Of a stretch of 64,000 nt of DNA, positions 1-64,000 are shown one piece after another; the stretch's first letter is position 1, and each line of letters begins with the position of its first letter. The position numbers and the translations under genes were made by a program. Under the pieces are notes generated by a model. The model had not been told where the DNA came from, ran no database searches, and was given only the letters and a program-made list of their open reading frames with translations. Origin of the DNA: a bacterium (lineage in GTDB: Bacteria; Chloroflexota; Dormibacteria; Aeolococcales; Bog-877); contig JAJYET010000008.1 of assembly GCA_021785655.1 (NCBI GenBank), positions 1-64,000 on the forward strand, in the 5' to 3' direction.

Positions 1-185
1 AAGTAGCGGAAGAAGGTGCTGGGAGACACCTCGGCGGCGGCGGCGATCTGCTCCACGGTGGTGCCCGCGTATCCCTGGTCCAGGAACAGCCGGATCGCCT
101 GCCGCTGGATGGCGATCCTGGTCCTGGTCTTCTTGCGCTCCCGAAGACCGGGGGCGAGCCCCGGGGGGGGCTCGGCGGAACTCAT
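1..185 (-). CDS. TetR-family transcriptional regulator, N-terminal fragment (runs off window)
   Basis: Reverse-strand reading from the ATG at 185 gives MSSAEPPPGLAPGLRERKKTRTRIAIQRQAI, then DQGYAGTTVEQIAAAAEVSPSTFFRYF. This is the classic TetR DNA-binding helix-turn-helix: recruitment helix, T-V-x-x-I-A-x-x-A-x-V-S, then F-F-R-Y-F. Only about 61 residues are in the window, so the ligand-binding domain and target are unknown. The ORF track misses it because it lacks a stop codon here. TetR repressors commonly sit beside efflux genes, and the sequence behind it contains decayed efflux-type fragments, so it may have controlled that lost locus. The fold call is firm; the role is inference. Confidence 0.85.
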   Translation of the reverse strand, partial: MSSAEPPPGLAPGLRERKKTRTRIAIQRQAIRLFLDQGYAGTTVEQIAAAAEVSPSTFFRY

Positions 186-244
186 GGCGATGATGCCAGC
201 GCCACTCACAGCGCTCATCCGGGGACGGCAGCCCCCGCAGTGGG

Positions 245-335
245 GCCGTGCGCCGGCAAGTGCCGGGGACACCAGCAGCGCCAGGTCCATCCCCTGCACG
301 AAGGCCGACTCCACCTGGCGCTGCAGCGGCCCCGA
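245..335 (-). pseudogene. Remnant of the C-terminal end of an MFS (DHA2-like) transporter
   Basis: The reverse strand reads LQRQVESAFVQGMDLALLVSPALAGA. It resembles the last extracellular loop and final helix of 14-TM DHA2 drug exporters, where R-x-A-F-x-x-G-M-x-x-A-L-L-V is usual. No complete gene can be assembled around it, because stops and frame changes interrupt it on both sides. The similarity is short and was judged by eye, so the family call is tentative. It lies between the TetR fragment and an ABC ATPase fragment, consistent with a decayed efflux locus. Confidence 0.4.
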
Positions 336-441
336 CGCCCACCCTGACCGCGGTGCCGCTAGCCACGCTGGCGGCTCAGCTCAGCACGGCCAACCCCAGC
401 TGGCGCCACCTGCCGGCCGGGATGACGCCGATCGGGCGGAC

Positions 442-561
442 CTAGCCCGGGACCATGCGCATGGTGGTGGTCTTGCCGGTGCCGTTGGGCCCGAGGAACC
501 CCAAGACCTCGCCCCTCTAGACGGCGAGGTCCAGATCCTCTACGGCCGTCGGGTGCCCGAA
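442..561 (-). pseudogene. Remnant of an ABC transporter ATPase (Walker A region)
   Basis: The reverse strand reads FGHPTAVEDLDLAV, an in-frame stop, then RGEVLGFLGPNGTGKTTTMRM followed quickly by another stop. GPNGTGKTT is a textbook Walker A motif, and the preceding A-V-x-D-L-x-L-x-V-x-x-G-E-V-x-G-F-L-G is typical of drug-resistance ABC ATPases. The internal TAG and the missing signature and Walker B regions show that this is a fragment, not a gene. The strand matches the upstream TetR fragment. Confidence 0.7.
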
Positions 562-722
562 CCGCTGGCCCCGCCCCTACCGCTCGACGGTGGCGTTCGA
601 ACTCACCTCACCACCATCGGCGGGGCCGTCGCTCCGGGTCGCAGCACCCGTAAGGGGATCGGCTCACGCCCCAGTTGGGCCCGACTCCGGACGACCGGCA
701 TCCGAAGTCCGTGGGCCGCCTC

Positions 723-1211
723 TCAGACCCTCCGGCCCGTGAAGCAGAGGAACCGGGTCCGCTCGTTGCTCCCCGGCGGCGGCACCACAGCGGGGCCGAA
801 GCCGCCGGGCACCCGCATCTGGTCACCCCGGGGCAGGAGGAACCGATGGGCCACCACCACCGCCTCCGGGTCCAGTCGCTCATCCAGGCCGGTCGCCCGG
901 GCCAGGTCCCAGGTGTGGACCATGGTGTCGGCGCATAGCAGGGTACCGACCATCCGCTCGAAGGTCATCACGCCCACGCGGGACTTCACCTCGGTCGCCG
1001 CCCGCTCGGGGTCGGCGGGCGGCGTCTGACCAGCTGGCGGCGACAGCATGGCGGCCACGTTGCGGTGGACGCTGGTGGAGTGGACCACCACGTCCCGAGC
1101 GGCCCAGCCCTCGCGGGGGCTGGGGGAGTGCCACCGCCCGGTCGGCACCGCTGCCATTCGGGACCTGAAGCCCTCGGCCACCCTGGCGTACCGGTCGGCG
1201 ACCTCGGACAC
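723..1211 (-). CDS. DinB/mycothiol-type maleylpyruvate isomerase family protein (TIGR03086-like)
   Basis: About 162 aa from the GTG at 1211 (VSEVADRYARVAEGFRSRM); the track's longer ORF starts upstream without support. Family hallmarks are visible: W-x-S-P-S-P-R-E-G-W-x-A-R-D-V-V-V-H near residue 30, and D-T-M-V-H-T-W-D-L-A-R-A-T-G-L-D-E-R-L-D near residue 105. The H and D/H residues of these motifs form the metal site in this four-helix family. Members are putative mycothiol-dependent isomerases or transferases of unknown substrate. The gene stands alone between decayed fragments. The fold is clear; the reaction is not known. Confidence 0.8.
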   Translation of the reverse strand: MSEVADRYARVAEGFRSRMAAVPTGRWHSPSPREGWAARDVVVHSTSVHRNVAAMLSPPAGQTPPADPERAATEVKSRVGVMTFERMVGTLLCADTMVHTWDLARATGLDERLDPEAVVVAHRFLLPRGDQMRVPGGFGPAVVPPPGSNERTRFLCFTGRRV

Positions 1212-1698
1212 CGCGTGAAGGTAACCGCAGGGCCGGGACCGGGTCAAGGTCGGTACCGCGCCCGGACGCTCAGCCACCGGCTGCAATTCGCCGAGGCGCT
1301 ACCGCCGCTTGCCAGTGCTGGCCGCCCGGTGCAATCGTCCGCCGGTCCAGGAAGGCGCGAGGTTGAGGCAGCCGATCCCATTTGGCCGGGCCGCGGGTGG
1401 ACGGAGGGCTGGGACCGGTCGCTGCCCGGGCCCTACTCGGAGATGCCCGCTCCAGCGGAGAGGCCCCCGGTCGGCCCCGGGTCCGCGTCGCCTGCAGCTG
1501 GATCGAGACCATCCTCGGAACGTCCGCCTCCGTGGCCGGGCCGACAAAGCTCAGCACGGGATCCCCGGTGCCACGATGGCGCTGGCCCGATCGGACCTGC
1601 GGGGAAGTCTCCTGGGTGGGGCATCGACATGCCTAGTAGCCTCCCGGGCCGCGAGATGGCCTACCTCGATCTCTCCAAGGCGATCGGCCCCACCGAGG
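1212..1698. other. Gene-poor stretch, nothing recognised
   Basis: Several overlapping ORFs of 65-260 codons cover this stretch in four frames, but none shows a recognisable motif, a convincing ribosome-binding site or a coherent protein. It lies between an intact DinB-family gene and an ABC ATPase remnant. Its open frames are best explained by high GC content and gene decay. Confidence 0.4.
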
Positions 1699-1699
1699 T

Positions 1700-1862
1700 C
1701 GGAGACATGGTCTTCCTGGACACCCACGACCTGGAGGAGCCCGACATCCTCAGCGACCGGCTGGCGACGTCGTCACGGTCGGGGTTCAGGGACCGGCGGA
1801 GCTGGCGCTGGAGCTCCTCCCGACCCAGCCGTTTGTCAGGGAGGCCTCCCTCCTAGGCGAGA
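1700..1862 (+). pseudogene. Frameshifted C-terminal remnant of an ABC transporter ATPase
   Basis: One frame reads GDMVFLDTHDLEEPDILSDRLA, matching the post-Walker-B H-loop region of drug-resistance ABC ATPases (V-x-L-T-T-H-x-L-E-E-A-x-x-L-x-D-R-x-A). Around 1765 the homology jumps to another frame: GDVVTVGVQGPAELALELLPTQPFVREASLLGE, which resembles their C-terminal tail. The two halves are in different frames and no Walker A precedes them, so this is a broken gene. It is on the opposite strand from the Walker A remnant at 442-561 and so belonged to a different gene or was rearranged. Confidence 0.6.
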
Positions 1863-1886
1863 CCAAGCCGTCGACCCCCGGGGGAC

Positions 1887-1913
1887 TTGACACGCGGATA
1901 GATTGTCGACAAT
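1887..1913 (+). promoter_or_regulatory. Promoter region and GntR-type palindromic operator at the start of the GntR gene
   Basis: ATTGTCGACAAT (1902-1913) is a perfect 12-bp palindrome ending immediately before the ATG at 1914. A TTGACA hexamer lies at 1887-1892 and a TAGATT at 1899-1904. FCD-type GntR regulators typically bind TTGT-N-ACAA-like palindromes, so this is a likely autoregulatory operator overlapping the promoter. Either the mRNA is leaderless from the ATG, or translation starts at the in-frame GTG at 1926. Confidence 0.65.
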
Positions 1914-2687
1914 ATGACATCTACCGTGTCCGATGATTTCCGCGAAGCCGCAGCCCTGACCGCTGTCCCCCACCGGGTCCTCTCGGATGAGGTGGCGGAC
2001 CGGCTGCGGGAGGCCATCGTCACAGGGAGGTTCAAGCCCGGCCAGCACCTGCGCGAGGCGGAGATCTCCCAGGCGCTCCAGGTGAGCCGGAGCCCGGTAC
2101 GGGACGCGTTCGCCCAGCTGGGCCATGAGGGGCTTGTGGCCATCCGCAGCCACCGCGGGGCCATCGTGGTTGGGCTCACGGCGCAGGATGTGGAGGAGGT
2201 CTACTCCCTGCGCGCCAGCCTCGAGAGTTTGGCGGTGCGACTGGCCATCGCCAGGGCCACCAGTGAAGACCTGTCCCGCCTCCGCGACCTGGCCAGCCGC
2301 ATGCCTGAGGCCGCCGCTCGGCTGAGCCCCCGGGAATACGCCGAGTTGGACGTCAGGTTTCACGATCTGGTGTACCAGACCGCGCGACACGACCGGCTCT
2401 ACTCGTGCTGGACCATGCTCCGCTCGCACATCTTCCGCTTCCTCCTCACCCGTAACCTGGTCAACCCGGACTTCAGCGAGGTGGGTCACAGGGAGCACGC
2501 TGAGCTGGTCGAGACCATGGCCGCCCACGACACCGAGAGGGCGCTGGAGATGATCCGCGCCCACCTCGAAGGTGCGTACGCCCGGTTGATCAAGGGGTAT
2601 GTCGAACCTCTCGACCATCGTGCGGACGCCGGCCCTCGCGGCTCCGAGGATGGCCTCACCGAAGAACTCGGCGGGGGCCGGGAGTGA
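1914..2687 (+). CDS. GntR/FadR-family (FCD) transcriptional regulator
   Basis: 257 aa. Residues ~20-85 form a GntR winged helix: L-S-D-E-V-A-D-R-L-R-E-A-I-V-T-G-R-F-K-P-G, then L-x-V-S-R-S-P-V-R-D-A, then H-R-G-A-I-V. Residues ~90-235 form the all-helical FCD ligand domain, with L-R-A-S-L-E-S-L-A-V-R-L-A, D-V-R-F-H-D-L-V, a conserved E-H-A-E-L-V near 195 and R-A-H-L-E near 222. These contain the Asp and His metal-ligand positions of the family. A perfect palindrome at its own start suggests autoregulation. The next gene on the same strand encodes a solute-binding lipoprotein, a plausible target, but the inducer cannot be read from sequence. Confidence 0.92.
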   Translation: MTSTVSDDFREAAALTAVPHRVLSDEVADRLREAIVTGRFKPGQHLREAEISQALQVSRSPVRDAFAQLGHEGLVAIRSHRGAIVVGLTAQDVEEVYSLRASLESLAVRLAIARATSEDLSRLRDLASRMPEAAARLSPREYAELDVRFHDLVYQTARHDRLYSCWTMLRSHIFRFLLTRNLVNPDFSEVGHREHAELVETMAAHDTERALEMIRAHLEGAYARLIKGYVEPLDHRADAGPRGSEDGLTEELGGGRE

Positions 2688-2751
2688 TGGAAGTGATCTC
2701 CCGGTCACGACCCGAGGCGCCGTTGGCGCCTGGGCGCCGACCGACCCGGAG

Positions 2752-2776
2752 GGCCGCCTGTGGCCACCGGGCGGCC
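2752..2776 (+). terminator. Possible stem-loop between the GntR gene and the SBP gene
   Basis: GGCCGCC and GGCGGCC can form a 7-bp perfect stem across an 11-nt loop. There is no U-rich tail, so termination here is only a possibility; it could also be a leader structure of the following lipoprotein gene. Confidence 0.3.
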
Positions 2777-2847
2777 TCACCACGCCTGTCCTGGGGGTCC
2801 CAAAAGCCCCGCGTAGTTAGCCAGCGGCCGCGACTTAAGGAGGGATC

Positions 2848-4695
2848 GTGACCGGAATGAGAGTGCTCTCGAGGTTTATGAGGTTAGGCGGTCGGCGGCG
2901 TGCCGCAGGTCCAATCTGGGTAGCGGGCCTGATGGCGCTGGGGCTGGTCGCGGGGTGCGCCAGCACCAGTTCGGGGCCGTCTCCCAGTGGCGGCAAGCCA
3001 GTCTCCGGGGGCACGGTGACGGTGGCGGAGACGGCGGGCATCGGCCCGCCCTGGATTCTGCCCCTGTATCCGGCGACCGACTTCACGGTGCAGTACCAGA
3101 GCCAGTTCGAGTACCTCATGATCCCGCCGCTCTACCAGTTCGGGATCGGCACCTCGCCCGCGATCAACTACAAGATCAGCCTCGCGTATCCCCCCGTCTA
3201 TCAGGACGGGAACACCCAGGTGGTGATCACCCTCAAGCACTACGTATGGTCGGACGGCACCCCGGTGACCGCCAGGGACGTCACCTTCTGGATGAACGAG
3301 TTGCGTGCGGAGAAGGACAACTGGGCGGCGTACGTGCCCGGCCTGTTCCCGGACAACGTCACCTCGATCAAGGTCAACAGCACCTACAAGCTGACCTTCA
3401 TCCTGAACAAGGCATATTCGCCGACCTGGTTCACCTACAACGAGCTGGCCCAGATCACCCCTATGCCCCAGCACGCCTGGGACAAGGAGTCGGCCTCCGG
3501 CCCCATCGGCAACTACGACGAGACTCCGGCGGGGGCCCAGGCGGTCTTCAACTTCCTCGATGCCCAGTCCAAGAACATCGCCACCTACGCCACCAGCCCC
3601 CTTTGGAAGGTGGTGGACGGGCCCTGGCGGCTCACCACCTTCCTCAACAGCGGCTACATCGTGATGCAGCCCAACTTGAGCTACAGCGGGCCCGACAAGC
3701 CCCACATCTCCAAGCTGATCTTCGAACCCTTCGACAGCGAGACCTCGGAGGTGGACGCGGTCCGGTCCGGGTCGGTGGACGTCGGCTACCTGCCCACCAG
3801 CGACTCCAACCTCACGACCCAGCTAGCCCACCAGGGGTACACCTTCGGAGTCTGGCCGGTGTACGGCTTCAACTCCCTGTTCATCAACTTCAACAACCCG
3901 ACCGTGGGGCCGCTCTTCCACCAGCTCTACATCCGCCAGGCGCTGGAGCGGCTCATCGACCAGCCGCAGTGGATCAAGACGGCGCTGGTGGGATACGGGG
4001 TGCCCACCTACGGGCCGGTGGTCAACGGGGCTCCGGCCGTGACCGCCCCCAGCCTCAGCGCCCGTGGCTACCCCTATCCCTACAGCATCAGCACCGCCGA
4101 GTCACTGCTGCGGCAGCACGGGTGGAGCATCGTGCCTGGCGGGGTGGACACTTGTCAGAATCCTGGCTCTGCAGCCAATCAGTGTGGCCCCGGGGTGGCC
4201 AGGGGAAGCCAGCTGTCCTTCACCCTCATCTACCAGGACAACTACTCCGCCGGCCTAACCGAGATGGAGATCTACAAGTCCACGGCCAGCCACGCCGGCG
4301 TACAGATCAACCTCAAGGGGAGCACCTTCGCCTATGCGGACGCCATCCCCTGCACCAGTTCCCAGGCCGCCTGCAGCTGGCAGATGGACGACTGGGGTGG
4401 AGCGGTCTACACCCTGCCCTACTACCCCCCCGGCGGTGGCTACTTCCGCTGTGGAGGGGCGCTGAACGCGGGCAGCTACTGCGACCAGACCGAGGTGCGG
4501 CTTTCCAACGCGGCCGTACAGGGCGGCCAGTCGGCGCTGTTCGCATGGGAGGCCTACGTCGCCAAGCAGCTTCCGGAGCTCTGGATCCCCAACGCCGACT
4601 ACCAGCTGCTGGAGGTCAAGAGCAAGCTCAAGGGGGTTCTCCCCGCTAGTCCCCTGCTCGCCATCTTCCCCCAGGACTGGTACTACACCAAGTGA
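2848..4695 (+). CDS. ABC transporter solute-binding lipoprotein, family 5 (peptide/nickel type)
   Basis: 615 aa. The GTG start at 2848 follows a strong ribosome-binding site (AAGGAGGG). An N-terminal basic segment and hydrophobic helix end in the lipobox L-V-A-G-C near residue 37, so the protein is lipid-anchored outside the membrane. SBP_bac_5 features follow: the edge strand G-G-T-V-T-V-A-E-T, then V-V-I-T-L-K-H-Y-V-W-S-D-G-T-P-V-T-A-R-D-V-T-F-W, and the late sequence F-N-S-L-F-I-N-F-N-N-P-T-V-G-P. Family members bind oligopeptides, nickel chelates or sugars for an ABC importer. No permease or ATPase gene lies beside it, so it is an orphan here. It may be controlled by the upstream GntR protein. 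Confidence 0.9.
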   Translation: MTGMRVLSRFMRLGGRRRAAGPIWVAGLMALGLVAGCASTSSGPSPSGGKPVSGGTVTVAETAGIGPPWILPLYPATDFTVQYQSQFEYLMIPPLYQFGIGTSPAINYKISLAYPPVYQDGNTQVVITLKHYVWSDGTPVTARDVTFWMNELRAEKDNWAAYVPGLFPDNVTSIKVNSTYKLTFILNKAYSPTWFTYNELAQITPMPQHAWDKESASGPIGNYDETPAGAQAVFNFLDAQSKNIATYATSPLWKVVDGPWRLTTFLNSGYIVMQPNLSYSGPDKPHISKLIFEPFDSETSEVDAVRSGSVDVGYLPTSDSNLTTQLAHQGYTFGVWPVYGFNSLFINFNNPTVGPLFHQLYIRQALERLIDQPQWIKTALVGYGVPTYGPVVNGAPAVTAPSLSARGYPYPYSISTAESLLRQHGWSIVPGGVDTCQNPGSAANQCGPGVARGSQLSFTLIYQDNYSAGLTEMEIYKSTASHAGVQINLKGSTFAYADAIPCTSSQAACSWQMDDWGGAVYTLPYYPPGGGYFRCGGALNAGSYCDQTEVRLSNAAVQGGQSALFAWEAYVAKQLPELWIPNADYQLLEVKSKLKGVLPASPLLAIFPQDWYYTK

Positions 4696-4699
4696 TCTC

Positions 4700-4726
4700 G
4701 GGGCGGCCGCCTGGGGCGGCCGCCCC
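4700..4726 (+). terminator. Strong GC hairpin after the SBP gene
   Basis: GGGGCGGCCGCC-TGG-GGCGGCCGCCCC is a perfect 12-bp inverted repeat with a 3-nt loop, starting 4 bp after the SBP stop codon. It lacks a T-tract but is placed as a terminator separating the lipoprotein gene from tldD. Confidence 0.6.
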
Positions 4727-4764
4727 CTCGCCCCCATCGAGCGCGGGCAGGAGGAGTTCTAGAT

Positions 4765-6252
4765 TTGATCCAGACGGCGACCGGGTCGCCCTGGGCTTGG
4801 GTGCATTCCGAGGACGAGGCGCGAGCGCTGGCCCAAGAGGCCGTGGATCTGGCGCTCCATCGGGGGGCGACATATGCTGATGCCCGGCTGGTCGAGGTGC
4901 TGGAGGAGCGACTCTACGCCGCCTCGGGCAGGGAGCCCGACTGGCGGCTGGAACAGGTGGTCGGCCTTGGGGTCCGGGTCCTCCTCAAGGGCGCCTGGGG
5001 CTTCGGGAGCCGGGTGCTCGGGCCTGCGTCGCAGGGCATCGAGGCGGCCCTCGCCGCCGTGGAGATGGCTGAGGCGCAGGTGGGCCCCAACTCGGCGTAC
5101 CTAGACCCGCTGCCGGCGGCGAGTGGTCACTTCAGGACCCCGTTCGCCGTGGACCCGTTCGCCGTCTCCGCCTCCGCCAAGCACGATCTCGTGGCGGGGC
5201 TCCTGAGGGAGGCGCTCGCCAACCAGGAAGTGACGCGGGCGGTGGCTGGGGTTAACGCCAAGCGCCAGCGGCGCTGCTTCGCCAGCAGTGAGGGCTCCTG
5301 GCAGGTCCAGGAGCTCGTGGAGACGGGGGGGCTGCTGCAGGTCTGGGCGGCGCTGGACGGGGAGGTTCAGCGGCGCTCCTACCCCAACTCCTTCCATGGC
5401 AACACCTCTGCCGCCGGCTGGGAGTACCTGGATGAGCTGCGACTTCCCGCGGAGCTCCCCCGCGTCATCGATGAGGCCCGAGCCCTGCTGCGGGCCCCGA
5501 TCCTGGCGCCGGGCAGGGCCGACCTGGTGCTCGGGCCGGCGATGACCGCACTGCAGATCCATGAGTCCTGTGGGCACGCGCTGGAGCTCGACCGGATCTT
5601 CGGCGACGAGGCCGGGTTCGCCGGCACCTCCTTCATCCGGGCCGAGGAGCGCGGGAAGATGCGCTACGGCTCGGAGGCGGTGACGGTGGTGGCTGACCCC
5701 ACCACTCCGAGGGCACGCGGCTCGTTCGCCTTCGACGACGAGGGCCAGCCGGCGAGGCCCGCGGTTCTGATCGAGAAGGGGGTCGTGCGCGATTTCCTCT
5801 CCTCTCGGGAGACGGCTCAGCGGATAGGCCGGCCCACCACCGCGGCCATGCGGGCCGACGGCCACAGCTTCATGCCCCTCTGCTTTTCCACCCATGTGGG
5901 GATCCAGCCGGGCGAGGGGGACCTGGATGCCCTCCTGGAGCGGCTGGGGAACGGCTACTACCTGGACATGGATCGGAGTTGGAGCATTGACGAGCGGCGT
6001 CTGAACTTCCAGTTCGGGACCGAAGTCGCCTGGGAGGTGCGCCGCGGACGGCGGGCACGCCTGTACAGGAACGCCTCCTACGGCGGGGTGACCCCGGAGT
6101 TCTGGGGATCAGTGGAGGCGGTTGCGGGGCCTGAGACCCTGCAGGTCTTCGGGCTCCCCTGTGGCAAGGGCGAGCCCAAGCAGTGGGGATTCGTCTCCCA
6201 CGGCGCGGCTCCGATCCTGGTTCGTGGCGTCCGAGTCGGGGTGGCGGGATGA
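4765..6252 (+). CDS. tldD: TldD family metalloprotease subunit
   Basis: 495 aa from the TTG at 4765, about 8 nt after GCAGGAGGAG. The zinc motif of TldD is intact: H-E-S-C-G-H followed by A-L-E-L-D near residue 270. The flanking A-M-T-A-L-Q-I and the C-terminal G-x-x-F-x-x-S-V-E-A-V-A-G also fit. TldD forms a heterodimer with TldE/PmbA. In Enterobacteria the pair trims unfolded or modified peptides, including microcin B17 precursor and CcdA antitoxin; here the substrate is unknown. The stop codon overlaps the start of tldE by 4 bp (ATGA), so the two subunits are translationally coupled. No peptide-antibiotic precursor gene is visible nearby. Confidence 0.93.
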   Translation: MIQTATGSPWAWVHSEDEARALAQEAVDLALHRGATYADARLVEVLEERLYAASGREPDWRLEQVVGLGVRVLLKGAWGFGSRVLGPASQGIEAALAAVEMAEAQVGPNSAYLDPLPAASGHFRTPFAVDPFAVSASAKHDLVAGLLREALANQEVTRAVAGVNAKRQRRCFASSEGSWQVQELVETGGLLQVWAALDGEVQRRSYPNSFHGNTSAAGWEYLDELRLPAELPRVIDEARALLRAPILAPGRADLVLGPAMTALQIHESCGHALELDRIFGDEAGFAGTSFIRAEERGKMRYGSEAVTVVADPTTPRARGSFAFDDEGQPARPAVLIEKGVVRDFLSSRETAQRIGRPTTAAMRADGHSFMPLCFSTHVGIQPGEGDLDALLERLGNGYYLDMDRSWSIDERRLNFQFGTEVAWEVRRGRRARLYRNASYGGVTPEFWGSVEAVAGPETLQVFGLPCGKGEPKQWGFVSHGAAPILVRGVRVGVAG

Positions 6253-7598
6253 TCGGCTCCAAGCCCCGGGGAGGCGACGAGCTCACGGGCCGCCTCGAGG
6301 AGGCGCTGCGGGAGGCCGGCGAGGACGGTGCCCAGGCCTTCGTCACCATCCGACAGGGCGAGCACACCCGCTTCGCCGGGAGCCGGGTCCACCAGCCTCA
6401 AGCGGTGGAGGAGGTTCAGCTCATGGTCTCGGTGGACCGTGGTGGTGGCGCTGCCCGGGTGGCCACCTCCCGGCTCGAGGACGCCCGGGCAGCGGGTAGG
6501 GAGGCTCTCAGAAGGGCCGCGGCCCTGCCTCCCGGCCGTTCCCAGGCCCCAAACGCTGCGGGAGCGGTGACCGGGACCTTCAACCACTGGCACGAGGACA
6601 CCGCCGCCTGGGATGCGGGAACCCGCAGCCGGCTGGCCGCGGTCGCCATGACCCTCGCCGAGGCCGCCGGCGCCACCGCCCACGGGATGCTCTCCAGGGT
6701 TCTCGTGGAGATGGCGACCGCCAGATCGGCAGGGAGTGCCTACGTGAGCGCCACCGAGGCCTCCGCCACCCTGCTGGTCCGCCAGGGGGGTGGATCTGCC
6801 TACCGTGGCGATCTGGCGCGGTCGGTGGACCAGATCGCGGTGGAAGAGCTGGTGCGAAGCGCGCTGGCCGAGGCCGCCGCCGCCCGGGACCCGGAGCCGC
6901 TCCCGCCGGGAACCTACGATGTGGTCCTGGGGCCCCTGGCCGTCGGGGACATGCTCACCTTCTTCGGCGGCATGGGGTTCACCGGTGAAGCGGTGGCGGC
7001 GGGCGCCGGGGCGGTCGCCAGGCGCCAGGGCGAGGAGGTCGCCTCGGCGCTAATCACGGTGGCCGATGACGCCATCTCGCTCGGGGTCGGTCTCCCCATT
7101 CCCTTCGACATCGAGGGGATGCCCAAGGTCCACGTCCCCATGCTAGATCGCGGGCGGGTCCGGGGAGCCGTCTTCGACCTGGCAACCGCCAGGGCCGCGG
7201 GGACCAGCACCACTGGGCACGCCCACATCGCCAGGGAAGAGGCGCCGTGCCCGACCCCCGCCAACCTCATCCTGAGAGCCGGCTCGTCAACCACCGCCGA
7301 GCTGATCCAGGGGGTGGACGACGGCCTCTACATCTCCCGCTTCCACTACACCCGCATGGTGGACCCCGAGGCCAGCACCTTCACGGGAGTGACGCGGGAC
7401 GCGGCCTTCCGGATCCGCCGAGGCAGTCTGGAGGGACCGGTGGCCTCCGCGCGGTTCACCGAGGAGGTGCTGGGGATTCTTGGTCGCACCGACGGGGTGG
7501 GATCGCACCTCGTGAGCCAGCCGATCATGAACGTCTGGAACGGGGTGGCCAGCGCTCCCAGCCTGCGCGTGAGGGGGTTCCGCCTCGGTTTCCGCTGA
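6249..7598 (+). CDS. tldE: TldE/PmbA family subunit (non-catalytic partner of TldD)
   Basis: 449 aa from the ATG at 6249, which overlaps the tldD stop; the track's earlier start would lie inside tldD. It aligns with the PmbA/TldE branch: an N-terminal segment with Q-A-V-E-E-V-Q-L-M-V-S-V-D-R, a middle G-T-Y-D-V-V-L-G-P-L-A-V-G-D-M-L, and the C-terminal block G-S-S-T-T-A-E-L-I-Q-G-V-D-D-G-L-Y-I. It has no HExxxH, as expected for the subunit that lacks the metal site. Coupling with tldD supports an obligate heterodimer. Downstream it converges on an SDR gene with only about 20 bp between them. Confidence 0.9.
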   Translation: MIGSKPRGGDELTGRLEEALREAGEDGAQAFVTIRQGEHTRFAGSRVHQPQAVEEVQLMVSVDRGGGAARVATSRLEDARAAGREALRRAAALPPGRSQAPNAAGAVTGTFNHWHEDTAAWDAGTRSRLAAVAMTLAEAAGATAHGMLSRVLVEMATARSAGSAYVSATEASATLLVRQGGGSAYRGDLARSVDQIAVEELVRSALAEAAAARDPEPLPPGTYDVVLGPLAVGDMLTFFGGMGFTGEAVAAGAGAVARRQGEEVASALITVADDAISLGVGLPIPFDIEGMPKVHVPMLDRGRVRGAVFDLATARAAGTSTTGHAHIAREEAPCPTPANLILRAGSSTTAELIQGVDDGLYISRFHYTRMVDPEASTFTGVTRDAAFRIRRGSLEGPVASARFTEEVLGILGRTDGVGSHLVSQPIMNVWNGVASAPSLRVRGFRLGFR

Positions 7599-7619
7599 GC
7601 CCAGTGGGAGCGCCGTCTC

Positions 7620-8447
7620 TCAGCCGGGGCGCTGGCGGCCGGTGACCCAGTCGTAGCGGACGTCGTCGTCCACGATGGGGTCCTCGGAGCGCGAGCCCAC
7701 TCCAGCCGCCCCGTCCACTGAGAACACCGCCCCGCTGACATAGCTCGCGGCCTCCGAGCTGAGCCAGAGCACCATCGCCGCCACCTCCTCGGGGAGCCCG
7801 GGACGGGCCAGTGGCAGCCGGGGGATTCGGGCGCTGAGCGAGGAGGCCATGGCCGGGGGCAGCGGTTTGGGCTGGGTGTCGATCAGCCCGGGGCTGACGC
7901 AGTTGACCAGAATCCCATGATGGGCCAGCTCGATCGCCGCCACCCGAGTGAAGCTCTCGGTGGCGGCCCGGCTGCTGGCGTATGCGGCGGCGCCGGCCGA
8001 GCCCCGGGAGCTCACTCCGGAGGAGAAGTTGATGATCCGCCCCCCGGCGCCCCGCTCGATCATCGCCCGTGCGGCGGCCTGGGTCACGAGGAAGGTGCCA
8101 CGGCAGTTGACCGCGTAGACCCGGTCCCATACCTCGACGCGTTCCTCCAGCAGGCTGGTGTGGGGGGCGACGGCAGCATTGTTGACGCAGATGTCCAGTC
8201 GTCCGAACTCCCGGACGGCCCTGGAGACCACCTCCCCGGCCCCCTCGGCGGTGCTGATGTCCGCCTGCGCCGCGATCATCCGCCCGGGGTGGGGGGCCAC
8301 CGTCCCGGCGAGACCCGGGGCGTCGCGGTCAGCCGCCACCACCAGCGCCCCGGCATCGGCAAAGGCCGCGGCGGTGACCCTCCCGACCCCCCGACCCGCG
8401 CCGGTCACCAGCACCACCTTCTCGGAGAAGTCGAAGACTACGGACAT
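7620..8447 (-). CDS. Short-chain dehydrogenase/reductase with Arg replacing the catalytic Lys
   Basis: 275 aa from the ATG at 8447, preceded by GGGGAGGG; the track's longer ORF runs into the divergent pntAA region. The Rossmann motif T-G-A-G-R-G-V-G is near residue 15, N-N-A-A near 88, and I-N-F-S-S near 140 carries the catalytic Ser. The active-site tetrad normally reads Y-x-x-x-K, but here it is Y-A-S-S-R (codons TAC GCC AGC AGC CGG). The Lys that positions the cofactor ribose and lowers the Tyr pKa is therefore Arg. V-N-C-V-S-P-G follows as expected. The enzyme may be slow, altered or non-catalytic. Substrate unknown. Confidence 0.88.
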   Translation of the reverse strand: MSVVFDFSEKVVLVTGAGRGVGRVTAAAFADAGALVVAADRDAPGLAGTVAPHPGRMIAAQADISTAEGAGEVVSRAVREFGRLDICVNNAAVAPHTSLLEERVEVWDRVYAVNCRGTFLVTQAAARAMIERGAGGRIINFSSGVSSRGSAGAAAYASSRAATESFTRVAAIELAHHGILVNCVSPGLIDTQPKPLPPAMASSLSARIPRLPLARPGLPEEVAAMVLWLSSEAASYVSGAVFSVDGAAGVGSRSEDPIVDDDVRYDWVTGRQRPG

Positions 8448-8532
8448 GGCGTGGCGCCCTCCCCTGGAGCCCTCCCCGGGGCCGCCTTCGCGGGCAGGCT
8501 CGGGGCTGCGGCTCGGCGGTCTTTCGAAGTCG

Positions 8533-8541
8533 ATTTTAGCA
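8533..8541 (-). promoter_or_regulatory. Extended -10 promoter for the SDR gene
   Basis: On the minus strand TGCTAAAAT forms an extended -10 element (TGN-TAAAAT) about 85 bp upstream of the SDR start codon. It stands out as AT-rich in otherwise very GC-rich DNA. No good -35 hexamer is visible, as is usual for extended -10 promoters. It implies a 5' leader of about 75-80 nt. Confidence 0.5.
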
Positions 8542-8643
8542 GGCAGGGCCTCTCCGCCATGGGGCCGGGACCGTCCCGGCATCGAGGGAATCGCGCCGTG
8601 CCACCCGGGCGAAAACCCCTGCCTTGCCCAACCATCGCTCCGA

Positions 8644-8649
8644 TACCAT
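8644..8649 (+). promoter_or_regulatory. -10 box TACCAT for a leaderless pntAA transcript
   Basis: TACCAT fits TANNNT and ends 6 bp before the GTG start of pntAA at 8656. No Shine-Dalgarno sequence can fit in that gap. This geometry places the transcription start at the start codon, the arrangement found for leaderless mRNAs in Actinobacteria. Confidence 0.5.
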
Positions 8650-8655
8650 GGGCTG

Positions 8656-9783
8656 GTGAAGTTCTCAGTCCTGCGTGAGTTTGTGGACGGGGAGCGGCGG
8701 ATCCCGTTGAGTCCGGACTCCATCCCCCGGCTCACCGCTCTCGGGCTCCAGGTCGTGGTGGAGGCCGGGGCCGGAGAGGCGGCGGGCTTCACCGACCAGG
8801 CGCTGGCCGGGGCGGGGGCCGAGATTGCCCCGGATCGGGCCGCGGTCCTGGAGGGAGCCCAGATGGTGTGCAAGGTACAGCCGCCCACCGCGGAGGAGGC
8901 GAAGGCGCTTCCCGAGGGCTGCAGCCTCATCAGCTACCTGCCCACCTCCACTGGGAGGGAGGTGGTGGAGGAGCTGTTGCGCCGCCGGATCACCGCCTTC
9001 AGCTTCGAACTGGTGCCCCGGATCAGCCGGGCCCAGTCGATGGATGCCCTCTCCTCCCAGGCCTCGATCGGGGGGTACAAGGCGGTCCTGGTGGGTGCGG
9101 CCAAACTGCCCAAGATCCTGCCCCTGCAGATGACAGCGGCGGGGACCATCCCCCCGGCGCGAGTGCTGGTCATGGGGGCCGGAGTGGCGGGGCTGCAGGC
9201 GATCGCCACTGCGCGGAGGCTGGGGGCGGTGGTGGAGGCCACCGACGTCCGCACCGCGGTCCGCGACGAGGTCAAGAGCCTGGGCGCCACCTTCGTGGAG
9301 CTGGAGCTGGAGGCTCAGGAGGGCGAGGGCGGGTACGCCCGGGAGCAGTCCGAGGACTTCCTCCAGCGCCAACGCGAGCTGATCGCCCAGCGGGTGGAGC
9401 AGAGCGACCTGGTGATCACCACCGCCGCCGTCCCCGGACGGCGCGCCCCCATCCTCATCACCAAGGAGCTGGTCGAGCGGATGCGGCCGGGGGCGGTGAT
9501 CGTGGACCTGGCCGCCGACACCGGGGGGAACTGCGAGCTCACGACACCCGGAGAGGAGGTGGTGGTGAAGGGGGTCACCATCATCGGCCAGCGCAACCTC
9601 CCGGCCAGTGTCCCCACCACCTCCAGCCAGATGCTGGCCCGCAACGTGGCCGCCATCGTGGCTCTCCTGGTCAAGGACGGAGAGCTCCGTCTGGACTTCG
9701 AGGACGAGGTGGTGGCCGGCTCCTGCGCCATTCACGCCGGCGAGATCCGCAGCCCCCAACTGAAGGAGGCCGTTTCCTCGTGA
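8656..9783 (+). CDS. pntAA: NAD(P) transhydrogenase subunit alpha part 1 (NAD-binding domain I)
   Basis: 375 aa from the GTG at 8656. It contains the alanine dehydrogenase/PNT N-terminal domain (F-V-D-G-E-R-R-I-P-L-S-P, then L-I-S-Y-L-P) and the C-terminal NAD domain (V-L-V-M-G-A-G-V-A-G-L-Q-A-I-A-T-A-R-R-L-G-A-V-V-E-A-T-D-V-R near residues 170-200). It binds NAD(H) on the cytoplasmic side and exchanges hydride with PntB while protons cross the membrane. There are no membrane helices, consistent with the three-gene form in which they reside in pntAB and pntB. Its stop overlaps pntAB by 4 bp. The enzyme usually makes NADPH from NADH using the proton gradient. Confidence 0.95.
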   Translation: MKFSVLREFVDGERRIPLSPDSIPRLTALGLQVVVEAGAGEAAGFTDQALAGAGAEIAPDRAAVLEGAQMVCKVQPPTAEEAKALPEGCSLISYLPTSTGREVVEELLRRRITAFSFELVPRISRAQSMDALSSQASIGGYKAVLVGAAKLPKILPLQMTAAGTIPPARVLVMGAGVAGLQAIATARRLGAVVEATDVRTAVRDEVKSLGATFVELELEAQEGEGGYAREQSEDFLQRQRELIAQRVEQSDLVITTAAVPGRRAPILITKELVERMRPGAVIVDLAADTGGNCELTTPGEEVVVKGVTIIGQRNLPASVPTTSSQMLARNVAAIVALLVKDGELRLDFEDEVVAGSCAIHAGEIRSPQLKEAVSS

Positions 9784-10085
9784 ACGCGCAGCTGGTCAAC
9801 GAGATCTCCATCTTCGTGCTGGCCGTCTTCCTCGGCTTCGAGGTGATCTCCAAGGTGCCGACCATCCTGCACACCCCGCTGATGTCGGGCAGCAACGCCA
9901 TCCACGGCGTGATCCTGGTCGGGGCGATGGTCATCATGAGCGAGGCCACCGGCCCACTCCAGATCGGGGTGGCCTTCGTGGCGGTGATCCTGGCCACCAT
10001 CAACATGGTCGGCGGCTACGTGGTCACCGACCGGATGCTGGAGATGTTCAAGAGCCGCAACCCCCGGGGTGGGGCTCGGTCGTGA
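9780..10085 (+). CDS. pntAB: NAD(P) transhydrogenase subunit alpha part 2 (membrane domain)
   Basis: 101 aa from the GTG at 9780 in a GTGA overlap with pntAA. It carries three hydrophobic helices: I-S-I-F-V-L-A-V-F-L-G-F-E-V-I, then A-I-H-G-V-I-L-V-G-A-M-V-I, then V-A-F-V-A-V-I-L-A-T-I-N-M-V-G-G-Y. This is the conserved PntA membrane part (domain II) in which S-N-A-I-H-G and G-G-Y/F-V-V-T-D-R-M-L are hallmarks. The separate polypeptide is the form seen in Rhodospirillum and many Actinobacteria. It forms the proton channel with PntB. Confidence 0.95.
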   Translation: MNAQLVNEISIFVLAVFLGFEVISKVPTILHTPLMSGSNAIHGVILVGAMVIMSEATGPLQIGVAFVAVILATINMVGGYVVTDRMLEMFKSRNPRGGARS

Positions 10086-10107
10086 GCCGGGCTGGGGGGA
10101 ACGGCTG

Positions 10108-11502
10108 ATGCACCTCGCTCCCTACATCGTCCTGCTCTACCTGCTGGCCGCCGTCCTGTTCATCGTGGGGCTGCACCAGCTGAGCTCCCCCAAGCATGCC
10201 CGTTCGGGGAACCTGGTGGCGGCTCTGGGGGCGCTGATCGCCGTCGGGACCACGATCGACCTCCTCCACCACTCCACCCTCGACCTGGTGCTCCTGGTGG
10301 TGGCGATCATCATCGGGGCGCCGGTGGGAGCGGTCGCCGCCCGGGCGGTGAAGATGACCGCGATGCCCCAGATGGTGGCCAGCTTCAACGGGGTCGGCGG
10401 TGGGGCGGCGGCGCTGGTGGCGATTGTCGAGTTCCTGAGGGTCCCCAACCACTCCAGCCCCTCACTGGTGCTCTCGATCTCGGTGGTGTTCGCGGTGGTG
10501 ATCGGGGCGATCAGTTTCGCCGGCTCGGCCATCGCCTACACCAAGCTCCAGGAGCTGATGCGCGGCACCCCCATCACCTATCCCGGCCAGCAGCCGGTCA
10601 ACGGCGCGGTGGCGGCGGCCATCGTGGTCCTCGGGGTTCTGGTCGTGGTGGGGACGCTCTCCTCCCTCGGCCTCTGGCTGCTGCTGCTCCTGGCCCTGGT
10701 CCTGGGAGTGGCCTTCGTACTCCCCATCGGCGGCGCCGACATGCCGGTGGTCATCTCCCTGCTCAACGCCTTCACCGGGCTGGCGGTGGCCGGGGACGGC
10801 TTCGTGGTCGGCAACCCGGTGCTCATCGTCGGCGGAACCCTGGTGGGAGCCTCGGGAACCTTCCTCACCAAGATGATGTCGGACGCCATGGGGCGGTCCT
10901 TGGGCAACCTGCTCTTCGGGGCCTTCGGGAAGATCCAGGTTAGCGAGGCCGCCGGGCCCGGGGGCGCCAAGTCGGTGCGCTCCGGCTCCGCGGACGACAT
11001 CGGCACCCTCCTGGCCTACTCGCAGCGGGTGATCATCGTCCCGGGCTACGGGCTCGCCGTGGCCCAGGCCCAGCACGTGGCCCGCGAGCTGGCCGACGCC
11101 CTGGAGAAGCGGGGGGTCACCGTGGACTACGCCATCCACCCGGTGGCCGGAAGGATGCCGGGGCACATGAACGTGCTCCTGGCCGAGGCCAACGTCCCCT
11201 ACGAGCAGCTCAAGGACATGGACGAGATCAACGACGCCTTCAAGACCGCCGACGTGGCCCTGGTCGTGGGGGCCAACGACGTGGTGAACCCGGCGGCCCG
11301 CAACTCCCCGGGCAGTCCCATCTACGGGATGCCGATTCTCAATGCCGACGAGGCCCACAACATCGTCTTCATGAAGCGCTCCATGCGCCCCGGGTTCGCC
11401 GGGATCGACAACGAGCTGCTCTACGACCCCAAGACGATCATGCTCTTCGGCGACGCCAAGGACTCCCTCACCAAGCTGGTGGCGGCGGTCAAGGCCGCCT
11501 GA
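10108..11502 (+). CDS. pntB: NAD(P) transhydrogenase subunit beta
   Basis: 464 aa from the ATG at 10108, which follows GGGGGGAACGG. The N-terminal half has about eight hydrophobic helices, including V-K-M-T-A-M-P-Q-M-V-A-S-F-N-G-V-G-G-G-A-A-A and G-G-A-D-M-P-V-V-I-S-L-L-N-A-F-T-G. The C-terminal ~180 residues form the NADP-binding domain III (V-I-I-V-P-G-Y-G-L-A-V-A-Q-A-Q-H, then G-A-N-D-V-V-N-P-A-A). Domain III swaps hydride with NADH bound to PntAA. The gene closes the transhydrogenase operon. The following oxidoreductase and Kor genes on the same strand suggest a local theme of low-potential electron and NADPH supply. Confidence 0.95.
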   Translation: MHLAPYIVLLYLLAAVLFIVGLHQLSSPKHARSGNLVAALGALIAVGTTIDLLHHSTLDLVLLVVAIIIGAPVGAVAARAVKMTAMPQMVASFNGVGGGAAALVAIVEFLRVPNHSSPSLVLSISVVFAVVIGAISFAGSAIAYTKLQELMRGTPITYPGQQPVNGAVAAAIVVLGVLVVVGTLSSLGLWLLLLLALVLGVAFVLPIGGADMPVVISLLNAFTGLAVAGDGFVVGNPVLIVGGTLVGASGTFLTKMMSDAMGRSLGNLLFGAFGKIQVSEAAGPGGAKSVRSGSADDIGTLLAYSQRVIIVPGYGLAVAQAQHVARELADALEKRGVTVDYAIHPVAGRMPGHMNVLLAEANVPYEQLKDMDEINDAFKTADVALVVGANDVVNPAARNSPGSPIYGMPILNADEAHNIVFMKRSMRPGFAGIDNELLYDPKTIMLFGDAKDSLTKLVAAVKAA

Positions 11503-11633
11503 GGCGCAGGTGATCCGGGTCCGGCATCGCCACCCCCTGCCGCTGCCGGCACCGTCCGGGGCGGGGGAGGGCCAGAATAGAGGGGCTGTGATCCTCCACC
11601 ACGCTCGCCGCGCCGAGAGCCGGGGGTGGGTCT

Positions 11634-13481
11634 GTGGGCAGGCTCCCGCGGGCTGCCGTGGCTGAGCTCGCGCCCCGGCGCACCCTGGCGCCCATCCCCG
11701 TCACCGACGTCGAGGATCCCAGCTACTTCCACAAGGTGGTGGACTGCCAGTGGGCCTGCCCCGCCCACACCGACGTGCCCCAGTACATCCGCCTCATCGG
11801 GCAGGGGCGGTACGGGGACGCCTACCTCCTCAACCGCAAGTCCAACGTGTTCCCGGGGATCCTGGGGCGGACCTGTGACCGTCCCTGTGAGCCGGCCTGC
11901 CGCCGGGGCCGGGTGGACGGCGATGCCGTGGCGATCTGCCGCCTGAAGCGGGTGGCCTCAGACCTCCGGGAGGACGTCGGCTGGGGGCTGCCCCGGGCGG
12001 CCGAGGCGCGGAACGGCAGGCGGGTCGCCTGCGTGGGCGCCGGTCCCGCCTCGCTGACCGTGGCCAACGACCTAATGCCCCTGGGCTACGAGGTCACCAT
12101 CTTCGAGCGCCAGCAGCTTCCCGGCGGGCTGATGCGCACCAACATCCCCGCGTTCCGGCTGCCGGCCCAGGTGCTGGATGAGGAGATCGCGGTGATCCTC
12201 GACATGGGGGTGGACATCCGCTACGGCACCGAGATCGGCAGCATGCGCGAGCTGCTCCAGATGGGGTACGACGCGGTGTTCGTGGGCAGCGGCGCCCCCC
12301 GGGGCAAGGAGCTGGAGCTGCCCGGCCGCCACGACGAGGTTGGCGAGACCCACATCCACATCGGCATCGACTGGCTGGAGTCCATCGCCTTCGGCCACGT
12401 CAACAAGGTGGGGCGCAGGGTGCTCATCATCGGGGTGGGCAACACGGCCATGGACTGCTGCCGCTCCTCCCGCCGGCTGGGGGGTGAGGACATCCGGGTG
12501 ATGGCCCGCCGGCCTCGCCAGTACTTCAAGGCCTCTCCGTGGGAGCTGGAGGACGCCGAGGAGGAGGGGGTGCAGATCGTGGTCAACCACGCCCCTCGCC
12601 GCTTCATCATCGAGGACGGGCGGCTGGTGGGGATGGAGTTCGACCAGGTGCGGTGGGACGAGGGGGCGGTCCACTCCACGACCCTGGGGACGGTGCGCAT
12701 CGACTGCGACGACGTGATCCTGGCGATCGGGCAGGAGAACGCCTTCCCCTGGATCGAGCGCGACCTGCCCCTGGAGTTCACCTCCCCCCAGCTGGCCGCG
12801 GTCGACGAGGTGACCATGCAGTCCACCGTCCCGGGGGTCTTCTTCGGGGGGGACTCAGCCTTCGGGGCCAAGAACATCATTTGGGCGGTGGAGCACGGGC
12901 ACCAGGCGGCGATCTCCATCCACAACCACTGCCAGGGGGTGCCGGTGGCGGAGCGGCCGGCCCAGGTGATGAAGCTCTCCAGCCGCAAGATGGGCATCAC
13001 CCAGTGGAGCTACCACAACGACTACAACCCCCACGGCCGCCAGGAGATGGCCCGGGTGGACCTCAAGCGGCGCTTCGAGCGCCTCAACCTGGAGGTGGAG
13101 CTGGGCTTCGGCCCCGAGGAGACCGCGAGGGAGGTGGAGCGCTGCCTCAACTGCGACATCCAGACCGCCTTTCAGGCCCCGCTCTGCATTGAGTGCGACG
13201 CCTGCATCGACGTCTGCCCGGTGCGCTGCCTCACGATCGTCCGCCCCGACTGGGCCGACGAGGCCGAGCTCCGCACCCGGCTCAACGCCCCCGCCGAGAA
13301 CCGCAGCCAGGCGATCTTCGTCTCCGAAGCGCTGCCCCAGACCGGGAGGGTGATGGTCAAGGACGAGAACCTCTGCGTCCACTGCGGGCTCTGCGCCGAG
13401 CGCTGCCCGACGGCGGCCTGGGACATGGCCCGGTTCGAGCTCGGCATCCCCTACGCCGGCCGCCCGGCGGAGGTTCCCTGA
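11634..13481 (+). CDS. GltD-like FAD/[4Fe-4S] oxidoreductase with C-terminal ferredoxin domains
   Basis: 615 aa from the GTG at 11634. Residues ~30-95 resemble the N-terminal Fe-S domain of glutamate synthase small subunit (C-Q-W-A-C-P-A-H-T-D-V-P; G-R-T-C-D-R-P-C-E-P-A-C). A FAD Rossmann G-A-G-P-A-S-L is near residue 130 and a second NAD(P) motif G-V-G-N-T-A-M-D near 270. The C terminus has two ferredoxin clusters, C-I-E-C-D-A-C-I-D-V-C-P and C-V-H-C-G-L-C-A-E-R-C-P. It ends where the 2-oxoacid:ferredoxin oxidoreductase genes begin (1-bp overlap). A role passing electrons between NAD(P)H and ferredoxin or the Kor enzyme is likely. It is not a glutamate synthase: no large subunit is present. 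Confidence 0.85.
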   Translation: MGRLPRAAVAELAPRRTLAPIPVTDVEDPSYFHKVVDCQWACPAHTDVPQYIRLIGQGRYGDAYLLNRKSNVFPGILGRTCDRPCEPACRRGRVDGDAVAICRLKRVASDLREDVGWGLPRAAEARNGRRVACVGAGPASLTVANDLMPLGYEVTIFERQQLPGGLMRTNIPAFRLPAQVLDEEIAVILDMGVDIRYGTEIGSMRELLQMGYDAVFVGSGAPRGKELELPGRHDEVGETHIHIGIDWLESIAFGHVNKVGRRVLIIGVGNTAMDCCRSSRRLGGEDIRVMARRPRQYFKASPWELEDAEEEGVQIVVNHAPRRFIIEDGRLVGMEFDQVRWDEGAVHSTTLGTVRIDCDDVILAIGQENAFPWIERDLPLEFTSPQLAAVDEVTMQSTVPGVFFGGDSAFGAKNIIWAVEHGHQAAISIHNHCQGVPVAERPAQVMKLSSRKMGITQWSYHNDYNPHGRQEMARVDLKRRFERLNLEVELGFGPEETAREVERCLNCDIQTAFQAPLCIECDACIDVCPVRCLTIVRPDWADEAELRTRLNAPAENRSQAIFVSEALPQTGRVMVKDENLCVHCGLCAERCPTAAWDMARFELGIPYAGRPAEVP

Positions 13482-15310
13482 TGGCCGAGGTCCAGCTGCC
13501 GGAGGCTCCCAGCCGGGCCCGGGTTAACGAATTCGCCATCAAGCTGGCCAACGTCAACGGCACCGGCTCGGCCAGCACCAACAACCTCCTGATGCAGACC
13601 ATCTTCCGCATGGGGGTGCCGGTCTCGGGGAAGAACCTCTTCCCCTCCAACATCCAGGGGCTTCCCACCTGGTACGAGGTGCGGGTCAGCCAGTCAGGGC
13701 ACACCGCCCGGACCGCCAGCTTCGACCTCATGGTGGCCATGAACGGCCAGACCTACCAGCAGGACATCGAGGAGGTGGCCTCGGGCGGCTATCTGGTCTA
13801 TGACGACAGCTGGCCCCTGAACCCGGAGATGCGCCGCCCCGACATCACCTTCCTGGGGGCGCCGCTGGCCCAGCTCTGCGCCCAGCGCTTCACGACGGTC
13901 AAGGAGCGGATCCTGATGAAGAACGTGGCCACCGCCGGGCTGGTGGCGGCGCTCCTCGCCCTGCCCTTGGAGGAGTTGTCCAAGCAGCTCGTGGCGGCCT
14001 ACTCGCGCCGTCCCCAGCTCCTGGAGGACAACCAGGCGGCGCTGGAGCTGGGCTACCGGTACGCCCTGGACAACTTCTCCTGCCCCCTCCCCTTCCACGT
14101 GGAGCAGATGGGCGCCCCGGACGGCCGGATCCTCATCGACGGCAACACGGCGGTGGCGCTGGGGGCGGTCTTCGCCGGGGCCACCGTGGGTGCCTGGTAC
14201 CCCATCACCCCGGCCACCTCGGTGATGGAGAACTTCGTGCGCCTCTGTGCCCAGTACCGCCGCCATCCCGGGCCGGACGGGCGGGAGGCCCACGATTACT
14301 TGATCCTCCAGGCGGAGGACGAGCTGGCGGCGCTGGGGATCGTGGTCGGGGCGAGCTGGGCCGGCGCCCGAGCCTTCACCTCCACCTCCGGCCCGGGCCT
14401 CTCCCTGATGCAGGAGCTGCTGGGCCTCGCCTACTACACCGAGGTCCCGGCGGTGCTGGTGGACGTCCAGCGGGCCGGACCTTCCACCGGGATGCCGACC
14501 AGGGTGCAGCAGGCCGACCTCTTCTCCGCCGCCTTCGCCTCTCACGGTGACACCCGCCACATCCTGCTCTTCCCCTCGGACCCCAGGGAGTGCTTCCTGC
14601 ACACCGTCCAGGCCTTCGACCTCGCCGAGCGCTTCCAGACCCCGGTCCTGGTCATGAGCGACCTGGACATCGGGATGAACGACTGGGAGGTGCCGGAGCT
14701 CACCTGGGACGACTCCTACCGCCCGGATCGCGGCCGGCTGCTGGGCACGGAGGAGCTGGAGCGGCTGGAGCACTTCTGGCGCTACGGGGATCCCGACCTC
14801 CAGTGGACCACCCCGAGGGCGGTCCCCGGCGAGACCCCCCGGGCCGGCCACCTGGTGCGGGGGTCCGGCCACGACCTCCGGGCCCTCTACACCGAGCGGC
14901 CGGACGAGTACCAGGAGGTGGTGGACCGGCTCCTGCGCAAGCACCAGGCCGCGGCGACTCACCTCCCCCCGCCGGTGGTCGAGCTGCGTGAGGGGGCTCC
15001 CTTCGGGGTCATAAGCATGGGCAGCTGCGACCTGGCGGTGCGCGAGGCGCTGGAGGAGTTCCCCGGACCCGCGCCCAGCTACCTGCGGATCACCGGCTAT
15101 CCCTTCCCGCCGGCGGTGGCGGAGTTCATCGAGGCCCACACCCACTGCTACGTGGTGGAGCAGAACCGGGACGCTCAGCTCCGCTCCCTCCTGCTGATCG
15201 AGACCGGAGCCGGAGGTGAGCGGCTGCGGCCGGTCCTCTCCTACGGGGGCCTTCCCATCACCGCCTCGTTCATCCGGGATCGGATCCTGGAGCAGGAGAG
15301 CCCACAGTGA
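13481..15310 (+). CDS. korA: 2-oxoacid:ferredoxin oxidoreductase, fused gamma-alpha subunit
   Basis: 609 aa from the ATG at 13481, which overlaps the preceding TGA. Residues ~1-190 are the gamma domain (I-K-L-A-N-V-N-G-T-G-S-A-S-T-N-N-L-L). From ~215 the alpha domain reads N-T-A-V-A-L-G-A-V-F-A-G-A, then W-Y-P-I-T-P-A-T-S-V-M, then T-S-T-S-G-P-G-L-S-L-M and R-A-G-P-S-T-G-M-P-T-R-V-Q-Q-A-D-L, all diagnostic. The enzyme oxidatively decarboxylates a 2-oxoacid, probably 2-oxoglutarate, to an acyl-CoA and reduces ferredoxin. The gamma-alpha fusion with a separate beta subunit matches the KorAB form of Mycobacterium. The substrate is inferred from that architecture only. Confidence 0.9.
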   Translation: MAEVQLPEAPSRARVNEFAIKLANVNGTGSASTNNLLMQTIFRMGVPVSGKNLFPSNIQGLPTWYEVRVSQSGHTARTASFDLMVAMNGQTYQQDIEEVASGGYLVYDDSWPLNPEMRRPDITFLGAPLAQLCAQRFTTVKERILMKNVATAGLVAALLALPLEELSKQLVAAYSRRPQLLEDNQAALELGYRYALDNFSCPLPFHVEQMGAPDGRILIDGNTAVALGAVFAGATVGAWYPITPATSVMENFVRLCAQYRRHPGPDGREAHDYLILQAEDELAALGIVVGASWAGARAFTSTSGPGLSLMQELLGLAYYTEVPAVLVDVQRAGPSTGMPTRVQQADLFSAAFASHGDTRHILLFPSDPRECFLHTVQAFDLAERFQTPVLVMSDLDIGMNDWEVPELTWDDSYRPDRGRLLGTEELERLEHFWRYGDPDLQWTTPRAVPGETPRAGHLVRGSGHDLRALYTERPDEYQEVVDRLLRKHQAAATHLPPPVVELREGAPFGVISMGSCDLAVREALEEFPGPAPSYLRITGYPFPPAVAEFIEAHTHCYVVEQNRDAQLRSLLLIETGAGGERLRPVLSYGGLPITASFIRDRILEQESPQ

Positions 15311-16362
15311 CCTCGATAGCCAAGCCCCAGATCCCCCTCCTCCCCCTCGAGCGCAACCAGCTGGGGCTCACCATCCGCGACTACTCCGGGAGCATGTCCA
15401 CCCTCTGCGCCGGCTGCGGCCACGACTCGGTCACCGCCGCGATCCAGGAGGCGCTCTGGGGGCTCTCCATCCCCCCCTACCAGGTGGCCAAGCTGAGCGG
15501 CATCGGCTGCTCCTCCAAGACCCCGCAGTACTTCGATGCGGCGGCGGTCGGCTTCAACTCGGTCCACGGCCGGATGGCGGCGGTGGCCAGCGGCGCCGCC
15601 GCGGCCAACCGCGGCCTGGTGGTGGTCGGGGTGTCGGGGGACGGCGACTCGCTCTCGATCGGGCTGGGCAACCTCGCCCACGCCATCCGGCGCAATGTCC
15701 GGATGCTCTACGTGATCGCCAACAACGGGGTGTACGGGCTCACCAAGGGGCAGTTCTCGGCCTCCGCGGACATCGGCTCCCGCTCGCGCAAGGGGGAGCC
15801 CAACCTCCTGCCGCCGGTGGACCCCATGCTGCTGGGGCTCAGCTTGGGGGCGACCTTCCTGGCCCGGGGGTTCTCGGGGGACAAGGCCCAGTTGGTGCCC
15901 ATCTTGAAGGCCGGGCTCTCCCACGGGGGATTCGCCCTGGTGGACGTGATCTCCCCCTGCGTGCAGTTCAACGACCACGAGGGCTCCACCAAGAGCTTCC
16001 GGTACGTGCGGGAGCACGAGCTCCAGGACATCGAAGCCGACATCATCCCGGTGCGGGGCCAGATCCACTCGGAGCAGACCCCGGGGGCGGTCACCGAGGT
16101 CGAGCTCCACGACGGCAGCAGGGTGCTCTTCCGCGCCGTCCCCGAGGGCTACGACCCCCGGGACCGGGTTCGGGTCGGCTCCTACCTGGTGGAGAGCGCG
16201 CGTCGGGGTGAGATCGCGACCGGGCTCCTCTACCTGGACGAGGAGACCCCGGACATGCACCAGCTGAGTGAGACGCCGGAGGAGCGGCTCTGGGACCTCC
16301 CGTTCGAGCGGCTCTGCCCGGGCTCCGCAGAGCTGGCCAGGTTCCAGGCCAGGCTGCGCTAG
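15307..16362 (+). CDS. korB: 2-oxoacid:ferredoxin oxidoreductase, beta subunit (TPP and [4Fe-4S])
   Basis: 351 aa from the GTG at 15307, overlapping the korA stop by 4 bp. The TPP-binding motif G-D-G-D-S-L-S-I-G-L-G-N-L-A-H-A is near residue 110. Cysteines for the single Fe-S cluster are seen in L-C-A-G-C-G-H-D, G-I-G-C-S-S-K and S-P-C-V-Q-F-N-D. N-N-G-V-Y-G-L-T-K-G-Q is also typical. It completes an oxygen-tolerant-looking KorAB pair. Together with the upstream oxidoreductase it forms a three-gene unit with very tight spacing, implying one transcript and a stoichiometric complex or electron chain. Confidence 0.92.
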   Translation: MTSIAKPQIPLLPLERNQLGLTIRDYSGSMSTLCAGCGHDSVTAAIQEALWGLSIPPYQVAKLSGIGCSSKTPQYFDAAAVGFNSVHGRMAAVASGAAAANRGLVVVGVSGDGDSLSIGLGNLAHAIRRNVRMLYVIANNGVYGLTKGQFSASADIGSRSRKGEPNLLPPVDPMLLGLSLGATFLARGFSGDKAQLVPILKAGLSHGGFALVDVISPCVQFNDHEGSTKSFRYVREHELQDIEADIIPVRGQIHSEQTPGAVTEVELHDGSRVLFRAVPEGYDPRDRVRVGSYLVESARRGEIATGLLYLDEETPDMHQLSETPEERLWDLPFERLCPGSAELARFQARLR

Positions 16363-16402
16363 CCGCCCCTCACCCCCCGGCCGCCTCGCCGCGCTCCCCA
16401 CC

Positions 16403-16431
16403 TTGCGGGCGGCGTCGCCCCTCAGTACAAT
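16403..16431 (+). promoter_or_regulatory. Promoter TTGCGG-N17-TACAAT for leaderless padR
   Basis: TTGCGG (16403-16408) and TACAAT (16426-16431) are separated by exactly 17 bp. The -10 box ends 7 bp before the ATG at 16439, so transcription should begin at that ATG. The box also overlaps the alternative ATG at 16430, which therefore cannot be the start of a message from this promoter. Confidence 0.7.
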
Positions 16432-16438
16432 GCGCCGC

Positions 16439-16783
16439 ATGATACCTGGCGTGGACAGCAACTGGGAGGCGCAGCTGCGCCGGGGGGTCGTGGAGTACTG
16501 CGTCCTGGCGGCGCTGCGCTCGCGGGAGCGATACGGCTTCGAGCTGGCCCGCTCCCTGGGCGCACCCGGGGGCCTGCTGATGGGGGAGGGGACGGTCTAT
16601 CCGCTTCTGGCCAGGCTCCGCCAGCGGCGCTGGGTGGAGACCACCTGGAGGGAGTCGGAGGATGGGCCGCCGCGGCGCTACTACCGTCTCACCGAGCAGG
16701 GCACCCAAGCCCTGGAGGGCTTCGAACGGGGGTGGAGGCACTTCCGATCCGCGGTGGACCGGGCCCTGGAGGAGGGCGGGTGA
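16439..16783 (+). CDS. PadR-family transcriptional regulator
   Basis: 114 aa from the ATG at 16439; the promoter position decides this start over the ATG at 16430 and the track's longer ORF. It is a typical PadR winged helix: L-R-R-G-V-V-E-Y-C-V-L-A-A-L, then R-Y-G-F-E-L-A-R-S-L, then E-G-T-V-Y-P-L-L-A-R-L-R-Q-R-R-W-V, then R-R-Y-Y-R-L-T-E-Q-G. Short PadR proteins of this subfamily usually regulate an adjacent membrane protein or transporter. Here the next gene (1-bp overlap) encodes a HAAS-domain membrane protein, a pairing common in Firmicutes and Actinobacteria. Signal unknown. Confidence 0.92.
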   Translation: MIPGVDSNWEAQLRRGVVEYCVLAALRSRERYGFELARSLGAPGGLLMGEGTVYPLLARLRQRRWVETTWRESEDGPPRRYYRLTEQGTQALEGFERGWRHFRSAVDRALEEGG

Positions 16784-17364
16784 TGCGGAAGACCAGGAGG
16801 GACGAGCTGACGCGTGACTATCTGCGGGAGCTGGACCGCCGGCTCGCGTCCCTGCCCCGCAGCCGGCGGCGCCAGATCCGAGAGGAGGTGGAGGCCCACA
16901 TCGAGGAGGGGTGCCGGCAGCTGGCTCCCGAAGACGGGGCCGGCACGCGCCAGGTTCTGGAACAGCTGGGTGAGCCCGAGGAGATCGCCAGGGAGGCGGG
17001 CGCCGGCTTGCAGCGCCGCACCTGGCCGGAGGCGCTGGTACCGGTTCTGCTCCTCTTTGGCGGCTTCGTCTTCTTGGTGGGCTGGCTGGCGGGAGTCGCG
17101 ATCCTCTGGGGATCCCCGGTCTGGCGCCTCCGGGACAGGCTGCTGGGCACCCTGGTGGTCCCCTTGGGCCTGATGGGCGTGACCTTGATCGGCGTCGTGC
17201 CGGGGGCCGCCAGCGAATGCCTCACCTACGGCCCGGTGGGAGGACGGATGGTCACTCACTGCACGGGGCTACCACCCCCCCTCGCAACCTTGATCCTGCT
17301 CGTCCTGGTGGTGGCCGCCTTCACCGTGGCCATCCACCTGGACCGCGTCCGCCGCCGCACCTGA
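16783..17364 (+). CDS. HAAS-domain membrane protein, partner of PadR
   Basis: 193 aa from the ATG at 16783, overlapping the padR stop. Residues ~1-70 are helical and charged: Y-L-R-E-L-D-R-R-L-A-S-L-P-R-S-R-R-R-Q-I-R-E-E-V-E-A-H-I-E-E-G, then L-E-Q-L-G-E-P-E-E-I-A-R-E-A. This is the HAAS (DUF1700-like) signalling domain pattern. Three to four hydrophobic helices follow (V-P-V-L-L-L-F-G-G-F-V-F-L-V-G-W-L, L-V-V-P-L-G-L-M-G-V-T-L-I-G, A-T-L-I-L-L-V-L-V-V-A-A-F). Such proteins are thought to work with PadR in membrane-stress sensing; the molecular function is not established. Confidence 0.8.
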   Translation: MRKTRRDELTRDYLRELDRRLASLPRSRRRQIREEVEAHIEEGCRQLAPEDGAGTRQVLEQLGEPEEIAREAGAGLQRRTWPEALVPVLLLFGGFVFLVGWLAGVAILWGSPVWRLRDRLLGTLVVPLGLMGVTLIGVVPGAASECLTYGPVGGRMVTHCTGLPPPLATLILLVLVVAAFTVAIHLDRVRRRT

Positions 17365-17508
17365 GGTCTCTTCCCTCCCCTGCGCGTTAGGGGGCCCCTC
17401 CGGGCCGGATGCGGGGCGTGCCGGAGCGTCCCGAGCGGTCCCGCTTCCCTGCCCTCCCGGGCTATGCTCGTGACACTGGCGGCCGGATGAGTGGGTTGGA
17501 GGGAGGCC

Positions 17509-18699
17509 GTGCGGGATGCGGTGATCGTGGATGCCGTCCGGACCCCCATCGGGCGGGGGCGTCCGGGAGGCCTTCTCTCAGGCGTGCACCCGGTGGATCT
17601 CCTCGCCGGCACGATCGCGGCTCTCCTGGGGCGCACCGGGGTGCCCCCCGAGCTGATCGACGACGTGATCGCCGGGTGCGTCGACCAGGTGGGCGAGCAG
17701 GCGCTCAACCTCGCCCGCTGGGCCACCCTGGCGGCTGGCCTCCCGGAGACGGTCCCGGCCACCACCATCGACCGCCAGTGCGGCTCCTCCCAGCAGGCGG
17801 TCCACTTTGCCGCCCAGGGGATCATGGCCGGCTCCTACGACGCCGTCATCGCCTGCGGCGTCGAGAGCATGAGCCGGGTCCCCTTGGGGTCCAACGTCCT
17901 CCCGGGTGTCGATCCCCTGGGGAGCGGGATCGCCCTCCGCTACCCCCAGGGCTTGGTGCACCAGGGCATCAGCGCTGAACTCGTCGCCGCGAGATGGGGA
18001 CTGACCCGGGGCGAGCTGGACGCGTTCTCCTCCGTCAGCCAGCAGAGGGCGGCCAGCGCTCACCAGAAGGGGGCGTTCGCCGCCGAGCTGCTGCCCTCCC
18101 CGGCCGGCGGGCGCTCTTCGGGGTCCACGGTGATGGACGAGGGCATCCGCCCCGGCACGACCCCGGAGACCTTGGCCGGCCTCTCTCCGGCCTTCTCTGA
18201 CCCGAGGTCGGCGGCCAGGTTTCCGGACATCGACTGGAAGGTCACGGCCGGCAACTCCAGCCAGATCAGCGATGGGGCTGCGGCCCTTCTGCTCATGAGC
18301 GGCGAGCGAGCGCGAGACCTTGGCCTTCGTCCCCTGGCCCGCGTTCATGCCCTGGCTGTGGTCGGCGGGGACCCGCTCCTCATGCTGGCCGCGGTCATCC
18401 CCGCCACCCTCAGGGTGCTCAGTTCAGCCCGCCTGTCCCTGGCGGAGATCGATTTGTTCGAGATCAACGAGGCCTTCGCCAGCGTGGTGCTCGCCTGGCA
18501 GCGGGAGACCGGGGCCGACCTCGAGCGGGTCAACGTCAACGGCGGGGCCATTGCCCTGGGCCACCCCGTGGGCGCCAGCGGAGCGCGGCTGATGACCACC
18601 CTGGTCCACTCCATGGTCCGGCGCGGGGCGAGGTGGGGGCTGCAGGCGATGTGTGAAGGGGGGGGCATGGCCAACGCCACCGTCCTCGAGCTCCTGTAG
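17509..18699 (+). CDS. Thiolase (acetyl-CoA C-acyltransferase)
   Basis: 396 aa from the GTG at 17509 (V-R-D-A-V-I-V-D-A-V-R-T-P-I-G), the usual family start; an in-frame GTG at 17491 is an alternative. Both catalytic cysteines are present: D-R-Q-C-G-S-S-Q-Q-A near residue 88 and C-E-G-G-G-M-A near 385. The active-site histidine lies in G-H-P-V-G-A-S-G-A-R, and N-E-A-F-A is conserved. It cleaves 3-ketoacyl-CoA in beta-oxidation or condenses two acyl-CoAs. No other beta-oxidation gene is adjacent, so the direction is undecided. A non-coding stretch of about 490 bp follows. Confidence 0.92.
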   Translation: MRDAVIVDAVRTPIGRGRPGGLLSGVHPVDLLAGTIAALLGRTGVPPELIDDVIAGCVDQVGEQALNLARWATLAAGLPETVPATTIDRQCGSSQQAVHFAAQGIMAGSYDAVIACGVESMSRVPLGSNVLPGVDPLGSGIALRYPQGLVHQGISAELVAARWGLTRGELDAFSSVSQQRAASAHQKGAFAAELLPSPAGGRSSGSTVMDEGIRPGTTPETLAGLSPAFSDPRSAARFPDIDWKVTAGNSSQISDGAAALLLMSGERARDLGLRPLARVHALAVVGGDPLLMLAAVIPATLRVLSSARLSLAEIDLFEINEAFASVVLAWQRETGADLERVNVNGGAIALGHPVGASGARLMTTLVHSMVRRGARWGLQAMCEGGGMANATVLELL

Positions 18700-19192
18700 G
18701 CCGACAGGACCACGAGGCTGCTGGCTCCGAGGGAGAAGCATCTGGGCCAGGAGCCGTGGATGGGGTCCGCCTGGGGGATCGGGCCAGGCGACCGATCAGC
18801 CTTCACGCTTTTTCGGGGGATGTCGGCGCTGACGGGGTGCCACAGCGTCAATGGCACCGCCACGCGAGTCCCCAGCAGCCGGGCCAGCGGGCTCCCGGGC
18901 CCCCGGGTGCCGAGGAAGGCCCGGCACCACCTCTCCTGCGGCCGCGGCCCGCAGGGGCCAGCCGCCCCGGAATGTGGCCCTGGAAGGGCGCATCCGCCGG
19001 TCGCCATCACCGGCGGACCGGTGAGTGAGCCCACGGCCCGACCTCGGCCCTCGCCGGCCCCGTTCGGGAAGCGCGCCGCCCTCCCACCGGCAACTTCAGG
19101 ACCCGACCGTCCCTGTGGCGGCCTCCACACCAAGGGCCACCGCCCGACTTCGAACGGGGAGCGCCCCCGCCAGGGCTGACTTCCGTCATCCT
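18700..19192. other. Intergenic region between thiolase and otsA
   Basis: About 490 bp with no credible gene. Open frames on both strands lack motifs and ribosome-binding sites. The only clear structure is the stem-loop at 18994-19016. A shorter inverted repeat, GATCGG...CCGATC, lies near 18778-18800. Confidence 0.5.
18994..19016. repeat. Stem-loop CCGCCGGT/ACCGGCGG
   Basis: CCGCCGGT and ACCGGCGG form an 8-bp perfect stem with the 7-nt loop CGCCATC. It lies about 180 bp before otsA, has no T-tract, and could be a terminator or a leader structure. Confidence 0.4.
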
Positions 19193-20698
19193 ATGCCGAT
19201 GCCCGGGATCCAGTCGTACCTGCGACGGATGCTCTCCGGCTGGCAGCCCATCGTGGTCGCCAACCGCCCCCCGATCGACGTCCACCCCGAACGCTCCGGT
19301 CCCTCCCGGATCAGCCGGGGGGGAGGGGGGCTGGTGACCGCCATGTCCGCCCTGGCCCAGGCCAGCGAGTCCGTCTGGGTGGCCTGTGCCCGGGGGCCGG
19401 CCGACCTGGAGCTGGCCAACGGCGCCGGCGAGGACGGGGTGGCCGAGGTCACCTCGGAGACCGGGGACTTCTTCAGGGTGGCCTTCGTCGCCCCCGACCG
19501 GGAGGCCTACGACCTCTACTACAACCAGATCAGCAATCCCCTGCTCTGGTTCGTCCAGCACTACCTCTGGGATCTGGGCCGGGAGCCCATCCTGGACGGC
19601 CGTACCTGGCGGGCCTGGCGGGACGGGTACGTGGAGGTGAACCGCCAGTTTGCCGAGAGGGTGGTGGAGGTGGCGGCCAGCAGCCGAGCCCGGCCCCTCG
19701 TCCTGACCCAGGACTACCACCTCTACCTGGTCCCCGCGATGGTGCGGGAGCGGCTGCCCGAGGCCCGCCTCCAGCACTTCATCCATGTGCCCTGGCCCAC
19801 GCCGCAGTACTGGAAGGTGATTCCCCGGGGGATGCGGGACGGGATCCTGACCGGGCTCCTGGGCAACGACGTGGTGGGGCTCCAGACCAGCCTCGACGTG
19901 CGCAACTTCCTCATGACCTGCGAGGAGAACCTGGGCCTGGGAGTGGACCACCGCCAGCGCATCGTCTTCTACGAGGGGCGCTCGGTCTGGGTCCGGGCCT
20001 ACCCCATCTCCATCGACATCAGCGCCATGGAGCAGCTGGTGGCCAGCGAGGGGGTGGCGGAGCAGGAGCGCCAGATCTCCGCCTGGCGGCCGGAGCTACT
20101 CATCCTCCGGGTGGACCGCACCGACCTCAGCAAGAACATCGTGCGCGGCTTCCTGGCCTATGAGCGCCTCCTGGAGACCCATCCTGAGCTCCGCTCCCGG
20201 GTCGTCTTCTGGGCCTTTCTGCAGCGGAGCCGCCAGGACCTGGACGCCTATCGGGCCTACCTGGGCGCGGTGGTGTCAGCGGCCGCCCGGGTCAACCGGC
20301 GCTTCCAGACCGCGGACTGGCTGCCCATCCGCCTGGAGGTGGAGGACAACATCCACAAGGCCGTGGCCGCCTACAAGAACTATGACGCCCTGCTGGTGAA
20401 CCCCATCTACGACGGGATGAACCTGGTGGCCAAGGAGGGGGTGCTCTGCAATCAGCGGGACGGCGTCCTGGTGCTCAGCGAGAACGCCGGCAGCTTCGAG
20501 GAGCTGGGGGCGAACTCCCTGGCCATCAACCCCTTCGACATCGACCAGACCGCCGAGGCGCTGCACACCGCCCTCACCATGCCCCGCCGGTACCGGGCCA
20601 GCCGGGCCCGCCAGCTGCGCCAGGAGGTGCGGCGCAACGACATCACCCGCTGGATCAGCAACCAGTTGCAGGACCTCAACGACCTGCTGGCCCAGTAG
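19193..20698 (+). CDS. otsA: Trehalose-6-phosphate synthase (GT20)
   Basis: About 501 aa from the ATG at 19193 (M-P-M-P-G-I-Q-S-Y-L-R-R); the track ORF extends into sequence with no protein-like features. GT20 landmarks are all seen: V-V-A-N-R-P-P near residue 24, R-G-G-G-G-L-V-T-A, Q-D-Y-H-L-Y-L-V-P, H-F-I-H-V-P-W-P, the phosphate-binding R-V-D-R-T-D-L-S-K-N-I near 305, and D-G-M-N-L-V-A-K-E near 410. It makes trehalose 6-phosphate from UDP- or GDP-glucose and glucose 6-phosphate, giving a compatible solute for desiccation or osmotic stress. otsB faces it on the opposite strand, with the 3' ends overlapping by 23 bp. Confidence 0.93.
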   Translation: MPMPGIQSYLRRMLSGWQPIVVANRPPIDVHPERSGPSRISRGGGGLVTAMSALAQASESVWVACARGPADLELANGAGEDGVAEVTSETGDFFRVAFVAPDREAYDLYYNQISNPLLWFVQHYLWDLGREPILDGRTWRAWRDGYVEVNRQFAERVVEVAASSRARPLVLTQDYHLYLVPAMVRERLPEARLQHFIHVPWPTPQYWKVIPRGMRDGILTGLLGNDVVGLQTSLDVRNFLMTCEENLGLGVDHRQRIVFYEGRSVWVRAYPISIDISAMEQLVASEGVAEQERQISAWRPELLILRVDRTDLSKNIVRGFLAYERLLETHPELRSRVVFWAFLQRSRQDLDAYRAYLGAVVSAAARVNRRFQTADWLPIRLEVEDNIHKAVAAYKNYDALLVNPIYDGMNLVAKEGVLCNQRDGVLVLSENAGSFEELGANSLAINPFDIDQTAEALHTALTMPRRYRASRARQLRQEVRRNDITRWISNQLQDLNDLLAQ

Positions 20699-21515
20699 CG
20701 CTAACCGTCCCCTGGGCGACCTCCGCCAGGAGGGCGGCCCACTCCCTCGGCCCCTCCAGGAGGAGGTCCGCCTCGGCGACCAGCTCGGGATTCACCTCCG
20801 AGCTCCCGACTCCCACCGCGGCGGCCAGCTCCAGCTCGCCCCGCTGGGAGTGGAGCTCCCGCATCGCCGGGAGGTCTCCCAGATCGTCCCCGGCGTACAC
20901 GCAGCCGCGGGGGCCGAGGCGGTCCAGGAGGAGGCGGAGGGCCGTACCCTTGTTGCCACTCCGGAAGGGGCGGGCCTCCACCACCTGGCGTCCCCGCACC
21001 ACCTGCAGCTGGTGGCTCCGGCAGAGCTCCTCGACCTGGCGGCGGATCAGGGGCCCGACCCGGCGCGGCTCCGGGGAGTTGCGGTAGTGCACCGCCACCC
21101 CGAGCGCCTTGGCCTCCACCCCGACCCCTGGCATCCGGGCCGTGTAGGCGGAGAGCTCCTGGGCCAGCTGGAGAAGCTCGGGACGGGGGCGCGGGGGCGC
21201 CGGCGGTGGCTCGCCCGAGCTCAGCTGGAGCCAGGGCTCCTGGCCGTAGCTGCCCAGCAGCAGTGCCCCGGTGATCCGGCAGCGGGAGGCGAGATTGGCG
21301 AGGTCCCGGGCGCTGATGACCGCCACCGGGGTGTGAGCGGCCAGCTGCTCCAGTGCCCGGCGCGCCTCCGGTAGCGGTGCCGCCCGGTCCGGGTCCCGAA
21401 CCACCGGCGCCAGGGTGCCGTCGAAGTCGGTGGCCACCAGCAGGCTGCCGCGCCTTGCCAGCCTGATCAGTGGGGCCGCCAGCGCGGCGATCCCCGAGGT
21501 CGCTGCCGGTGCCAC
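20676..21515 (-). CDS. otsB: Trehalose-6-phosphate phosphatase (HAD family)
   Basis: 279 aa. The HAD nucleophile motif D-F-D-G-T-L-A-P is near residue 31, motif II is V-A-V-I-S-A-R-D, and the late acidic motif is G-D-D-L-G-D-L-P-A-M. The conserved R-P-F-R-S-G-N-K-G-T-A-L and the cap sequence G-V-E-A-K-A-L-G-V-A-V-H-Y-R are diagnostic of OtsB. It dephosphorylates trehalose 6-phosphate to trehalose, completing the pathway with otsA. It is convergent with otsA rather than co-directional, so the two are transcribed separately. Its promoter region is shared with the divergent holin-X gene. Confidence 0.93.
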   Translation of the reverse strand: MAPAATSGIAALAAPLIRLARRGSLLVATDFDGTLAPVVRDPDRAAPLPEARRALEQLAAHTPVAVISARDLANLASRCRITGALLLGSYGQEPWLQLSSGEPPPAPPRPRPELLQLAQELSAYTARMPGVGVEAKALGVAVHYRNSPEPRRVGPLIRRQVEELCRSHQLQVVRGRQVVEARPFRSGNKGTALRLLLDRLGPRGCVYAGDDLGDLPAMRELHSQRGELELAAAVGVGSSEVNPELVAEADLLLEGPREWAALLAEVAQGTVSATGPAGR

Positions 21516-21566
21516 TTCCCGATCATAAATGGGCCGGGCCGCGATGCCGGGGGCTGTGTCATCCGC

Positions 21567-21572
21567 TAACCT
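21567..21572 (+). promoter_or_regulatory. -10 box TAACCT for the leaderless holin-X gene
   Basis: TAACCT fits TANNNT and ends 6 bp before the GTG start codon at 21579. This leaves no room for a ribosome-binding site. The same hexamer serves the divergent accD/fabH promoters. Confidence 0.55.
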
Positions 21573-21578
21573 GCAGAG

Positions 21579-21971
21579 GTGGGAACTTCACCTCCGGCCG
21601 AGGAGAGCGTCGCCGAGCTGGTCGAGTCGCTCACCCGGGATCTGCGCCAGCTGGTGGCTGACGAGCTGCAGCTGGCCAAGGCCGAGGCCAAGGACACCCT
21701 GAGGCGCGGTCTCCGGGCGCTCATCGGGCTCGCGCTGGCGCTCCTGGGAATCAGCCTCATGGTGCCCTTCGCCCTGGTGACCCTGGTGGAGTGGATCCCC
21801 AACCACACCCTGGTGGCGGGGCTGATCGCCGCGGTGGGGTTGCTGACAGTGGGCGCGGGCGGGGCGGTGATCTTCGCCAACCGCCGGCTCATCCCGCTGG
21901 TGCTGACCCGGAAGACGGTGCAGGAGGACCTCGAGTGGGCGCGGCTACAGACCAGGCGCACGCACAGGTAA
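21579..21971 (+). CDS. Holin-X/phage_holin_3_6-like membrane protein
   Basis: 130 aa from a GTG. An amphipathic, charged N-terminal helix (V-A-E-L-V-E-S-L-T-R-D-L-R-Q-L-V-A-D-E-L-Q-L-A-K-A-E) is followed by two long hydrophobic helices (A-L-I-G-L-A-L-A-L-L-G-I-S-L-M-V-P-F-A-L and V-A-G-L-I-A-A-V-G-L-L-T-V-G-A-G-G). The L-x-x-D-E-x-x-L-A-K-A-E signature is typical of the actinobacterial holin-X family (PF07332). Despite the name these are chromosomal envelope proteins, usually next to a DUF3618 gene as here. Function unknown. Confidence 0.8.
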   Translation: MGTSPPAEESVAELVESLTRDLRQLVADELQLAKAEAKDTLRRGLRALIGLALALLGISLMVPFALVTLVEWIPNHTLVAGLIAAVGLLTVGAGGAVIFANRRLIPLVLTRKTVQEDLEWARLQTRRTHR

Positions 21972-22384
21972 TCGCCACCCGCCAGCGGCTGGAGGGCACC
22001 CTGGACCACCTGGAGGCCCGACTTCGCCGCGACCTTGACCCCCGCTACCGCCTCCGCCGGGATGGACCGCGCATCGCGGCGGCCGGCGTGGCGCTGCTGG
22101 TGGTCGGGGTGGCGGTGTGGGCCCGCCGACGGCGGCACCACTCGGATGAGCCCGAGCAGGACTGGATCGCGGCGATGCCCGAGGAGTGGCGTCGCCGGCT
22201 CGAGGAGCTGCTGGCCGAGGCCGCCGGCAAGGGCGGGTTGAGCGCCGGCGCCGGGTCGGCGCGGGCGCACCGGAACCAGCCGCTCTGGCAGAAGGCGGGG
22301 CTGCGCCTGGGCAAGGTGGCGGCCCCGATGGTGCTGAACGCTGCCGCCGAGCGACTGGTGGGTCGGCACGACGACGGCAGCTGA
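21935..22384 (+). CDS. DUF3618-like single-pass membrane protein
   Basis: 149 aa from the GTG at 21935, 5 nt after CAGGAGGACC and overlapping the holin-X gene by 37 bp. The start region V-I-A-T-R-Q-R-L-E-G-T-L-D-H-L-E-A-R-L matches the DUF3618 pattern (R-x-x-L-x-x-T-V-D-x-L-x-x-x-L). A single membrane helix follows (I-A-A-A-G-V-A-L-L-V-V-G-V-A-V-W-A-R-R-R). The C-terminal half is soluble and Ala/Gly-rich. It usually travels with holin-X; the pair may shape or modify the envelope. The function is not known. Confidence 0.65.
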   Translation: MGAATDQAHAQVIATRQRLEGTLDHLEARLRRDLDPRYRLRRDGPRIAAAGVALLVVGVAVWARRRRHHSDEPEQDWIAAMPEEWRRRLEELLAEAAGKGGLSAGAGSARAHRNQPLWQKAGLRLGKVAAPMVLNAAAERLVGRHDDGS

Positions 22385-22409
22385 CGGCCCCCGGGGCGAC
22401 GGCCCCTCC

Positions 22410-23051
22410 TTGGTGACCGCCACAGCGAACCAGGGATTTCCCCAAGTGCGGGAGCTGCGCGACCAAGACGTCCCCCAGGTGGGGTCGATGCTGGCCCGGG
22501 CCTTCGCCGGGGACCCCACCACGGAGTGGCTGTTCCCATCGCCCAGCGGCCGGGAGCGGCGGCTGGAGCGCTGGTACCGCCTCAACGTTATGGCGCTGCA
22601 GGACGCGGGGGAGGGATGGGTCACCGACGACCTCTCCGCGGCGGCGCTGTGGCTGCCCATGGGGGTGCCACGCCATGGGGGGCGGCCGCACCTCTGGCGC
22701 CAGCTCGGCCTCAACCTCAGGATCGGGCTCGCGCTGCGCACCCGGCTCCTCGTGGCCCTCTCGGTGAACCTGGAGGTTCACCGCCGCCATCCCCATGAGC
22801 CCACCTGGTACCTCGCGGCGCTTGGCACCGAGCCAGATCTCCAGGGACGGGGTCTGGGAACCGCGGTGCTCCAGCCGGTCCTGCGCCGCTGCGACTCGGA
22901 GCTCCTCCCCGCCACCCTGGACACCGTGACCGCGGAGGACGTCGCCTTCTACCAGCGCCGCGGATTCGAGATCGTGAGCGAGGTGCAGCGGCCCGGCGCA
23001 CCTCACTTCCGGATCATGCGCCGCCCCCCAGGCAGCGCTCAGGGGGCCTAA
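22410..23051 (+). CDS. GNAT-family N-acetyltransferase
   Basis: 213 aa from the TTG at 22410, with a GTG one codon later as the alternative. The acetyl-CoA site reads L-A-A-L-G-T-E-P-D-L-Q-G-R-G-L-G-T-A-V-L near residues 135-150 (the R/Q-x-x-G-x-G/A loop). F-Y-Q-R-R-G-F-E-I near 190 is the usual C-terminal GNAT strand. The N-terminal R-E-L-R-D-Q-D-V-P-Q-V also fits. Substrate unknown. Its last 4 bp overlap the stop of the convergent DinB-family gene. Confidence 0.88.
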   Translation: MVTATANQGFPQVRELRDQDVPQVGSMLARAFAGDPTTEWLFPSPSGRERRLERWYRLNVMALQDAGEGWVTDDLSAAALWLPMGVPRHGGRPHLWRQLGLNLRIGLALRTRLLVALSVNLEVHRRHPHEPTWYLAALGTEPDLQGRGLGTAVLQPVLRRCDSELLPATLDTVTAEDVAFYQRRGFEIVSEVQRPGAPHFRIMRRPPGSAQGA

Positions 23052-23515
23052 GCGGCAGGGTCCATGAACTGTTCATGAACCGTCGCCTCCACCGCCAGGG
23101 TGCCCAGGAGGTCGGGAAGTCGGAGCCGGTGTCCCTGGGTGGCCAGCACGGCCCCCGAGGGTGTGGCCGCCGCGGCCCTCAGGACCGCCTGGCCGGTGCT
23201 CTGCCACCAGCTCCCCGCCTCCGTCCCGCCAAGTGCCGCCGCCACCCGGCGCACGAAGTGGGCGTGCTCCACGGCCTCCGGGTCGGAGGAGGACCACCCA
23301 CGCCAGTAGGTGACGTAATCACAGTCGGGGGGCGAATCTGTCGGTGTCGCCAGGGCGATCAGGGCCCGCTGGGCGTCCAGGAAGAGGTGGAACCAGAGGT
23401 CACCCGAGGTCCAGCCGTGGCACCCGGTGGGGGCCAGGGGGTCGGAGGACGCCAGGACCTCCGCCAGCCGCCCGTAGGCGCCCAGGAGCGCAGCCCGGGC
23501 CGTTGCCGGGTCCAG
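23048..23515 (-). CDS. DinB/maleylpyruvate isomerase-like protein without a canonical start codon
   Basis: The track reports only the last 74 residues, but the frame reads on upstream as LDPATARAALLGAYGRLAEVL, then D-P-L-A-P-T-G-C-H-G-W-T-S-G-D-L-W-F-H-L-F-L-D-A-Q-R-A-L. This is the N-terminal half of the mycothiol-type DinB family, whose G-W-x-x-x-D-L-x-x-H motif it carries. No ATG, GTG or TTG exists in frame between the upstream stop (~23592) and the GTG at 23272. The start is therefore uncertain; CTG at 23515 is used here, just after the overlapping ABC permease stop. Coupled reinitiation or a small indel are alternatives. Predicted length is about 155 aa. Confidence 0.6.
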   Translation of the reverse strand: MDPATARAALLGAYGRLAEVLASSDPLAPTGCHGWTSGDLWFHLFLDAQRALIALATPTDSPPDCDYVTYWRGWSSSDPEAVEHAHFVRRVAAALGGTEAGSWWQSTGQAVLRAAAATPSGAVLATQGHRLRLPDLLGTLAVEATVHEQFMDPAA

Positions 23516-23519
23516 CCCC

Positions 23520-26258
23520 TCACTCGTAGCGCAGCACCTCGAGCGGGCGCACCCGGACCGGTCCCCAGGCCACGAGCGCCGCGGTCACCACGGCCACCAG
23601 GATCGCGCCCACCACCAGCGCCAGTGCCAGGGGCGTCGGGATGCCGAGGTTGATCTTGATCACCAGCCGCTGGAGCGGCAGGAGCACGAGGGCGATCGCC
23701 ACCATCCCCCCGGCGGCCCCCAACCCCGCCACGGCGGCGGTCTCCGTGAGGACCTCGCCCAGAACCGCTCCCCGCCCCTGTCCCACGGCCTTCAGGATCC
23801 CGATCTCTCGCCGCCGCTCCAGCAGGGCCAGGGCCACGGAGTTGGCGATGATCACGATCCCCGCCAGCAGGGCCAGGGAGGCGATGGCGGTGAGGAAGAG
23901 GATGGCGTTGTTGAGGAACTGGTCGATGATCAGGGTGAAGTCGGCGAGGCTGACCACCTGGGCCCCCGGGTCGGCGCTCCGGAGCTGGGTCGCGGCCGCG
24001 TCGGCGCGCTTGGGCGGGAACTTCAGCTCCAGGACCTGCTGGAGGTTGCTTCCGGCGACGGTGGCGGCCGTCTGCTGGGTAGCCAGGATGGGGGCCACGG
24101 TGGTGGTGATGGAGATGCCCTTCCTGCTGCCCGCGGAGGTGGCGGAGTAGAGGCCGACCACCTGGAGGGTGACCGGGGCCGCGTGGGGCGCCAGGGGGTC
24201 GATCTCGGTGATGGTGTCCCCGGCCTTGAGGTCGAATGGCGACCGGGAGAGGGCCGTGCTGACCAGGACTCCGTTGGTGGAGGCGTCCGAGGGTCGCAGC
24301 TGGCGGCCCTGCTTGATGGTCACGTCGGGAAGGGTGCCGGAGGTGACCCCGAAGCCCTGGATACCGCTGGTGAGGAAGGCCAGCTCGGAGCGGTCGCTGT
24401 GGCTCAGCGCGCCGACCACCTCAGAGATGGGCCGACCGTTGATCGCCACCGGCGAGGAGATGGCCGCGGAGGTGGAGAGCTCGGAGGTGCTCCCCAGCCC
24501 CCTCGCCGCCTGGAGCAGGCGGGTGGCGCTCTGCCCCGGAGCCACGGCGATCACGTTGTAGGTGGTGGACTGGGTGATGATGCTGTCGAGGTCGCTGCGG
24601 ATGTCGGTGCCCAGGATGAGGATGAGGCCCACCGCGAAGACGCCCACGAAAAGCGCCACCGAGGTGGCCGCGGTGCGGGTTCTGGTCCGCTCGGAGTTGC
24701 GCAGCGCCATCCGCACCACCGCCTTGGCCGGACGGGGCAGAACCACCACCAGGTATCCCAGGAGGGAGGCCAGGATCAGGAGTGCCCCCACCGCCCGCAG
24801 GCTGGCCACCGTGGTGATCGCCACCGACACCAGGACGGCGAGGGTCACGAGCAGGACGTGCGCCGGGGTGAAGCGCTCCGGCACCGGCAGGTGGCCGATC
24901 AACCTGAGCGCCTGGCTGAAGATGAGGGTGAGGATGGCGAGGGCGACCCCGGTGCCGATCACCAGGATCAGGGCGAGGCCAGCCGACCCCAGGATCGCCG
25001 AGGCCAGCAGCCAGAACAGGACCGCCACCACCCCCAGGAGGACCGCGCTCGAACCCAGAACGCCCACGGTGACCTCCGCCGGCGCGTCTCGGAGGACCGC
25101 GGCCGGGCGCACCCGGCTCAGCCTCACGATCGGCAGGAGGGCGAAGATGCAGGTGGTGGCCACCCCGATCCCCACCCCGGCGAGGACGATCTCCCAGCTG
25201 ATGGCGAAGTTGATGACCACGTTGGCCACCCCCTCGAGCAGGGCCCGGACCGCGTCGGAAAGGCCGATCCCCACCGCCGCGCCACCCACCCCGCCCACCA
25301 GCCCCAGCATCACCGCCTCGAGGCCGAAGAGCAGGTAGAGGTCCCGCCGCCGGTATCCGGTGGTCTTGAGCATGGCGATCTCCAGCCGCCTGCGGGCCAG
25401 GCTCACCTGCATGGTGTTGACGATCCCGATTCCCCCGATGAGGAGGGCCGCCAGCCCGGCGATGGAGAGGAACTGGGTGAGCTGCGAGCTGGCCTGCTTG
25501 TCGGAGTTCAGGGCCTGCTGGACGGTGGAGACGGTGGCCAGGGGCAGCTGGTCGGTCAGCTGGCGTGCCACCCGGGAGGCGTCCTTGGAGGTGGTGGTGG
25601 TCAGGTAGACCTCGCCGTAGTCGACCAGCGCCGAACTGGAGACGGCGCCGTTGAGGGTGGCGTTCGACACCACGAGGGCCTGGTCCATCCCCGCCGGGAG
25701 GGAGCCCCGGGCGATCCCGCCCACCCGCCAGTAAACCGGTCCCCTGGCCTGCGCCAGGTTGACTCGAACCTCGCTTCCGACCTTGGCGCCCAGCAGGCTC
25801 TCGATGGTGGACGAGAGCACCATGGTCCCGGGGCGCGAGATCAGCTGGCGGAAGGTGCCCGCAGCTCCCGGCCGCAGGGCCACCGTGCCCACCAACGGGA
25901 AGGTGGCCGGATCCACCGCGTCCACCGTCGCGGACACCCCCTGGCCGCCGGGACGGATCACGGTGGAGGAGTACTCCCGCACCGCCGTGAACCTGGTGAT
26001 CCTCCCCGAGCTCTGCAGCTGCTGAAAGGTCCGGAGCTCCGACTGTGGGAGGGGGACGGCCACCGAGACCACCGAGACGTCGCCCCCGTTGGCCTGGCGG
26101 ACGTTGGCGGTGAGCGAGCTGTTGACCATCGAGGCGGCCATCTGCAGCCCCACGATGGCCATGACCCCGACCCCCACGCAGAAGGCCGCCAGAACGGTCC
26201 GGCGGCCCCCGCGGGTCAGCGAGCGGGTGGTGTAGCGGAGGTAGAGCCCGGCCTTCAC
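23520..26258 (-). CDS. MacB/FtsX-type ABC transporter permease (two FtsX domains)
   Basis: 912 aa. An N-terminal helix (T-V-L-A-A-F-C-V-G-V-G-V-M-A-I-V-G-L) precedes a large extracytoplasmic MacB-core-like domain. The first FtsX helix set begins near residue 255 (L-T-Q-F-L-S-I-A-G-L-A-A-L-L-I-G-G-I-G-I-V-N-T-M). A second periplasmic domain and a second FtsX domain follow, ending with the helix A-L-A-L-V-V-G-A-I-L-V-A-V-V-T-A-A-L-V-A-W and R-V-R-P-L-E-V-L-R-Y-E. Such permeases use conformational work rather than a classic channel, for lipoprotein or lipid handling or export of toxic compounds. The ATPase gene overlaps it by 4 bp. Confidence 0.9.
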   Translation of the reverse strand: MKAGLYLRYTTRSLTRGGRRTVLAAFCVGVGVMAIVGLQMAASMVNSSLTANVRQANGGDVSVVSVAVPLPQSELRTFQQLQSSGRITRFTAVREYSSTVIRPGGQGVSATVDAVDPATFPLVGTVALRPGAAGTFRQLISRPGTMVLSSTIESLLGAKVGSEVRVNLAQARGPVYWRVGGIARGSLPAGMDQALVVSNATLNGAVSSSALVDYGEVYLTTTTSKDASRVARQLTDQLPLATVSTVQQALNSDKQASSQLTQFLSIAGLAALLIGGIGIVNTMQVSLARRRLEIAMLKTTGYRRRDLYLLFGLEAVMLGLVGGVGGAAVGIGLSDAVRALLEGVANVVINFAISWEIVLAGVGIGVATTCIFALLPIVRLSRVRPAAVLRDAPAEVTVGVLGSSAVLLGVVAVLFWLLASAILGSAGLALILVIGTGVALAILTLIFSQALRLIGHLPVPERFTPAHVLLVTLAVLVSVAITTVASLRAVGALLILASLLGYLVVVLPRPAKAVVRMALRNSERTRTRTAATSVALFVGVFAVGLILILGTDIRSDLDSIITQSTTYNVIAVAPGQSATRLLQAARGLGSTSELSTSAAISSPVAINGRPISEVVGALSHSDRSELAFLTSGIQGFGVTSGTLPDVTIKQGRQLRPSDASTNGVLVSTALSRSPFDLKAGDTITEIDPLAPHAAPVTLQVVGLYSATSAGSRKGISITTTVAPILATQQTAATVAGSNLQQVLELKFPPKRADAAATQLRSADPGAQVVSLADFTLIIDQFLNNAILFLTAIASLALLAGIVIIANSVALALLERRREIGILKAVGQGRGAVLGEVLTETAAVAGLGAAGGMVAIALVLLPLQRLVIKINLGIPTPLALALVVGAILVAVVTAALVAWGPVRVRPLEVLRYE

Positions 26259-27019
26259 CGAGCGCCCGCGCGGGGGCCCGGGTGGTCTCCCACCAGCCGG
26301 CCATCCGAGATCTGCAGCATCCGCGTGGCATAACCCGCGATGGTGGAGTCATGGGTGGCGATGACGAAGGTGGTGCCCATCCGCTGGCGGAGGTCCCAGA
26401 GCAGCTCCAGGATCTCCTTCCCCTGGGCGGCGGCCAGGTTGCCGGTGGGCTCGTCGGCCACCACGAGGGGCGGCTCGGTGGCCAGCGCCCTGGCGATCGC
26501 CACCCGCTGCTGCTCCCCGCCGGAGAGCTGGTTGGGGCGGTGCTCCAGCCGGTGGGAGAGCCCTACCAGCCCCAGCAGTTCGGTGGCTCGCGACGACGGC
26601 GATCCCCGCCACCGGCCGGCGTACAGCGGCACCTCCACGTTCTCCCGCGCGGTCAGGGTGGGGATCAGGTTGAAGGCCTGGAACACCATGCCCACGGTGC
26701 GGTTGCGGATCCCCGCCAGCTGCGACTCGCGCATCCTCGACACGTCCACCCCGTTCAGCAGCACCTGGCCCTGGCTGGGGTTGTCCAGCCCGGTGATGCA
26801 GCCCAGGAGGGTGCTCTTGCCGCTTCCCGACGGGCCCATCAGGGTGACGAACTCCCCGGGGGGGATGGAGAAGGTGATGTCCTGAAGGATCGCCAGCTCC
26901 TCGGACCCGAGGCGCAGCGACCGGCCGAGGTGCCGCACCTCCAGGACGGGGACCTCGCCGACCGCGGGGGCGGATCCGTCCGCCCGGAGGGGGGAGGAGG
27001 CGGGGGCGAAGTCAGACAT
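26255..27019 (-). CDS. ABC transporter ATPase (LolD/MacB type)
   Basis: 254 aa from the ATG at 27019; the track ORF runs into upstream non-coding sequence. Walker A is G-P-S-G-S-G-K-S-T-L-L, the Q-loop region V-G-M-V-F-Q-A-F-N-L-I-P-T-L-T-A-R-E-N-V, the signature L-S-G-G-E-Q-Q-R-V-A-I-A, and Walker B P-L-V-V-A-D-E-P-T-G-N-L. F-N-L-I-P and D-E-P-T-G-N-L are typical of the LolD/MacB branch, matching the FtsX-type permease encoded downstream. The unusually long N-terminal extension (~25 residues, Ala/Pro-rich) is probably unstructured. Its promoter faces the MTHFR-like gene. Confidence 0.93.
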   Translation of the reverse strand: MSDFAPASSPLRADGSAPAVGEVPVLEVRHLGRSLRLGSEELAILQDITFSIPPGEFVTLMGPSGSGKSTLLGCITGLDNPSQGQVLLNGVDVSRMRESQLAGIRNRTVGMVFQAFNLIPTLTARENVEVPLYAGRWRGSPSSRATELLGLVGLSHRLEHRPNQLSGGEQQRVAIARALATEPPLVVADEPTGNLAAAQGKEILELLWDLRQRMGTTFVIATHDSTIAGYATRMLQISDGRLVGDHPGPRAGAR

Positions 27020-27148
27020 CGAGGACCAGGGGGAGGATGCCGGAGGAGGGGTCCGGAGGGGGCACCTCGGCCGCCAACCAGTGTGCGCCCGCGAGGAGGC
27101 GGCCGCCATCGCCCGAAAGTATGAAAATTTCCACCGTGCCGGGCCAAA

Positions 27149-27154
27149 TATAGT
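27149..27154 (+). promoter_or_regulatory. -10 box TATAGT upstream of the MTHFR-like gene
   Basis: TATAGT lies 9 bp before the GTG at 27164, in an AT-rich patch (AAATATAGT) of GC-rich DNA. It predicts a leader of only 2-3 nt, that is, an almost leaderless mRNA. Confidence 0.5.
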
Positions 27155-27163
27155 GGACGTGCT

Positions 27164-27982
27164 GTGATCTCCGCCGCTTTGTGCTCGGCCGAGCTGGCCA
27201 TGCCCCGACGGGCCGACCTCGCCCGGGTGCAGCGGGCCGCGGACCAGCTGGCCGGCTGCGTCACCGTGGTGGGCCTCACCGACAACCACACCGCCCGGCC
27301 CCGGCTCTCCCCGCTGGCGGCGGTGGGCCCGTGCCGAGAGCGCGGCCTGGACGCGGTCGTCCACCTCTCTCTCCGCGACCGCACTCGCCTCGGCCTCCAG
27401 CAGCAGGTGATGGGGGCGGCGGCGCTGGGGGCGGTGGGGGTCCTGGTGGTCCGGGGCGACCCCGGGGCGGAGCGGGCGGCGGGGTCGCCCACCGTGGCCG
27501 AGGCGCTGGCGGCGATCCCCGACTGGGTCGCCCCTCAGCAGCTGCTGCGCGGCTCGGTGGTGAACCCCTTCGCCGACCGCCGGCGCGAGCTCCGCCTCCT
27601 GGAGCGCAAGGCGGACGCCGGGCTGGACTTCGTCCAGACGCAGATGGTCTTCGACCTCGCTGCTTTCGAGGATTTCCTGGGAGACCTGGCCGGGGTCCTG
27701 GCCCCCACCGTCTCGGTGTTCGCCAGCGTGGGGGTGATCCGCTCCGCCCGCAGCCTCCAGTTCGTCCGCCGGGCTCTCCCCGACTGCCCGGTCCCCGAGC
27801 CCTACGCCGAGCGGATAGCCGCGGGGGGAGGGGCCGAGGTGGCGGTGGAGATCGCCGGCGAGCTGGGCTCCCGCCCGGAGCTCCGCCTCCATGTCATCCC
27901 CCTGGGCTCGGAGAGCCACGCGGCGAAGATCTGCGCCGAGTTCAGGGCCCGCCGGCTGGGGCTGCTGGCGGCGGCACGGTGA
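27164..27982 (+). CDS. Methylenetetrahydrofolate reductase-like protein
   Basis: 272 aa from a GTG. A TIM-barrel-like order of conserved MTHFR segments is seen: V-T-V-V-G-L-T-D-N near residue 35, the strand L-D-A-V-V-H-L-S-L-R-D-R-T, G-V-L-V-V-R-G-D-P, G-S-V-V-N-P-F-A-D, and especially K-A-D-A-G-L-D-F-V-Q-T-Q-M-V-F-D, which matches the K-x-x-A-G-A-x-F-x-x-T-Q-x-x-F-D flavin/folate site. True MetF reduces methylenetetrahydrofolate to methyltetrahydrofolate with FAD. The protein is shorter than E. coli MetF (296 aa) and divergent, so the exact reaction is uncertain. The stop overlaps the following decarboxylase start (GTGA). Confidence 0.75.
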   Translation: MISAALCSAELAMPRRADLARVQRAADQLAGCVTVVGLTDNHTARPRLSPLAAVGPCRERGLDAVVHLSLRDRTRLGLQQQVMGAAALGAVGVLVVRGDPGAERAAGSPTVAEALAAIPDWVAPQQLLRGSVVNPFADRRRELRLLERKADAGLDFVQTQMVFDLAAFEDFLGDLAGVLAPTVSVFASVGVIRSARSLQFVRRALPDCPVPEPYAERIAAGGGAEVAVEIAGELGSRPELRLHVIPLGSESHAAKICAEFRARRLGLLAAAR

Positions 27983-29457
27983 CCGCTCCACCTGGAGGGT
28001 CGGGGGCCAGCGGCCGGGGCGGGGACATGGGGCCCGCCGAGTTCCGTCGACATGGTCAGGAGGCAGTGGAGCTGGTGGCCCGCTACCTGGAGGGGCTGGA
28101 GGGGATCTCTCCCCTCCCGCAGGTGGCTCCTGGGGAGGTCCTGGCGGCGCTGGCGCCGTCCCCCCCCGAGGATGGGGAGGAGATGGGAGCCATCCTGGGG
28201 GACATCGAGAGGGTCCTGCTTCCCGCCTCGACCCACTGGAACCACCCCCGCTTCTTCGCCTATTTCAACAGCACCTCCGCTGCGGCCGGGATCCTGGGGG
28301 AGCTCCTCGCCGCAGGGGTCAACGCCAACGCCATGCTCTGGAGGACCGGCCCGGCGGCCACCGAGCTGGAGTACCTCACCTGCCGGTGGCTGGCGGAGCT
28401 GATCGGGCTTCCGGAGAGCTTCGATGGCCACATCAACGACACCGCCTCCACCTCCACCATGGTGGCCCTGGGGGCGGCCCGCCACCGGGCGGCGCCCGAG
28501 GCCCGGGAGCGGGGGCTGAGCGGCCTGGCCCCACTGCGGGTGTACGGGTCGACCCAAGCCCACTCCTCGGTGGAGAAGGCGGTGGTGGCCCTCGGGATGG
28601 GCCGCGAGGGGTACCGGCCGGTGGCCTGCGATTCCGAGTTCCGGATGATCCCCAGAGAGCTGGAGCGGGCCATCGCCGAGGACCTCGGTGCCGGCCTCAC
28701 GCCCTGCGCGGTGGTGGCCACCGTCGGCACCACCGCCACCACCAGCGTGGACCCCCTCCCGGCCATCGCGCAGGTTGCCTCCCGCCGCCGCCTGTGGCTC
28801 CACGTGGACGCGGCGCACGGGGGGGTGGCCGCCGTCCTGCCCGAGCGCCGGTGGGTCCTGGAGGGCGCCGACCGGGCCGACTCGGTGGTCGTCAACCCCC
28901 ACAAGTGGCTCTTCACCCCGATGGACTGCTCGGTCCTCCTCACCCCCCACCCCGAGGCGGTCCGGCAGGCCTTCTCCCTGGTCCCGGCCTACCTGGAGAC
29001 CCCGGAGTCGGACCGCGACTCCGGCCTGGGCTCCCGCAACCTGATGGACTTCGGCGTCGCCCTCGGACGCCGCCAGCGGGCCCTCAAGCTCTGGATGGTC
29101 ATGCGGTACTTCGGCCGTTCGGGGCTGCAGCGGTTGCTGCGCTCCCATCTGCAGATGGCCGACTGGCTGCGCCGCCAGCTCGAAGCCGGTGAGGGGTGGG
29201 AGGTGATGGCCCCGGTCCCGATGGCCACAGTCTGCTTCCGGCACCATCCTAAGGGTGCCGCGGACGAGCCGCGGCTGGAGGCCCACAACCGGGAGGTGAT
29301 GCGGCTGGTGAACGACTCCGGTGAGGCCTTCATCTCGCACGCCGCCCCGGACGGGCGGTTTCTGCTGCGGGCCACCATCGGGGGCCTGCGGACCACCAGC
29401 GCGGACGTGGACCGGCTCTTCGCGGCGCTGCAGCGGGCTGCGTCCCGGGCCGCCTGA
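27979..29457 (+). CDS. PLP-dependent group II (aromatic amino acid-type) decarboxylase
   Basis: 492 aa from the GTG at 27979 (an ATG at 28027 is possible). Hallmarks are H-P-R-F-F-A-Y-F near residue 90, the substrate loop A-A-T-E-L-E-Y-L, V-Y-G-S-T-Q-A-H-S-S-V-E-K-A, H-V-D-A-A-H-G-G holding the PLP aspartate, and the Schiff-base lysine in N-P-H-K-W-L-F-T near 310. Group II enzymes decarboxylate tryptophan, tyrosine, DOPA, histidine or glutamate-like acids. A-Y-x-G is replaced by A-H-G-G next to the PLP Asp. Coupling with an MTHFR-like gene is unusual and no clear pathway follows from it. The substrate is undetermined. Confidence 0.9.
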   Translation: MTAPPGGSGASGRGGDMGPAEFRRHGQEAVELVARYLEGLEGISPLPQVAPGEVLAALAPSPPEDGEEMGAILGDIERVLLPASTHWNHPRFFAYFNSTSAAAGILGELLAAGVNANAMLWRTGPAATELEYLTCRWLAELIGLPESFDGHINDTASTSTMVALGAARHRAAPEARERGLSGLAPLRVYGSTQAHSSVEKAVVALGMGREGYRPVACDSEFRMIPRELERAIAEDLGAGLTPCAVVATVGTTATTSVDPLPAIAQVASRRRLWLHVDAAHGGVAAVLPERRWVLEGADRADSVVVNPHKWLFTPMDCSVLLTPHPEAVRQAFSLVPAYLETPESDRDSGLGSRNLMDFGVALGRRQRALKLWMVMRYFGRSGLQRLLRSHLQMADWLRRQLEAGEGWEVMAPVPMATVCFRHHPKGAADEPRLEAHNREVMRLVNDSGEAFISHAAPDGRFLLRATIGGLRTTSADVDRLFAALQRAASRAA

Positions 29458-29477
29458 GCCGGACGGGCTCCTTCGCG

Positions 29478-29508
29478 CTTTACGTCAACGTAAAGTAAGG
29501 AGTATCCT
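29478..29508 (+). promoter_or_regulatory. Palindromic operator CTTTACGT-CA-ACGTAAAG and promoter for the DHA2 exporter
   Basis: CTTTACGT and ACGTAAAG (29478-29495) form a perfect 8-bp inverted repeat with a 2-bp centre. Its TTTACG can serve as a -35 element, with TATCCT (29503-29508) as the -10 box 18 bp downstream. The operator would therefore block RNA polymerase. Such palindromes are typical of TetR/MerR-class repressors. The half-site recurs upstream of the Tad locus at 44189-44204. Confidence 0.65.
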
Positions 29509-29538
29509 CAGCCGAGACACCTGAGCTGGGAGGATCCC

Positions 29539-31329
29539 TTGCCCGCCCCGTCCCCGGCGACCGCTCCTGACCCTTACCGCGGGAAGTGGGTCGCGCTCTC
29601 CAACACCACCTTGGGGATGCTGATGGTGGTGATCAACTCCTCGATCACCCTGATCGCCCTCCCCGACATCTTCCGCGGCATCCACCTGGACCCCCTCACC
29701 CCCGGGAACACCGGCTACTTCCTCTGGCTGCTCATGGGCTACATGGTGGTCACCGCGGTCCTGGTGGTGAGCTTCGGCCGCCTCGGCGACATGTACGGCC
29801 GGGTGCGGATGTACAACCTCGGGTTCGCGGTGTTCTCCGCCTTCTCGGTGCTGCTCTCGATAACCTGGCTTGAGGGCCAGGCGGCCGCCCTCTGGTTGAT
29901 CGCCATGCGCGTCATGCAGGGGGTCGGAGCGGCGCTCCTCTTCGCCAATTCCTCCGCCATCCTCACCGACGCCTTCCCCCCCGATCAGCGGGGGCTGGCC
30001 CTCGGGGTGAACCAGGTGGCGGCGATCGGTGGGTCCTTCATCGGCCTCATCCTGGGCGGGCTGCTGGGACCGGTGGACTGGCATCTGGTCTTCCTGGTCT
30101 CGGTGCCCTTCGGCATCTTCGGCACGATCTGGGCCTACTTCAAGCTCGAGGAGCGGGGGGTGCGCGTCCACTCCTCGATCGACTGGTGGGGCAACGTGAC
30201 CTTTGCCGCCGGGCTGATCTCGCTGCTGGTTGGCATCACCTACGGGATCGAGCCCTATGGCAAGTCGACCATGGGCTGGACCAGCCCCTCGGTCCTCACC
30301 GAGATAGGGCTGGGCTTGGTGCTGCTCGGGCTCTTCCTGTACCTGGAGACCCGGGTGCACAACCCGATGTTCCGCCTCCCCCTTTTCCGGATTCGGGCCT
30401 TCGCCGCCGGCAACGTGGCCAGCCTGCTGGCATCCCTGGGCCGAGGCGGCATCATGTTCATCCTCATCATCTGGCTGCAGGGGATCTGGCTCCCGCAGCA
30501 TGGTTACAGCTTCGCCAGCACCCCGCTCTGGGCAGGGATCTACATGCTTCCGCTCACCGTGGGCTTTCTGGTCGCCGGACCGGTCTCCGGGTACCTGTCC
30601 GACCACTACGGGGCCCGCCCCTTCGCCACCGGGGGAATGCTGCTCGCCGCTCTCAGCTTCGGGCTGCTGGAGCTGCTCCCCCCCGATTTCAGCTACCCGG
30701 TCTTCGCCCTCCTGCTTCTGCTCAACGGGCTCGCCATGGGGCTCTTCGCCTCCCCCAACCGGGCCGGGATCATGAACAGCCTCCCCGCCACCCAACGCGG
30801 AGCCGGCTCTGGCATGACGGCGACCTTCCAGAACTCGGCCCAGGTACTCTCCATCGGGATCTTCTTCACCCTCATCATCACCGGGCTGGCGGCCCAGCTG
30901 CCCGGGGCCCTCTACCACGGCCTCACCGCCGAGGGGGTTCCGGCCACCGCGGCCGCCCGGATCTCCCACCTTCCCCCGACCGGAGCTCTCTTCGCCGCGT
31001 TCCTGGGCTACAACCCGGTGCACTCCCTGCTCGGGCCCTTACTTGTCCACATGCCGCCCGCCAAGGTCTCCTACCTCACCGGCCGCACCTTCTTCTCATC
31101 CCTGATCTCCACTCCCTTCATGGGTGGGCTCCACGTGGCCTTCGACTTCGCGGTGGCGGCGTGCCTCGTGGCCGGGGTGGCCTCGTGGCTGCGCGGGGGC
31201 AAGTTCCACTACGAGGAGAGTGAGGCGGCCTTTGCCGCCACCAGCCCCCGCACCCCCAGCAAGCGGCCCCGGCCCGCCGCCGGGGGTCACCTGCCTCAGG
31301 CCGAGAAGAGCCCGTCCAGGCGCCGGTAG
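29539..31329 (+). CDS. MFS drug exporter, DHA2 (14-TM) family
   Basis: 596 aa from the TTG at 29539, with CTGGGAGG 8 nt upstream. The N-terminal helices ([19 protein letters not shown]) and the loop [12 protein letters not shown] match MFS motif A. Helices 4-5 contain [18 protein letters not shown] and [13 protein letters not shown] (motif C). About 14 hydrophobic segments are present. A soluble tail of about 50 residues ends the protein. It probably exports a lipophilic compound by proton antiport. A palindromic operator sits at its promoter. The 3' end overlaps the convergent accA by 34 bp. Confidence 0.92.
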
Positions 31330-32132
31330 CGCTCCCGCCGGCGGGCGGGGTCGAACCCGCGTGAGGTGAGCTCCTGGAGCCGAGCCTCCAGCCGCGGGCG
31401 AAGTAGCCGGGCGGTCTCGTCCCAGTCGTTGTGGGCGCCGCCCGGGGGCTCGGGCACGATCTCGTCGGCGATCCCCCACTCCAGGAGGTTGGCCGCCTCC
31501 AGCCGGAGCGCGGCCGCGGCCTGCTGCTTGCGCCCGGCGTCCCGGAAGAGGATGGCGGCCGCCGCCTCCGGCGAGGCCACGGAGAGGAACGCATGCTCCA
31601 GCACCAAGACCGAGTCAGCCAGGAGCGTGGCCAGCGCTCCACCGCTTCCCCCCTCCCCGATCACCACCGCCAGGTACGGCGTGGGGAGCGCCAACTGGGC
31701 CTCCAGGGTCTGGGCGATGGCCCAGGCCTGCCCCCGCTCCTCGGCGGCCACCCCCGGGTAGGCGCCCGGGGTGTCGATGAAGCTGACCACCGGCAGCTTG
31801 AGGCGTCCCGCCAGGGTGAAGAGCCGCTGGGCCTTGCGGTAACCCTCGGGGTGGGCCATGCCGAAGTTGCGCTTGCCCCGCTCCTCCAGGGTCCTCCCCT
31901 TCTGGTTGGCCACCACCGCCAGCGGCTGGCCCCCCAGCCGTGCCAGCCCGATCACCACCGCGGCGTCGTCGCCGCCCTGGCGGTCGCCGTGGAGCTCTAT
32001 GAAGTCGTCCAGGCAGCGCTGGACCAGGTCCAGCGAGTAGGGGCGGTCGGGGTGACGAGAGACCTCCACGTGGGCCCAGGCGGCCTGGGCGGCCTCCCCG
32101 GCGGCGGTGCCGTCGAGGTCCGCGGAGCTCAC
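31296..32132 (-). CDS. accA: Acetyl-CoA carboxylase carboxyltransferase subunit alpha
   Basis: 278 aa. Conserved AccA segments: [12 protein letters not shown] near residue 27, [48 protein letters not shown], and [11 protein letters not shown]. It transfers carboxyl from carboxybiotin to acetyl-CoA with AccD. It is shorter than the E. coli protein (319 aa), mainly at the N terminus. It follows accD with a 4-bp ATGA overlap. The biotin carboxylase and carrier protein genes are not in the window. Confidence 0.95.
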
Positions 32133-32974
32133 GCCAGCCGCCCGGCGCCCTCCACGGCGGAGGGTCCCAGCACCGCCAGCAGCCGACTCAGGACCTCGCG
32201 CAGCTCGCGGCGGTCGACCACCTGGTCGATCAGGCCGCGGGCATGATGGAACTCGCTGGTCTGGAAGCCGGCGGGGAGCTGCTCATAGGTGGCCTGGGTG
32301 ATCACCCGGGCCCCGGTGAACCCGATCATCGCCTTGGGCTCGGCCAGGATGACGTCGCCGAGGGCCGCGAAGCTGGCGATGCTGCCACCCATGGTGGGGT
32401 CGGCCAGGATGGAGATGAACGGCACGTGGGCCTCAGCCAGCTGGTGGAGGGCGGCCACGCTCTTGGCCATCTGCATGAGGGAGAAGACCCCCTCCTGCAT
32501 CCGCGCACCTCCGGAGGAGGTGACGCACACGAAGGGTCGCAGCTCGGCGGCGCTCCGCTCGATCGCCCGAGCCAGCCGCTCCCCGACGGCGGTGGAGAGG
32601 CTGCCCCCCAGGAAGCCGAAGTCGAAGGAGGCCAGCCCCACCGGGTGGCCGCAGATCGACGCCGCCCCGGTGAGAATGGCATCAGGCAGCTGCTGCCTCT
32701 GGCGGGCCTCCGCCAGACGGTCCACATATGCCTTGGTGTCCACGAAGCCCAGCCGGTCCCGGCCCGCCAGCTCCGGATCCCACTCCTGGAAGCTGCCCTT
32801 GTCGGCCAGCTGGCGGATCCTCTCGTGGGCGCTGATCCGGGAGTGGTGGCCGCAGGCGGGACAGACGTAAAGGCTGCCGGCGGCCTGGGCCATGGGGAAG
32901 GACCGCTGGCAGGCGCCGCAAGTGAATCCGGAGTCCGCCGTTCGCGGACGCGCGTAGGCAGGGCTTATCGCCAT
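32129..32974 (-). CDS. accD: Acetyl-CoA carboxylase carboxyltransferase subunit beta
   Basis: 281 aa from the ATG at 32974; the track ORF extends 38 codons into the promoter region. A zinc ribbon of four cysteines opens the protein (F-T-C-G-A-C-Q-R, then Y-V-C-P-A-C-G-H-H). The crotonase-like core follows: L-A-S-F-D-F-G-F-L-G-G-S-L-S-T-A-V-G-E, V-T-S-S-G-G-A-R-M-Q-E-G, and D-P-T-M-G-G-S-I-A-S-F-A. It forms the carboxyltransferase with AccA for malonyl-CoA synthesis. Its promoter is divergent from fabH, so malonyl-CoA supply and chain initiation share one regulatory region. Confidence 0.95.
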   Translation of the reverse strand: MAISPAYARPRTADSGFTCGACQRSFPMAQAAGSLYVCPACGHHSRISAHERIRQLADKGSFQEWDPELAGRDRLGFVDTKAYVDRLAEARQRQQLPDAILTGAASICGHPVGLASFDFGFLGGSLSTAVGERLARAIERSAAELRPFVCVTSSGGARMQEGVFSLMQMAKSVAALHQLAEAHVPFISILADPTMGGSIASFAALGDVILAEPKAMIGFTGARVITQATYEQLPAGFQTSEFHHARGLIDQVVDRRELREVLSRLLAVLGPSAVEGAGRLA

Positions 32975-33063
32975 CTGGGTCCTCCCTCGCGGGCCCGCGG
33001 CCCGACCTCGACCACCATTCCGGCCCCAGGTCTCACTGAAGGTTGAGTCCCAAAGCTCGGCAA

Positions 33064-33104
33064 AGGTTACGCTCCAGTTGGCCTCCACCCCGAGCCCGTA
33101 ACCT
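33064..33104. promoter_or_regulatory. Mirror-image divergent promoters of accD and fabH
   Basis: AGGTTACG (33064-33071) and CGTAACCT (33097-33104) form an 8-bp inverted repeat spaced by 25 bp. Each arm provides a TAACCT -10 box reading outward: minus for accD (about 80-nt leader), plus for fabH (ATG 10 bp later, nearly leaderless). The symmetry could also form a regulator-binding site that coordinates both directions. Confidence 0.55.
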
Positions 33105-33114
33105 AGCGGGGACG

Positions 33115-34242
33115 ATGAGCCTTGCAGAGCACGTGGGCAATCCGTGGCGGGCGGGCGATGGCGGCTCGCCCCCGGGCTGCCGGCTGGTAGCGGTGGGCAG
33201 CGCGCTCCCCGTACGCCGCCTCACCAACTCCGAGGTGGAGACCTTCCTGGACACCACCGATGAGTGGATCAGCAGCCGGACTGGGATCCGGGAGCGCCGG
33301 ATCGCGGACCCCGAGGTCACGCTGGTGGGGATCGCCGCCCGAGCGGCGCGGGCCGCCATGACCGCCGGGGGGTGGACGGCGGCCGACGTCGACACGATCA
33401 TCTGCTCAAGCAGCTCGCCGGACGAGACCTTCCCCTCGCTGGCCTGCCGGCTGCAGGCTGAGCTGGGCTGCCCCCACGGGGCGGCCTTCGACATCCAGGC
33501 GGCGTGCTCCGGGGCCATCTATGGCCTCGCGCTGGCCCAGTCGCTGATCCAGACCGGACTCAGCCGGCGGGTTCTCGTCGTGGCCGCTGAGCTGTTCAGC
33601 CGGCTCGTCGACTGGTCGGATCGATCCACCGCGGTCCTTTTCGGAGACGGTGCCGGGGCCCTGCTGGTCGGGGGGCCCGGGGAACCCGGCAGCGAGATCG
33701 TGGCCATCGACCTGGGGGCGGATGGGAGTGGGGCAGCCTCGCTGGGCACCGCCGCCGCCACGGCGACGGCCATCCCCGAGGCGATCCCCGCGTACGCCAG
33801 GGCGGAGCGGTCCCTCAACCGGGTGGTGTTCATGAACGGCCGCGAGGTCTTCCGCTTCTCCACCCGCATCCTGGAGCAGCTCATAGTCCGGCTCGCTGAG
33901 GCCGCCGGGGTGACTCCCGAGGAGATCACCCTGGTGGTCCCCCATCAGGCCAACTCCCGGATCCTGGCCACCGCCGCTGGGAGGGTCGGCATCCCCCTGG
34001 AGCGTTTCGCCATCAACGTCGACCGGATGGGAAACACCTCGTCCGCCTCGGTCCCGCTGGCTCTGGCTGAAGCCGCCGCCCGCGGCCGTCTCGCACCTGG
34101 AGCCGGGGTCTGCATGGTGGCATTCGGGGCGGGGCTGACCTGGGGAGGCGCCTTCCTCAGATGGGGAGACACCCCGGCGCTGGTCGACGACCCCGGGGAG
34201 GGGCTCGCAGCCGATCGGGGAGGACAGGAGGCAGTGGAGTGA
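33115..34242 (+). CDS. fabH: Beta-ketoacyl-ACP synthase III
   Basis: 375 aa from the ATG at 33115. The Cys-His-Asn triad is complete: I-Q-A-A-C-S-G-A near residue 130, P-H-Q-A-N near 278, and G-N-T-S-S-A-S near 308. The early T-D-E-W-I-S-S-R-T-G-I-R-E-R-R and the F-G-D-G-A-G-A loop are also typical. It condenses an acyl-CoA primer with malonyl-ACP, starting fatty-acid synthesis and fixing the primer type. It overlaps fabF (GTGA). A C-terminal extension of ~25 residues follows the usual end G-G-A-F-L-R-W. Confidence 0.95.
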   Translation: MSLAEHVGNPWRAGDGGSPPGCRLVAVGSALPVRRLTNSEVETFLDTTDEWISSRTGIRERRIADPEVTLVGIAARAARAAMTAGGWTAADVDTIICSSSSPDETFPSLACRLQAELGCPHGAAFDIQAACSGAIYGLALAQSLIQTGLSRRVLVVAAELFSRLVDWSDRSTAVLFGDGAGALLVGGPGEPGSEIVAIDLGADGSGAASLGTAAATATAIPEAIPAYARAERSLNRVVFMNGREVFRFSTRILEQLIVRLAEAAGVTPEEITLVVPHQANSRILATAAGRVGIPLERFAINVDRMGNTSSASVPLALAEAAARGRLAPGAGVCMVAFGAGLTWGGAFLRWGDTPALVDDPGEGLAADRGGQEAVE

Positions 34243-35501
34243 CGCAGGCGCGCAACGGAACCAGGATCGTGGTCACGGGGATGGGGGCTGTGACCCCGGT
34301 CGGCATCGGGGTGAAGGCGGCCTGGGAGGCGGTGTGCGCGGGCCGGAACGGCATCCACCGGATCCAGGGTTTCGACCCCGAGCCTTACGGGTCGCAGATG
34401 GCCGGCGAGGTGCTGGACTTCGAACCCACCAACTACGTGGACCGCAAGCAGGTCAGCCGGACCGCTCGCTTCACCCAGTTCGCGCTGGCAGCCACCCAGG
34501 AGGCCATGGACCAGTCCGGACTCCCCATAGACGACTCCAACCGGGACCTCGTGGGGGTGATCGTGGGCTCGGGCATAGGGGGGCTCAAGGTCACCGAGGA
34601 GGCCACCCACACCCTGGCGGAGCGGGGCCCCCGCAGGCTGAGCCCCTTCACCGTGCCCATGATCCTGGCGGACATCGCCGCCGGGGAGGTGGCCATGCGC
34701 TTCGGGGCCAGCGGCCCCAACTTCGCCCTGGTCTCGGCGTGCGCCACCGGAGCGCACGCCATCGGGGAGGCCGCCGAGATCATCCGGCGGGGAGACGCTG
34801 TGGCCTGCATCGCGGGGGGCAGCGAGGCCTCGATCACGCCGCTGGCGGTGGGCGCCTTCAGCTCGATGCGGGCTCTCTCGCAGCGCAACGACGATCCCGA
34901 GCACGCCAGCCGGCCCTTCGACGCGGGCCGGGACGGATTCGTGGTGGCCGAGGCCTGCGCCATCCTCATCCTGGAGGAGTACGAGCATGCCCAGAGGCGG
35001 TCGGCGCCCATCCTGGCCGAGGTCGCGGGCTACGGCGCCAGCGCCGATGCCTACCACCTGACCGCCCCCGAGCCCACCGGACGGGGGGCCAAGCGGGCGA
35101 TGGTCCGGGCGCTGGAGAAGGCCGGCGCGGGCCCGGAAGAGGTGGACTACGTGAACGCCCACGGCACCTCCACCCCGATGAACGACGCCGCTGAAACCGC
35201 GGCGATCAAGCAGGTTCTGGGCGACCGGGCCCACCGGATCCCGGTGTCCTCCACCAAGTCCATGACCGGGCATGCCCTGGGGGCCGCCGGGGCAATGGAG
35301 TCGGTGTTCTCGGTCATGGCCATCGTGGACGGCTGGGTGCCACCGACCATCAACTACCGGGATCCGGACCCGGAGTGCGACCTGGACTACGTTTCCGAGG
35401 GGGCCCGCCTGGTGCGACCGCGGCTGGTGCTCAACAACTCCTTCGGCTTCGGGGGACACAACGCCTGCCTGGCCTTCCGGACCCCCGAGCCGGAGTCTTA
35501 A
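34239..35501 (+). CDS. fabF: Beta-ketoacyl-ACP synthase II
   Basis: 420 aa from the GTG at 34239, overlapping fabH. Triad: V-S-A-C-A-T-G-A-H near residue 167, N-A-H-G-T-S-T-P near 307, K-S-M-T-G-H-A-L-G near 343. V-T-G-M-G-A-V-T-P-V-G opens the protein and N-N-S-F-G-F-G-G-H-N closes it, as in all KAS II enzymes. It elongates acyl-ACP with malonyl-ACP. The cluster lacks acpP, fabD and fabG, which must lie elsewhere. Confidence 0.96.
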   Translation: MTQARNGTRIVVTGMGAVTPVGIGVKAAWEAVCAGRNGIHRIQGFDPEPYGSQMAGEVLDFEPTNYVDRKQVSRTARFTQFALAATQEAMDQSGLPIDDSNRDLVGVIVGSGIGGLKVTEEATHTLAERGPRRLSPFTVPMILADIAAGEVAMRFGASGPNFALVSACATGAHAIGEAAEIIRRGDAVACIAGGSEASITPLAVGAFSSMRALSQRNDDPEHASRPFDAGRDGFVVAEACAILILEEYEHAQRRSAPILAEVAGYGASADAYHLTAPEPTGRGAKRAMVRALEKAGAGPEEVDYVNAHGTSTPMNDAAETAAIKQVLGDRAHRIPVSSTKSMTGHALGAAGAMESVFSVMAIVDGWVPPTINYRDPDPECDLDYVSEGARLVRPRLVLNNSFGFGGHNACLAFRTPEPES

Positions 35502-35639
35502 CCAGACCTTAGCCTCCGGATAGCCCGGGCTTAGCCCCCGGGGCGCAATGCTTCCGGTTGAGGTTTTCCCCCGGCGAGGGGCCGACCTCGCCCTCGGTCC
35601 TCAAGGGGTCGTGGGCCCATCCTTGCCGGACCCTCCCGT

Positions 35640-35668
35640 GCTGGGGGCTGCGAAGGGCAGCCCCCAGC
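35640..35668. terminator. Strong hairpin between fabF and the serine protease gene
   Basis: GCTGGGGGCTGC-GAAGG-GCAGCCCCCAGC is a perfect 12-bp stem with a 5-nt loop, about 140 bp after fabF and 35 bp before the protease start. It lacks a T-tract. It may end fabHF transcription or be part of the protease leader. Confidence 0.5.
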
Positions 35669-35702
35669 CATACCGGTCCCCGGTGAGGGCCGGGCCACCC
35701 GG

Positions 35703-37097
35703 GTGGCAACTGCGGGGGGTGCAGAAGGGATTCCCCCTTTGGCTGTGCCGGTGGTCGGTGACATCCTCGGAGAGTCCCGGAAGGCGGCCCGGCAGGAGGT
35801 GGACGCCGTGGGCAGACCGGCTGCGTGTGCGCCCCAGCGAGTTGGGGGTGGACCCGGGGCAGTTCCGGTCGTGGCGCCGGTGGCGCACGGCACCGCCGCT
35901 ATCCCCGGACGCCCAGTCCTCGCTGCCACGACAGGCGCAGGCGGTTGGCGGCGTCGGGACGGCCCGGCTGGGGAGGCGGGGCGCCGAAGGCGCCGCGGGC
36001 TGGCGCTGGCGGCCGCGCTGTTCCTGGCCGGCGCCACGTTGGCCGCGCTGCTCCCCGGGGCTCCGGGAGCCAGGCGCTCGGAAACCCGGGCCGAGACCGC
36101 GGGCGCCGGCATCGACCTCGCCCGCCTGGCCCGGCTGGCGGACTCTGGGGTGGTGGCCGTCTCCTCCCTGGATGCCTATGGCGGGGACCGCCTGAGCGCC
36201 ACCGGCATCGTCCTAGACCAGGGCGGGGAGGTGATCACCAACAACCATGTCGTCGAGGGGGCGACGTCGATCACGGTTCAGGTTGGGGAAGTGGGACGGT
36301 GGTACCCCGCCACGGTTGTGGGCGCTGCTCCGACCCGAGACATCGCGGTCCTCGCGGTGGCCGGGGCCGAGGACCTCCGGCCCCTGGTCATGGCCAGGTC
36401 GGAGGAGCTCCGGACCGGCTCTCCGATCGTGGTGGTGGGGAACCAAGGCAAGGGCGCCCCCTCGGCGAGCGCCGGGGAGGTGGTGGGGATGGGGAAGCGG
36501 CTAGCGGCCACCGACCCCGTGACCGAGGCGCCCGAGGAACTCTTGGGGATGATCGAGATGGATGTCCCGGTCCAGCCGGGCGACTCCGGGGGGCCCGTCT
36601 TGGACTCCGGCGGGCAGGTGGTGGGGATGACCACGGCTGGTGAGGAGATCGCGGACGGGCTGGTCCCCGCGGACGCGGCCTATGCCATTCCCATCAGCGC
36701 GGTGCTCGCGGTGGCCCAGCAGATCGAGGCCGGGAGGAGCGGCCCCGGCCTTGTCCTCGGAGCCCCAGCGTTCCTCGGGGTCGAGGCCGATACCTACATC
36801 CCGGCGGTGGAGGCGGGGCCCCCACCGGTTCTGGCCCTTCTTGGCGACCAGCGGTCACGGCTGGCTGCGGGAGCCCTCGTCCTGCAGGTGCTGAGCGGAA
36901 CGCCGGCCGCCGTGGCCGGGATGCGGGCAGGGGACGTGATCGTCCGCCTGGCCACCGACCGGGTCGACTCCCTGGGCTCTCTGCGCACGGCCCTCGAGGG
37001 CCTTCATCCGGGGGCCAAGGTCCAGGTGGGCTGGGTGGATCCCACAGGAACTCCGGCCGTCGCCATCGTCGACCTCGCGCCCGGGCCGGCTGCCTGA
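35703..37097 (+). CDS. Membrane-anchored HtrA-like trypsin/PDZ serine protease
   Basis: 464 aa from the GTG at 35703; in-frame GTGs downstream make the start uncertain. An Arg-rich segment (G-R-R-R-R-R-G) precedes one membrane helix (L-A-L-A-A-A-L-F-L-A-G-A-T-L-A-A-L-L) near residue 100, leaving a ~95-residue cytoplasmic tail. The protease domain is outside and its triad is complete: I-T-N-N-H-V-V-E-G, R-D-I-A-V-L-A-V, and P-G-D-S-G-G-P-V. A PDZ-like domain ends the protein (G-A-L-V-L-Q-V-L-S-G-T-P-A-A-V-A-G-M-R-A-G-D-V-I-V). It likely degrades misfolded or signal proteins in the envelope. Confidence 0.88.
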   Translation: MATAGGAEGIPPLAVPVVGDILGESRKAARQEVDAVGRPAACAPQRVGGGPGAVPVVAPVAHGTAAIPGRPVLAATTGAGGWRRRDGPAGEAGRRRRRGLALAAALFLAGATLAALLPGAPGARRSETRAETAGAGIDLARLARLADSGVVAVSSLDAYGGDRLSATGIVLDQGGEVITNNHVVEGATSITVQVGEVGRWYPATVVGAAPTRDIAVLAVAGAEDLRPLVMARSEELRTGSPIVVVGNQGKGAPSASAGEVVGMGKRLAATDPVTEAPEELLGMIEMDVPVQPGDSGGPVLDSGGQVVGMTTAGEEIADGLVPADAAYAIPISAVLAVAQQIEAGRSGPGLVLGAPAFLGVEADTYIPAVEAGPPPVLALLGDQRSRLAAGALVLQVLSGTPAAVAGMRAGDVIVRLATDRVDSLGSLRTALEGLHPGAKVQVGWVDPTGTPAVAIVDLAPGPAA

Positions 37098-37311
37098 TGG
37101 TGCATCCCGATCTCAATTGGCCCGCACCTGGGGGGAAACCCCGGGGGCTGCGGGGGTGGACTCACTCTCCGGGGAACCGGCGTAATCACCCTTCGAACTG
37201 CGGCCTTTGAGCCCCAGACTCTGTAAGTGGAATCCACCGGATCCCCCGGCGAGGCGGGGGGATGGGGAAAGGAATTTAGGGTCTGGGCCCCACGGCCCGG
37301 GAGGTACCACG
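37098..37311. other. Structured leader/intergenic region before the membrane protein gene
   Basis: This 214-bp gap contains inverted repeats, including GTGGAATCCAC (37227-37237) and a stem ATCCCCC/GGGGGAT (37241-37247 with 37257-37263). GGGAGG lies 8 nt before the ATG at 37312. No known riboswitch consensus could be matched by eye on either strand. Confidence 0.4.
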
Positions 37312-37860
37312 ATGCGACGCAAGACCTTCGACGGAATCCTGACCGTGCTGGGAGGGCTGGTGACGCTGATCCTGGTGGGGGCGGGCTCGCTTCTGCTCTG
37401 GGGCGCCAACTACACCAACACCGAGGTCCACAACCAGCTGGCGGCTCAGAAGATCTACTTCCCCGCGGCCAACAGCGCTGAGATCAAGGCACTCCCCGCA
37501 GCCGACGCCACCCTGATGAAGCAGTACGCCGGCCAGCTCATGACCACCGGAGCCCAGGCCGAGGTCTGGGCGGACCACTTCATCGCCGTCCACCTGCACG
37601 AGATCGGGCTCACCTACGACCAGGCCAGCACGCTGGCCCGTTCCAACCCCACCAACACCAAGTACGCGGACCTCAAGACCACAGTCTTCCAGGGCACCAC
37701 GCTGCGCAGTGAGCTGCTGGAGGCCTACGGGTTCTCCATCTTCGGAACCATCGCCTGGATCTCCTCGCTGGTGGCCTTCGCCCTGGCGGCGGTCTTCCTC
37801 CTGCTGACGGCCCTCGGAGTCGTCCACTGGCGGACAGTCCCGCCCACGGCCGAGATCTGA
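37312..37860 (+). CDS. Conserved actinobacterial-type two-helix membrane protein, function unknown
   Basis: 182 aa from the ATG at 37312 after GGGAGG. One helix lies near the N terminus (L-T-V-L-G-G-L-V-T-L-I-L-V-G-A-G-S-L-L-L-W) and one at the C terminus (I-A-W-I-S-S-L-V-A-F-A-L-A-A-V-F-L-L-L). They flank a ~115-residue external domain with V-H-N-Q-L-A-A-Q-K-I-Y-F-P and A-D-H-F-I-A-V-H-L-H-E-I. This pattern recalls a family of hypothetical proteins common in Mycobacterium and Streptomyces. Two His-containing segments in the external domain are notable but not a known metal motif. A terminator-like hairpin follows. Confidence 0.7.
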   Translation: MRRKTFDGILTVLGGLVTLILVGAGSLLLWGANYTNTEVHNQLAAQKIYFPAANSAEIKALPAADATLMKQYAGQLMTTGAQAEVWADHFIAVHLHEIGLTYDQASTLARSNPTNTKYADLKTTVFQGTTLRSELLEAYGFSIFGTIAWISSLVAFALAAVFLLLTALGVVHWRTVPPTAEI

Positions 37861-37888
37861 GCCCCAACGCTCTGACCAGACCCGGAAA

Positions 37889-37921
37889 GGAGGGGTCCCG
37901 CCCTCGGGGTGGGGCCCCTCC
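37889..37921 (+). terminator. Hairpin terminator after the membrane protein gene
   Basis: GGAGGGG and CCCCTCC form a 7-bp stem, with inner TCCC/GGGG extending it partly, starting 28 bp after the stop codon. CGATTGTCT follows, a weakly T-containing tail. Confidence 0.6.
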
Positions 37922-38354
37922 CGATTGTCTGAGGGGCGAGGTCGCGCCTGGCGGGGGACCGCCGCCCGGTGGCCCCCAGAGCAGCGGATCGCCCCGCCCA
38001 GCCGCCACCGTCGAAGAAGGCGCTCGGGTGACTCCGCGCCGCATCCCTGGGCTGCGGGCGGGGTGCTCGACCATGGCGCCCTCGCCCCCTCGGTCGGCCG
38101 CCTGCGGCGGGTCCCCGCCACGGCCCAACCGGGCTCCTCAGGTGCGCGGTCCCACCCCGACTCCCGGGCCACCACCCCGCTCCCGCGACGCAGGTCGCAC
38201 GACTCCGGCCCGGGCCCAGGTCCGAAGAGTTGTCGGGTCCCTCGGGAACGGGCGAAGCACCCACCACACGGGGCACCCTCGGCCCCTCTCCCCGGCATCC
38301 ACCCAGCAGAGGCAGGTGATTACGCGCTGATCGCGCCACCACCCGCCTTCGACC
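37922..38354. other. Intergenic region, nothing recognised
   Basis: About 430 bp. Overlapping ORFs on both strands are Arg/Pro/Gly-rich and lack motifs. RNase P, tmRNA and SRP RNA signatures were looked for and not found. The last part should hold the promoter of the UbiA-family gene. Confidence 0.4.
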
Positions 38355-39317
38355 ATGGGAGGCGGAATTTCCACTCCGGGCCGCCGCGGCGGCCGGACCC
38401 TGGAGGAAGCGCTGGTGGAATTGGCTTCGGGGGCGGCGGTGCCGACCAGGAGCACGGGCTGGGCCCGTGCCGGCGACTTCCTGATCTTCGTCAAGCCCCA
38501 CATCGACGTGACCTTCGTGGCCGTGGCGGTCGCGGGGGCTGTTGTCAGCTGGCAGCGGTCCGGGCCTTTCCCGCTCTCCCAGGTACTGCTTCTGGCCGGC
38601 TCGGTGGCCCTGCTCAGCTCCGGGGCTGAGTGCTGGACCAACGTCCGCGACCGCGACCTCGACGCCGTGATGCCCCGCACCCAGGGGCGGCCCCTGGTGA
38701 GCGGCCGGATCGCCGTCCCAGAAGCGCTCCTTCTGGCGCTGGTCCTCACCGGGTCGGGGCTGGGGCTGGCAGCGCTGCTGGGGCCGGTTGCCCTCGGTTT
38801 CCTCGCATTCGCCCTCCTCAGCAACGTGGTGGTCTACAGCCTGCTCACCAAGCGTGCCACCCCCTGGAGCATCGTCCTGGGTTCGGTGGTGGGGGCGCTG
38901 CCCCTCTGGGCCGGCGCCGCGGCTGTTCGTGAGCCCCTGCCCGCCGCCGCTTGGATGCTGGGCGGCACGGTGGGCATCTGGATCTTCGTCCACATCTGGG
39001 TGATCGCTCTGCGCTACCGGGACGACTACGCTGCTGGGGCTGTCCCGATGGCACCCCTGGTGTGGAGCCCGGGGAGGCTCCGCACGGCGCTACTGGCGTC
39101 GGCGGCGGGGATGGGAGCCCTCGCTGTGGCGTCCCTGCTCAGCCTTCGCGGGCCGGCTGTGCCCGAGGCCGTGGCCCTGACCGGAGCCTTCTCCGCCGCG
39201 ATCCTGGCGGGCACGGCCCTGGTGCCGGTCAGGCCCCAGCTGGCGGGCCCGCTGATTCACCTCATCACGATCTATTTGCTGGTGGTCCTGGGGGCGGCTG
39301 TGGCCTGCGCGCTCTGA
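38355..39317 (+). CDS. UbiA-family prenyltransferase, heme O synthase (CtaB)-like
   Basis: 320 aa, about nine hydrophobic helices. The first aspartate-rich motif reads C-W-T-N-V-R-D-R-D-L-D-A-V-M-P-R-T-Q-G-R-P-L, almost the CtaB signature (N-x-x-x-D-R-D-I-D-x-x-M-x-R-T-x-x-R-P-L). The second reads H-I-W-V-I-A-L-R-Y-R-D-D-Y-A-A-G-A-V-P-M, again CtaB-like (H-F-W-x-L-A-L-x-x-x-x-D-Y). CtaB adds a farnesyl group to heme B to make heme O for heme-copper oxidases. No ctaA or oxidase subunit I gene was recognised nearby. The adjacent gene encodes an unfamiliar His-containing membrane protein. Confidence 0.85.
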   Translation: MGGGISTPGRRGGRTLEEALVELASGAAVPTRSTGWARAGDFLIFVKPHIDVTFVAVAVAGAVVSWQRSGPFPLSQVLLLAGSVALLSSGAECWTNVRDRDLDAVMPRTQGRPLVSGRIAVPEALLLALVLTGSGLGLAALLGPVALGFLAFALLSNVVVYSLLTKRATPWSIVLGSVVGALPLWAGAAAVREPLPAAAWMLGGTVGIWIFVHIWVIALRYRDDYAAGAVPMAPLVWSPGRLRTALLASAAGMGALAVASLLSLRGPAVPEAVALTGAFSAAILAGTALVPVRPQLAGPLIHLITIYLLVVLGAAVACAL

Positions 39318-39363
39318 GCTCGCGGGGAGCCGCCTGTCAGGGCCGAGGGGAAAGGAGGGGACG

Positions 39364-40881
39364 ATGGCAACAGAAGTCGACAGCACGGGGGCCCCGGGAT
39401 CGGTCCCGGCCCCCAAGGGGTCCGGGTTGGACTTCACGGCCGTGATGGTGAGGGTCCTCATGGCCTGGATCGTGATCGTGGCGGTGCTGAGCTTCATCAC
39501 CGCCCCCTGGCTGGCTCCGGGCAACAGCGGGGACCTGACCCCCACCCTGGTGTGGTTCTACCACGCCCTCATGCTCCCGGCCGCCCTCCTGTTCTTGATC
39601 ATCTGCACCCGCGTCTACACGCTGCACTCCTGGGTGCGCTACCTGGTCACTCACAGCGCCCTGGTCGCCCTCTTCGAGGGTGCCGGCTTCCTGATCCTCG
39701 GCTACGGGACGCTGCACAACGTTCCTTCGCTGGTTGACTTCGGCTTCTGGGTCATCATGCCCGCCACCCTCGAGCTCTTCGGGGTGACGGTGCTCTTCGT
39801 GGTGGATCTCGCCTGGTGCGCCCTGGTACCTCCCAAGGGTGAGGCGATGACCCCGCAGAAGGCGGAGATCACCTGGGTATTCTTCTTCGCCGGGGTGTCG
39901 GTCCTCACCTGGGTGGTGTTCGGGCTGCTGGCTGCGGCCGCCCAAGTGGGAGTCAGCTGGAGTTTCTGGGCCGGAGCCCAGCACGAGTCCGCCTCGGCGC
40001 TCGCGGGCAACATCGTGACCGCGCACTCCCACGGGATGCTGCCCACTTTCATGGCCGCGATCGTGCTGCTGGCCGCCGAGGCGTTCGGCTACTCACGGCT
40101 CACCGGTGCGCGCAAGCAGGTGGCCCGCTCCGGTGCCGGTCTGATGCTGGCGGGCATCGCCCTCTACTCCGGCATCTACACGATCTCCGGGCTGGGCACC
40201 TTCGTGATCCCCGCCTGGTTCCCCCAGGGGGCGGGCGGCGCCAACGGCATCGCCATGGACGACACCATGACCGGGCTGGTGGGCGTGGGCTCGCTCATCC
40301 TGGCGGGCGCCATGCTGCCTGAGCTCCGTGGGGCCTTCCTTCGGGTGGCGGGCGGCACCGGTCGAGCTCTTAGGCGGCTGAACCCGGTCCGGGTCGGGGT
40401 CTACCTCACCTACGTGATGGCGACCGCCGACATGTACTTCTACGGCTACTACATCGAGATGAACGAGACCCAGTTCGGCTTCGCCAGCACCAGTTCCGCC
40501 TCGCGGGTGATCGACGACCAGATCTTCACCCGGAGCCACCTGCTTTTCGTCTTCGGGGCCCTGCCGATCATCGCCGTTTTTCTGCTGGCCACGGAGCTGG
40601 TGGGCAACGCCTCCGCCGCCGGGCTCACGGTGAAGAAGTGGATGGCCCGTCTGGTGATGGCGGGCATGGTGGTGACCCTCGTGGGCATGGGAATCTGGGT
40701 GTTCTCGACCCCCGGTCACCTCAGCACCTGGTCGATCGGCAGCGGGGGAGAGCTGCTCTACGTCGCCGGACAGGGGCTGATGCTGATCGGGGCCATCGTC
40801 TCTCTGTTCGCGCCGCTGGTCAACCGGACCGAGTCCGCAGCCACCGTGGACGCGCCGACGCCCCGGGCGACCGCCGCCTGA
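39364..40881 (+). CDS. Unrecognised polytopic membrane protein with conserved-looking His-Pro motifs
   Basis: 505 aa from the ATG at 39364, with AAAGGAGGGG upstream. Roughly 12 hydrophobic helices are visible. Histidines sit at helix ends in similar contexts: W-F-Y-H-A-L-M-L-P near residue 66, V-T-H-S-A-L-V near 97, V-T-A-H-S-H-G-M-L-P near 221, and T-R-S-H-L-L-F-V-F-G-A-L-P near 400. The repeated H-x3-LP-like pattern hints at internal duplication and possible heme ligation. The His-His pair and W-x-x-x-H of heme-copper oxidases are not seen, so it is not a standard subunit I. It lies 46 bp after the CtaB-like gene, so they probably share a transcript. Function unknown. Confidence 0.75.
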   Translation: MATEVDSTGAPGSVPAPKGSGLDFTAVMVRVLMAWIVIVAVLSFITAPWLAPGNSGDLTPTLVWFYHALMLPAALLFLIICTRVYTLHSWVRYLVTHSALVALFEGAGFLILGYGTLHNVPSLVDFGFWVIMPATLELFGVTVLFVVDLAWCALVPPKGEAMTPQKAEITWVFFFAGVSVLTWVVFGLLAAAAQVGVSWSFWAGAQHESASALAGNIVTAHSHGMLPTFMAAIVLLAAEAFGYSRLTGARKQVARSGAGLMLAGIALYSGIYTISGLGTFVIPAWFPQGAGGANGIAMDDTMTGLVGVGSLILAGAMLPELRGAFLRVAGGTGRALRRLNPVRVGVYLTYVMATADMYFYGYYIEMNETQFGFASTSSASRVIDDQIFTRSHLLFVFGALPIIAVFLLATELVGNASAAGLTVKKWMARLVMAGMVVTLVGMGIWVFSTPGHLSTWSIGSGGELLYVAGQGLMLIGAIVSLFAPLVNRTESAATVDAPTPRATAA

Positions 40882-40888
40882 CGGAACT

Positions 40889-40920
40889 GGGCCGCACCTT
40901 CCGCGGAGAGGGTGCGGGCC
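40889..40920. terminator. Bidirectional hairpin between convergent genes
   Basis: GGCCGCACC pairs with GGTGCGGGCC, with one bulged G, across the loop TTCCGCGGAGAG. It sits 8 bp after the membrane protein stop and just beyond the end of the minus-strand flavin reductase fragment, so it may serve both. Confidence 0.5.
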
Positions 40921-40944
40921 ATTCCCGGAACGTGCCAGAGGCGG

Positions 40945-41415
40945 TCAGGCGGCTACGGCCGCCGCAAGGCGCTGCCGTCTTCGGCCCTCCTCCCGCCGGG
41001 CCGGCTCGGCAAGCACCTCCCCCGCCGCCCGGTCCATCACGTCGTTGGCGCGGAGCAGGCCGTCAGGCCCCACCTCCTGGCTGAGGAAGGGAATGCTGAC
41101 CGACTCGGACCCCGGGGTCAACTTGACGGCGGTGATCTCCTGCTTCAGCATCTGCATCGCCCTGGTACCGGCGGGGACGTCCCCACAGCTCGCAATGCCT
41201 ACGCGCTTGTATGCCCGCTCGCGGTTCCGGTAGTCGAGGGCGTTCTTGGCGGCGGCGGGGAAGCCGTAATTGCCCTCAGGTACCACGAGGACGATGGCGT
41301 CGGCCCGCGAGATGGTGGCTTTCCAGGCGCGGGTGTGCTCCTGCAGGTATCGACCAAGGCGTGGATGCAGAGGCTCGTCGAACCTTGGGAGGTTGCTCTG
41401 GGCGAGGTCGCCCAC
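40945..41415 (-). pseudogene. 5'-truncated NADPH-dependent FMN reductase
   Basis: 156 codons open from a GTG at 41415. The sequence matches the flavodoxin-like reductase family from its middle onward: L-P-R-F-D-E-P-L-H-P-R, then A-D-A-I-V-L-V-V-P-E-G-N-Y-G-F-P-A-A-A-K-N-A-L-D-Y, the usual T-P-E-Y-N-x-x-x-P-x-x-L-K-N-A-I-D-x. The first ~40 residues, including the G-S-x-R FMN phosphate loop, are missing. Homology fades about 60 bp before the tRNA-Lys gene. It is probably a non-functional remnant, truncated by an event at the tRNA end, though the open frame shows the loss may be recent. Confidence 0.65.
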
Positions 41416-41515
41416 CGGCTGGGGAAGGACCTTGGACCAGAGCGGGAAGCTCCGGATTGACCACTTTCGGGCGATCCTTGGCGGTCTCTAGCGACCCAAC
41501 TTTGATCTCAACGAG

Positions 41516-41592
41516 TGGTGCCCGCACCAGGACTCGAACCTGGAACCTTGGGATTAAGAGTCCCCTGCTCTAACCAATTGAGCCATGCGGGC
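41516..41592 (-). tRNA. tRNA-Lys (anticodon CUU)
   Basis: The reverse strand folds as a full cloverleaf. Acceptor arms are GCCCGCA and TGCGGGC, the D arm is GCTC-AATTGGTTA-GAGC, the anticodon loop is CTCTTAA giving CUU, and the T arm is CCAGG-TTCGAGT-CCTGG. A discriminator A and an encoded CCA follow (41516-41518). The anticodon stem has four good pairs with a G-A mismatch at 27-43. It decodes AAG, the main lysine codon in GC-rich genomes. Confidence 0.97.
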
Positions 41593-41660
41593 CGCCTGCC
41601 AGTTTAGCCGCCCCGCGGAAGGGGGGATGCCTCGCCCGCCTGCGGACGGGCCCGCAGCGG

Positions 41661-42731
41661 TCAAGGAGCCACCCCGGCCCGGCGGTCGGAGCCGCGGGAC
41701 AGGAACGCCAGTCGGAACAGGGCCCCGCCCTCCGGCCCACGGTCGACGGTGACCCCGGCCCCATGGGCCAGCGCGACCGCGCGGACCACCGCGAGGCCGA
41801 GGCCGCTGCCATCCCCCGCCGGGTCGGCCGCGTCGAGGCGGACGAAGGGTTCGAATATGCGCTGCCGCTGCTCCGATGGGATGCCCGGGCCAGAGTCGGC
41901 GACCTCCACCACCACCAAGGAGCCCCGCACGGCCACCCCCGCGGAGATGGTTCCGGGAGGGGTGTGGCGGATGGCGTTGTCCACGAGGTTGCCCACGGCC
42001 CGCCCCAGGAGTTCCCGGTCGCCCCGGACCTCGGCGGCGGTCGGGGGGACCTCCACCGCCAGCTCGTGCCCGCTGGCGGCGGCCAGCAGGGAGTAGGTGT
42101 CGGCCACATCGGCCAGCACCTCGCGCAGGTCGACCAACTCTGGGAGGGAGCCCGTCGTCCCAACACGTTCGACCCGGACGAGGTCAGAGACCCCCTGAAG
42201 CACCCCTCGGAGCCGGGCGGCAGCTCGTGACAGCCTGCTGACCACCTCCGCCATCGCCCCCGCCCTCGCAAACTGGGCCAGGCCCTCCAGCCCCTCGTCA
42301 AGTGCGAATAGGGGTGCCCGCAGCTCATGGAGCAGCAGGCGAGGCGAAGGCAGGGCCGCCTCCACAGGGGGCGGCGCGGGGGCACTGCGGCCGACCACCG
42401 CGGTCCATCCCGGAGCGGTGGTGAGGGGGAAGACCTCGACCCGCGCTGGCCCCCCGAGACCCTCCACCGCCATGCCGAAGGTATGGCTGCGCCCAGGGTC
42501 TCTCAGGGCGTCGACCCGGAGCCGCTCCAGATCCGGGTGCGCCACCTTGAGGCGGCGGTCCAGCAGCGACTCCGCCAGCCTGGAGGTGCTGAAGGCTGAG
42601 TTGGTGTAGCCCAGGCGGCCCGCATGATCGAAGACCGCGACCGGCACCGGCATGCGCTCTAGCACCTCAGCCGCGAAAAACGCCGGCTCGGCAGCCCTCC
42701 GCCGTTCCGCGGGCCGCCATGCTCGGGTCAC
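41661..42731 (-). CDS. Soluble PAS-type sensor histidine kinase
   Basis: 356 aa from the GTG at 42731, overlapping the response regulator stop by 4 bp; the track ORF starts too early. Residues ~20-110 resemble a PAS domain (P-V-P-V-A-V-F-D-H-A-G-R-L-G-Y-T-N-S-A-F). The phosphoacceptor is in L-L-L-H-E-L-R-A-P-L. ATPase boxes are N-L-V-D-N-A-I-R-H-T-P-P-G (N), D-S-G-P-G-I-P (G1), I-F-E-P-F-V-R (F) and G-S-G-L-G-L-A-V-V (G2). There is no membrane helix, so it senses something inside the cell. It partners the upstream regulator. Confidence 0.92.
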   Translation of the reverse strand: MTRAWRPAERRRAAEPAFFAAEVLERMPVPVAVFDHAGRLGYTNSAFSTSRLAESLLDRRLKVAHPDLERLRVDALRDPGRSHTFGMAVEGLGGPARVEVFPLTTAPGWTAVVGRSAPAPPPVEAALPSPRLLLHELRAPLFALDEGLEGLAQFARAGAMAEVVSRLSRAAARLRGVLQGVSDLVRVERVGTTGSLPELVDLREVLADVADTYSLLAAASGHELAVEVPPTAAEVRGDRELLGRAVGNLVDNAIRHTPPGTISAGVAVRGSLVVVEVADSGPGIPSEQRQRIFEPFVRLDAADPAGDGSGLGLAVVRAVALAHGAGVTVDRGPEGGALFRLAFLSRGSDRRAGVAP

Positions 42732-43417
42732 GGCGTGGGGTCGAACTTGTAGCCGACCCCCCGGACGGTGTGGATGAGGCGGGGGGTCGGCCCGCGGTCG
42801 CCGATCAGGCGGCGCAGCTCGATCACCGCGTTGTCCACGGCGCGGTTGTAGACGTCCGAGTTGAGCCCCCACACCTGGCCGATCAGCTGCTCCTTGCGCA
42901 GGACCACGCCCGGCCGACTGGCCAGCGCCCCCAGCAGCCGGAACAGGCGGGGGGGGAGGTGGACCTCCTCCCCGTCGACGATGCAGGTCCAGGTGGACCA
43001 GTCGACCACCAGTCCTGGAAACTCGCTGCGCTGGGCGCCGGGGCCCCCCCGGCCCAGGTGGCGGGCGATGGCCGAGCGCAGAACGGCGAAGTCCTCCTCC
43101 TTACCGATGCAAACGTCGGCCCCGCTCGCGTAACCGGCAGCCTTGTCATAGGGGTCGCTCTTGGCGCTCAGTAGGATCACGGGAACCTGGTCCCCGGCTT
43201 TCCGCAGCGCCTGCAGGACCTCCAGGCCCGTCATCTCAGGCATGGCGTAGTCCAGGACTATGAGGTCGGGGCGCTGGCGGGTGGCGAGAGCCAGGGCCGC
43301 TCGGCCGCTGGGAGCGGTGATCACGGTCCGCCCGTCAGCCTCCAACAGGGCGCGCAGAGAGTCTAGGCACAGCGGATCGTCGTCCACCGCCAGAACCGTT
43401 GCCTTGCTACCGCCCAT
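42728..43417 (-). CDS. OmpR/PhoB-family response regulator
   Basis: 229 aa from the ATG at 43417. The receiver domain has the acidic D-D-D-P near residue 12, the phosphorylated aspartate in L-I-V-L-D-Y-A-M-P-E-M-T-G near 55, and S-A-K-S-D near 104. The C-terminal winged helix is typical of OmpR/PhoB (L-P-P-R-L-F-R-L-L-G-A-L-A-S-R-P-G-V-V-L-R-K-E-Q-L-I-G-Q-V-W-G, then V-D-N-A-V-I-E-L-R-R-L-I-G, then T-V-R-G-V-G-Y-K-F). It leads the two-gene operon and is divergent from the ECF sigma gene. It may control that sigma factor or the Tad locus; this is inference from position. Confidence 0.93.
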   Translation of the reverse strand: MGGSKATVLAVDDDPLCLDSLRALLEADGRTVITAPSGRAALALATRQRPDLIVLDYAMPEMTGLEVLQALRKAGDQVPVILLSAKSDPYDKAAGYASGADVCIGKEEDFAVLRSAIARHLGRGGPGAQRSEFPGLVVDWSTWTCIVDGEEVHLPPRLFRLLGALASRPGVVLRKEQLIGQVWGLNSDVYNRAVDNAVIELRRLIGDRGPTPRLIHTVRGVGYKFDPTP

Positions 43418-43594
43418 TCCCTCTCCGAGCCTCAGCCCGCCAGGGTACGCGCTCGGCCGCGCCCGCACAAACCGTGCGTCGGGGAGGCGCAATCCGGGAC
43501 GCGGCGGGGGCTGAGCCGGGCGGAGGGGGAGCGGGGGCGGTCGCAGACTGCGGCGCCTGGGGCCGGTGGGAGGCCCGCTCGGGGAGGCTGACTG

Positions 43595-44164
43595 GTGGAA
43601 GAGGACTTCGGCGCGCGTATCGCAGCTCTGCGGCGGGGTGACCAGGACGCCATAGCGTGGATGTTCACCGCCTACGCCGGCGATGTGGAGAGGTGTTTCC
43701 GGCGCCGACCGCCGGAGGACCGCCGCGATCTGGTCCAGGACGTCTTCGTCACCGCCATCGTGCGGATCCACACCTTCCAGGGGGATCGCGAGGCGGCGCT
43801 CCGAGCCTGGCTGCGCAGCATCGCCTTCCACAGGTGGCATCACCGCTGGGAGGCGGACCTTGTGCGCCAGCGCTACCACGGGCCGGCGCTGGAGCAGCTG
43901 CTGGAGCTGAACCCCAGTCACTCCGCCTTTCGGGACCCCACCACTGATCCGGCGGCCGAGGTTGCCTCGAGGGACCAGGTGAGCACCCTCCTCGGCCAGC
44001 TGACGCCGCGCCAGGCAGAGGTGGTCCGGGCCCACGTCCTGGAGGGGCGCAGCACCCAGGACATTGCCGACTCATGGGGAGTCCCACGCGAGCGGGTGCG
44101 CGGACTTTACAAGCGGGGGATGGCACGGCTGCGCCGGCCCCGCCAGACGCTCCGCCCGGCATGA
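43595..44164 (+). CDS. ECF-type RNA polymerase sigma factor
   Basis: 189 aa from a GTG at 43595. Region 2 reads F-T-A-Y-A-G-D-V-E-R-C-F, then D-R-R-D-L-V-Q-D-V-F-V-T-A-I-V-R-I-H-T-F, then A-W-L-R-S-I-A-F-H-R-W-H-H. Region 4 reads L-T-P-R-Q-A-E-V-V-R-A-H-V-L-E-G-R-S-T-Q-D-I-A-D-S-W-G-V-P-R-E-R-V-R-G-L-Y-K-R-G-M-A-R-L. Both are intact. No anti-sigma gene follows. The Tad locus begins 155 bp downstream on the same strand, so this factor may drive it. Confidence 0.9.
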   Translation: MEEDFGARIAALRRGDQDAIAWMFTAYAGDVERCFRRRPPEDRRDLVQDVFVTAIVRIHTFQGDREAALRAWLRSIAFHRWHHRWEADLVRQRYHGPALEQLLELNPSHSAFRDPTTDPAAEVASRDQVSTLLGQLTPRQAEVVRAHVLEGRSTQDIADSWGVPRERVRGLYKRGMARLRRPRQTLRPA

Positions 44165-44189
44165 GGGCGGCCGCCGGGGGCCCTCAAGT

Positions 44190-44203
44190 TTACGGATCCG
44201 TAA
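44190..44203. promoter_or_regulatory. Palindrome TTACGGATCCGTAA upstream of the Tad locus
   Basis: TTACGGATCCGTAA is a perfect 14-bp palindrome within GTTTACGGATCCGTAACC, 115 bp before the cpaB-like start and 25 bp after the sigma factor stop. Its half-site TTTACG-N4-CGTAA has the same spacing as the operator at 29478-29495, suggesting the same class of DNA-binding protein. Confidence 0.55.
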
Positions 44204-44318
44204 CCCCCCAAACCCTTCCCGTGGCCGTCGGCGGGAGCGCAGAATCGGCTGCCATCGGGGTGACGCCCGGGGCGGCGCCTCGAAGGGCCGGGGGCGGCTT
44301 GGTGTGGGGAGCGGAGCG

Positions 44319-45050
44319 GTGAGGTGGCGAGTCGCTGCAGTGGTGGGTCTTTTGACCTTTGCGGCGGCGCTGGTCGGCCTCTTCGCCCTGCAGATCGAGG
44401 CCCAGGGCGGCGATGTCCGGGTGCTGGTGGCGGCGCAGACGATCGAACCCGGTCAGGTGATCCAGGCAGACACCGCGTTCCTGGCCCCGGGCGGATCGCT
44501 CGTTCGGCTCGGGAGGGCCGGTCTGGCAGACGCCATCCCCGAGGCGAGCTATCGGGAGGTCGCGGGGGCCGTCGCGCTGGTGCGGATTCCCGCCGGGGCC
44601 CTGATCCTTCGCCACGACCTAGCCATGGGAGCGTCGGCCGATCTTCGCCAGCTGACCCTCACTCTGGCCTCCATGCCCAGCGGGCTCGGACCAGGCAGCA
44701 GGGTGGACCTTCTGGCGGTCTGGGGCCAGGGGGGTGGCGCGGGGTCCCCAGGGTCGATATGTCCCACCTCTGCTCCCGCAGGGTGTGTGGTCCCGCTGGC
44801 CCAGGGGGTGTCCCTGCTGGCAGCGAACTCGGGGGCGCACACGGTGACCTTCGACGTCCCGCCCTCCGAGGTGAGCCCCTGGCTTCTGCTGGACGCCACC
44901 CAGCCCATCTGGGCGGTACCCGCAGGGTCAGCGGTCTGCCCCGGGGTGGAGCAGCCCATCTCCAGCCCCGCTCTGGCACTCCAGGAGATCCGCGGCGGCT
45001 TGAGCCTCGCCGCCTGTCCTGCTGCGGAAAACACGGGCCGCCTCCCTTGA
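44319..45050 (+). CDS. cpaB: CpaB/RcpC-like Flp pilus assembly protein
   Basis: 243 aa from the GTG at 44319. One N-terminal helix (V-A-A-V-V-G-L-L-T-F-A-A-A-L-V-G-L-F-A-L) is followed by an SAF-like domain: V-R-V-L-V-A-A-Q-T-I-E-P-G-Q-V-I-Q-A-D-T-A-F, then V-A-L-V-R-I-P-A-G-A-L-I-L. This is the usual CpaB layout. In Tad systems CpaB is a periplasmic assembly factor. Here, in a probably single-membrane cell, its partner is unclear. It leads the Tad operon with TTGA overlap into the next gene. Confidence 0.8.
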   Translation: MRWRVAAVVGLLTFAAALVGLFALQIEAQGGDVRVLVAAQTIEPGQVIQADTAFLAPGGSLVRLGRAGLADAIPEASYREVAGAVALVRIPAGALILRHDLAMGASADLRQLTLTLASMPSGLGPGSRVDLLAVWGQGGGAGSPGSICPTSAPAGCVVPLAQGVSLLAANSGAHTVTFDVPPSEVSPWLLLDATQPIWAVPAGSAVCPGVEQPISSPALALQEIRGGLSLAACPAAENTGRLP

Positions 45051-45910
45051 GATCGAGGCGGGTGCCGGCGGAGAGCCATCCCATTGACTGGGATGACCCA
45101 TCGGCAGGCATCGAGGGCCGGGTGGTGGGGGTGGTGGGCCCGGGAGGGGGGTCCGGTGTCACCACCCTGGCGGTGAGCCTCGGCCTGGCGGTGGCCGGCG
45201 CTGGCCGGTCGGTCGCCCTGGTCGATGCGGATCCTCGGCTCGGCATGGTGGCGGCCCAGATGGGGCTGGGGGAGGATCGCTCCCTCTTCCACCTGGTCCA
45301 CGAGGCCACCCTCCGGCCGGTCGACCAAGCCGCTCTCGAGCGGCACCTGCAGTCGCACCGCGGCCTGGCGGTGCTGGCCGGGCGGGGCGAGCCGGGAGGG
45401 CCGGTGGGTTCACTCTTGTCCGGATTGGAGGCGGTGCTGGGCCTCTTGGCCCAGCGCCACTCGCTGGTCTTGGTCGATGTCGGGCCGCTGCATTCCGAGA
45501 CCGCCGCCGCGATCGCATTCCGCTGCCAGGCCCTGGTGTGGGTGGTCGACGGGTCGCCGCTGGGCGCCGACCGCCTGGACCGCTGCCTCTCGTCTTCCCT
45601 CGGGCGCCCCCTCCGCTCCAAGCCCCAGATGGTGGTCGTCAACCGTGCCGGAGCGGGGCTGCCCACTCGGGCTCGGGAATGGCTGGCCCGGGAGTACGGG
45701 CTGTCGCTTCTGGGCCTCGTGCCCTTCGACCTGGCCGCCGTGCGGTCCGCCGAGGAGCGCCTGCTGCCCCCCGTCCTCGGAGGCGCGCTCGCCTCCCCCC
45801 TGCGCCGAGCGGCGGCCCGGATGCTGGAGGTCATCGATGGGGAGGGATCTCCCCGGCACCAGTCGGGCGCCCTGCCTTCCACGCTGAGGCCGGAGTCCTC
45901 CAGCGCGTGA
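45047..45910 (+). CDS. CpaE/MinD-like ATPase of the Tad locus (first copy)
   Basis: 287 aa from the TTG at 45047 (GTG at 45062 possible). The P-loop reads V-G-P-G-G-G-S-G-V-T-T-L-A-V-S-L, a CpaE-type deviant Walker A without lysine. V-A-L-V-D-A-D-P-R-L-G is the next MinD landmark, and S-L-V-L-V-D-V-G-P-L is the Walker B region. CpaE proteins localise Tad machinery in Caulobacter. The missing P-loop lysine suggests weak or no ATP hydrolysis. Unlike typical CpaE there is no N-terminal receiver-like domain. Confidence 0.8.
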   Translation: MRSRRVPAESHPIDWDDPSAGIEGRVVGVVGPGGGSGVTTLAVSLGLAVAGAGRSVALVDADPRLGMVAAQMGLGEDRSLFHLVHEATLRPVDQAALERHLQSHRGLAVLAGRGEPGGPVGSLLSGLEAVLGLLAQRHSLVLVDVGPLHSETAAAIAFRCQALVWVVDGSPLGADRLDRCLSSSLGRPLRSKPQMVVVNRAGAGLPTRAREWLAREYGLSLLGLVPFDLAAVRSAEERLLPPVLGGALASPLRRAAARMLEVIDGEGSPRHQSGALPSTLRPESSSA

Positions 45911-47286
45911 CTCTCGCGATTCCGCCTTCCGAGGACCGGGTGGGCAGCGGGCTGGCCGCTGCGGAGCAGCGTCTCCTGGCCCAGATCCGCTCGGGGATCG
46001 CGGGGCGGCTCATGGACCGCCGGGAGCCCCAACTGGTGGCAACCGACCGGGAATGGATTCAGGAGCTGGTGGAGCGTGAGGTTCAGGCCTACCACGCAGC
46101 GGCGCCTCGACTCCAGGACCCGGTCCTGGACTCCGAAGGGTACGCCGCCCTGCGCCACCGGCTGATGGCTGAGGTGGCCCCGCTCGGGCCGCTCCACGAG
46201 CTGCTCACCGATCCCCTGGTGGAGGAGGTGATCGTCAACGGACCGGAGGAGGTTCTGCTGGTCCGGGATGGCGTCCAGGTCGACTCCGGGGTGCGCTTCT
46301 CCAGTGAGGAGGCGCTCCTCACCACCGTCCAGCACCTGCTGGGTGCCGGCGCCGCCCACCTGGACCGGGCCAACCCCATGGTCACAGCCACCCTGGAGGA
46401 CGGCTCGCGGCTGAACGCCGTGCTTCCTCCGGTCGCCGTCCCCATGGCGGTCACGATCCGGCGCCACCAGCTGGGCCGCTTCGCGCGCCTCTCCGATCTA
46501 GCCCTCGCCGGAGCCCTCCCCTGGGAGCTGCTCCCGCTGCTCCAGGCGGCGGTGAGAGCCCGCCTCAGCATGGTGGTCTCCGGGAGCACCGGGTCGGGCA
46601 AGACCACCATGCTGAGGCTGCTGATCGCCGAGGTGCCCGAGTGGGAGCGGGTCATAACCATCGAGGATCAGCGTGAGCTTCACGTGCGGACTCCCAGTGG
46701 CGGGCGCTCCAACACCATCTCCCTCGAGGCTCGGGACCCCAACACCGAGGGCAGCGGGGAGGTGAGCATCCAGCAGCTGGTGCGCAACGCTCTCCGCCAG
46801 CGGCCCGACCGGATATTCGTGGGCGAGTGCCGGGGTGCCGAAGCTCTGGATGTCATCGACGCCATGGGCACCGGTCACGACGGGAGCGGTACCACGCTGC
46901 ACGCCAACAGCGCCCGGGATGCCCTTCTGCGGCTGGCCGGCCTGGTCCGTCGCCACCCCGCGCAGGCGCGCGCCGACCCCAGCGCCGTGGCACGGGAGAT
47001 CGCCGCCAAGGTCGACCTGGTGATCCATCTCAGCCGCTTCCGGCGCACTGACGGCTCCGACTGCCGGGTGGTCCACTCGGTGGGCTTCGTGACCGGCCAG
47101 GTGGAGGCCGAGCTGCCGGTGGTCGACGAGATCTGCCGCTACCGTCGCAGCCGGGGCGAGTGGCAGTGGCTCGTGGGGCGGCTGGACGACCTGGCACCCA
47201 AGATCGGCGACAAGCTCCAGGCGGCCGGGGTGGACCTGGGCTCACTTCCCATCGGGGCCCCGACATACACCTCCCCGCTCTCGTGA
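45907..47286 (+). CDS. cpaF: CpaF/TadA secretion ATPase
   Basis: 459 aa from the GTG at 45907. The N-terminal region has [20 protein letters not shown], typical of TadA/CpaF. Walker A is [12 protein letters not shown], the Asp box I-T-I-E-D-Q-R-E-L, and the Walker B/His region [34 protein letters not shown]. It is the hexameric motor that powers Flp pilus extension and probably retraction. All catalytic motifs are intact, so the system should be energised. Confidence 0.95.
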
Positions 47287-48200
47287 GCCTGGCTCTGCTG
47301 CTGGCCGCCTCGGCCGGGATCGCCGGTGCCGGCACCGCGGCGGTACTTCTCGGGGGCCCCCTGGCCGGTTGGTGGTCATCCTCGCCCGCGCGTCCCTCCT
47401 CCCAGAGGGGACGAGATGGCTGGGCGCGGCGGTTCCCGTCTCCTTCACGGGGGGCGCTCCTCCTCTCCGGCGGTGGCGCCGCTGCCGCGGCCGCCCTGAT
47501 GTGGCAGGTCCTGGGCCTGGCGATCCCCAGCCTGGTGGTGGGAGCGATGGCCGGCGCCGGGGGGCTGAGCCTGGATGCCGTGCGTCGACTGCGCCGGCGC
47601 GGACGAGAGCGCGAGGCCCTGGTCGCGTTGGTCGACCTTCTGGTACAGCTGCTGGCGGCGGGACAGAGTGTCCGCCAGGGCCTGGAGGCCCTCTCCAAGA
47701 GCGGTCCCACCCTGCTGCGAGCTGAACTGCAGACCATCGTCGGACGGCAACGGCAGGTCTCCTTGGAGCAGGCGCTCTCAGAAGCCCAGCTTCGGATCGG
47801 CCAGCCCCTCTTCACCCTGATCGCCACGGCCCTGGCGGTCGGGAGCCGGTCCGGGGGCCGGCTCACGCCCCTGCTGGACGAGTTGTCCCGCTCCGCCCAT
47901 CAGCTCGAGGCGGTGCAGCGTCAGGTGCGCGCGGAGCAGGCTCAGGGGCGGCTGGGGGCGCTGGTGATTGCCGCCATGCCCATCTGCCTTCTGGTGGTCC
48001 TGCGGGTGGTCAACCCTGCCTACCTAGCCCCCTATGCTTCGCTCTCGGGCCAGCTCCTGCTCTCACTGCTTCTCGGGCTGATCGCGGCCGGATACCTCTG
48101 GATGCTCTGGATCCTGCGCCTCCCGGAACCGGAGCTGGGCGCCCTCCGGCCGGTCGGGGCCGCCTCCGGGGCGGCCGAGCCGGAGGAGGGCTCAGCGTGA
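47283..48200 (+). CDS. tadB: TadB-like type II secretion F domain protein
   Basis: 305 aa from the GTG at 47283. Two hydrophobic helices lie near the N terminus, then a T2SSF domain (L-V-D-L-L-V-Q-L-L-A-A-G-Q-S-V-R-Q-G-L-E-A-L-S, and A-T-A-L-A-V-G-S-R-S-G-G-R-L). Two C-terminal helices follow (L-G-A-L-V-I-A-A-M-P-I-C-L-L-V-V-L, L-L-L-S-L-L-L-G-L-I-A-A-G-Y-L). It is the inner platform protein that couples to CpaF. Tight overlaps on both sides place it in the Tad operon. Confidence 0.88.
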   Translation: MSLALLLAASAGIAGAGTAAVLLGGPLAGWWSSSPARPSSQRGRDGWARRFPSPSRGALLLSGGGAAAAAALMWQVLGLAIPSLVVGAMAGAGGLSLDAVRRLRRRGREREALVALVDLLVQLLAAGQSVRQGLEALSKSGPTLLRAELQTIVGRQRQVSLEQALSEAQLRIGQPLFTLIATALAVGSRSGGRLTPLLDELSRSAHQLEAVQRQVRAEQAQGRLGALVIAAMPICLLVVLRVVNPAYLAPYASLSGQLLLSLLLGLIAAGYLWMLWILRLPEPELGALRPVGAASGAAEPEEGSA

Positions 48201-49114
48201 GGTCCGGGATGGCGCCCGCCTCCCTGGCCGTCCTGCTGGCCCAGCTCGTGACGGGCTGGCCACTCCTGCTGGGGGCGGCGGGCGCCGCCGCGCTGGCCGG
48301 GCTGGCCGGTTGGATGTGGCCCCGCAAGCGAACCTGGGGGGAGCGGGTGGTCTCCGCCAGGCGGCGCCGCCTGCAGTCCGGAAGTGGCAAGGCCTCCCAC
48401 CCAGGGTGGCTGACTCTGGCCGGCGGACGTCTGCCCACGGACCTGCGGGAGAGGGTGCGGCAGGAGTTGGACCGGGCGGGCTCCGGACTGGGCGCGGAGG
48501 AGCTGCTCGGTCGTTTGCTGGCGGCCGAGGCCACGGTGCTGCTTCTATCGACCTTCCTGGCTCTCACCATGGCCTGGCCCGCCCAGCTGCTGCTGGTCGT
48601 CGCGTTGCCACCGCTGATGGTGGCCGGCGGGTTGCAGCGCTCGGCGCGGCGGCGGCGGAGCGCAATCTTGGGAGAACTGCCGCTCCTGGTGGACCTGATG
48701 GCCCTGGAGCAGGCCGGGGGCGGAATCGGAGCCCGCCGGGCCATGGAGCTGGTGGTGGCCCGGAGCGCGGGCCCGGCGGCCGCCATCATCAGGGACTGCC
48801 TCATCCGCTCCGCGACCCCCGGAAGTCCGTCCCTCGACGGCGAGCTGGAACGAGCCGCCGCAAACTGTCGGGTCGCGGCGCTCGCGGCCCTGGCGGCTGT
48901 GGTGAGGATCCAGCGCTCCGAGGGGATCGCCACCGGTGCCCCGCTGGGCAACTTGGCTCGCGGGCTGCGGGACCGCCAGCGCGATCGCGTCACCGAAGAG
49001 GGTCGTCGGGCCCTGGTCGCCATGCTTCTGCCGGTGGCGGCCTGCATCCTCTTGCCCTTCATCCTCATCGTCCTGTTCCCGGCCATCTCCCAGTTCGGTA
49101 AGGCGTTCTCATGA
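48197..49114 (+). CDS. tadC: TadC-like type II secretion F domain protein
   Basis: 305 aa from a GTG at 48197. N-terminal helices (L-A-V-L-L-A-Q-L-V-T-G-W-P-L-L-L-G) and a mid helix pair precede the T2SSF core L-G-E-L-P-L-L-V-D-L-M-A-L-E-Q-A-G-G-G-I-G-A-R-R-A. The C-terminal helix reads A-M-L-L-P-V-A-A-C-I-L-L-P-F-I-L-I-V-L-F-P. It is the second platform subunit, expected to dimerise with TadB. It overlaps both neighbours by 4 bp. Confidence 0.85.
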   Translation: MRSGMAPASLAVLLAQLVTGWPLLLGAAGAAALAGLAGWMWPRKRTWGERVVSARRRRLQSGSGKASHPGWLTLAGGRLPTDLRERVRQELDRAGSGLGAEELLGRLLAAEATVLLLSTFLALTMAWPAQLLLVVALPPLMVAGGLQRSARRRRSAILGELPLLVDLMALEQAGGGIGARRAMELVVARSAGPAAAIIRDCLIRSATPGSPSLDGELERAAANCRVAALAALAAVVRIQRSEGIATGAPLGNLARGLRDRQRDRVTEEGRRALVAMLLPVAACILLPFILIVLFPAISQFGKAFS

Positions 49115-49776
49115 ACTCCGGGCGACGGACCCGGAGTTCCGGCCAGGCCATGGTGGAGATGGCCATCGGAACCGGCATCTTCCTTCTGGCGGTCCTTGGG
49201 GCGGCCCAGCTTGGGGTCTCCGCCCTGAGCCAGGAGGGGATCCAGAGCGCGGCCCTCAGCGGCGCCCGGGCCGCTTCCGCGGCCCTACTGGCCGGTGACC
49301 CGCTGCAGCGGCTGCAGGAAGGGCAGTCCGCGGCCCTGGCGGCGCTGGCCACAACCAGGCTGGGGATGGACGAGCTCCTGTCCTGCCCCGGCGGTGGGGC
49401 CTCGGGCTGCGGGGTCGGGGTGGACTGCGTCCTCTACCTCGGTGGCCGCGCCGTTGCCGGGACCCAGGAGCCCTGCGGTGCCGCCAACTCCGCCGTGGGC
49501 TTTGGGCCGGCACCACGCGACCTGGACGGCTCCCAGAACCCCCACTGCGGCTCCCCCGGGTGCTTCGGCGCCTCCCTTTCGATGCGCCCCTGCGCCCAGC
49601 CCGGCCCGCCGGGCCGCCTCAGGGTCTGCGTCGCCTACACCTCCTGGCCTCCCCGGGCCGTCGACGTCTGGATCACGGGGACTGTGCGCACCCTTCTGCC
49701 GTGGTTCAGCGAGGCAGGTATTGACCTGCAGACCGTGAGCGCCAGGCTCCGCTTGCAGGTCGAGGGGCTGGCTTGA
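49111..49776 (+). CDS. TadE-like pseudopilin (first copy)
   Basis: 221 aa. The N terminus S-S-G-Q-A-M-V-E-M-A-I-G-T-G-I-F-L-L-A-V-L-G-A-A-Q-L-G-V fits the TadE/F consensus (G-Q-x-x-V-E-x-A-x-x-x-P), with Glu at position +5 of the hydrophobic segment as in type IV-like prepilins. The remainder is external and cysteine-containing. TadE-like pseudopilins are processed by the prepilin peptidase and prime Flp pilus assembly. No such peptidase is encoded in the window. Confidence 0.8.
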   Translation: MNSGRRTRSSGQAMVEMAIGTGIFLLAVLGAAQLGVSALSQEGIQSAALSGARAASAALLAGDPLQRLQEGQSAALAALATTRLGMDELLSCPGGGASGCGVGVDCVLYLGGRAVAGTQEPCGAANSAVGFGPAPRDLDGSQNPHCGSPGCFGASLSMRPCAQPGPPGRLRVCVAYTSWPPRAVDVWITGTVRTLLPWFSEAGIDLQTVSARLRLQVEGLA

Positions 49777-50333
49777 GAGCGCAGGGTTCGGTCCGGGGCC
49801 AGGCTCTGGTGGAGCTGGCCCTGGTCCTTCCCGTCCTGCTGCTTCTGGGGCTGGCCGCCGCCGCCATAGTGCAGGTGGCCAGAACCCAGCTGGCTATGGC
49901 CGCCGCCGCTTCCGCCGCTGCACTGGTGGCGGCCCGCGCTCCCGATGCCACGGCCGCCTGCACTGATTCCCGGCTGCAGCTGGAGACCTCTGTCTCCGAC
50001 AGCGGCGGCCTGATCCCCACCACCCTGGCCGACCGCTTTTCCGGACGGTGCGCCGGACCCCTGCCGCCCGCCGGAGCCGCCGCTCCGAACTCGTACTTCA
50101 TTTGGCTCGGGCTGGGTGGGGCCCAAGACACCTTCTGCCGGCGGGGGACGCCGGTCCGCGGCTCCCTGACGGACGGTGACGTCGTGATCTCTCTCACCTA
50201 CCGCCCCAACCTCTCCTGGCTGCCGCTGGTGGGCAGCTGGCTGAGCCCAGAGCTCCGCGCCCAATCGGTGCAGAAGGTCGACCCCTTCCGCAGCCGCGAT
50301 CCGAGCCAGGACCCCACCGGTGACAACTGCTGA
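49773..50333 (+). CDS. TadE-like pseudopilin (second copy)
   Basis: 186 aa from a TTG/GTG-type start at 49773, overlapping the previous gene by 4 bp. It opens with V-R-G-Q-A-L-V-E-L-A-L-V-L-P-V-L-L-L-L-G-L-A-A-A, a near-perfect TadE signature. The ~140-residue external part carries several cysteines and a Trp-rich C-terminal half. Its role is expected to parallel the first copy; two or three TadE-like proteins are normal in Tad loci. Confidence 0.85.
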   Translation: MRAQGSVRGQALVELALVLPVLLLLGLAAAAIVQVARTQLAMAAAASAAALVAARAPDATAACTDSRLQLETSVSDSGGLIPTTLADRFSGRCAGPLPPAGAAAPNSYFIWLGLGGAQDTFCRRGTPVRGSLTDGDVVISLTYRPNLSWLPLVGSWLSPELRAQSVQKVDPFRSRDPSQDPTGDNC

Positions 50334-50892
50334 CCCCGCGGCCCGAGAGCGAGGCCAGATCCTGCCCCTGTTCGCCCTCCTCCTCGTGATGCTGCTCCTG
50401 CCGGTGGCGGCCCTAGCCGTGGACGGAGGGCTGATCCTGAGCCGCCACGCGGAGCTGGTCGGGGAGGCCCAGGCCGCCGCCGAGGCGGGTTCCCAGGCCG
50501 TGGACCAGACCGCTCTCTCCCGGAGTGGAACCTTCCAGCTGTGCACCACCGCGGACGGAGGTCCGGAGTGCGGCAACGGGGTCGGGAACGTCCTGGAGGT
50601 GGTGAACGAAGTGGTGGGATCCTCCGGCGCGGCGGGGGTCACCCAATGCGTCCAGGTTCCCGCAATGCCGGTCCCGGCCCCCGGTGGCAGCGGGTGCTAC
50701 CTGGTGGTTCTCTCCCCCTGCGGGGCGGGCGGACCTCCGCTCGGAGTCGAGGTGGCGATCTGGGCTCCCGCGGTGATCCCTCTGGCCGGCCTCGGCCCGC
50801 TGGGCGCCATCCACCTGCGAGCGGAGGCCACTTCATGGCTCGCCCACGGAATCGGGGCAACATCGAGGCCGCCGGTGCTGCCCCGATGCTGA
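50320..50892 (+). CDS. TadG-like Flp pilus-associated protein
   Basis: 190 aa from the GTG at 50320, overlapping the previous gene by 14 bp. The opening R-E-R-G-Q-I-L-P-L-F-A-L-L-L-V-M-L-L-L-P-V-A-A-L-A-V-D-G-G-L matches TadG (G-x-x-x-P-x-x-A-L-x-x-x-x-x-L-x-x-x-A-x-D-x-G). It lacks the long von Willebrand-like C-terminal domain of Aggregatibacter TadG, so it is a short form. Paired cysteines suggest a disulfide-stabilised external domain. Confidence 0.75.
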   Translation: MTTADPAARERGQILPLFALLLVMLLLPVAALAVDGGLILSRHAELVGEAQAAAEAGSQAVDQTALSRSGTFQLCTTADGGPECGNGVGNVLEVVNEVVGSSGAAGVTQCVQVPAMPVPAPGGSGCYLVVLSPCGAGGPPLGVEVAIWAPAVIPLAGLGPLGAIHLRAEATSWLAHGIGATSRPPVLPRC

Positions 50893-51935
50893 ACCCCGGG
50901 CCCCGCCCCACTTTGGCCGCGGCCGAGCTGCCGCCGCCACCGGAATATTCCCCCCCCACGACCCTGCCCTGGAGTTCGGGGCGGCCCGCCCCTCCCACCC
51001 CGCCACTTCACCCATTGCTGGTGATCTCGGATCCACCGCCGGTGACCCCGGAGCGCTCCCCCGGCCGCGTAGCCGCACTCAGTCGGGCGCTGGGTGGGAT
51101 CCGCGCCGGAGGGCACTCCCGGCCCGGCCCCCTGGGGCCGGGATCCGGGCATCCCGGGCGGCTCCCCAAGTTGGTTCTGGTCCTGGGGGCCAGGGGCGGC
51201 GTGGGAGCCTCCACCCTCGCCTTGGATCTCGCTTGGCGTGCTGCCGGCACCCACGAGCACCCAGTACTGCTGATCGACGCGGACGAGGAGCGACCCGCCC
51301 TCGACCTCCTGCTCGGAGCTTCCACCATGGAGGAGGATCTCTGGCCCTCGGCGCGATTGGACCACGTCCTGCTGCGACTTTCCGACCTGGCCAGCGGCGC
51401 CGCCAACCTCGAGCGGCTGCTCTGGAGCGCACCGTCGGAGGGACTCCGGGCCCTTCTCGGCCAGACCCCGCCGCGGGGGTCGGGCCAGATCGGGGTGGAA
51501 CACCTCGACTATCTCTACCGCTATCACCTCGGCCCCAGCTTCCGGACCATCGTGGTGGATGGCGGCGCGGTGGGGCGGGAGCTGTCCACCTCCACCCGCT
51601 TCTACCTCTCCATCGCCGACTGGGTGGTGGTGGCCACTCACGCGGGAGACACCTGCCTGCGGAGCTGTCTCTGGCTGCTGGAGCAGGTGCTGGCGGTCCC
51701 CGGCCGGCACCAGGTCGCGGTCGTGGTCTCGGCGGTGGCCGGGACCGGGGGTGACCCTGCCCTCCGCCGGGTCGAGCGTCTTGCAGCCGTCCGCCTAAGG
51801 CGGCCCTGGGTTCCGACTTCGGCCCAGCTGGCGGCCCGCCGCCACCGACCCCTGGCCGAGGTGGACCAGAAGGTCCTGAGCGCGCTCGACAAGACCCTGG
51901 GCGCCGTGTCGGTCTCGGGTGACGGCCCTGAGTAG
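50886..51935 (+). CDS. CpaE/MinD-like ATPase of the Tad locus (second copy)
   Basis: 349 aa from the ATG at 50886, which overlaps the previous stop; ATG at 50835 would add 17 residues. A Pro-rich ~85-residue N-terminal tail precedes the P-loop L-V-L-G-A-R-G-G-V-G-A-S-T-L-A-L-D-L-A, again lacking the Walker lysine. V-L-L-I-D-A-D-E-E-R-P-A and F-R-T-I-V-V-D-G-G follow. It is distinct from the first copy (45047), so the locus has two divergent CpaE proteins. One may position the machine and the other couple it to another process. Confidence 0.82.
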   Translation: MLNPGPRPTLAAAELPPPPEYSPPTTLPWSSGRPAPPTPPLHPLLVISDPPPVTPERSPGRVAALSRALGGIRAGGHSRPGPLGPGSGHPGRLPKLVLVLGARGGVGASTLALDLAWRAAGTHEHPVLLIDADEERPALDLLLGASTMEEDLWPSARLDHVLLRLSDLASGAANLERLLWSAPSEGLRALLGQTPPRGSGQIGVEHLDYLYRYHLGPSFRTIVVDGGAVGRELSTSTRFYLSIADWVVVATHAGDTCLRSCLWLLEQVLAVPGRHQVAVVVSAVAGTGGDPALRRVERLAAVRLRRPWVPTSAQLAARRHRPLAEVDQKVLSALDKTLGAVSVSGDGPE

Positions 51936-52368
51936 GGCAGCGGCCCTGCTCCGCCGCCTGGACAAGACCTCATCGGAGCGCCAGAGGGGGGTGGAGCTGG
52001 TGACCTTTCGACTGCGCCAACTGGTGGATGAGCTCGAGTCCGCCGCCTTCGAGCGGGACGAGCTGGCCCTGGCTCGAGTGGTCGCGCCAGCCCTCCTGGC
52101 CCGGCTCAGCGCCCACGGCGGGGAGCTCGCCAGCCGGGATCTGAGGTGGAGGCCGGCTCGCCAGGGGCTCCGGTGGGCTCCGTCGGACCGGACCTCAGGC
52201 GGTGAGGGCAGGGCATGGTTCCGGGTTCGCTTCGAGGACCTGACCACCCACCTCGGGCCGCAGGGACTCAGCGCCGCCGCGGCAGAGACAAGGGAGCTCG
52301 AGGTCGAGGTCGACACCACGACCTCTCCCTGGCGGCTCTGGCGGGTACTGGAAGTGGAAAGGCGGTAG
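51919..52368 (+). CDS. Unrecognised small protein ending the Tad operon
   Basis: 149 aa from a GTG at 51919, overlapping the second CpaE-like gene by 17 bp. No known motif is seen. The N-terminal half is strongly helical and charged (L-L-R-R-L-D-K-T-S-S-E-R-Q-R-G-V-E-L-V-T-F-R-L-R-Q-L-V-D-E-L-E-S-A). The C-terminal half looks like beta-strands (R-A-W-F-R-V-R-F-E-D-L, then R-E-L-E-V-E-V-D-T-T-T-S-P-W-R-L-W-R-V-L). It has no signal peptide or membrane helix. Its position suggests a cytoplasmic accessory of the Tad system. Confidence 0.6.
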   Translation: MTALSRAAALLRRLDKTSSERQRGVELVTFRLRQLVDELESAAFERDELALARVVAPALLARLSAHGGELASRDLRWRPARQGLRWAPSDRTSGGEGRAWFRVRFEDLTTHLGPQGLSAAAAETRELEVEVDTTTSPWRLWRVLEVERR

Positions 52369-52383
52369 GGGGGCAACACCGGG

Positions 52384-53676
52384 TCAGGGGGTCAGGGGCG
52401 CCTCCCGTCCGTGGCCGAGCCTCATGCCCAGCCCGCACCAGAGCAGGGCGGCGCCCACCATCACCGACCCCGCGGCGATGGCGCCGAACAGAGAGGTCTC
52501 CGCTGCCAGCGCCGCGTACAGCAGGCTGCCCAGTGGTCCGCCACCGGAGTACCCGAGCGCGTAGAGGGCCAGGACGCGGTTGCGCAACTCAGGGGGCGCC
52601 TCCGCCTGCAGGGTGGAGAGCATGGCGCTGTTGGCAGCCAGGAACCCCAGGCTGATCCCCGCCAGGCAGGGGACCGCCTCGGGGAGAGAGGTTACCCGCG
52701 TGAGGGTGAAGAGGCTCGCCCCGTACAGTGGTGCGGCGGCGATGAGGAGGGTGTGGCGCCGGAGACGCCGACTGAGGACGCCGATCGTCACCCCCCCGGC
52801 CAGGGCGCCGAAGCCGCCGACGCTGTACATGACCCCCAAGACCTGGCCGCCACCGTGGAGGTGGTAACGCGCGAAAACGGGCAGGAAGGGCATGTAGCCC
52901 ACCCCCAGGACCCCCAGCACCCAGCCCGCCGCCAGAACGGAGCGCCCCGTCCGGTGGCGGACCGCCCATGTGAGCCCCCCCAGCAGCTCCGCCATCGCCC
53001 CACCGGTCCTAGCCCTCCGTTCGGGAGCCGGCCAGCGGTTGCGCGCCAGGACCACGAGGTACGGCAGCACCAGGGCTGCCATGGCGGCGAAACAGGCGGC
53101 GGCCCCGGCCGTCCCCAGCAGCACTCCCCCGATCGCCGGCCCCAGGATCCGGGTCAGGCTGCCAACGGTGCCGGTCACCGCGACCGCCCCCAGGAGCTGC
53201 GAGCGAGGCACCATGTCCGCCACCATGGCTTGGCGGGTGGGGGCGTCAAAGGCGGTGGCCGACCCTAGGAGGATGGCTCCCGGGACCAGGACCGCAAGCG
53301 AGGCATGTCCGGTCCCCGCGGCCACCGCGAGCCCCAGGGAGATGAGCCCCATGGCGGAGCTGGCGGCCGCCAGCACCGCCGGCCGTGGCCACCTGTCGCC
53401 GGCTGCGCCCGCGGGGAGGGCCAGGGCGATGGCCGGGATCCCGTCGGCGGCCCCGACCAGTCCGACCGCGGTGGGCGACCCCGTGACCCGCAGCGTGAGA
53501 TAGCCGAGAGCCACCAGCTGCATCCACGTGCCCAGCGAGAGCGGCGCCAGCCCCGCCAGGTACCGTCGGAAGAGCCGGATGCCCACGGCCTCGGGCACCA
53601 GGCTTCGGAGCCGCGACGCCCTCGCCGGCGGGTTGGGGGCGGGCCGCGGACAGCCGGGTGCGAAATCCTCTGGCAT
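52384..53676 (-). CDS. MFS transporter (enterobactin-exporter/MFS_3-like)
   Basis: 430 aa from the ATG at 53676, with GGTTGGAG upstream; a GTG at 53697 is the alternative. It has about 12 helices, with L-A-G-L-A-P-L-S-L-G-T-W-M-Q-L-V-A-L-G-Y-L in helix 1 and a motif A equivalent A-G-A-A-G-D-R-W-P-R-P-A. The segment A-F-D-A-P-T-R-Q-A-M-V-A-D-M-V-P-R is diagnostic of the EntS-like MFS_3 family. Members export siderophores or drugs, or have unknown substrates. It is divergent from a GNAT gene. Confidence 0.9.
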   Translation of the reverse strand: MPEDFAPGCPRPAPNPPARASRLRSLVPEAVGIRLFRRYLAGLAPLSLGTWMQLVALGYLTLRVTGSPTAVGLVGAADGIPAIALALPAGAAGDRWPRPAVLAAASSAMGLISLGLAVAAGTGHASLAVLVPGAILLGSATAFDAPTRQAMVADMVPRSQLLGAVAVTGTVGSLTRILGPAIGGVLLGTAGAAACFAAMAALVLPYLVVLARNRWPAPERRARTGGAMAELLGGLTWAVRHRTGRSVLAAGWVLGVLGVGYMPFLPVFARYHLHGGGQVLGVMYSVGGFGALAGGVTIGVLSRRLRRHTLLIAAAPLYGASLFTLTRVTSLPEAVPCLAGISLGFLAANSAMLSTLQAEAPPELRNRVLALYALGYSGGGPLGSLLYAALAAETSLFGAIAAGSVMVGAALLWCGLGMRLGHGREAPLTP

Positions 53677-53688
53677 ACTCCAACCTTC

Positions 53689-54291
53689 GTGGACCACCGA
53701 AGCAGTGCTGAGCCCCCCTGGGCGGAGGACATCTTCCGCGGCACCTTGGTGCGGCTGTCGGCGCCGCGTCCCGGGGATGGGGAGATCCTATCCAGATGGA
53801 GCGAGGACGCGGGCTACCGGCGGCGGATGGACACGGATGCTCCCCGACCCCTGCCGGCTCAGTACTTCGAGGAGCAGGATGCGAGCGACGACCGGGACGG
53901 AACCCACTTCGAGTTCCGCGTCCGGACCCTGGAGGGTGACCGGCTGGTGGGCTTCACCGCGGTCTTCTCCGTCGAGTGGCCGAATGGCAACGGCTGGATG
54001 GCCATGGGCGTCGGGGATCCCCAGGACCGCGGCCGGGGATACGGGTGGGATGCGCTCCAACTCACCTTGCGGTTCTGCTTCGACGAGCTCCAGCTGCACC
54101 GGCTCAGCCTGGACGTGATCGAGCCCAACGAGCCGGCGGTGAGGCTGTACCGGAGGGCCGGCTTCGTCGTGGAGGGGCGGCAGCGGGAGCGGATCCGGCG
54201 CGGCGGGTCCGCGTACGATCTGCTCTACATGGGGCTTCTGGCGCGCGACTGGATCCGCCCGGGCTCTGGCCAGGAGCCCGTGGCCGGCTGA
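53689..54291 (+). CDS. GNAT-family N-acetyltransferase (RimJ/RimL-like)
   Basis: 200 aa from the GTG at 53689; a CATACT element ends 9 bp before it, suggesting a very short leader. The fold order is typical of RimJ/RimL-like acetyltransferases: G-T-L-V-R-L-S-A-P-R-P-G-D near residue 20, then W-M-A-M-G-V-G-D-P-Q-D-R-G-R-G-Y-G-W-D-A (acetyl-CoA loop), then L-H-R-L-S-L-D-V-I-E-P-N-E-P-A-V-R-L-Y-R-R-A-G-F. The substrate may be a protein N terminus or a small amine. The next gene starts 3 bp after its stop. Confidence 0.9.
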   Translation: MDHRSSAEPPWAEDIFRGTLVRLSAPRPGDGEILSRWSEDAGYRRRMDTDAPRPLPAQYFEEQDASDDRDGTHFEFRVRTLEGDRLVGFTAVFSVEWPNGNGWMAMGVGDPQDRGRGYGWDALQLTLRFCFDELQLHRLSLDVIEPNEPAVRLYRRAGFVVEGRQRERIRRGGSAYDLLYMGLLARDWIRPGSGQEPVAG

Positions 54292-54294
54292 TCC

Positions 54295-54963
54295 ATGCCC
54301 ACCGAGCCACCGCGGCGGGACTGGGAGCCGGTTTGGCCCCAACTCAGCCGACGTCCGGGCGCCCAGAGGGTGGGGGACGCCGAGCGGGATCAGGTCACTG
54401 CGGAGCTCGCCGACCACCACGTCGCCGGTCGCCTGACCAGCGAGGAGCTGCGCACGCGCTGCGAGCTGGCGCTCGCGGCCCGCACCCGGGCGGACCTGGA
54501 CCGTGTCACCGCCGACCTTCCCCGGCACCGGGCTGGCCCCGAAGTGATCCCCTGGCTGGCCCGTCCGCCGGGCCCCTTCCCCGGGACCCGCTTCGCGGGC
54601 TTCTGGGCCCGGGCGGGCGCACTCTGGCTCGACACCTTGGCCCTGGGTGCGGGAACCGCAGCCCTGGGCATTCCCGCCGACGGAGCCCACCTCGGCTTCC
54701 TGGTCTGGTTGTCTCCGGTGGCTTACTTCGTGGGCTTCTGGGGGTCAGCCGGCAGGACCCCGGGCATGTGGATCGCGGGGGTCCGGGTGGTCCGCGAGGA
54801 GGACGGACGCCGGCTGGGCTTCCGGCGCAGCCTGCTCCGGCTCGCCGGCTACCTTCTGGACGTGACCACTGCGGGCGTCGGCTTCGTTTGGGCTGCGGTG
54901 GACCGCCGCCGCCAGGGCTGGCACGACAAGATCGCCGGCAGCCTGGTGCTCAGATCGCGCTGA
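54295..54963 (+). CDS. DUF1707-RDD family membrane protein
   Basis: 222 aa. Residues ~25-70 match DUF1707 (V-G-D-A-E-R-D-Q-V-T-A-E-L-A-D-H-H-V-A-G-R-L-T-S-E-E-L-R-T-R), a small actinobacterial helical domain. An RDD domain follows: F-A-G-F-W-A-R-A-G-A-L-W-L-D-T-L-A-L, then G-R-T-P-G-M-W-I-A-G-V-R-V-V, then R-Q-G-W-H-D-K-I-A-G. RDD proteins may act as ion or small-molecule transporters; function unproven. Its last 219 bp lie antisense to the C-terminal codons of the ECF S-component gene, an unusually long convergent overlap. Confidence 0.85.
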   Translation: MPTEPPRRDWEPVWPQLSRRPGAQRVGDAERDQVTAELADHHVAGRLTSEELRTRCELALAARTRADLDRVTADLPRHRAGPEVIPWLARPPGPFPGTRFAGFWARAGALWLDTLALGAGTAALGIPADGAHLGFLVWLSPVAYFVGFWGSAGRTPGMWIAGVRVVREEDGRRLGFRRSLLRLAGYLLDVTTAGVGFVWAAVDRRRQGWHDKIAGSLVLRSR

Positions 54964-55725
54964 GGCAGGAAAGCCCCGGCCGCGCCCGGGGTCATCCCAC
55001 TCCACTCGGAAGCGGCGACCGAGCCGCCGGAGCCCGACCAGGATGGGCATCCCCAGCAGGCCGACCATGAGGGCGTTGCCACCGGCCCGGAAGGAGTCGT
55101 AGGCGAGGGAGGTCAGGAGGTAGTACCTCCCAAAGCGACCGAGGGCTGCCAGCGGGGCCAGCCCGGGATGCCAGCCCAGCTGAGGTGAGCCGGCGAAGAA
55201 GGTCCAGTTCCAAACGTCCATAACCATGCCGTAGGCGTAGCCCGCCGCCAGCCCGTAGGCGCCCAGGAGCAGGATGTCGGGCCATCCCGGACGTCGGCCC
55301 CGTCGCACCCCGCCCACCAGCCCGGCCCCCAGTCCCACCCAGCCCAGCGCGAACAGCTCGTAGGGGAGCCAGGGCCCCAGCCCTCCCGTGACCAGGGCCG
55401 AGGTCAGCAGGGAGCCGGACCCGAGCAGGAAGCCGAACTCCGGCCCCACGGCATAGCCACCGCACAGCACCAAGAGGAAGATGGGGCTGAACCCTCCGAT
55501 CCCGGTGACCAGGGCGGCCCGAAGGGCCGCGTCGGCGGCGCTGAGGGCCGCCAGCAGGGCCAGCCCCCGGGAGTCCAGCCTCCGTGCCCCCAGCTCGAAG
55601 GCGGTCAGGGCTCCCAACGAGCCGAAGGCGACCAGCAGGGCCGGGGTCGCCGCCGGCAGGGACGAGCCCAGGAAGGGCCAGAGGAAGAGCCCGAGGCCGG
55701 CCAGAGAGATGAGGAGCAGGATCAT
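54745..55725 (-). CDS. ECF transporter S component, predicted corrinoid-binding
   Basis: 326 aa, overlapping ecfA by 4 bp. It has about eight hydrophobic helices, with L-L-A-A-L-S-A-A-D-A-A-L-R-A-A-L-V, G-G-F-S-P-I-F-L-L-V-L-C-G-G-Y-A-V-G-P-E-F-G-F-L-L-G, and L-A-Y-D-S-F-R-A-G-G-N-A. This resembles large S components rather than the 200-residue BioY/RibU type. The last ~70 residues are polar, antisense to the RDD gene, and have no membrane character. A cobalamin-type riboswitch at the operon head points to a corrinoid substrate; direct binding is not shown. Confidence 0.75.
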   Translation of the reverse strand: MILLLISLAGLGLFLWPFLGSSLPAATPALLVAFGSLGALTAFELGARRLDSRGLALLAALSAADAALRAALVTGIGGFSPIFLLVLCGGYAVGPEFGFLLGSGSLLTSALVTGGLGPWLPYELFALGWVGLGAGLVGGVRRGRRPGWPDILLLGAYGLAAGYAYGMVMDVWNWTFFAGSPQLGWHPGLAPLAALGRFGRYYLLTSLAYDSFRAGGNALMVGLLGMPILVGLRRLGRRFRVEWDDPGRGRGFPASARSEHQAAGDLVVPALAAAVHRSPNEADARSGHVQKVAGEPEQAAPEAQPASVLLADHPDPRDPHARGPAG

Positions 55726-57041
55726 CCAAGGTGCCCCGCCGCCACCTCACCGTCTGCCAGCTCCAGGACCCGGTCGGCTGCCGCTGCGGCGAATTCGTGG
55801 TCATTGGTGGCGACCAGCACCGCCGTGCCCCGGCCCCCAAGGTGGTCGAGAGCGGCGAAGAGTGCTCTCCGGGCCGCCGCGTCCGCTCCGCGGGTGGGCT
55901 CGTCCAGCAGGACCAGCTCCGGATCTCCCACCAGGATGGCTGCCAGCGCCGCTCGCTGGCGCTCCCCGGCGCTGAGGTCCCGGGGGTCCTGATCACCAAG
56001 GGTCTGCAGGTTGAAGCGCTCCAGGACCGGAGCCGCCGGTGCTGTGAGGCGCAGCCAGCGCCGGGTCTGCTCCACCTCCAGCCGGACCGTCCGCTGGTGG
56101 AGCAGCGCGCCCGGCTCCTGGGGAAGGTAGGCGACGCGTGAGGCGCTCCTCTGCACTTCACCCGCCAGCGGGGGCAAGAGTCCTGCCAAGGTGCGCAGGA
56201 GGGTGGTCTTCCCCGATCCGTTGGCGCCGGTCAATCCGACGACCTCGCCGCCGCGCAGCGCCAGGTCGCCGACCTGAAGGAGGCGCTGGCCGCGTCCGAC
56301 CTCAAGGCCGAGAGCTCGCAGCCGCACCGGGCCATCCCCGGCGCCGACAGTGGTGCGCGGCGGCCAGCCGCCAGTGAGCGCCGAGCCCGGGCCAAGAGCA
56401 AGGTGCTGCCCGGCCGCCGCCGCCACCCGTTCGGGTCGCTGCTCGGCCACCACCGCGGCCCGAGCGGACCCCCGGAAGTCGGCGAGCTGGTTGAGGAGAA
56501 GGGCGACCCCGTGGGGGTCCAGCTGGGATGTGGGCTCGTCCAGCACCAGCAGCTCCGGCTCCATGGCCAGGCAGCCGGCCAGTGCGACCCGCTGTCGTTC
56601 GCCCCCCGAGAGCTCGGACAGCTGCCGCTGCCGGAGCTGGGCCACCCCCATCGCCTCCAGCGCGGACTCCACGCGGCGGCCCATCGCCTCCTGGGTGAGG
56701 CCCAGCCCGGCCGGGCCGAACGCCACCTCCTGAGCCACCACCGGCATGACCAGCTGCTGCTCGGGCTCCTGGAACAGCAGCGCCACCCGCCGCGAGAGGT
56801 CCCGGGGGCGCGCCTCCCGCAGCGAGCTGCCCAGGATCGACGCCTCGCCGCTGACCCGGCCGCCGTAGAAGTGCGGCACCAGCCCGTTGAGTGCACGAAG
56901 CAGAGTGCTCTTCCCGCTGCCGGAGGCGCCGGTCACCAGGGTCACACCCGGCAGGATCTCCAGACTGACCGGACCCAGCGCCCATCCTGGGCTGTCCGGG
57001 TAGGCGTAGGCGAATTGCCGGAAGTGGGCCAGGGCGGTCAT
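55722..57041 (-). CDS. ECF transporter ATPase, two fused ABC domains (EcfA-EcfA')
   Basis: 439 aa from the ATG at 57041, overlapping ecfT by 4 bp. Domain 1 has G-A-S-G-S-G-K-S-T-L-L near residue 40, L-S-G-G-E-R-Q-R-V-A and L-L-V-L-D-E-P-T-S-Q-L-D. Domain 2 has G-A-N-G-S-G-K-T-T-L-L near 265, L-S-A-G-E-R-Q-R-A-A and L-V-L-L-D-E-P-T-R-G-A-D. The fusion of both ATPases in one chain is common in Actinobacteria. Both domains look competent. It energises uptake with EcfT and the S component encoded next. Confidence 0.93.
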   Translation of the reverse strand: MTALAHFRQFAYAYPDSPGWALGPVSLEILPGVTLVTGASGSGKSTLLRALNGLVPHFYGGRVSGEASILGSSLREARPRDLSRRVALLFQEPEQQLVMPVVAQEVAFGPAGLGLTQEAMGRRVESALEAMGVAQLRQRQLSELSGGERQRVALAGCLAMEPELLVLDEPTSQLDPHGVALLLNQLADFRGSARAAVVAEQRPERVAAAAGQHLALGPGSALTGGWPPRTTVGAGDGPVRLRALGLEVGRGQRLLQVGDLALRGGEVVGLTGANGSGKTTLLRTLAGLLPPLAGEVQRSASRVAYLPQEPGALLHQRTVRLEVEQTRRWLRLTAPAAPVLERFNLQTLGDQDPRDLSAGERQRAALAAILVGDPELVLLDEPTRGADAAARRALFAALDHLGGRGTAVLVATNDHEFAAAAADRVLELADGEVAAGHLG

Positions 57042-57853
57042 CGGAAGGCGGCCGGCACCAGCAAGGCCGCCGCTGCCAGGCTGGGGAGCAGATCGATGGA
57101 GGGCGGCTGGAGAGTGGGGTAAGGCTGCCAACCTCCCAGGGTTCCGGTCACCAGAGAGACGGCCGCCAGACCGATGGAGACGGCCGCGGCGGCCAGGGTC
57201 ACCCGGTCACCGAGGGAGGTGGCCAGCGGTGCCACCCGGGTCCGGGGACCGGTGCCCAGCCCGCGCGCCTCCATCGCCTCCGCCAGGAGGACCGAGCCCT
57301 CCATGGCGGTGAGAAGGGCTGGGACCGCAACCGCCCGCCAGGAGCGGGGACCTCGGGGTCGCCATCCCCGCATCGCCTGCGCCTCCCGAACCTGGGCGAA
57401 GGCGTCGCCCAGGCGCGGGAGCAGGGTGACTGAGGCGCTGAGGGCGGCGCTGGTGCGCCTCAGCTGGGGAGGGAGGCTGTCCAGCAGCTCCTGCCCCTCA
57501 AGCCCGTGGCTGAGCACCGCCGCAGCCAGCAGCGCCGCCGTCAACCCCACCGCGATGTCGGCCCCGTACACCAGCCCCTCCAGGGTCAGGGGGCCGCCAA
57601 CGGCCGGGAGGAGCGGCGGGACGGAGATCAGGACCGTGGCGCCGGTGTGGCTCAGGACGAAGTTGAGCAGAATCGCCGTGCCGCCGGCCACCAGGAGCCA
57701 GTAGGGGCGGCGCCGGCGCGCACCGCTCCTCCGCCGCGCCAGGTAGACGGCGGTCACCGCCGCCAGAACCATAAGCCGGTACAGGGGATCCTCCGTCCCC
57801 AGAGAGAGCAGCAGGACCGCCGCCACCCAGGCTAGGAGAGAGCGGGCGCGCAT
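57038..57853 (-). CDS. ecfT: ECF transporter transmembrane coupling subunit
   Basis: 271 aa. It has about six hydrophobic helices (S-L-L-A-W-V-A-A-V-L-L-L-S-L, V-G-L-T-A-A-L-L-A-A-A-V-L-S, and a C-terminal pair). The two coupling helices show E-A-Q-A-M-R-G-W-R-P-R-G and E-A-M-E-A-R-G-L-G, matching the Ala-Arg-Gly motifs that contact the ATPase Q-loops. It lies between the DUF4430 lipoprotein gene (6 bp gap) and the ATPase. Confidence 0.88.
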   Translation of the reverse strand: MRARSLLAWVAAVLLLSLGTEDPLYRLMVLAAVTAVYLARRRSGARRRRPYWLLVAGGTAILLNFVLSHTGATVLISVPPLLPAVGGPLTLEGLVYGADIAVGLTAALLAAAVLSHGLEGQELLDSLPPQLRRTSAALSASVTLLPRLGDAFAQVREAQAMRGWRPRGPRSWRAVAVPALLTAMEGSVLLAEAMEARGLGTGPRTRVAPLATSLGDRVTLAAAAVSIGLAAVSLVTGTLGGWQPYPTLQPPSIDLLPSLAAAALLVPAAFR

Positions 57854-57859
57854 TCCGGC

Positions 57860-58336
57860 TCAGCCGGCGAGCGGCGGCCGAGGTGGCGGTGGGGGGGACC
57901 CGGTGCCGAAGTGCCAGCCGATCGCCTGCCCGGCTTTGAAGCTGAGTTCCGAGATTCCCTTGGTGGCGACCTTCCATGGCCCCTTCCCGGTCCAGGTGTA
58001 GAGCGCCCAGTACGGCTGGCCCGAGGCGAAGCAGGAGGTGTAGGAGAGGGGCTCCTCATCGACCTGGCAGACGGCGTCCCCGAAGCTGAAGTGCTGGAGC
58101 GCGAACTCGATTCCGCTCCGGCGCATCAGTGCCTCGCCGCTGAGGCTTCCCCCGGGGAGCTGAACGCAGCTGTCCACCACCTTGCCGGTCTGCAGCTCCA
58201 CCACCACGTCCACCTGCCCGGTGCGGCCACAGGCGGTGTGGTTGGGGCCAGTCCGGGAGCTGGCTCCACATCCCGCCACCAGGATCCCCAGAAACACCGG
58301 GACCAGAGTCGCGCTGGCCCAACGAGACGAGAGCAT
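57860..58336 (-). CDS. DUF4430-type lipoprotein, predicted extracellular corrinoid-binding partner
   Basis: 158 aa from the ATG at 58336. Signal peptide with lipobox I-L-V-A-G-C near residue 23. The following domain has V-D-V-V-V-E-L-Q-T-G-K-V-V-D-S-C and near the end Y-W-A-L-Y-T-W-T-G-K-G-P-W, then K-A-G-Q-A-I-G-W-H-F-G. The last segments match the DUF4430/transcobalamin-like C-terminal domain. Several cysteines could form disulfides. As the first gene behind a cobalamin-type riboswitch and before an ECF transporter, it is probably a surface-anchored vitamin-capture protein. Confidence 0.7.
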   Translation of the reverse strand: MLSSRWASATLVPVFLGILVAGCGASSRTGPNHTACGRTGQVDVVVELQTGKVVDSCVQLPGGSLSGEALMRRSGIEFALQHFSFGDAVCQVDEEPLSYTSCFASGQPYWALYTWTGKGPWKVATKGISELSFKAGQAIGWHFGTGSPPPPPRPPLAG

Positions 58337-58344
58337 CGCCTCTT

Positions 58345-58399
58345 CCTCCCGACGGCAAGATCAAGACCCCAACGCGAGAGCTGGGCCTGCCGTCGAGGG
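58345..58399 (-). promoter_or_regulatory. Hairpin masking the Shine-Dalgarno site of the DUF4430 gene
   Basis: On the transcript, CCCTCGACGGCA and TGCCGTCGGGAGG form a stem: 8 perfect pairs then partial pairing through the Shine-Dalgarno sequence GGGAGG, just before the ATG at 58336. It lies directly downstream of the riboswitch aptamer. This suggests that corrinoid binding controls translation start. Confidence 0.5.
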
Positions 58400-58433
58400 C
58401 CGTCCTTCCCGTGGCGCGCGGGGGTACGCATCA

Positions 58434-58610
58434 CCCCCAGGGCCGGTCTCCTGGCTTGCGGATCGGCGTCCTGGGTCCGCCTTCCCGGGGATCACCCGGT
58501 GGCCGCTGGACCTGGACTCCCCGCTCACAGTTGCGCGACAGCTCCGGACTTGGGACGGATCCCGCACCGGATTCCCATTCGCCTCGGGGGCTATTCGGTT
58601 GTCCCGGCCA
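58434..58610 (-). promoter_or_regulatory. Cobalamin riboswitch
   Basis: The minus-strand RNA contains the conserved core in order: GAATGGGAATCCGGTGCGGG (58587-58561 region), GCGCAACTGTGAGC, and the B12 box AGCCAGGAGACCGGCC (58456-58441), close to the consensus AGYCAGGAGACCUGCC. It ends about 100 nt before the DUF4430 lipoprotein start. It should lower expression of the lipoprotein-ECF operon when corrinoid is plentiful. Boundaries are approximate. Confidence 0.92.
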
Positions 58611-58650
58611 TGATAAGGCGCCTCTGTGGCGGGCCGCCCGGGCGCCTGCC

Positions 58651-59049
58651 TCAGCCTTCCACGTCGAGGTCGGTGGCCTGGGCGGCGTGCACCCGGAAGA
58701 GGAGCTTGTGCATCTGCCGGGTCAGCTGGAGGCGCTCCTCCTCGAGCCGGTGGCGGCGTCGCCCCTGGTGAATGAGGTTGAGCGTGCCTCCGGCGGCGAT
58801 GCAGGCCCCGACGTCACTGGTGACGTTGGTGTAGTTGCCGCCGATCAGCTCCGCCCTGGCGCTCACGGCCAAGCCCAGAAGCGGGAGCACCACCAGGTAG
58901 ATCCCCAGGCCGATGAGGAAGATCACGTGGGCCTTACTGGAGAGGACCCGCGGGACATAGCCCAGGATGTGGTCGAAGCGGGACTCCGGAGTCGCGAGGC
59001 TGGCCAGGGAGTCGAACTGGCTGTTGGTGCCGACCTGGTCTTCTGGCAC
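58651..59049 (-). CDS. Small membrane protein, function unknown
   Basis: 132 aa from a GTG at 59049 after GGAGGAGA. A polar N-terminal segment of ~40 residues precedes two hydrophobic stretches (V-I-F-L-I-G-L-G-I-Y-L-V-V-L-P-L-L-G-L-A-V, then a weaker G-A-C-I-A-A-G-G-T-L-N-L-I). The C-terminal ~45 residues are basic and probably coiled coil (R-R-R-H-R-L-E-E-E-R-L-Q-L-T-R-Q-M-H-K-L-L). No known family was recognised. It lies between the riboswitch and the PFK gene. Confidence 0.65.
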   Translation of the reverse strand: MPEDQVGTNSQFDSLASLATPESRFDHILGYVPRVLSSKAHVIFLIGLGIYLVVLPLLGLAVSARAELIGGNYTNVTSDVGACIAAGGTLNLIHQGRRRHRLEEERLQLTRQMHKLLFRVHAAQATDLDVEG

Positions 59050-59148
59050 GGAGGTCTCCTCCGCGGCGTGGCCCCCCGGCGGAGGGCACGGTCAACCGCC
59101 GCTCAGGCCCGCAATCCTAAGTCGGCGGGACCCGGGAGCGGCCGGCTC

Positions 59149-60183
59149 TCAGTAGAAGACCTTGGCGAGCTCGTAGAGGTCCTCGGGGACTCGGCGCTGA
59201 CTCTCGACCACGGCGGCGATCTCCGCCACGGCCACGGCGTCCCCTCGCTTCACCGGAATCTTGCCGAAGGCGCCCTGGACCGCCAGGTCGTAGGCCGCGG
59301 CGCCGACCCGGGTCGCCCAGATCCGGTCGTACGCGGTGGGGGCTCCGCCCCTCTGGGTGTACCCGAGGACCGTCACCCGGGCCTCGAACCCCGTGGCCCC
59401 CTCCAACGCCTCCGCCAGCTGGGCTCCGATCCCGCGTCGGCTGAGGAGGGCGTGGCCGAACTGGTCTCGTGCCTCCGGGGCGACCTCGAAGTCAGCCAGC
59501 CCGCCCACGGTGGCTCCCTCAGCCACCACCACGATGGAGAAGTCACGTCCTCGGGTCCGTCGGCCCCGCAGGTGGTGGGCGATCTGGGAGAGCTCGACCG
59601 GGAACTCGGGGATGATGATCATGTCGGCCCCACCCGCCAGTCCGCCCATCACCGCCACCCACCCCGTGTCACGGCCCATGACCTCGACCACCATCACCCG
59701 ATGGTGCGCGGCAGCGGTGGTGTGCAGGCGGTCGAGGGCCTCGGTGACGATGGCCACCGCGCTGTCGAACCCGATGCAGTACTCCGTCACCTGGAGGTCG
59801 TTGTCCATGGTCTTGGGCACGCCGACCACCGGGAGCCCCTGGGCGGCGAGCGCTCCCGCCACCGACAGGGTGTCGTCACCCCCCATGGCCACCAGCGCGT
59901 CCAGTTCGAGCTCGCCGATCCGGGAGGCGACCTGGGCGAGGCTCCCCTGGCTCTTAAGGGGATTGACCCGGGAGGTGCCCAGCATGGTGCCCCCGACGGC
60001 CAGGATCCCGGAGACCTCGTGAGGGTCGACGACGCGCGTCTGATGAGGTTCCACCAGCCCCGCCCACCCGTTGCGCACCCCGACCACCTCGCCGTGGTCC
60101 GCCTGGGCCCTGCGCACCACGGCGCGGATCGCCGCGTTGAGCCCCGGAGCATCGCCGCCACCGGTCAGGATTCCCAGCCGCAT
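59149..60183 (-). CDS. 6-phosphofructokinase with pyrophosphate-type active-site residues
   Basis: 344 aa from the ATG at 60183 (GGGGAGTGAGG upstream; TATCCT -10 box about 36 bp before). The N-terminal L-T-G-G-G-D-A-P-G-L-N and the catalytic P-K-T-M-D-N-D, then V-M-G-R-D-T-G-W, are intact. At the donor site it has G-G-D-D-T-L rather than G-G-D-G of ATP-PFK, and K (P-K-T) instead of G (P-G-T). Asp at position 104 and Lys at 124 (E. coli numbering) are the recognised signature of PPi-dependent PFK. It would make fructose 1,6-bisphosphate reversibly at the expense of PPi. Confidence 0.9.
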   Translation of the reverse strand: MRLGILTGGGDAPGLNAAIRAVVRRAQADHGEVVGVRNGWAGLVEPHQTRVVDPHEVSGILAVGGTMLGTSRVNPLKSQGSLAQVASRIGELELDALVAMGGDDTLSVAGALAAQGLPVVGVPKTMDNDLQVTEYCIGFDSAVAIVTEALDRLHTTAAAHHRVMVVEVMGRDTGWVAVMGGLAGGADMIIIPEFPVELSQIAHHLRGRRTRGRDFSIVVVAEGATVGGLADFEVAPEARDQFGHALLSRRGIGAQLAEALEGATGFEARVTVLGYTQRGGAPTAYDRIWATRVGAAAYDLAVQGAFGKIPVKRGDAVAVAEIAAVVESQRRVPEDLYELAKVFY

Positions 60184-60358
60184 GACCTCACTCCCCACTT
60201 GCCCTACTTCCTCCAGGGCAGGATACCGCCGGCCCTGCCAGCGACCCTCCTGCTAGGTGATTACCCGCAGTCGGGGCCGCGGGAATCGCCCTGGGAGCCG
60301 CCGGCTACCGGGGCCAACATGGATCCCAGCCATCCGACCAAGGAAGTTGGGAGCACTT

Positions 60359-61024
60359 ATGAAGGCGAAAGTGGACCGGCGGGAAGCGGCGGAACCGGGG
60401 ATGTGGGTCCTTGGGGCCCTCATGGTGGCGGCGCTGGCAGCGGCCGCGGTCCTGATCGGGGGCTTCGCGACCAGCTTTGGCGGCCACCTGAAGGTCACCC
60501 AGACGGCGGTTCCGGTCAGCATCACCTCGGGCACCACATCGGCGACTCTGAACCTCACGATCGTCACCGGGGAGATGATGGGGCAGGGTGCCCAGGGCCC
60601 CGCCTACGTGCCTTCTGACTTCACCGTGCCGGCCCACTCCACGGTCAAGGTGACGGTCACCGACTTCGACAACGCCACGCCCCTGACTGGGGTACTCACC
60701 AAGTACGCCAAGGTGACCGGGACCGTGGGCGGCGTGATGACCGTCCAGGGGATCAACCCAGTGGCCCCCAACACCACCGTGGGGGCACCCAGGACCATGA
60801 GCCATCTGGCTCCCGGCCTGGTCGGCCATACCCTCACCATTCCCCGTCTCGGGATCAACGTGCCCATGGCCGGCCAGTCGAGGATCACCTTCTACATCAA
60901 GACCGGCAACCCTGGCGTTTACCAGTGGCAGTGCATGGATCCGTGCGGCTCCGGCGACAGCGGACTGGGCGCCCCGATGGGGGAGGACGGGTACATGACC
61001 GGAACCATGACGGTAGCCGGCTGA
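60359..61024 (+). CDS. Membrane-anchored cupredoxin with CxxxCG site but no following His
   Basis: 221 aa from the ATG at 60359 after GGAAGTTGGGAG. One N-terminal helix (M-W-V-L-G-A-L-M-V-A-A-L-A-A-A-A-V-L-I-G-G) anchors an external beta-rich domain. Near the C terminus it reads V-Y-Q-W-Q-C-M-D-P-C-G-S-G-D-S-G-L-G-A-P-M-G-E-D-G-Y-M. The C-x3-C-G matches the CuA loop of oxidase subunit II, but the usual C-G-x-x-H-x-x-M has D instead of H. Upstream His residues (S-H-L, G-H-T-L-T-I) could be ligands. It may be sulfocyanin- or quinol-oxidase-like. A strong terminator follows. Confidence 0.75.
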   Translation: MKAKVDRREAAEPGMWVLGALMVAALAAAAVLIGGFATSFGGHLKVTQTAVPVSITSGTTSATLNLTIVTGEMMGQGAQGPAYVPSDFTVPAHSTVKVTVTDFDNATPLTGVLTKYAKVTGTVGGVMTVQGINPVAPNTTVGAPRTMSHLAPGLVGHTLTIPRLGINVPMAGQSRITFYIKTGNPGVYQWQCMDPCGSGDSGLGAPMGEDGYMTGTMTVAG

Positions 61025-61087
61025 CGACGTCCCGGGGGGGACGGGTGTAGGAGCCCCGAGGGGGGGTGACATCGCCCTTCGCGACCG

Positions 61088-61124
61088 GACCGGGAGCAGG
61101 CCCCGACAGGGGCCTCTCCCGGTC
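61088..61124 (+). terminator. Long hairpin terminator after the cupredoxin gene
   Basis: GACCGGGAG-c-AGGCCCC-GACA-GGGGCCT-CTCCCGGTC forms a 16-bp stem with a single bulged C and a tetraloop, 64 bp after the stop. ACTTGCCT follows; there is no strong T-tract, but stability should be high. Confidence 0.75.
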
Positions 61125-61150
61125 ACTTGCCTCACCGCACATGCCTGGAG

Positions 61151-61628
61151 ATGACCACGGCCGCGCCACCATCAGGCGTGGGCCAGCATCTCGCCGGGCG
61201 GCTCAGCACAGGTGAAGATGGACGAGGGGGGCCCGACTTCGATCGGTGTGCACTTGGCAATCTCCCGCTACCGGGGCCGGCGGACCTGCCGGCCGGGGCG
61301 CTGGCCGCCGGCCTGTCCAGGAACCTGGAAAGCATCTCCAGGATCCTCAGTTCCCGCTTCCAGCGGGTCCGGGTCACTGTTCGGCTGGAACGGCAGGACG
61401 CACCCCCGGGTCATCCGCGCGGCCTACCTGGTGGAGGTGACGACGCCGGAGCCGGATGAACGGCGCCAGCTGCTCCACCGCGACCTCCGAAAGTACGGCA
61501 CCATCACCAATAGCCTGGCCGCCGTCCGTGAGCTCTCCGGCGAGCTGCGGCCGGCGGCTGAGGGGGAGGGTGGGGACAGGCCCGGGACCTTTGACCCGCG
61601 CGGTCCGACGGGAGCCGCCCACTCGTAA
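61151..61628 (+). pseudogene. Frameshifted OsmC-family gene lacking the active-site Cys
   Basis: In one frame: G-P-A-D-L-P-A-G-A-L-A-A-G-L-S-R-N-L-E-S-I-S-R-I-L-S-S-R-F-Q-R-V-R-V-T-V-R-L-E-R-Q-D-A-P-P. After a C5G3 run near 61400 the homology continues one base over: P-R-V-I-R-A-A-Y-L-V-E-V, then L-L-H-R-D-L-R-K-Y-G-T-I-T-N-S-L-A-A-V. Together they resemble an OsmC/YhfA-like peroxidase-fold protein. The usual A-A-C-L cysteine is A-A-G-L. Both the 1-nt shift and the lost Cys argue for decay, though a sequencing indel in the C/G run would also explain the shift. Confidence 0.65.
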
Positions 61629-61658
61629 CCGGGGCGGTTCGGCCGGCGTTCTCAGGGC

Positions 61659-62228
61659 GTGGCACGGTGGCGGTGGGCGGCCCTGGTGGTCATCATCAGT
61701 GGCTGCGCGGCGGCTCCCCGGCCACTTCCCATCGCCACCAGGATGCTGATGGTCCCGGGCCGTGCACCCGGTCTTTCCTACTCCTATCCCCCGGGATGGT
61801 CGACGGCGAGTTCGAGCTTCCCGAGCAGCTTCACCTTCATGGTGGCCGCGATCAGCAACCAGCGCCTTCGGAACCCCTGCTTCCACCACGGCAACGTCTA
61901 CGGTTGCGGCCAGCCACTGGACAGCCTGCAACCGGCGGCGATGCTCGTCGAGTGGTGGGAGAACGGCGATCCGCGGTGGCTGCTCGCCGACCAGCCCGGA
62001 TCGCCAATCTCGGTCGACGGGCTCCCGGCCAAGATGGAGCAGGGAGCCAGCGCCCTCCCCGCCTGCTCGGGGCTTGAAGCAACCAGTGCCATCTCGGTGG
62101 TGGTGGCCCGTCCCCAAGCCCCTGGCAACTACGTGGAGTTCGTCGCCTGCATGCGCGGTCCTCACCTCAGCCGCCAGACCTCCCTCGCGATGGCGATGCT
62201 GAACTCCGCGCGGTTCAGCTCCGGCTGA
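61659..62228 (+). CDS. Hypothetical lipoprotein
   Basis: 189 aa from a GTG at 61659. The signal peptide R-W-R-W-A-A-L-V-V-I-I-S-G-C ends in a lipobox (I-I-S-G-C), so it is an anchored surface protein. The mature part has S-Y-S-Y-P-P-G-W-S-T near residue 40, then N-P-C-F-H-H-G-N-V-Y-G-C-G-Q-P-L, plus two further cysteines. The pattern Y-P-x-G-W followed by a compact beta-rich domain is seen in many actinobacterial lipoproteins of unknown role. No family was recognised. Confidence 0.75.
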   Translation: MARWRWAALVVIISGCAAAPRPLPIATRMLMVPGRAPGLSYSYPPGWSTASSSFPSSFTFMVAAISNQRLRNPCFHHGNVYGCGQPLDSLQPAAMLVEWWENGDPRWLLADQPGSPISVDGLPAKMEQGASALPACSGLEATSAISVVVARPQAPGNYVEFVACMRGPHLSRQTSLAMAMLNSARFSSG

Positions 62229-62544
62229 CCTCCGGCGCCGACCGCGGGCGAAGACAGTCCAGCCCTTCTTCAGCCCCCTCCCCCCGGGAGCAGACGCCCC
62301 CGACCGGCTTGGGGGGTGCCACTTCGGCCGGCAGTTGCCCGGGCTAACCGGCCCAGACGCAGGGGGACGCGCGGCGCCGCGCGCTCCGCTCCAGCCGGTG
62401 GGGAGGGCGAATCCAAGCCGGCGGGGCTGGCGCTTGACGCGGGCGGCGCCGGGTGCTTGCGTACGCGAATCGCCGCCCGCGCTGTGCCGCGACCCATCCC
62501 CGGCATCTGCCCCCCGCGCCGCTCCGCCCCGGAGGTTTTCGCCC
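62229..62544. other. Intergenic region upstream of the GNAT gene
   Basis: About 315 bp without a convincing gene. TTGACG near 62433 could be a -35 element, but no TANNNT box follows at the right spacing. CGGAGG near 62530 is the ribosome-binding site for the next gene. Confidence 0.4.
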
Positions 62545-63111
62545 ATGGCCTATCAGATCCGTACCCTGGACTCCTCGACCTGGGACGCGTTCGCGGACCT
62601 GGTGGAGCGCAACCACGGGATCTTCGGCGGCTGCTGGTGTATCGGGTATCACCCGGAGTGCGGCCAGCGGGGCGTCAACTACCGGGAGGCGAAGGAAGGA
62701 AGGGTCCGGAGCGGCCGGGCCCACGCCGCCCTGGTGTTCGACACGGATGGCCGGGCCCAGGGGTGGTGCCAGTTCGGCAGCCCCGAGGAGCTCTCGAACA
62801 TCAAGCACGCGCGCGAGTACTTCAAGGACCCGCCGCCGCGCCCGGACTGGCGGATCACCTGCTTTTTCGTCGACCTGCGGCATCGCCGCCAGGGCATTGC
62901 GCGGGCAGCCCTGGAAGGAGCGCTCGAGCAGATCGCCCGTTCCGGCGGCGGTCTGGTGGAGGCGATTCCCGAGATCACCGCCGGCCGCGAGGCGCCGGGG
63001 CGCTTTCTCTTCAGCGCCAGCGTCGAACTCTTCGAGGAGTACGGCTTCACCCGAGTCCGCCAGGTGGGAAAGCACGCCTGGATCGTGAGCCGTGTAGTCG
63101 GTCGCAGCTGA
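62545..63111 (+). CDS. GNAT-family N-acetyltransferase
   Basis: 188 aa from the ATG at 62545, 9 nt after CGGAGG; the track ORF begins earlier in non-coding sequence. The N-terminal part has C-W-C-I-G-Y-H-P-E-C, then an acetyl-CoA loop I-T-C-F-F-V-D-L-R-H-R-R-Q-G-I-A-R-A-A-L-E-G-A-L and the late L-F-E-E-Y-G-F-T-R-V-R-Q-V-G-K-H. The G-C-W-C-I motif with nearby His and Cys is a feature of a GNAT subgroup in Actinobacteria. Substrate unknown. Confidence 0.88.
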   Translation: MAYQIRTLDSSTWDAFADLVERNHGIFGGCWCIGYHPECGQRGVNYREAKEGRVRSGRAHAALVFDTDGRAQGWCQFGSPEELSNIKHAREYFKDPPPRPDWRITCFFVDLRHRRQGIARAALEGALEQIARSGGGLVEAIPEITAGREAPGRFLFSASVELFEEYGFTRVRQVGKHAWIVSRVVGRS

Positions 63112-63139
63112 GCGGCAGCGGTCGCGCCCGGGAGCGCCT

Positions 63140-63580
63140 TTAGGGGCCGGAGCGCTCGTAGAGCCGCACCTCGGCCCGTTCGGCTGCCGCTCGCACCCGC
63201 GGCAGGGGACCTTCCAGCATCTTGAGCGCGGCGCTCAGGGCGTCTTCAGGGCCCTGCTGCGCGATCACCTTGGCTGCCATTTCGCGGACCCGCCAAGCCG
63301 GATCTGCGGTGGACCGTACGACGGCTGGCACCGGTATTTGGTCGCACGCGTACAGGAGTCCGCGACACGCCCACACCCGCGGCCAAGAGCCACCCCTGGC
63401 CCCCTCGCGGCCGGACAGGACGGGCTCTGCGTGCGGACCTCCGAGTGCCAGGATCAGAAAGTCGTCGGCGCCCCGTCCTTCGAGCAGGTCGATGCAGCCG
63501 GCGCGGAAAGACGGCCTGCCCCGGCGTGCGCACTCGGCCTCCACGCTCTGCCGCGGAGTGACCCCCCAAATGCCGGGCAC
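63140..63580 (-). CDS. HEAT-repeat-like protein, function unknown
   Basis: 146 aa from a GTG at 63580. It reads E-C-A-R-R-G-R-P-S-F-R-A-G-C-I-D-L-L-E-G-R, then W-P-R-V-W-A-C-R-G-L-L-Y-A-C-D, then A-W-R-V-R-E-M-A-A-K-V-I-A and P-R-V-R-A-A-A-E-R-A. These are short alpha-helical repeats of the HEAT type found in a conserved actinobacterial hypothetical family. Such proteins usually bind other proteins; no partner is visible. Confidence 0.75.
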   Translation of the reverse strand: MPGIWGVTPRQSVEAECARRGRPSFRAGCIDLLEGRGADDFLILALGGPHAEPVLSGREGARGGSWPRVWACRGLLYACDQIPVPAVVRSTADPAWRVREMAAKVIAQQGPEDALSAALKMLEGPLPRVRAAAERAEVRLYERSGP

Positions 63581-64000
63581 CGCGCCAGGGTGTCAGAACT
63601 GAGTTCGCCAGGAGAACAACACTCTGCAGGCGTTGCCTCCTTTCCGGGTCTGGTCGGTCCGGGGTGTCACGCTTATGCCAGGCCGTTCGACTCTGTGTGG
63701 TAACACCCCCGGCCACCACCTAGACCGCTCGGCACCCCGGCCGGCTGCAAGCTTCGGGCTGGGCCTCTCGCAGCAAATGAGCCAGCTGGGAAGGATTCGA
63801 AGCTCGGATCGCGCAATGCAGAGTGGCTTGTCATTTGGAGATCCTCCGTGGGCGCTGGCGCGCAGTCTCGCGCGGCGCGTGAGCCGGCCCCACACTCCTC
63901 CGACTCGGAACGGCTCACGACCCCGTCACTTGCTGGCAAGGCTCAGGCCGCGGTTGGGGCGAGGACGCGTCGGACGCCTCCAGTTCCCCGCCCCACGGGC
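63581..64000. other. Terminal non-coding stretch
   Basis: About 420 bp to the window edge. Three overlapping ORFs of 88-120 codons exist but lack motifs and ribosome-binding sites. A promoter for the HEAT-like gene is expected near its start. No RNA gene or repeat was recognised. Confidence 0.4.

Follow-up and report, generated by a model that had tools for sequence, protein, structure and literature searches.

A predicted heme-copper-oxidase-like membrane protein with its own histidine layout, paired with a divergent heme O synthase-like enzyme

Introduction

Heme-copper oxidases (HCOs) are built from three four-helix arcs arranged with pseudo-threefold symmetry. Their cofactor ligands are one His on transmembrane helix 2 (TM2), one His on TM6, a His-His pair on TM7 and an H-x-H motif on TM10. 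To our knowledge, HCOs are recognised by this apparently universal six-His layout on fixed helices. Six conserved His residues have been used as the acceptance criterion for an HCO (PMC3084760). A further heme protein with a four-helix unit is styrene oxide isomerase (SOI), a homotrimer of 4-TM subunits in which an interface heme b is held by H58 and Y103 is catalytic (PMC11374702).

Here we report on a gene pair in a 64,000-nucleotide stretch of contig JAJYET010000008.1 (positions 1 to 64,000; the window), which belongs to a 2.3 Mb MAG that is 91% complete (G000). The pair consists of a divergent CtaB-like gene (its product and the orthologs found in the same position are called cassette CtaB) and a gene for a His-motif membrane protein that we named MemH (Table 1).

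Table 1. Features of the CtaB-like/MemH locus (window positions; residue counts are for MemH homologs)
Feature	Position	Strand	Remarks
CtaB-like ORF (cassette CtaB), divergent heme O synthase / UbiA-family prenyltransferase	38355..39317	+	320 aa
Asp-rich catalytic motif of the CtaB-like protein, residues 95-109 (TNVRDRDLDAVMPRT)	38637..38681	+	
Ribosome-binding site AGGAGG of the MemH gene	39353..39358	+	read directly from sequence
MemH, His-motif membrane protein	39364..40881	+	505 aa; 12 TM; predicted heme-copper-oxidase fold
H67, start of TM2 (YHALMLP)	39562..39564	+	His in 56/57
H97 (THSALV), cytoplasmic side of TM3	39652..39654	+	His in 22/34; close clade only
G115-T-L-H118, outer end of TM3	39706..39717	+	candidate counterpart of NOR GTGHH (hhalign alignment)
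H221-S-H223, TM6 H-x-H (AHSHGM)	40024..40032	+	57/58 and 58/58
Y272, outer end of TM7	40177..40179	+	58/58
D299-D300, outer start of TM8 (NGIAMDDTMTG)	40258..40263	+	57/58 and 58/58
E365-x-x-E368, outer end of TM9 (GYYIEMNE)	40456..40467	+	55/58 and 56/58
D385...H392, start of TM10 (DQIFTRSH)	40516..40539	+	D385 57/58, H392 58/58

Results

Pairing of MemH with a CtaB-like gene

The two ORFs were found at the places given in the initial annotation, on the same strand with 46 bp between them. The MemH gene has a good ribosome-binding site, and 12 TM helices were predicted in its product. MemH sequences fell into two clades separated by a long branch, a close clade with 44-95% and a distant clade with 22-26% identity to the window protein. 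The CtaB-like gene was directly upstream of MemH in all 24 close homologs, spread over three phyla, whose upstream DNA was available (22 loci plus L157 and L158). Orthologs in the close clade therefore keep the CtaB-like neighbor, and the pairing proposed in the initial annotation holds there.

Cassette CtaB (at least 320 bits; next best match anywhere, 91 bits) was present in exactly 9 of 61 relatives, all of them with close-clade MemH, and absent in the other 52, absence calls in these MAGs being affected by contig gaps. G006 was rejected as a clean cassette loss because the contig breaks off 48 bp from the neighboring gene, which makes the call unsafe. Eight of the nine relatives carrying cassette CtaB had a second CtaB of canonical type, fragmentary in one of them. 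Identities of the CtaB-like and MemH proteins were correlated across locus pairs (r = 0.81, uncontrolled for species history). By these sequence comparisons, the CtaB-like gene is a paralog dedicated to MemH.

Across phyla, no further conserved neighbor of the unit was found. A small 2-TM membrane protein is encoded upstream of the cassette (37207-37860), and a homolog (46% identity) lies 574 bp downstream of the cassette in another phylum (L039:10077-10697). We rejected this protein as a third gene of the unit because it is widespread, being present in 44/61 relatives regardless of MemH; it is probably a chance neighbor. A tRNA-Lys (CTT) gene lies close downstream of the cassette on the minus strand (41516-41592). 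At one Bacillota locus (L157:8403-9845), a gene for a UbiE/COQ5-type methyltransferase with a fused universal stress protein domain comes after the cassette.

The CtaB-like partner enzyme

The CtaB-like ORF matched the UbiA family (PF01040, E = 7.8e-39), and its best NCBIfam match was TIGR01473 cyoE_ctaB (E = 2e-49, 168.8-168.9 bits). The best non-CtaB UbiA family was far weaker (1.6e-14). The window protein was below the TIGR01473 equivalog cut-off (~169 vs 210.3 bits); cassette CtaBs as a group scored 150-213 bits, and two barely passed (210.6 and 213.2 bits). Because several orthologs are 300-301 aa long, the true start of the ORF may be about 20 codons downstream.

Residues D99, D103, M106, R108 and T109 were kept in 22/22 cassette CtaBs, as were K166, H213, W215, D224, Y225, P231 and P234. 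The canonical N95 was replaced by T in all 22, and N143G, Y157N, T162S, N172S and F214I were likewise fixed at canonically invariant positions. The 22 proteins formed their own clade (support 0.995) on a branch of 1.99 from canonical CtaBs. A canonical CtaB was found elsewhere in the window's genome (G000:C5, 297 bits), and most genomes with cassette CtaB encode one elsewhere (290 bits or more). The motifs kept in all 22 proteins suggest that cassette CtaB probably has prenyltransferase activity, with heme or a closely related molecule as its substrate, and the fixed substitutions point to a possibly altered specificity.

A quite different role would be prenylation of a non-heme substrate, with MemH as a transporter or channel for the product. 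The sub-cut-off score of the window protein and the many fixed clade substitutions at canonically invariant positions fit such a role. We consider it improbable, because heme O synthase is still the best family by a wide margin and the catalytic motifs are intact. On the MemH side, the structural models described below match HCOs and not transporters, and the invariant positions are taken by His and acidic residues that lie towards the outside.

The CtaB-like neighbor was found at none of the 11 distant-clade MemH loci of the species scan, and a TIGR01473 search of one distant-clade genome (G219) gave no match at all. Prenylated heme is therefore probably not needed family-wide and is at most the property of one clade.

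Predicted fold of MemH

We did not observe any match for MemH alone in Pfam, NCBIfam, PHROG or PDB sequences, or for the MemH family alignment in Pfam or PDB sequences. PF00115 (COX1) matched neither window MemH nor any of 34 family members at E ≤ 1, which bears out an earlier remark that the standard oxidase motifs are missing. The dN/dS ratio was 0.10-0.11 against four orthologs, so MemH is a real gene under purifying selection.

The AF2 model of window MemH, built on the 34-sequence family alignment, had a pTM of 0.84 and a pLDDT of 80.9. A distant-clade MemH with 23-28% identity to close-clade members gave a pTM of 0.87 and a pLDDT of 83.2; the two alignments share sequences, hence the models are not fully independent. 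In a Foldseek search of the PDB with the window model, the best 50 matches listed were all HCO subunit I and covered every HCO type (1xme, E = 2.6e-4, prob 1.00; also bo3, aa3, cbb3 and qNOR). Among the matches listed for the distant-clade model, all those with a probability of at least 0.98 were HCOs (TMq 0.62 for 8ugh_4A, 0.59 for bo3 7n9z and 0.55 for cbb3), and non-HCO matches had a probability of at most 0.51. TM-scores for the MemH models were modest (mostly 0.4-0.6, rmsd 6-11 Å), and the distant-clade model had no E-value below 0.01. Overall, AF2 and Foldseek predict the 12-TM HCO core fold for two distant members of the family.

Conserved residues of MemH

Conservation was assessed in 58 MemH homologs unless stated otherwise. 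Four His residues were essentially invariant: H67 (TM2), H221 and H223 (TM6) and H392 (TM10). They sit near the outer start of their helices, and all three helices also bear ligands in HCOs. Assignment to a known transporter family without His conservation, which would have spoken against the initial annotation, was not what we found, as MemH had no family match and these four His are invariant. That annotation had also listed four His motifs, of which YHALMLP, AHSHGMLP and RSHLLFVF proved essentially invariant and THSALV was confined to the close clade. We rejected H97 of the latter motif as a ligand because it is not conserved (22/34) and because the prediction puts it on the cytoplasmic side of TM3.

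Residues of polar types that were at least 90% conserved were W35, H67, W129, S179, H221, S222, H223, Y272, N294, D299, D300, T303, Y362, E365, E368, D385 and H392. If the N terminus is inside, as Arg/Lys-rich loops after even helices support (positive-inside rule), all of them lie in the outer membrane half or in loops on the outer side. In the inner helix halves, no polar residue was conserved among the 58 homologs. The motif at the end of TM3 was GT.HH or GT.HN in the close clade and mostly G.FD in the distant clade. Position 118 was H, Y, D or N family-wide, mostly D in the distant clade, so a fifth conserved His (H118 or H119) occurred in the close clade only and no third metal ligand was conserved across the whole family.

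MemH does not have the six-His set of HCOs. It has four invariant His, no His-His on TM7 and no H-x-H on TM10. By its ligand set it falls outside the HCOs, because the H-x-H is on TM6, TM2 and TM10 carry a single His each, and TM7 carries none.

Register of the four-helix units

We compared MemH with NORs and HCOs by hhalign, whose E-values are for single comparisons. MemH TM5-8 matched NOR TM9-12, the H-x-H unit, with E = 4.3e-4 and a score of 31.1 (18.7 for the reversed control), and Bacillota-clade MemH TM5-8 matched it with E = 3.5e-5 and a score of 37.1 (15.5 for the reversed control). A full-length match to two NORs placed GTLH on GTGHH and SHSH on SHGH. In a 9-way repeat comparison with NOR, the best partners (R1-B, R2-C and R3-A) corresponded to one cyclic shift. 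Only R2-C was significant; the R1 score was not above its reversed control and R3 was not significant alone. When the family was split by clade, the pattern was reproduced in repeat 2 only.

Against mixed HCOs, MemH TM5-8 matched TM1-4 best (36.0) and TM9-12 second (24.0). Whole-length in-register profile alignment of MemH to HCO groups was weak. We also aligned permuted HCO profiles with MemH: TM9-12 followed by TM1-8 gave E = 4.7e-5, the unpermuted profile 6.4e-5, and TM5-12 followed by TM1-4 0.0026. The HCO repeats resemble each other (TM1-4 vs TM9-12, E = 9.5e-14; weaker with TM5-8; HCO sequences L065-L110), so permuted and unpermuted registers are ambiguous. These profile comparisons support homology of the MemH TM5-8 unit to an HCO/NOR unit.

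The placement of MemH TM5-8 on the H-x-H unit of NOR suggests that the cofactor site may be rotated by one four-helix unit or that MemH may be circularly permuted. In the cyclic-shift mapping, H67 would be the CuB/FeB His, H118(/119) the TM7 His-His, H221/H223 the H-x-H and H392 the low-spin His, so that the ligand logic of HCOs would for the most part be recovered. We tentatively entertain, as somewhat less than an even prospect, that MemH is an HCO/NOR that has undergone circular permutation or a rotation of its cofactors. The H-x-H, the His of the low-spin heme and that of the non-heme metal would then sit one four-helix unit earlier than in known HCOs, the His-His would have become mostly Asp in the distant clade, one lineage would have recruited its own heme O synthase, and MemH would represent a new respiratory class. 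In the literature searched, we found no paper joining circular permutation with heme-copper cytochrome c oxidase.

MemH could instead be an in-register, degenerate HCO, a heme protein that has lost CuB (the TM7 His-His) and one low-spin heme ligand, does not reduce O2 or NO, and functions in electron transfer, regulation or sensing. Foldseek aligns the MemH models sequentially over ~500 columns, D385-x-x-F388-x-x-x-H392 on TM10 resembles the HCO HDTYFVVAH spacing, and the variability of position 118 also fits such a loss. However, the invariant H-x-H is on TM6 rather than TM10, and the profile of its unit matches NOR TM9-12 or HCO TM1-4 rather than TM5-8. The invariant outer acidic cluster and the dedicated cofactor enzyme also suggest catalysis and not decay. 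We therefore regard a degenerate HCO as unlikely.

SOI sequences (L187-L191) were compared as well, and hhalign aligned 115 columns of SOI with MemH TM5-8. Of the SOI active-site residues H58, N64, D95, N99 and Y103, the alignment was suggestive for H58, whose region fell close to H221, and for Y103, which fell close to Y272. This would suit a non-respiratory heme enzyme of three fused four-helix SOI-like units, in which a His-ligated heme serves as a Lewis acid or acts on an organic or sulfur substrate. The score was, however, near its reversed control (16.2 vs 13.6) and unstable across sub-clades, so that SOI homology was not significant. A possible architectural link between SOI and MemH TM5-8 is noted as an observation without statistical support. 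The Foldseek matches listed were HCOs and not SOI, and the dedicated heme O synthase would be left unexplained, so the chance that MemH is such an enzyme appears slim.

Distribution of MemH

MemH was patchy, occurring in 10/61 relatives and in 10/96 genomes of the class. A scan of 84,980 species gave 33 MemH loci, including Dormiibacterota, Actinomycetes/Actinobacteria/Acidimicrobiaceae, Chloroflexi and Bacillota. A profile search of the class of one Bacillota genome detected MemH in 23/151 genomes, some with several copies. Viral contigs that were searched held no relatives. Dormibacterota have been reported from acid mine drainage sediments (PMC9061769). Many bacteria with the MemH unit are probably from acidic places and may be acid-adapted.

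Several Bacillota MAGs carried clusters of 2-4 MemH copies (L153:4666-18464, L155:5757-20000, L159:2721-9379 and L161:157-4327). Several of these clusters adjoin genes for an ApbE flavin transferase (PF02424; E = 2.4e-48 in L153) and for exported proteins that have no Pfam assignment. In one paralog (L161:157-1614), H67 is replaced by N and H221 by Y, and several acidic residues are also lost.

An ordinary COX1 was present in 13/16 tested genomes, 12 of them with MemH. Since most MemH genomes hold an ordinary COX1, MemH is not the sole terminal oxidase there and is probably an additional enzyme beside COX1.

Discussion

Our data favor, with moderate confidence, the explanation that MemH is a heme-binding oxidoreductase of HCO/NOR fold with its own ligand arrangement, forming one functional unit with a heme-prenylating CtaB-like enzyme. 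The fold and the residue conservation were computed; heme binding and the CtaB product are suggested by family knowledge and by the gene pairing, and the electron donor and acceptor named below are inferences only. The initial annotation had proposed an undescribed heme-containing membrane enzyme, perhaps using a heme O-type cofactor. The predicted oxidase fold, the invariant His and the dedicated partner speak for this proposal, and the unpaired distant clade confines its cofactor part to at most one clade.

In the proposed mechanism, H67, H221, H223 and H392 would serve as ligands of two hemes, and perhaps also of a non-heme metal, close to the outer membrane surface. The CtaB-like prenyltransferase would make a hydroxyethylfarnesyl-type heme (heme O or similar) for one MemH site, so that in the close clade one of the two hemes would be prenylated. 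Chemistry and proton uptake would most likely both take place on the outer membrane side, as in cNOR, because no polar residue is conserved in the inner half and an invariant acidic cluster lies outside. No conserved cytochrome c or subunit II gene was found next to MemH, and for this reason electrons may come from the quinol pool. By analogy, a small diatomic (O2 or NO) would be the most likely acceptor.

MemH may represent a branch of the respiratory heme enzymes that has not been described before. If so, the pseudo-threefold HCO scaffold can hold cofactors elsewhere than in the known layout. This would bear on the origin of the oxidase fold, which may have arisen by fusion of four-helix heme units, and every annotation library tested here would have missed an enzyme of respiration or detoxification. 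In the models and alignments, MemH combines an HCO-like predicted fold with a different, strictly conserved His layout and a dedicated heme O synthase-like partner, and it lies outside known sequence families.

Like MemH, SOI has a four-helix unit. Its heme-ligating His is close to where the second helix begins on the outer side, a Tyr lies near the end of the third helix (PMC11374702), and three 4-TM units of SOI make 12 helices, as in MemH; SOI, in contrast, is a separate 169-aa homotrimer. MemH differs from HCOs (PF00115) in its lack of a PF00115 match, in the position of its H-x-H on TM6 and in the absence of a His-His from TM7. Neither the TM2 His nor the TM6 His is followed four residues later by Tyr or Glu, the inner half has no conserved polar channel, and MemH has no subunit II or cytochrome c neighbor. 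It resembles HCOs and NORs in its predicted 12-TM fold and in having His in the outer halves of TM2, TM6 and TM10. Being partnered by a CtaB-type gene is a further likeness, and by profile comparison the four-helix unit with the H-x-H is similar to NOR TM9-12. Cassette CtaB itself has CtaB/CyoE (TIGR01473) as its best family and keeps the Asp-rich motif, MxRT, K166, HxW, DY and P234. Unlike canonical CtaB/CyoE, it is mostly below the equivalog cut-off, belongs to a separate long-branch clade with fixed substitutions, is MemH-specific and co-occurs with a normal CtaB.
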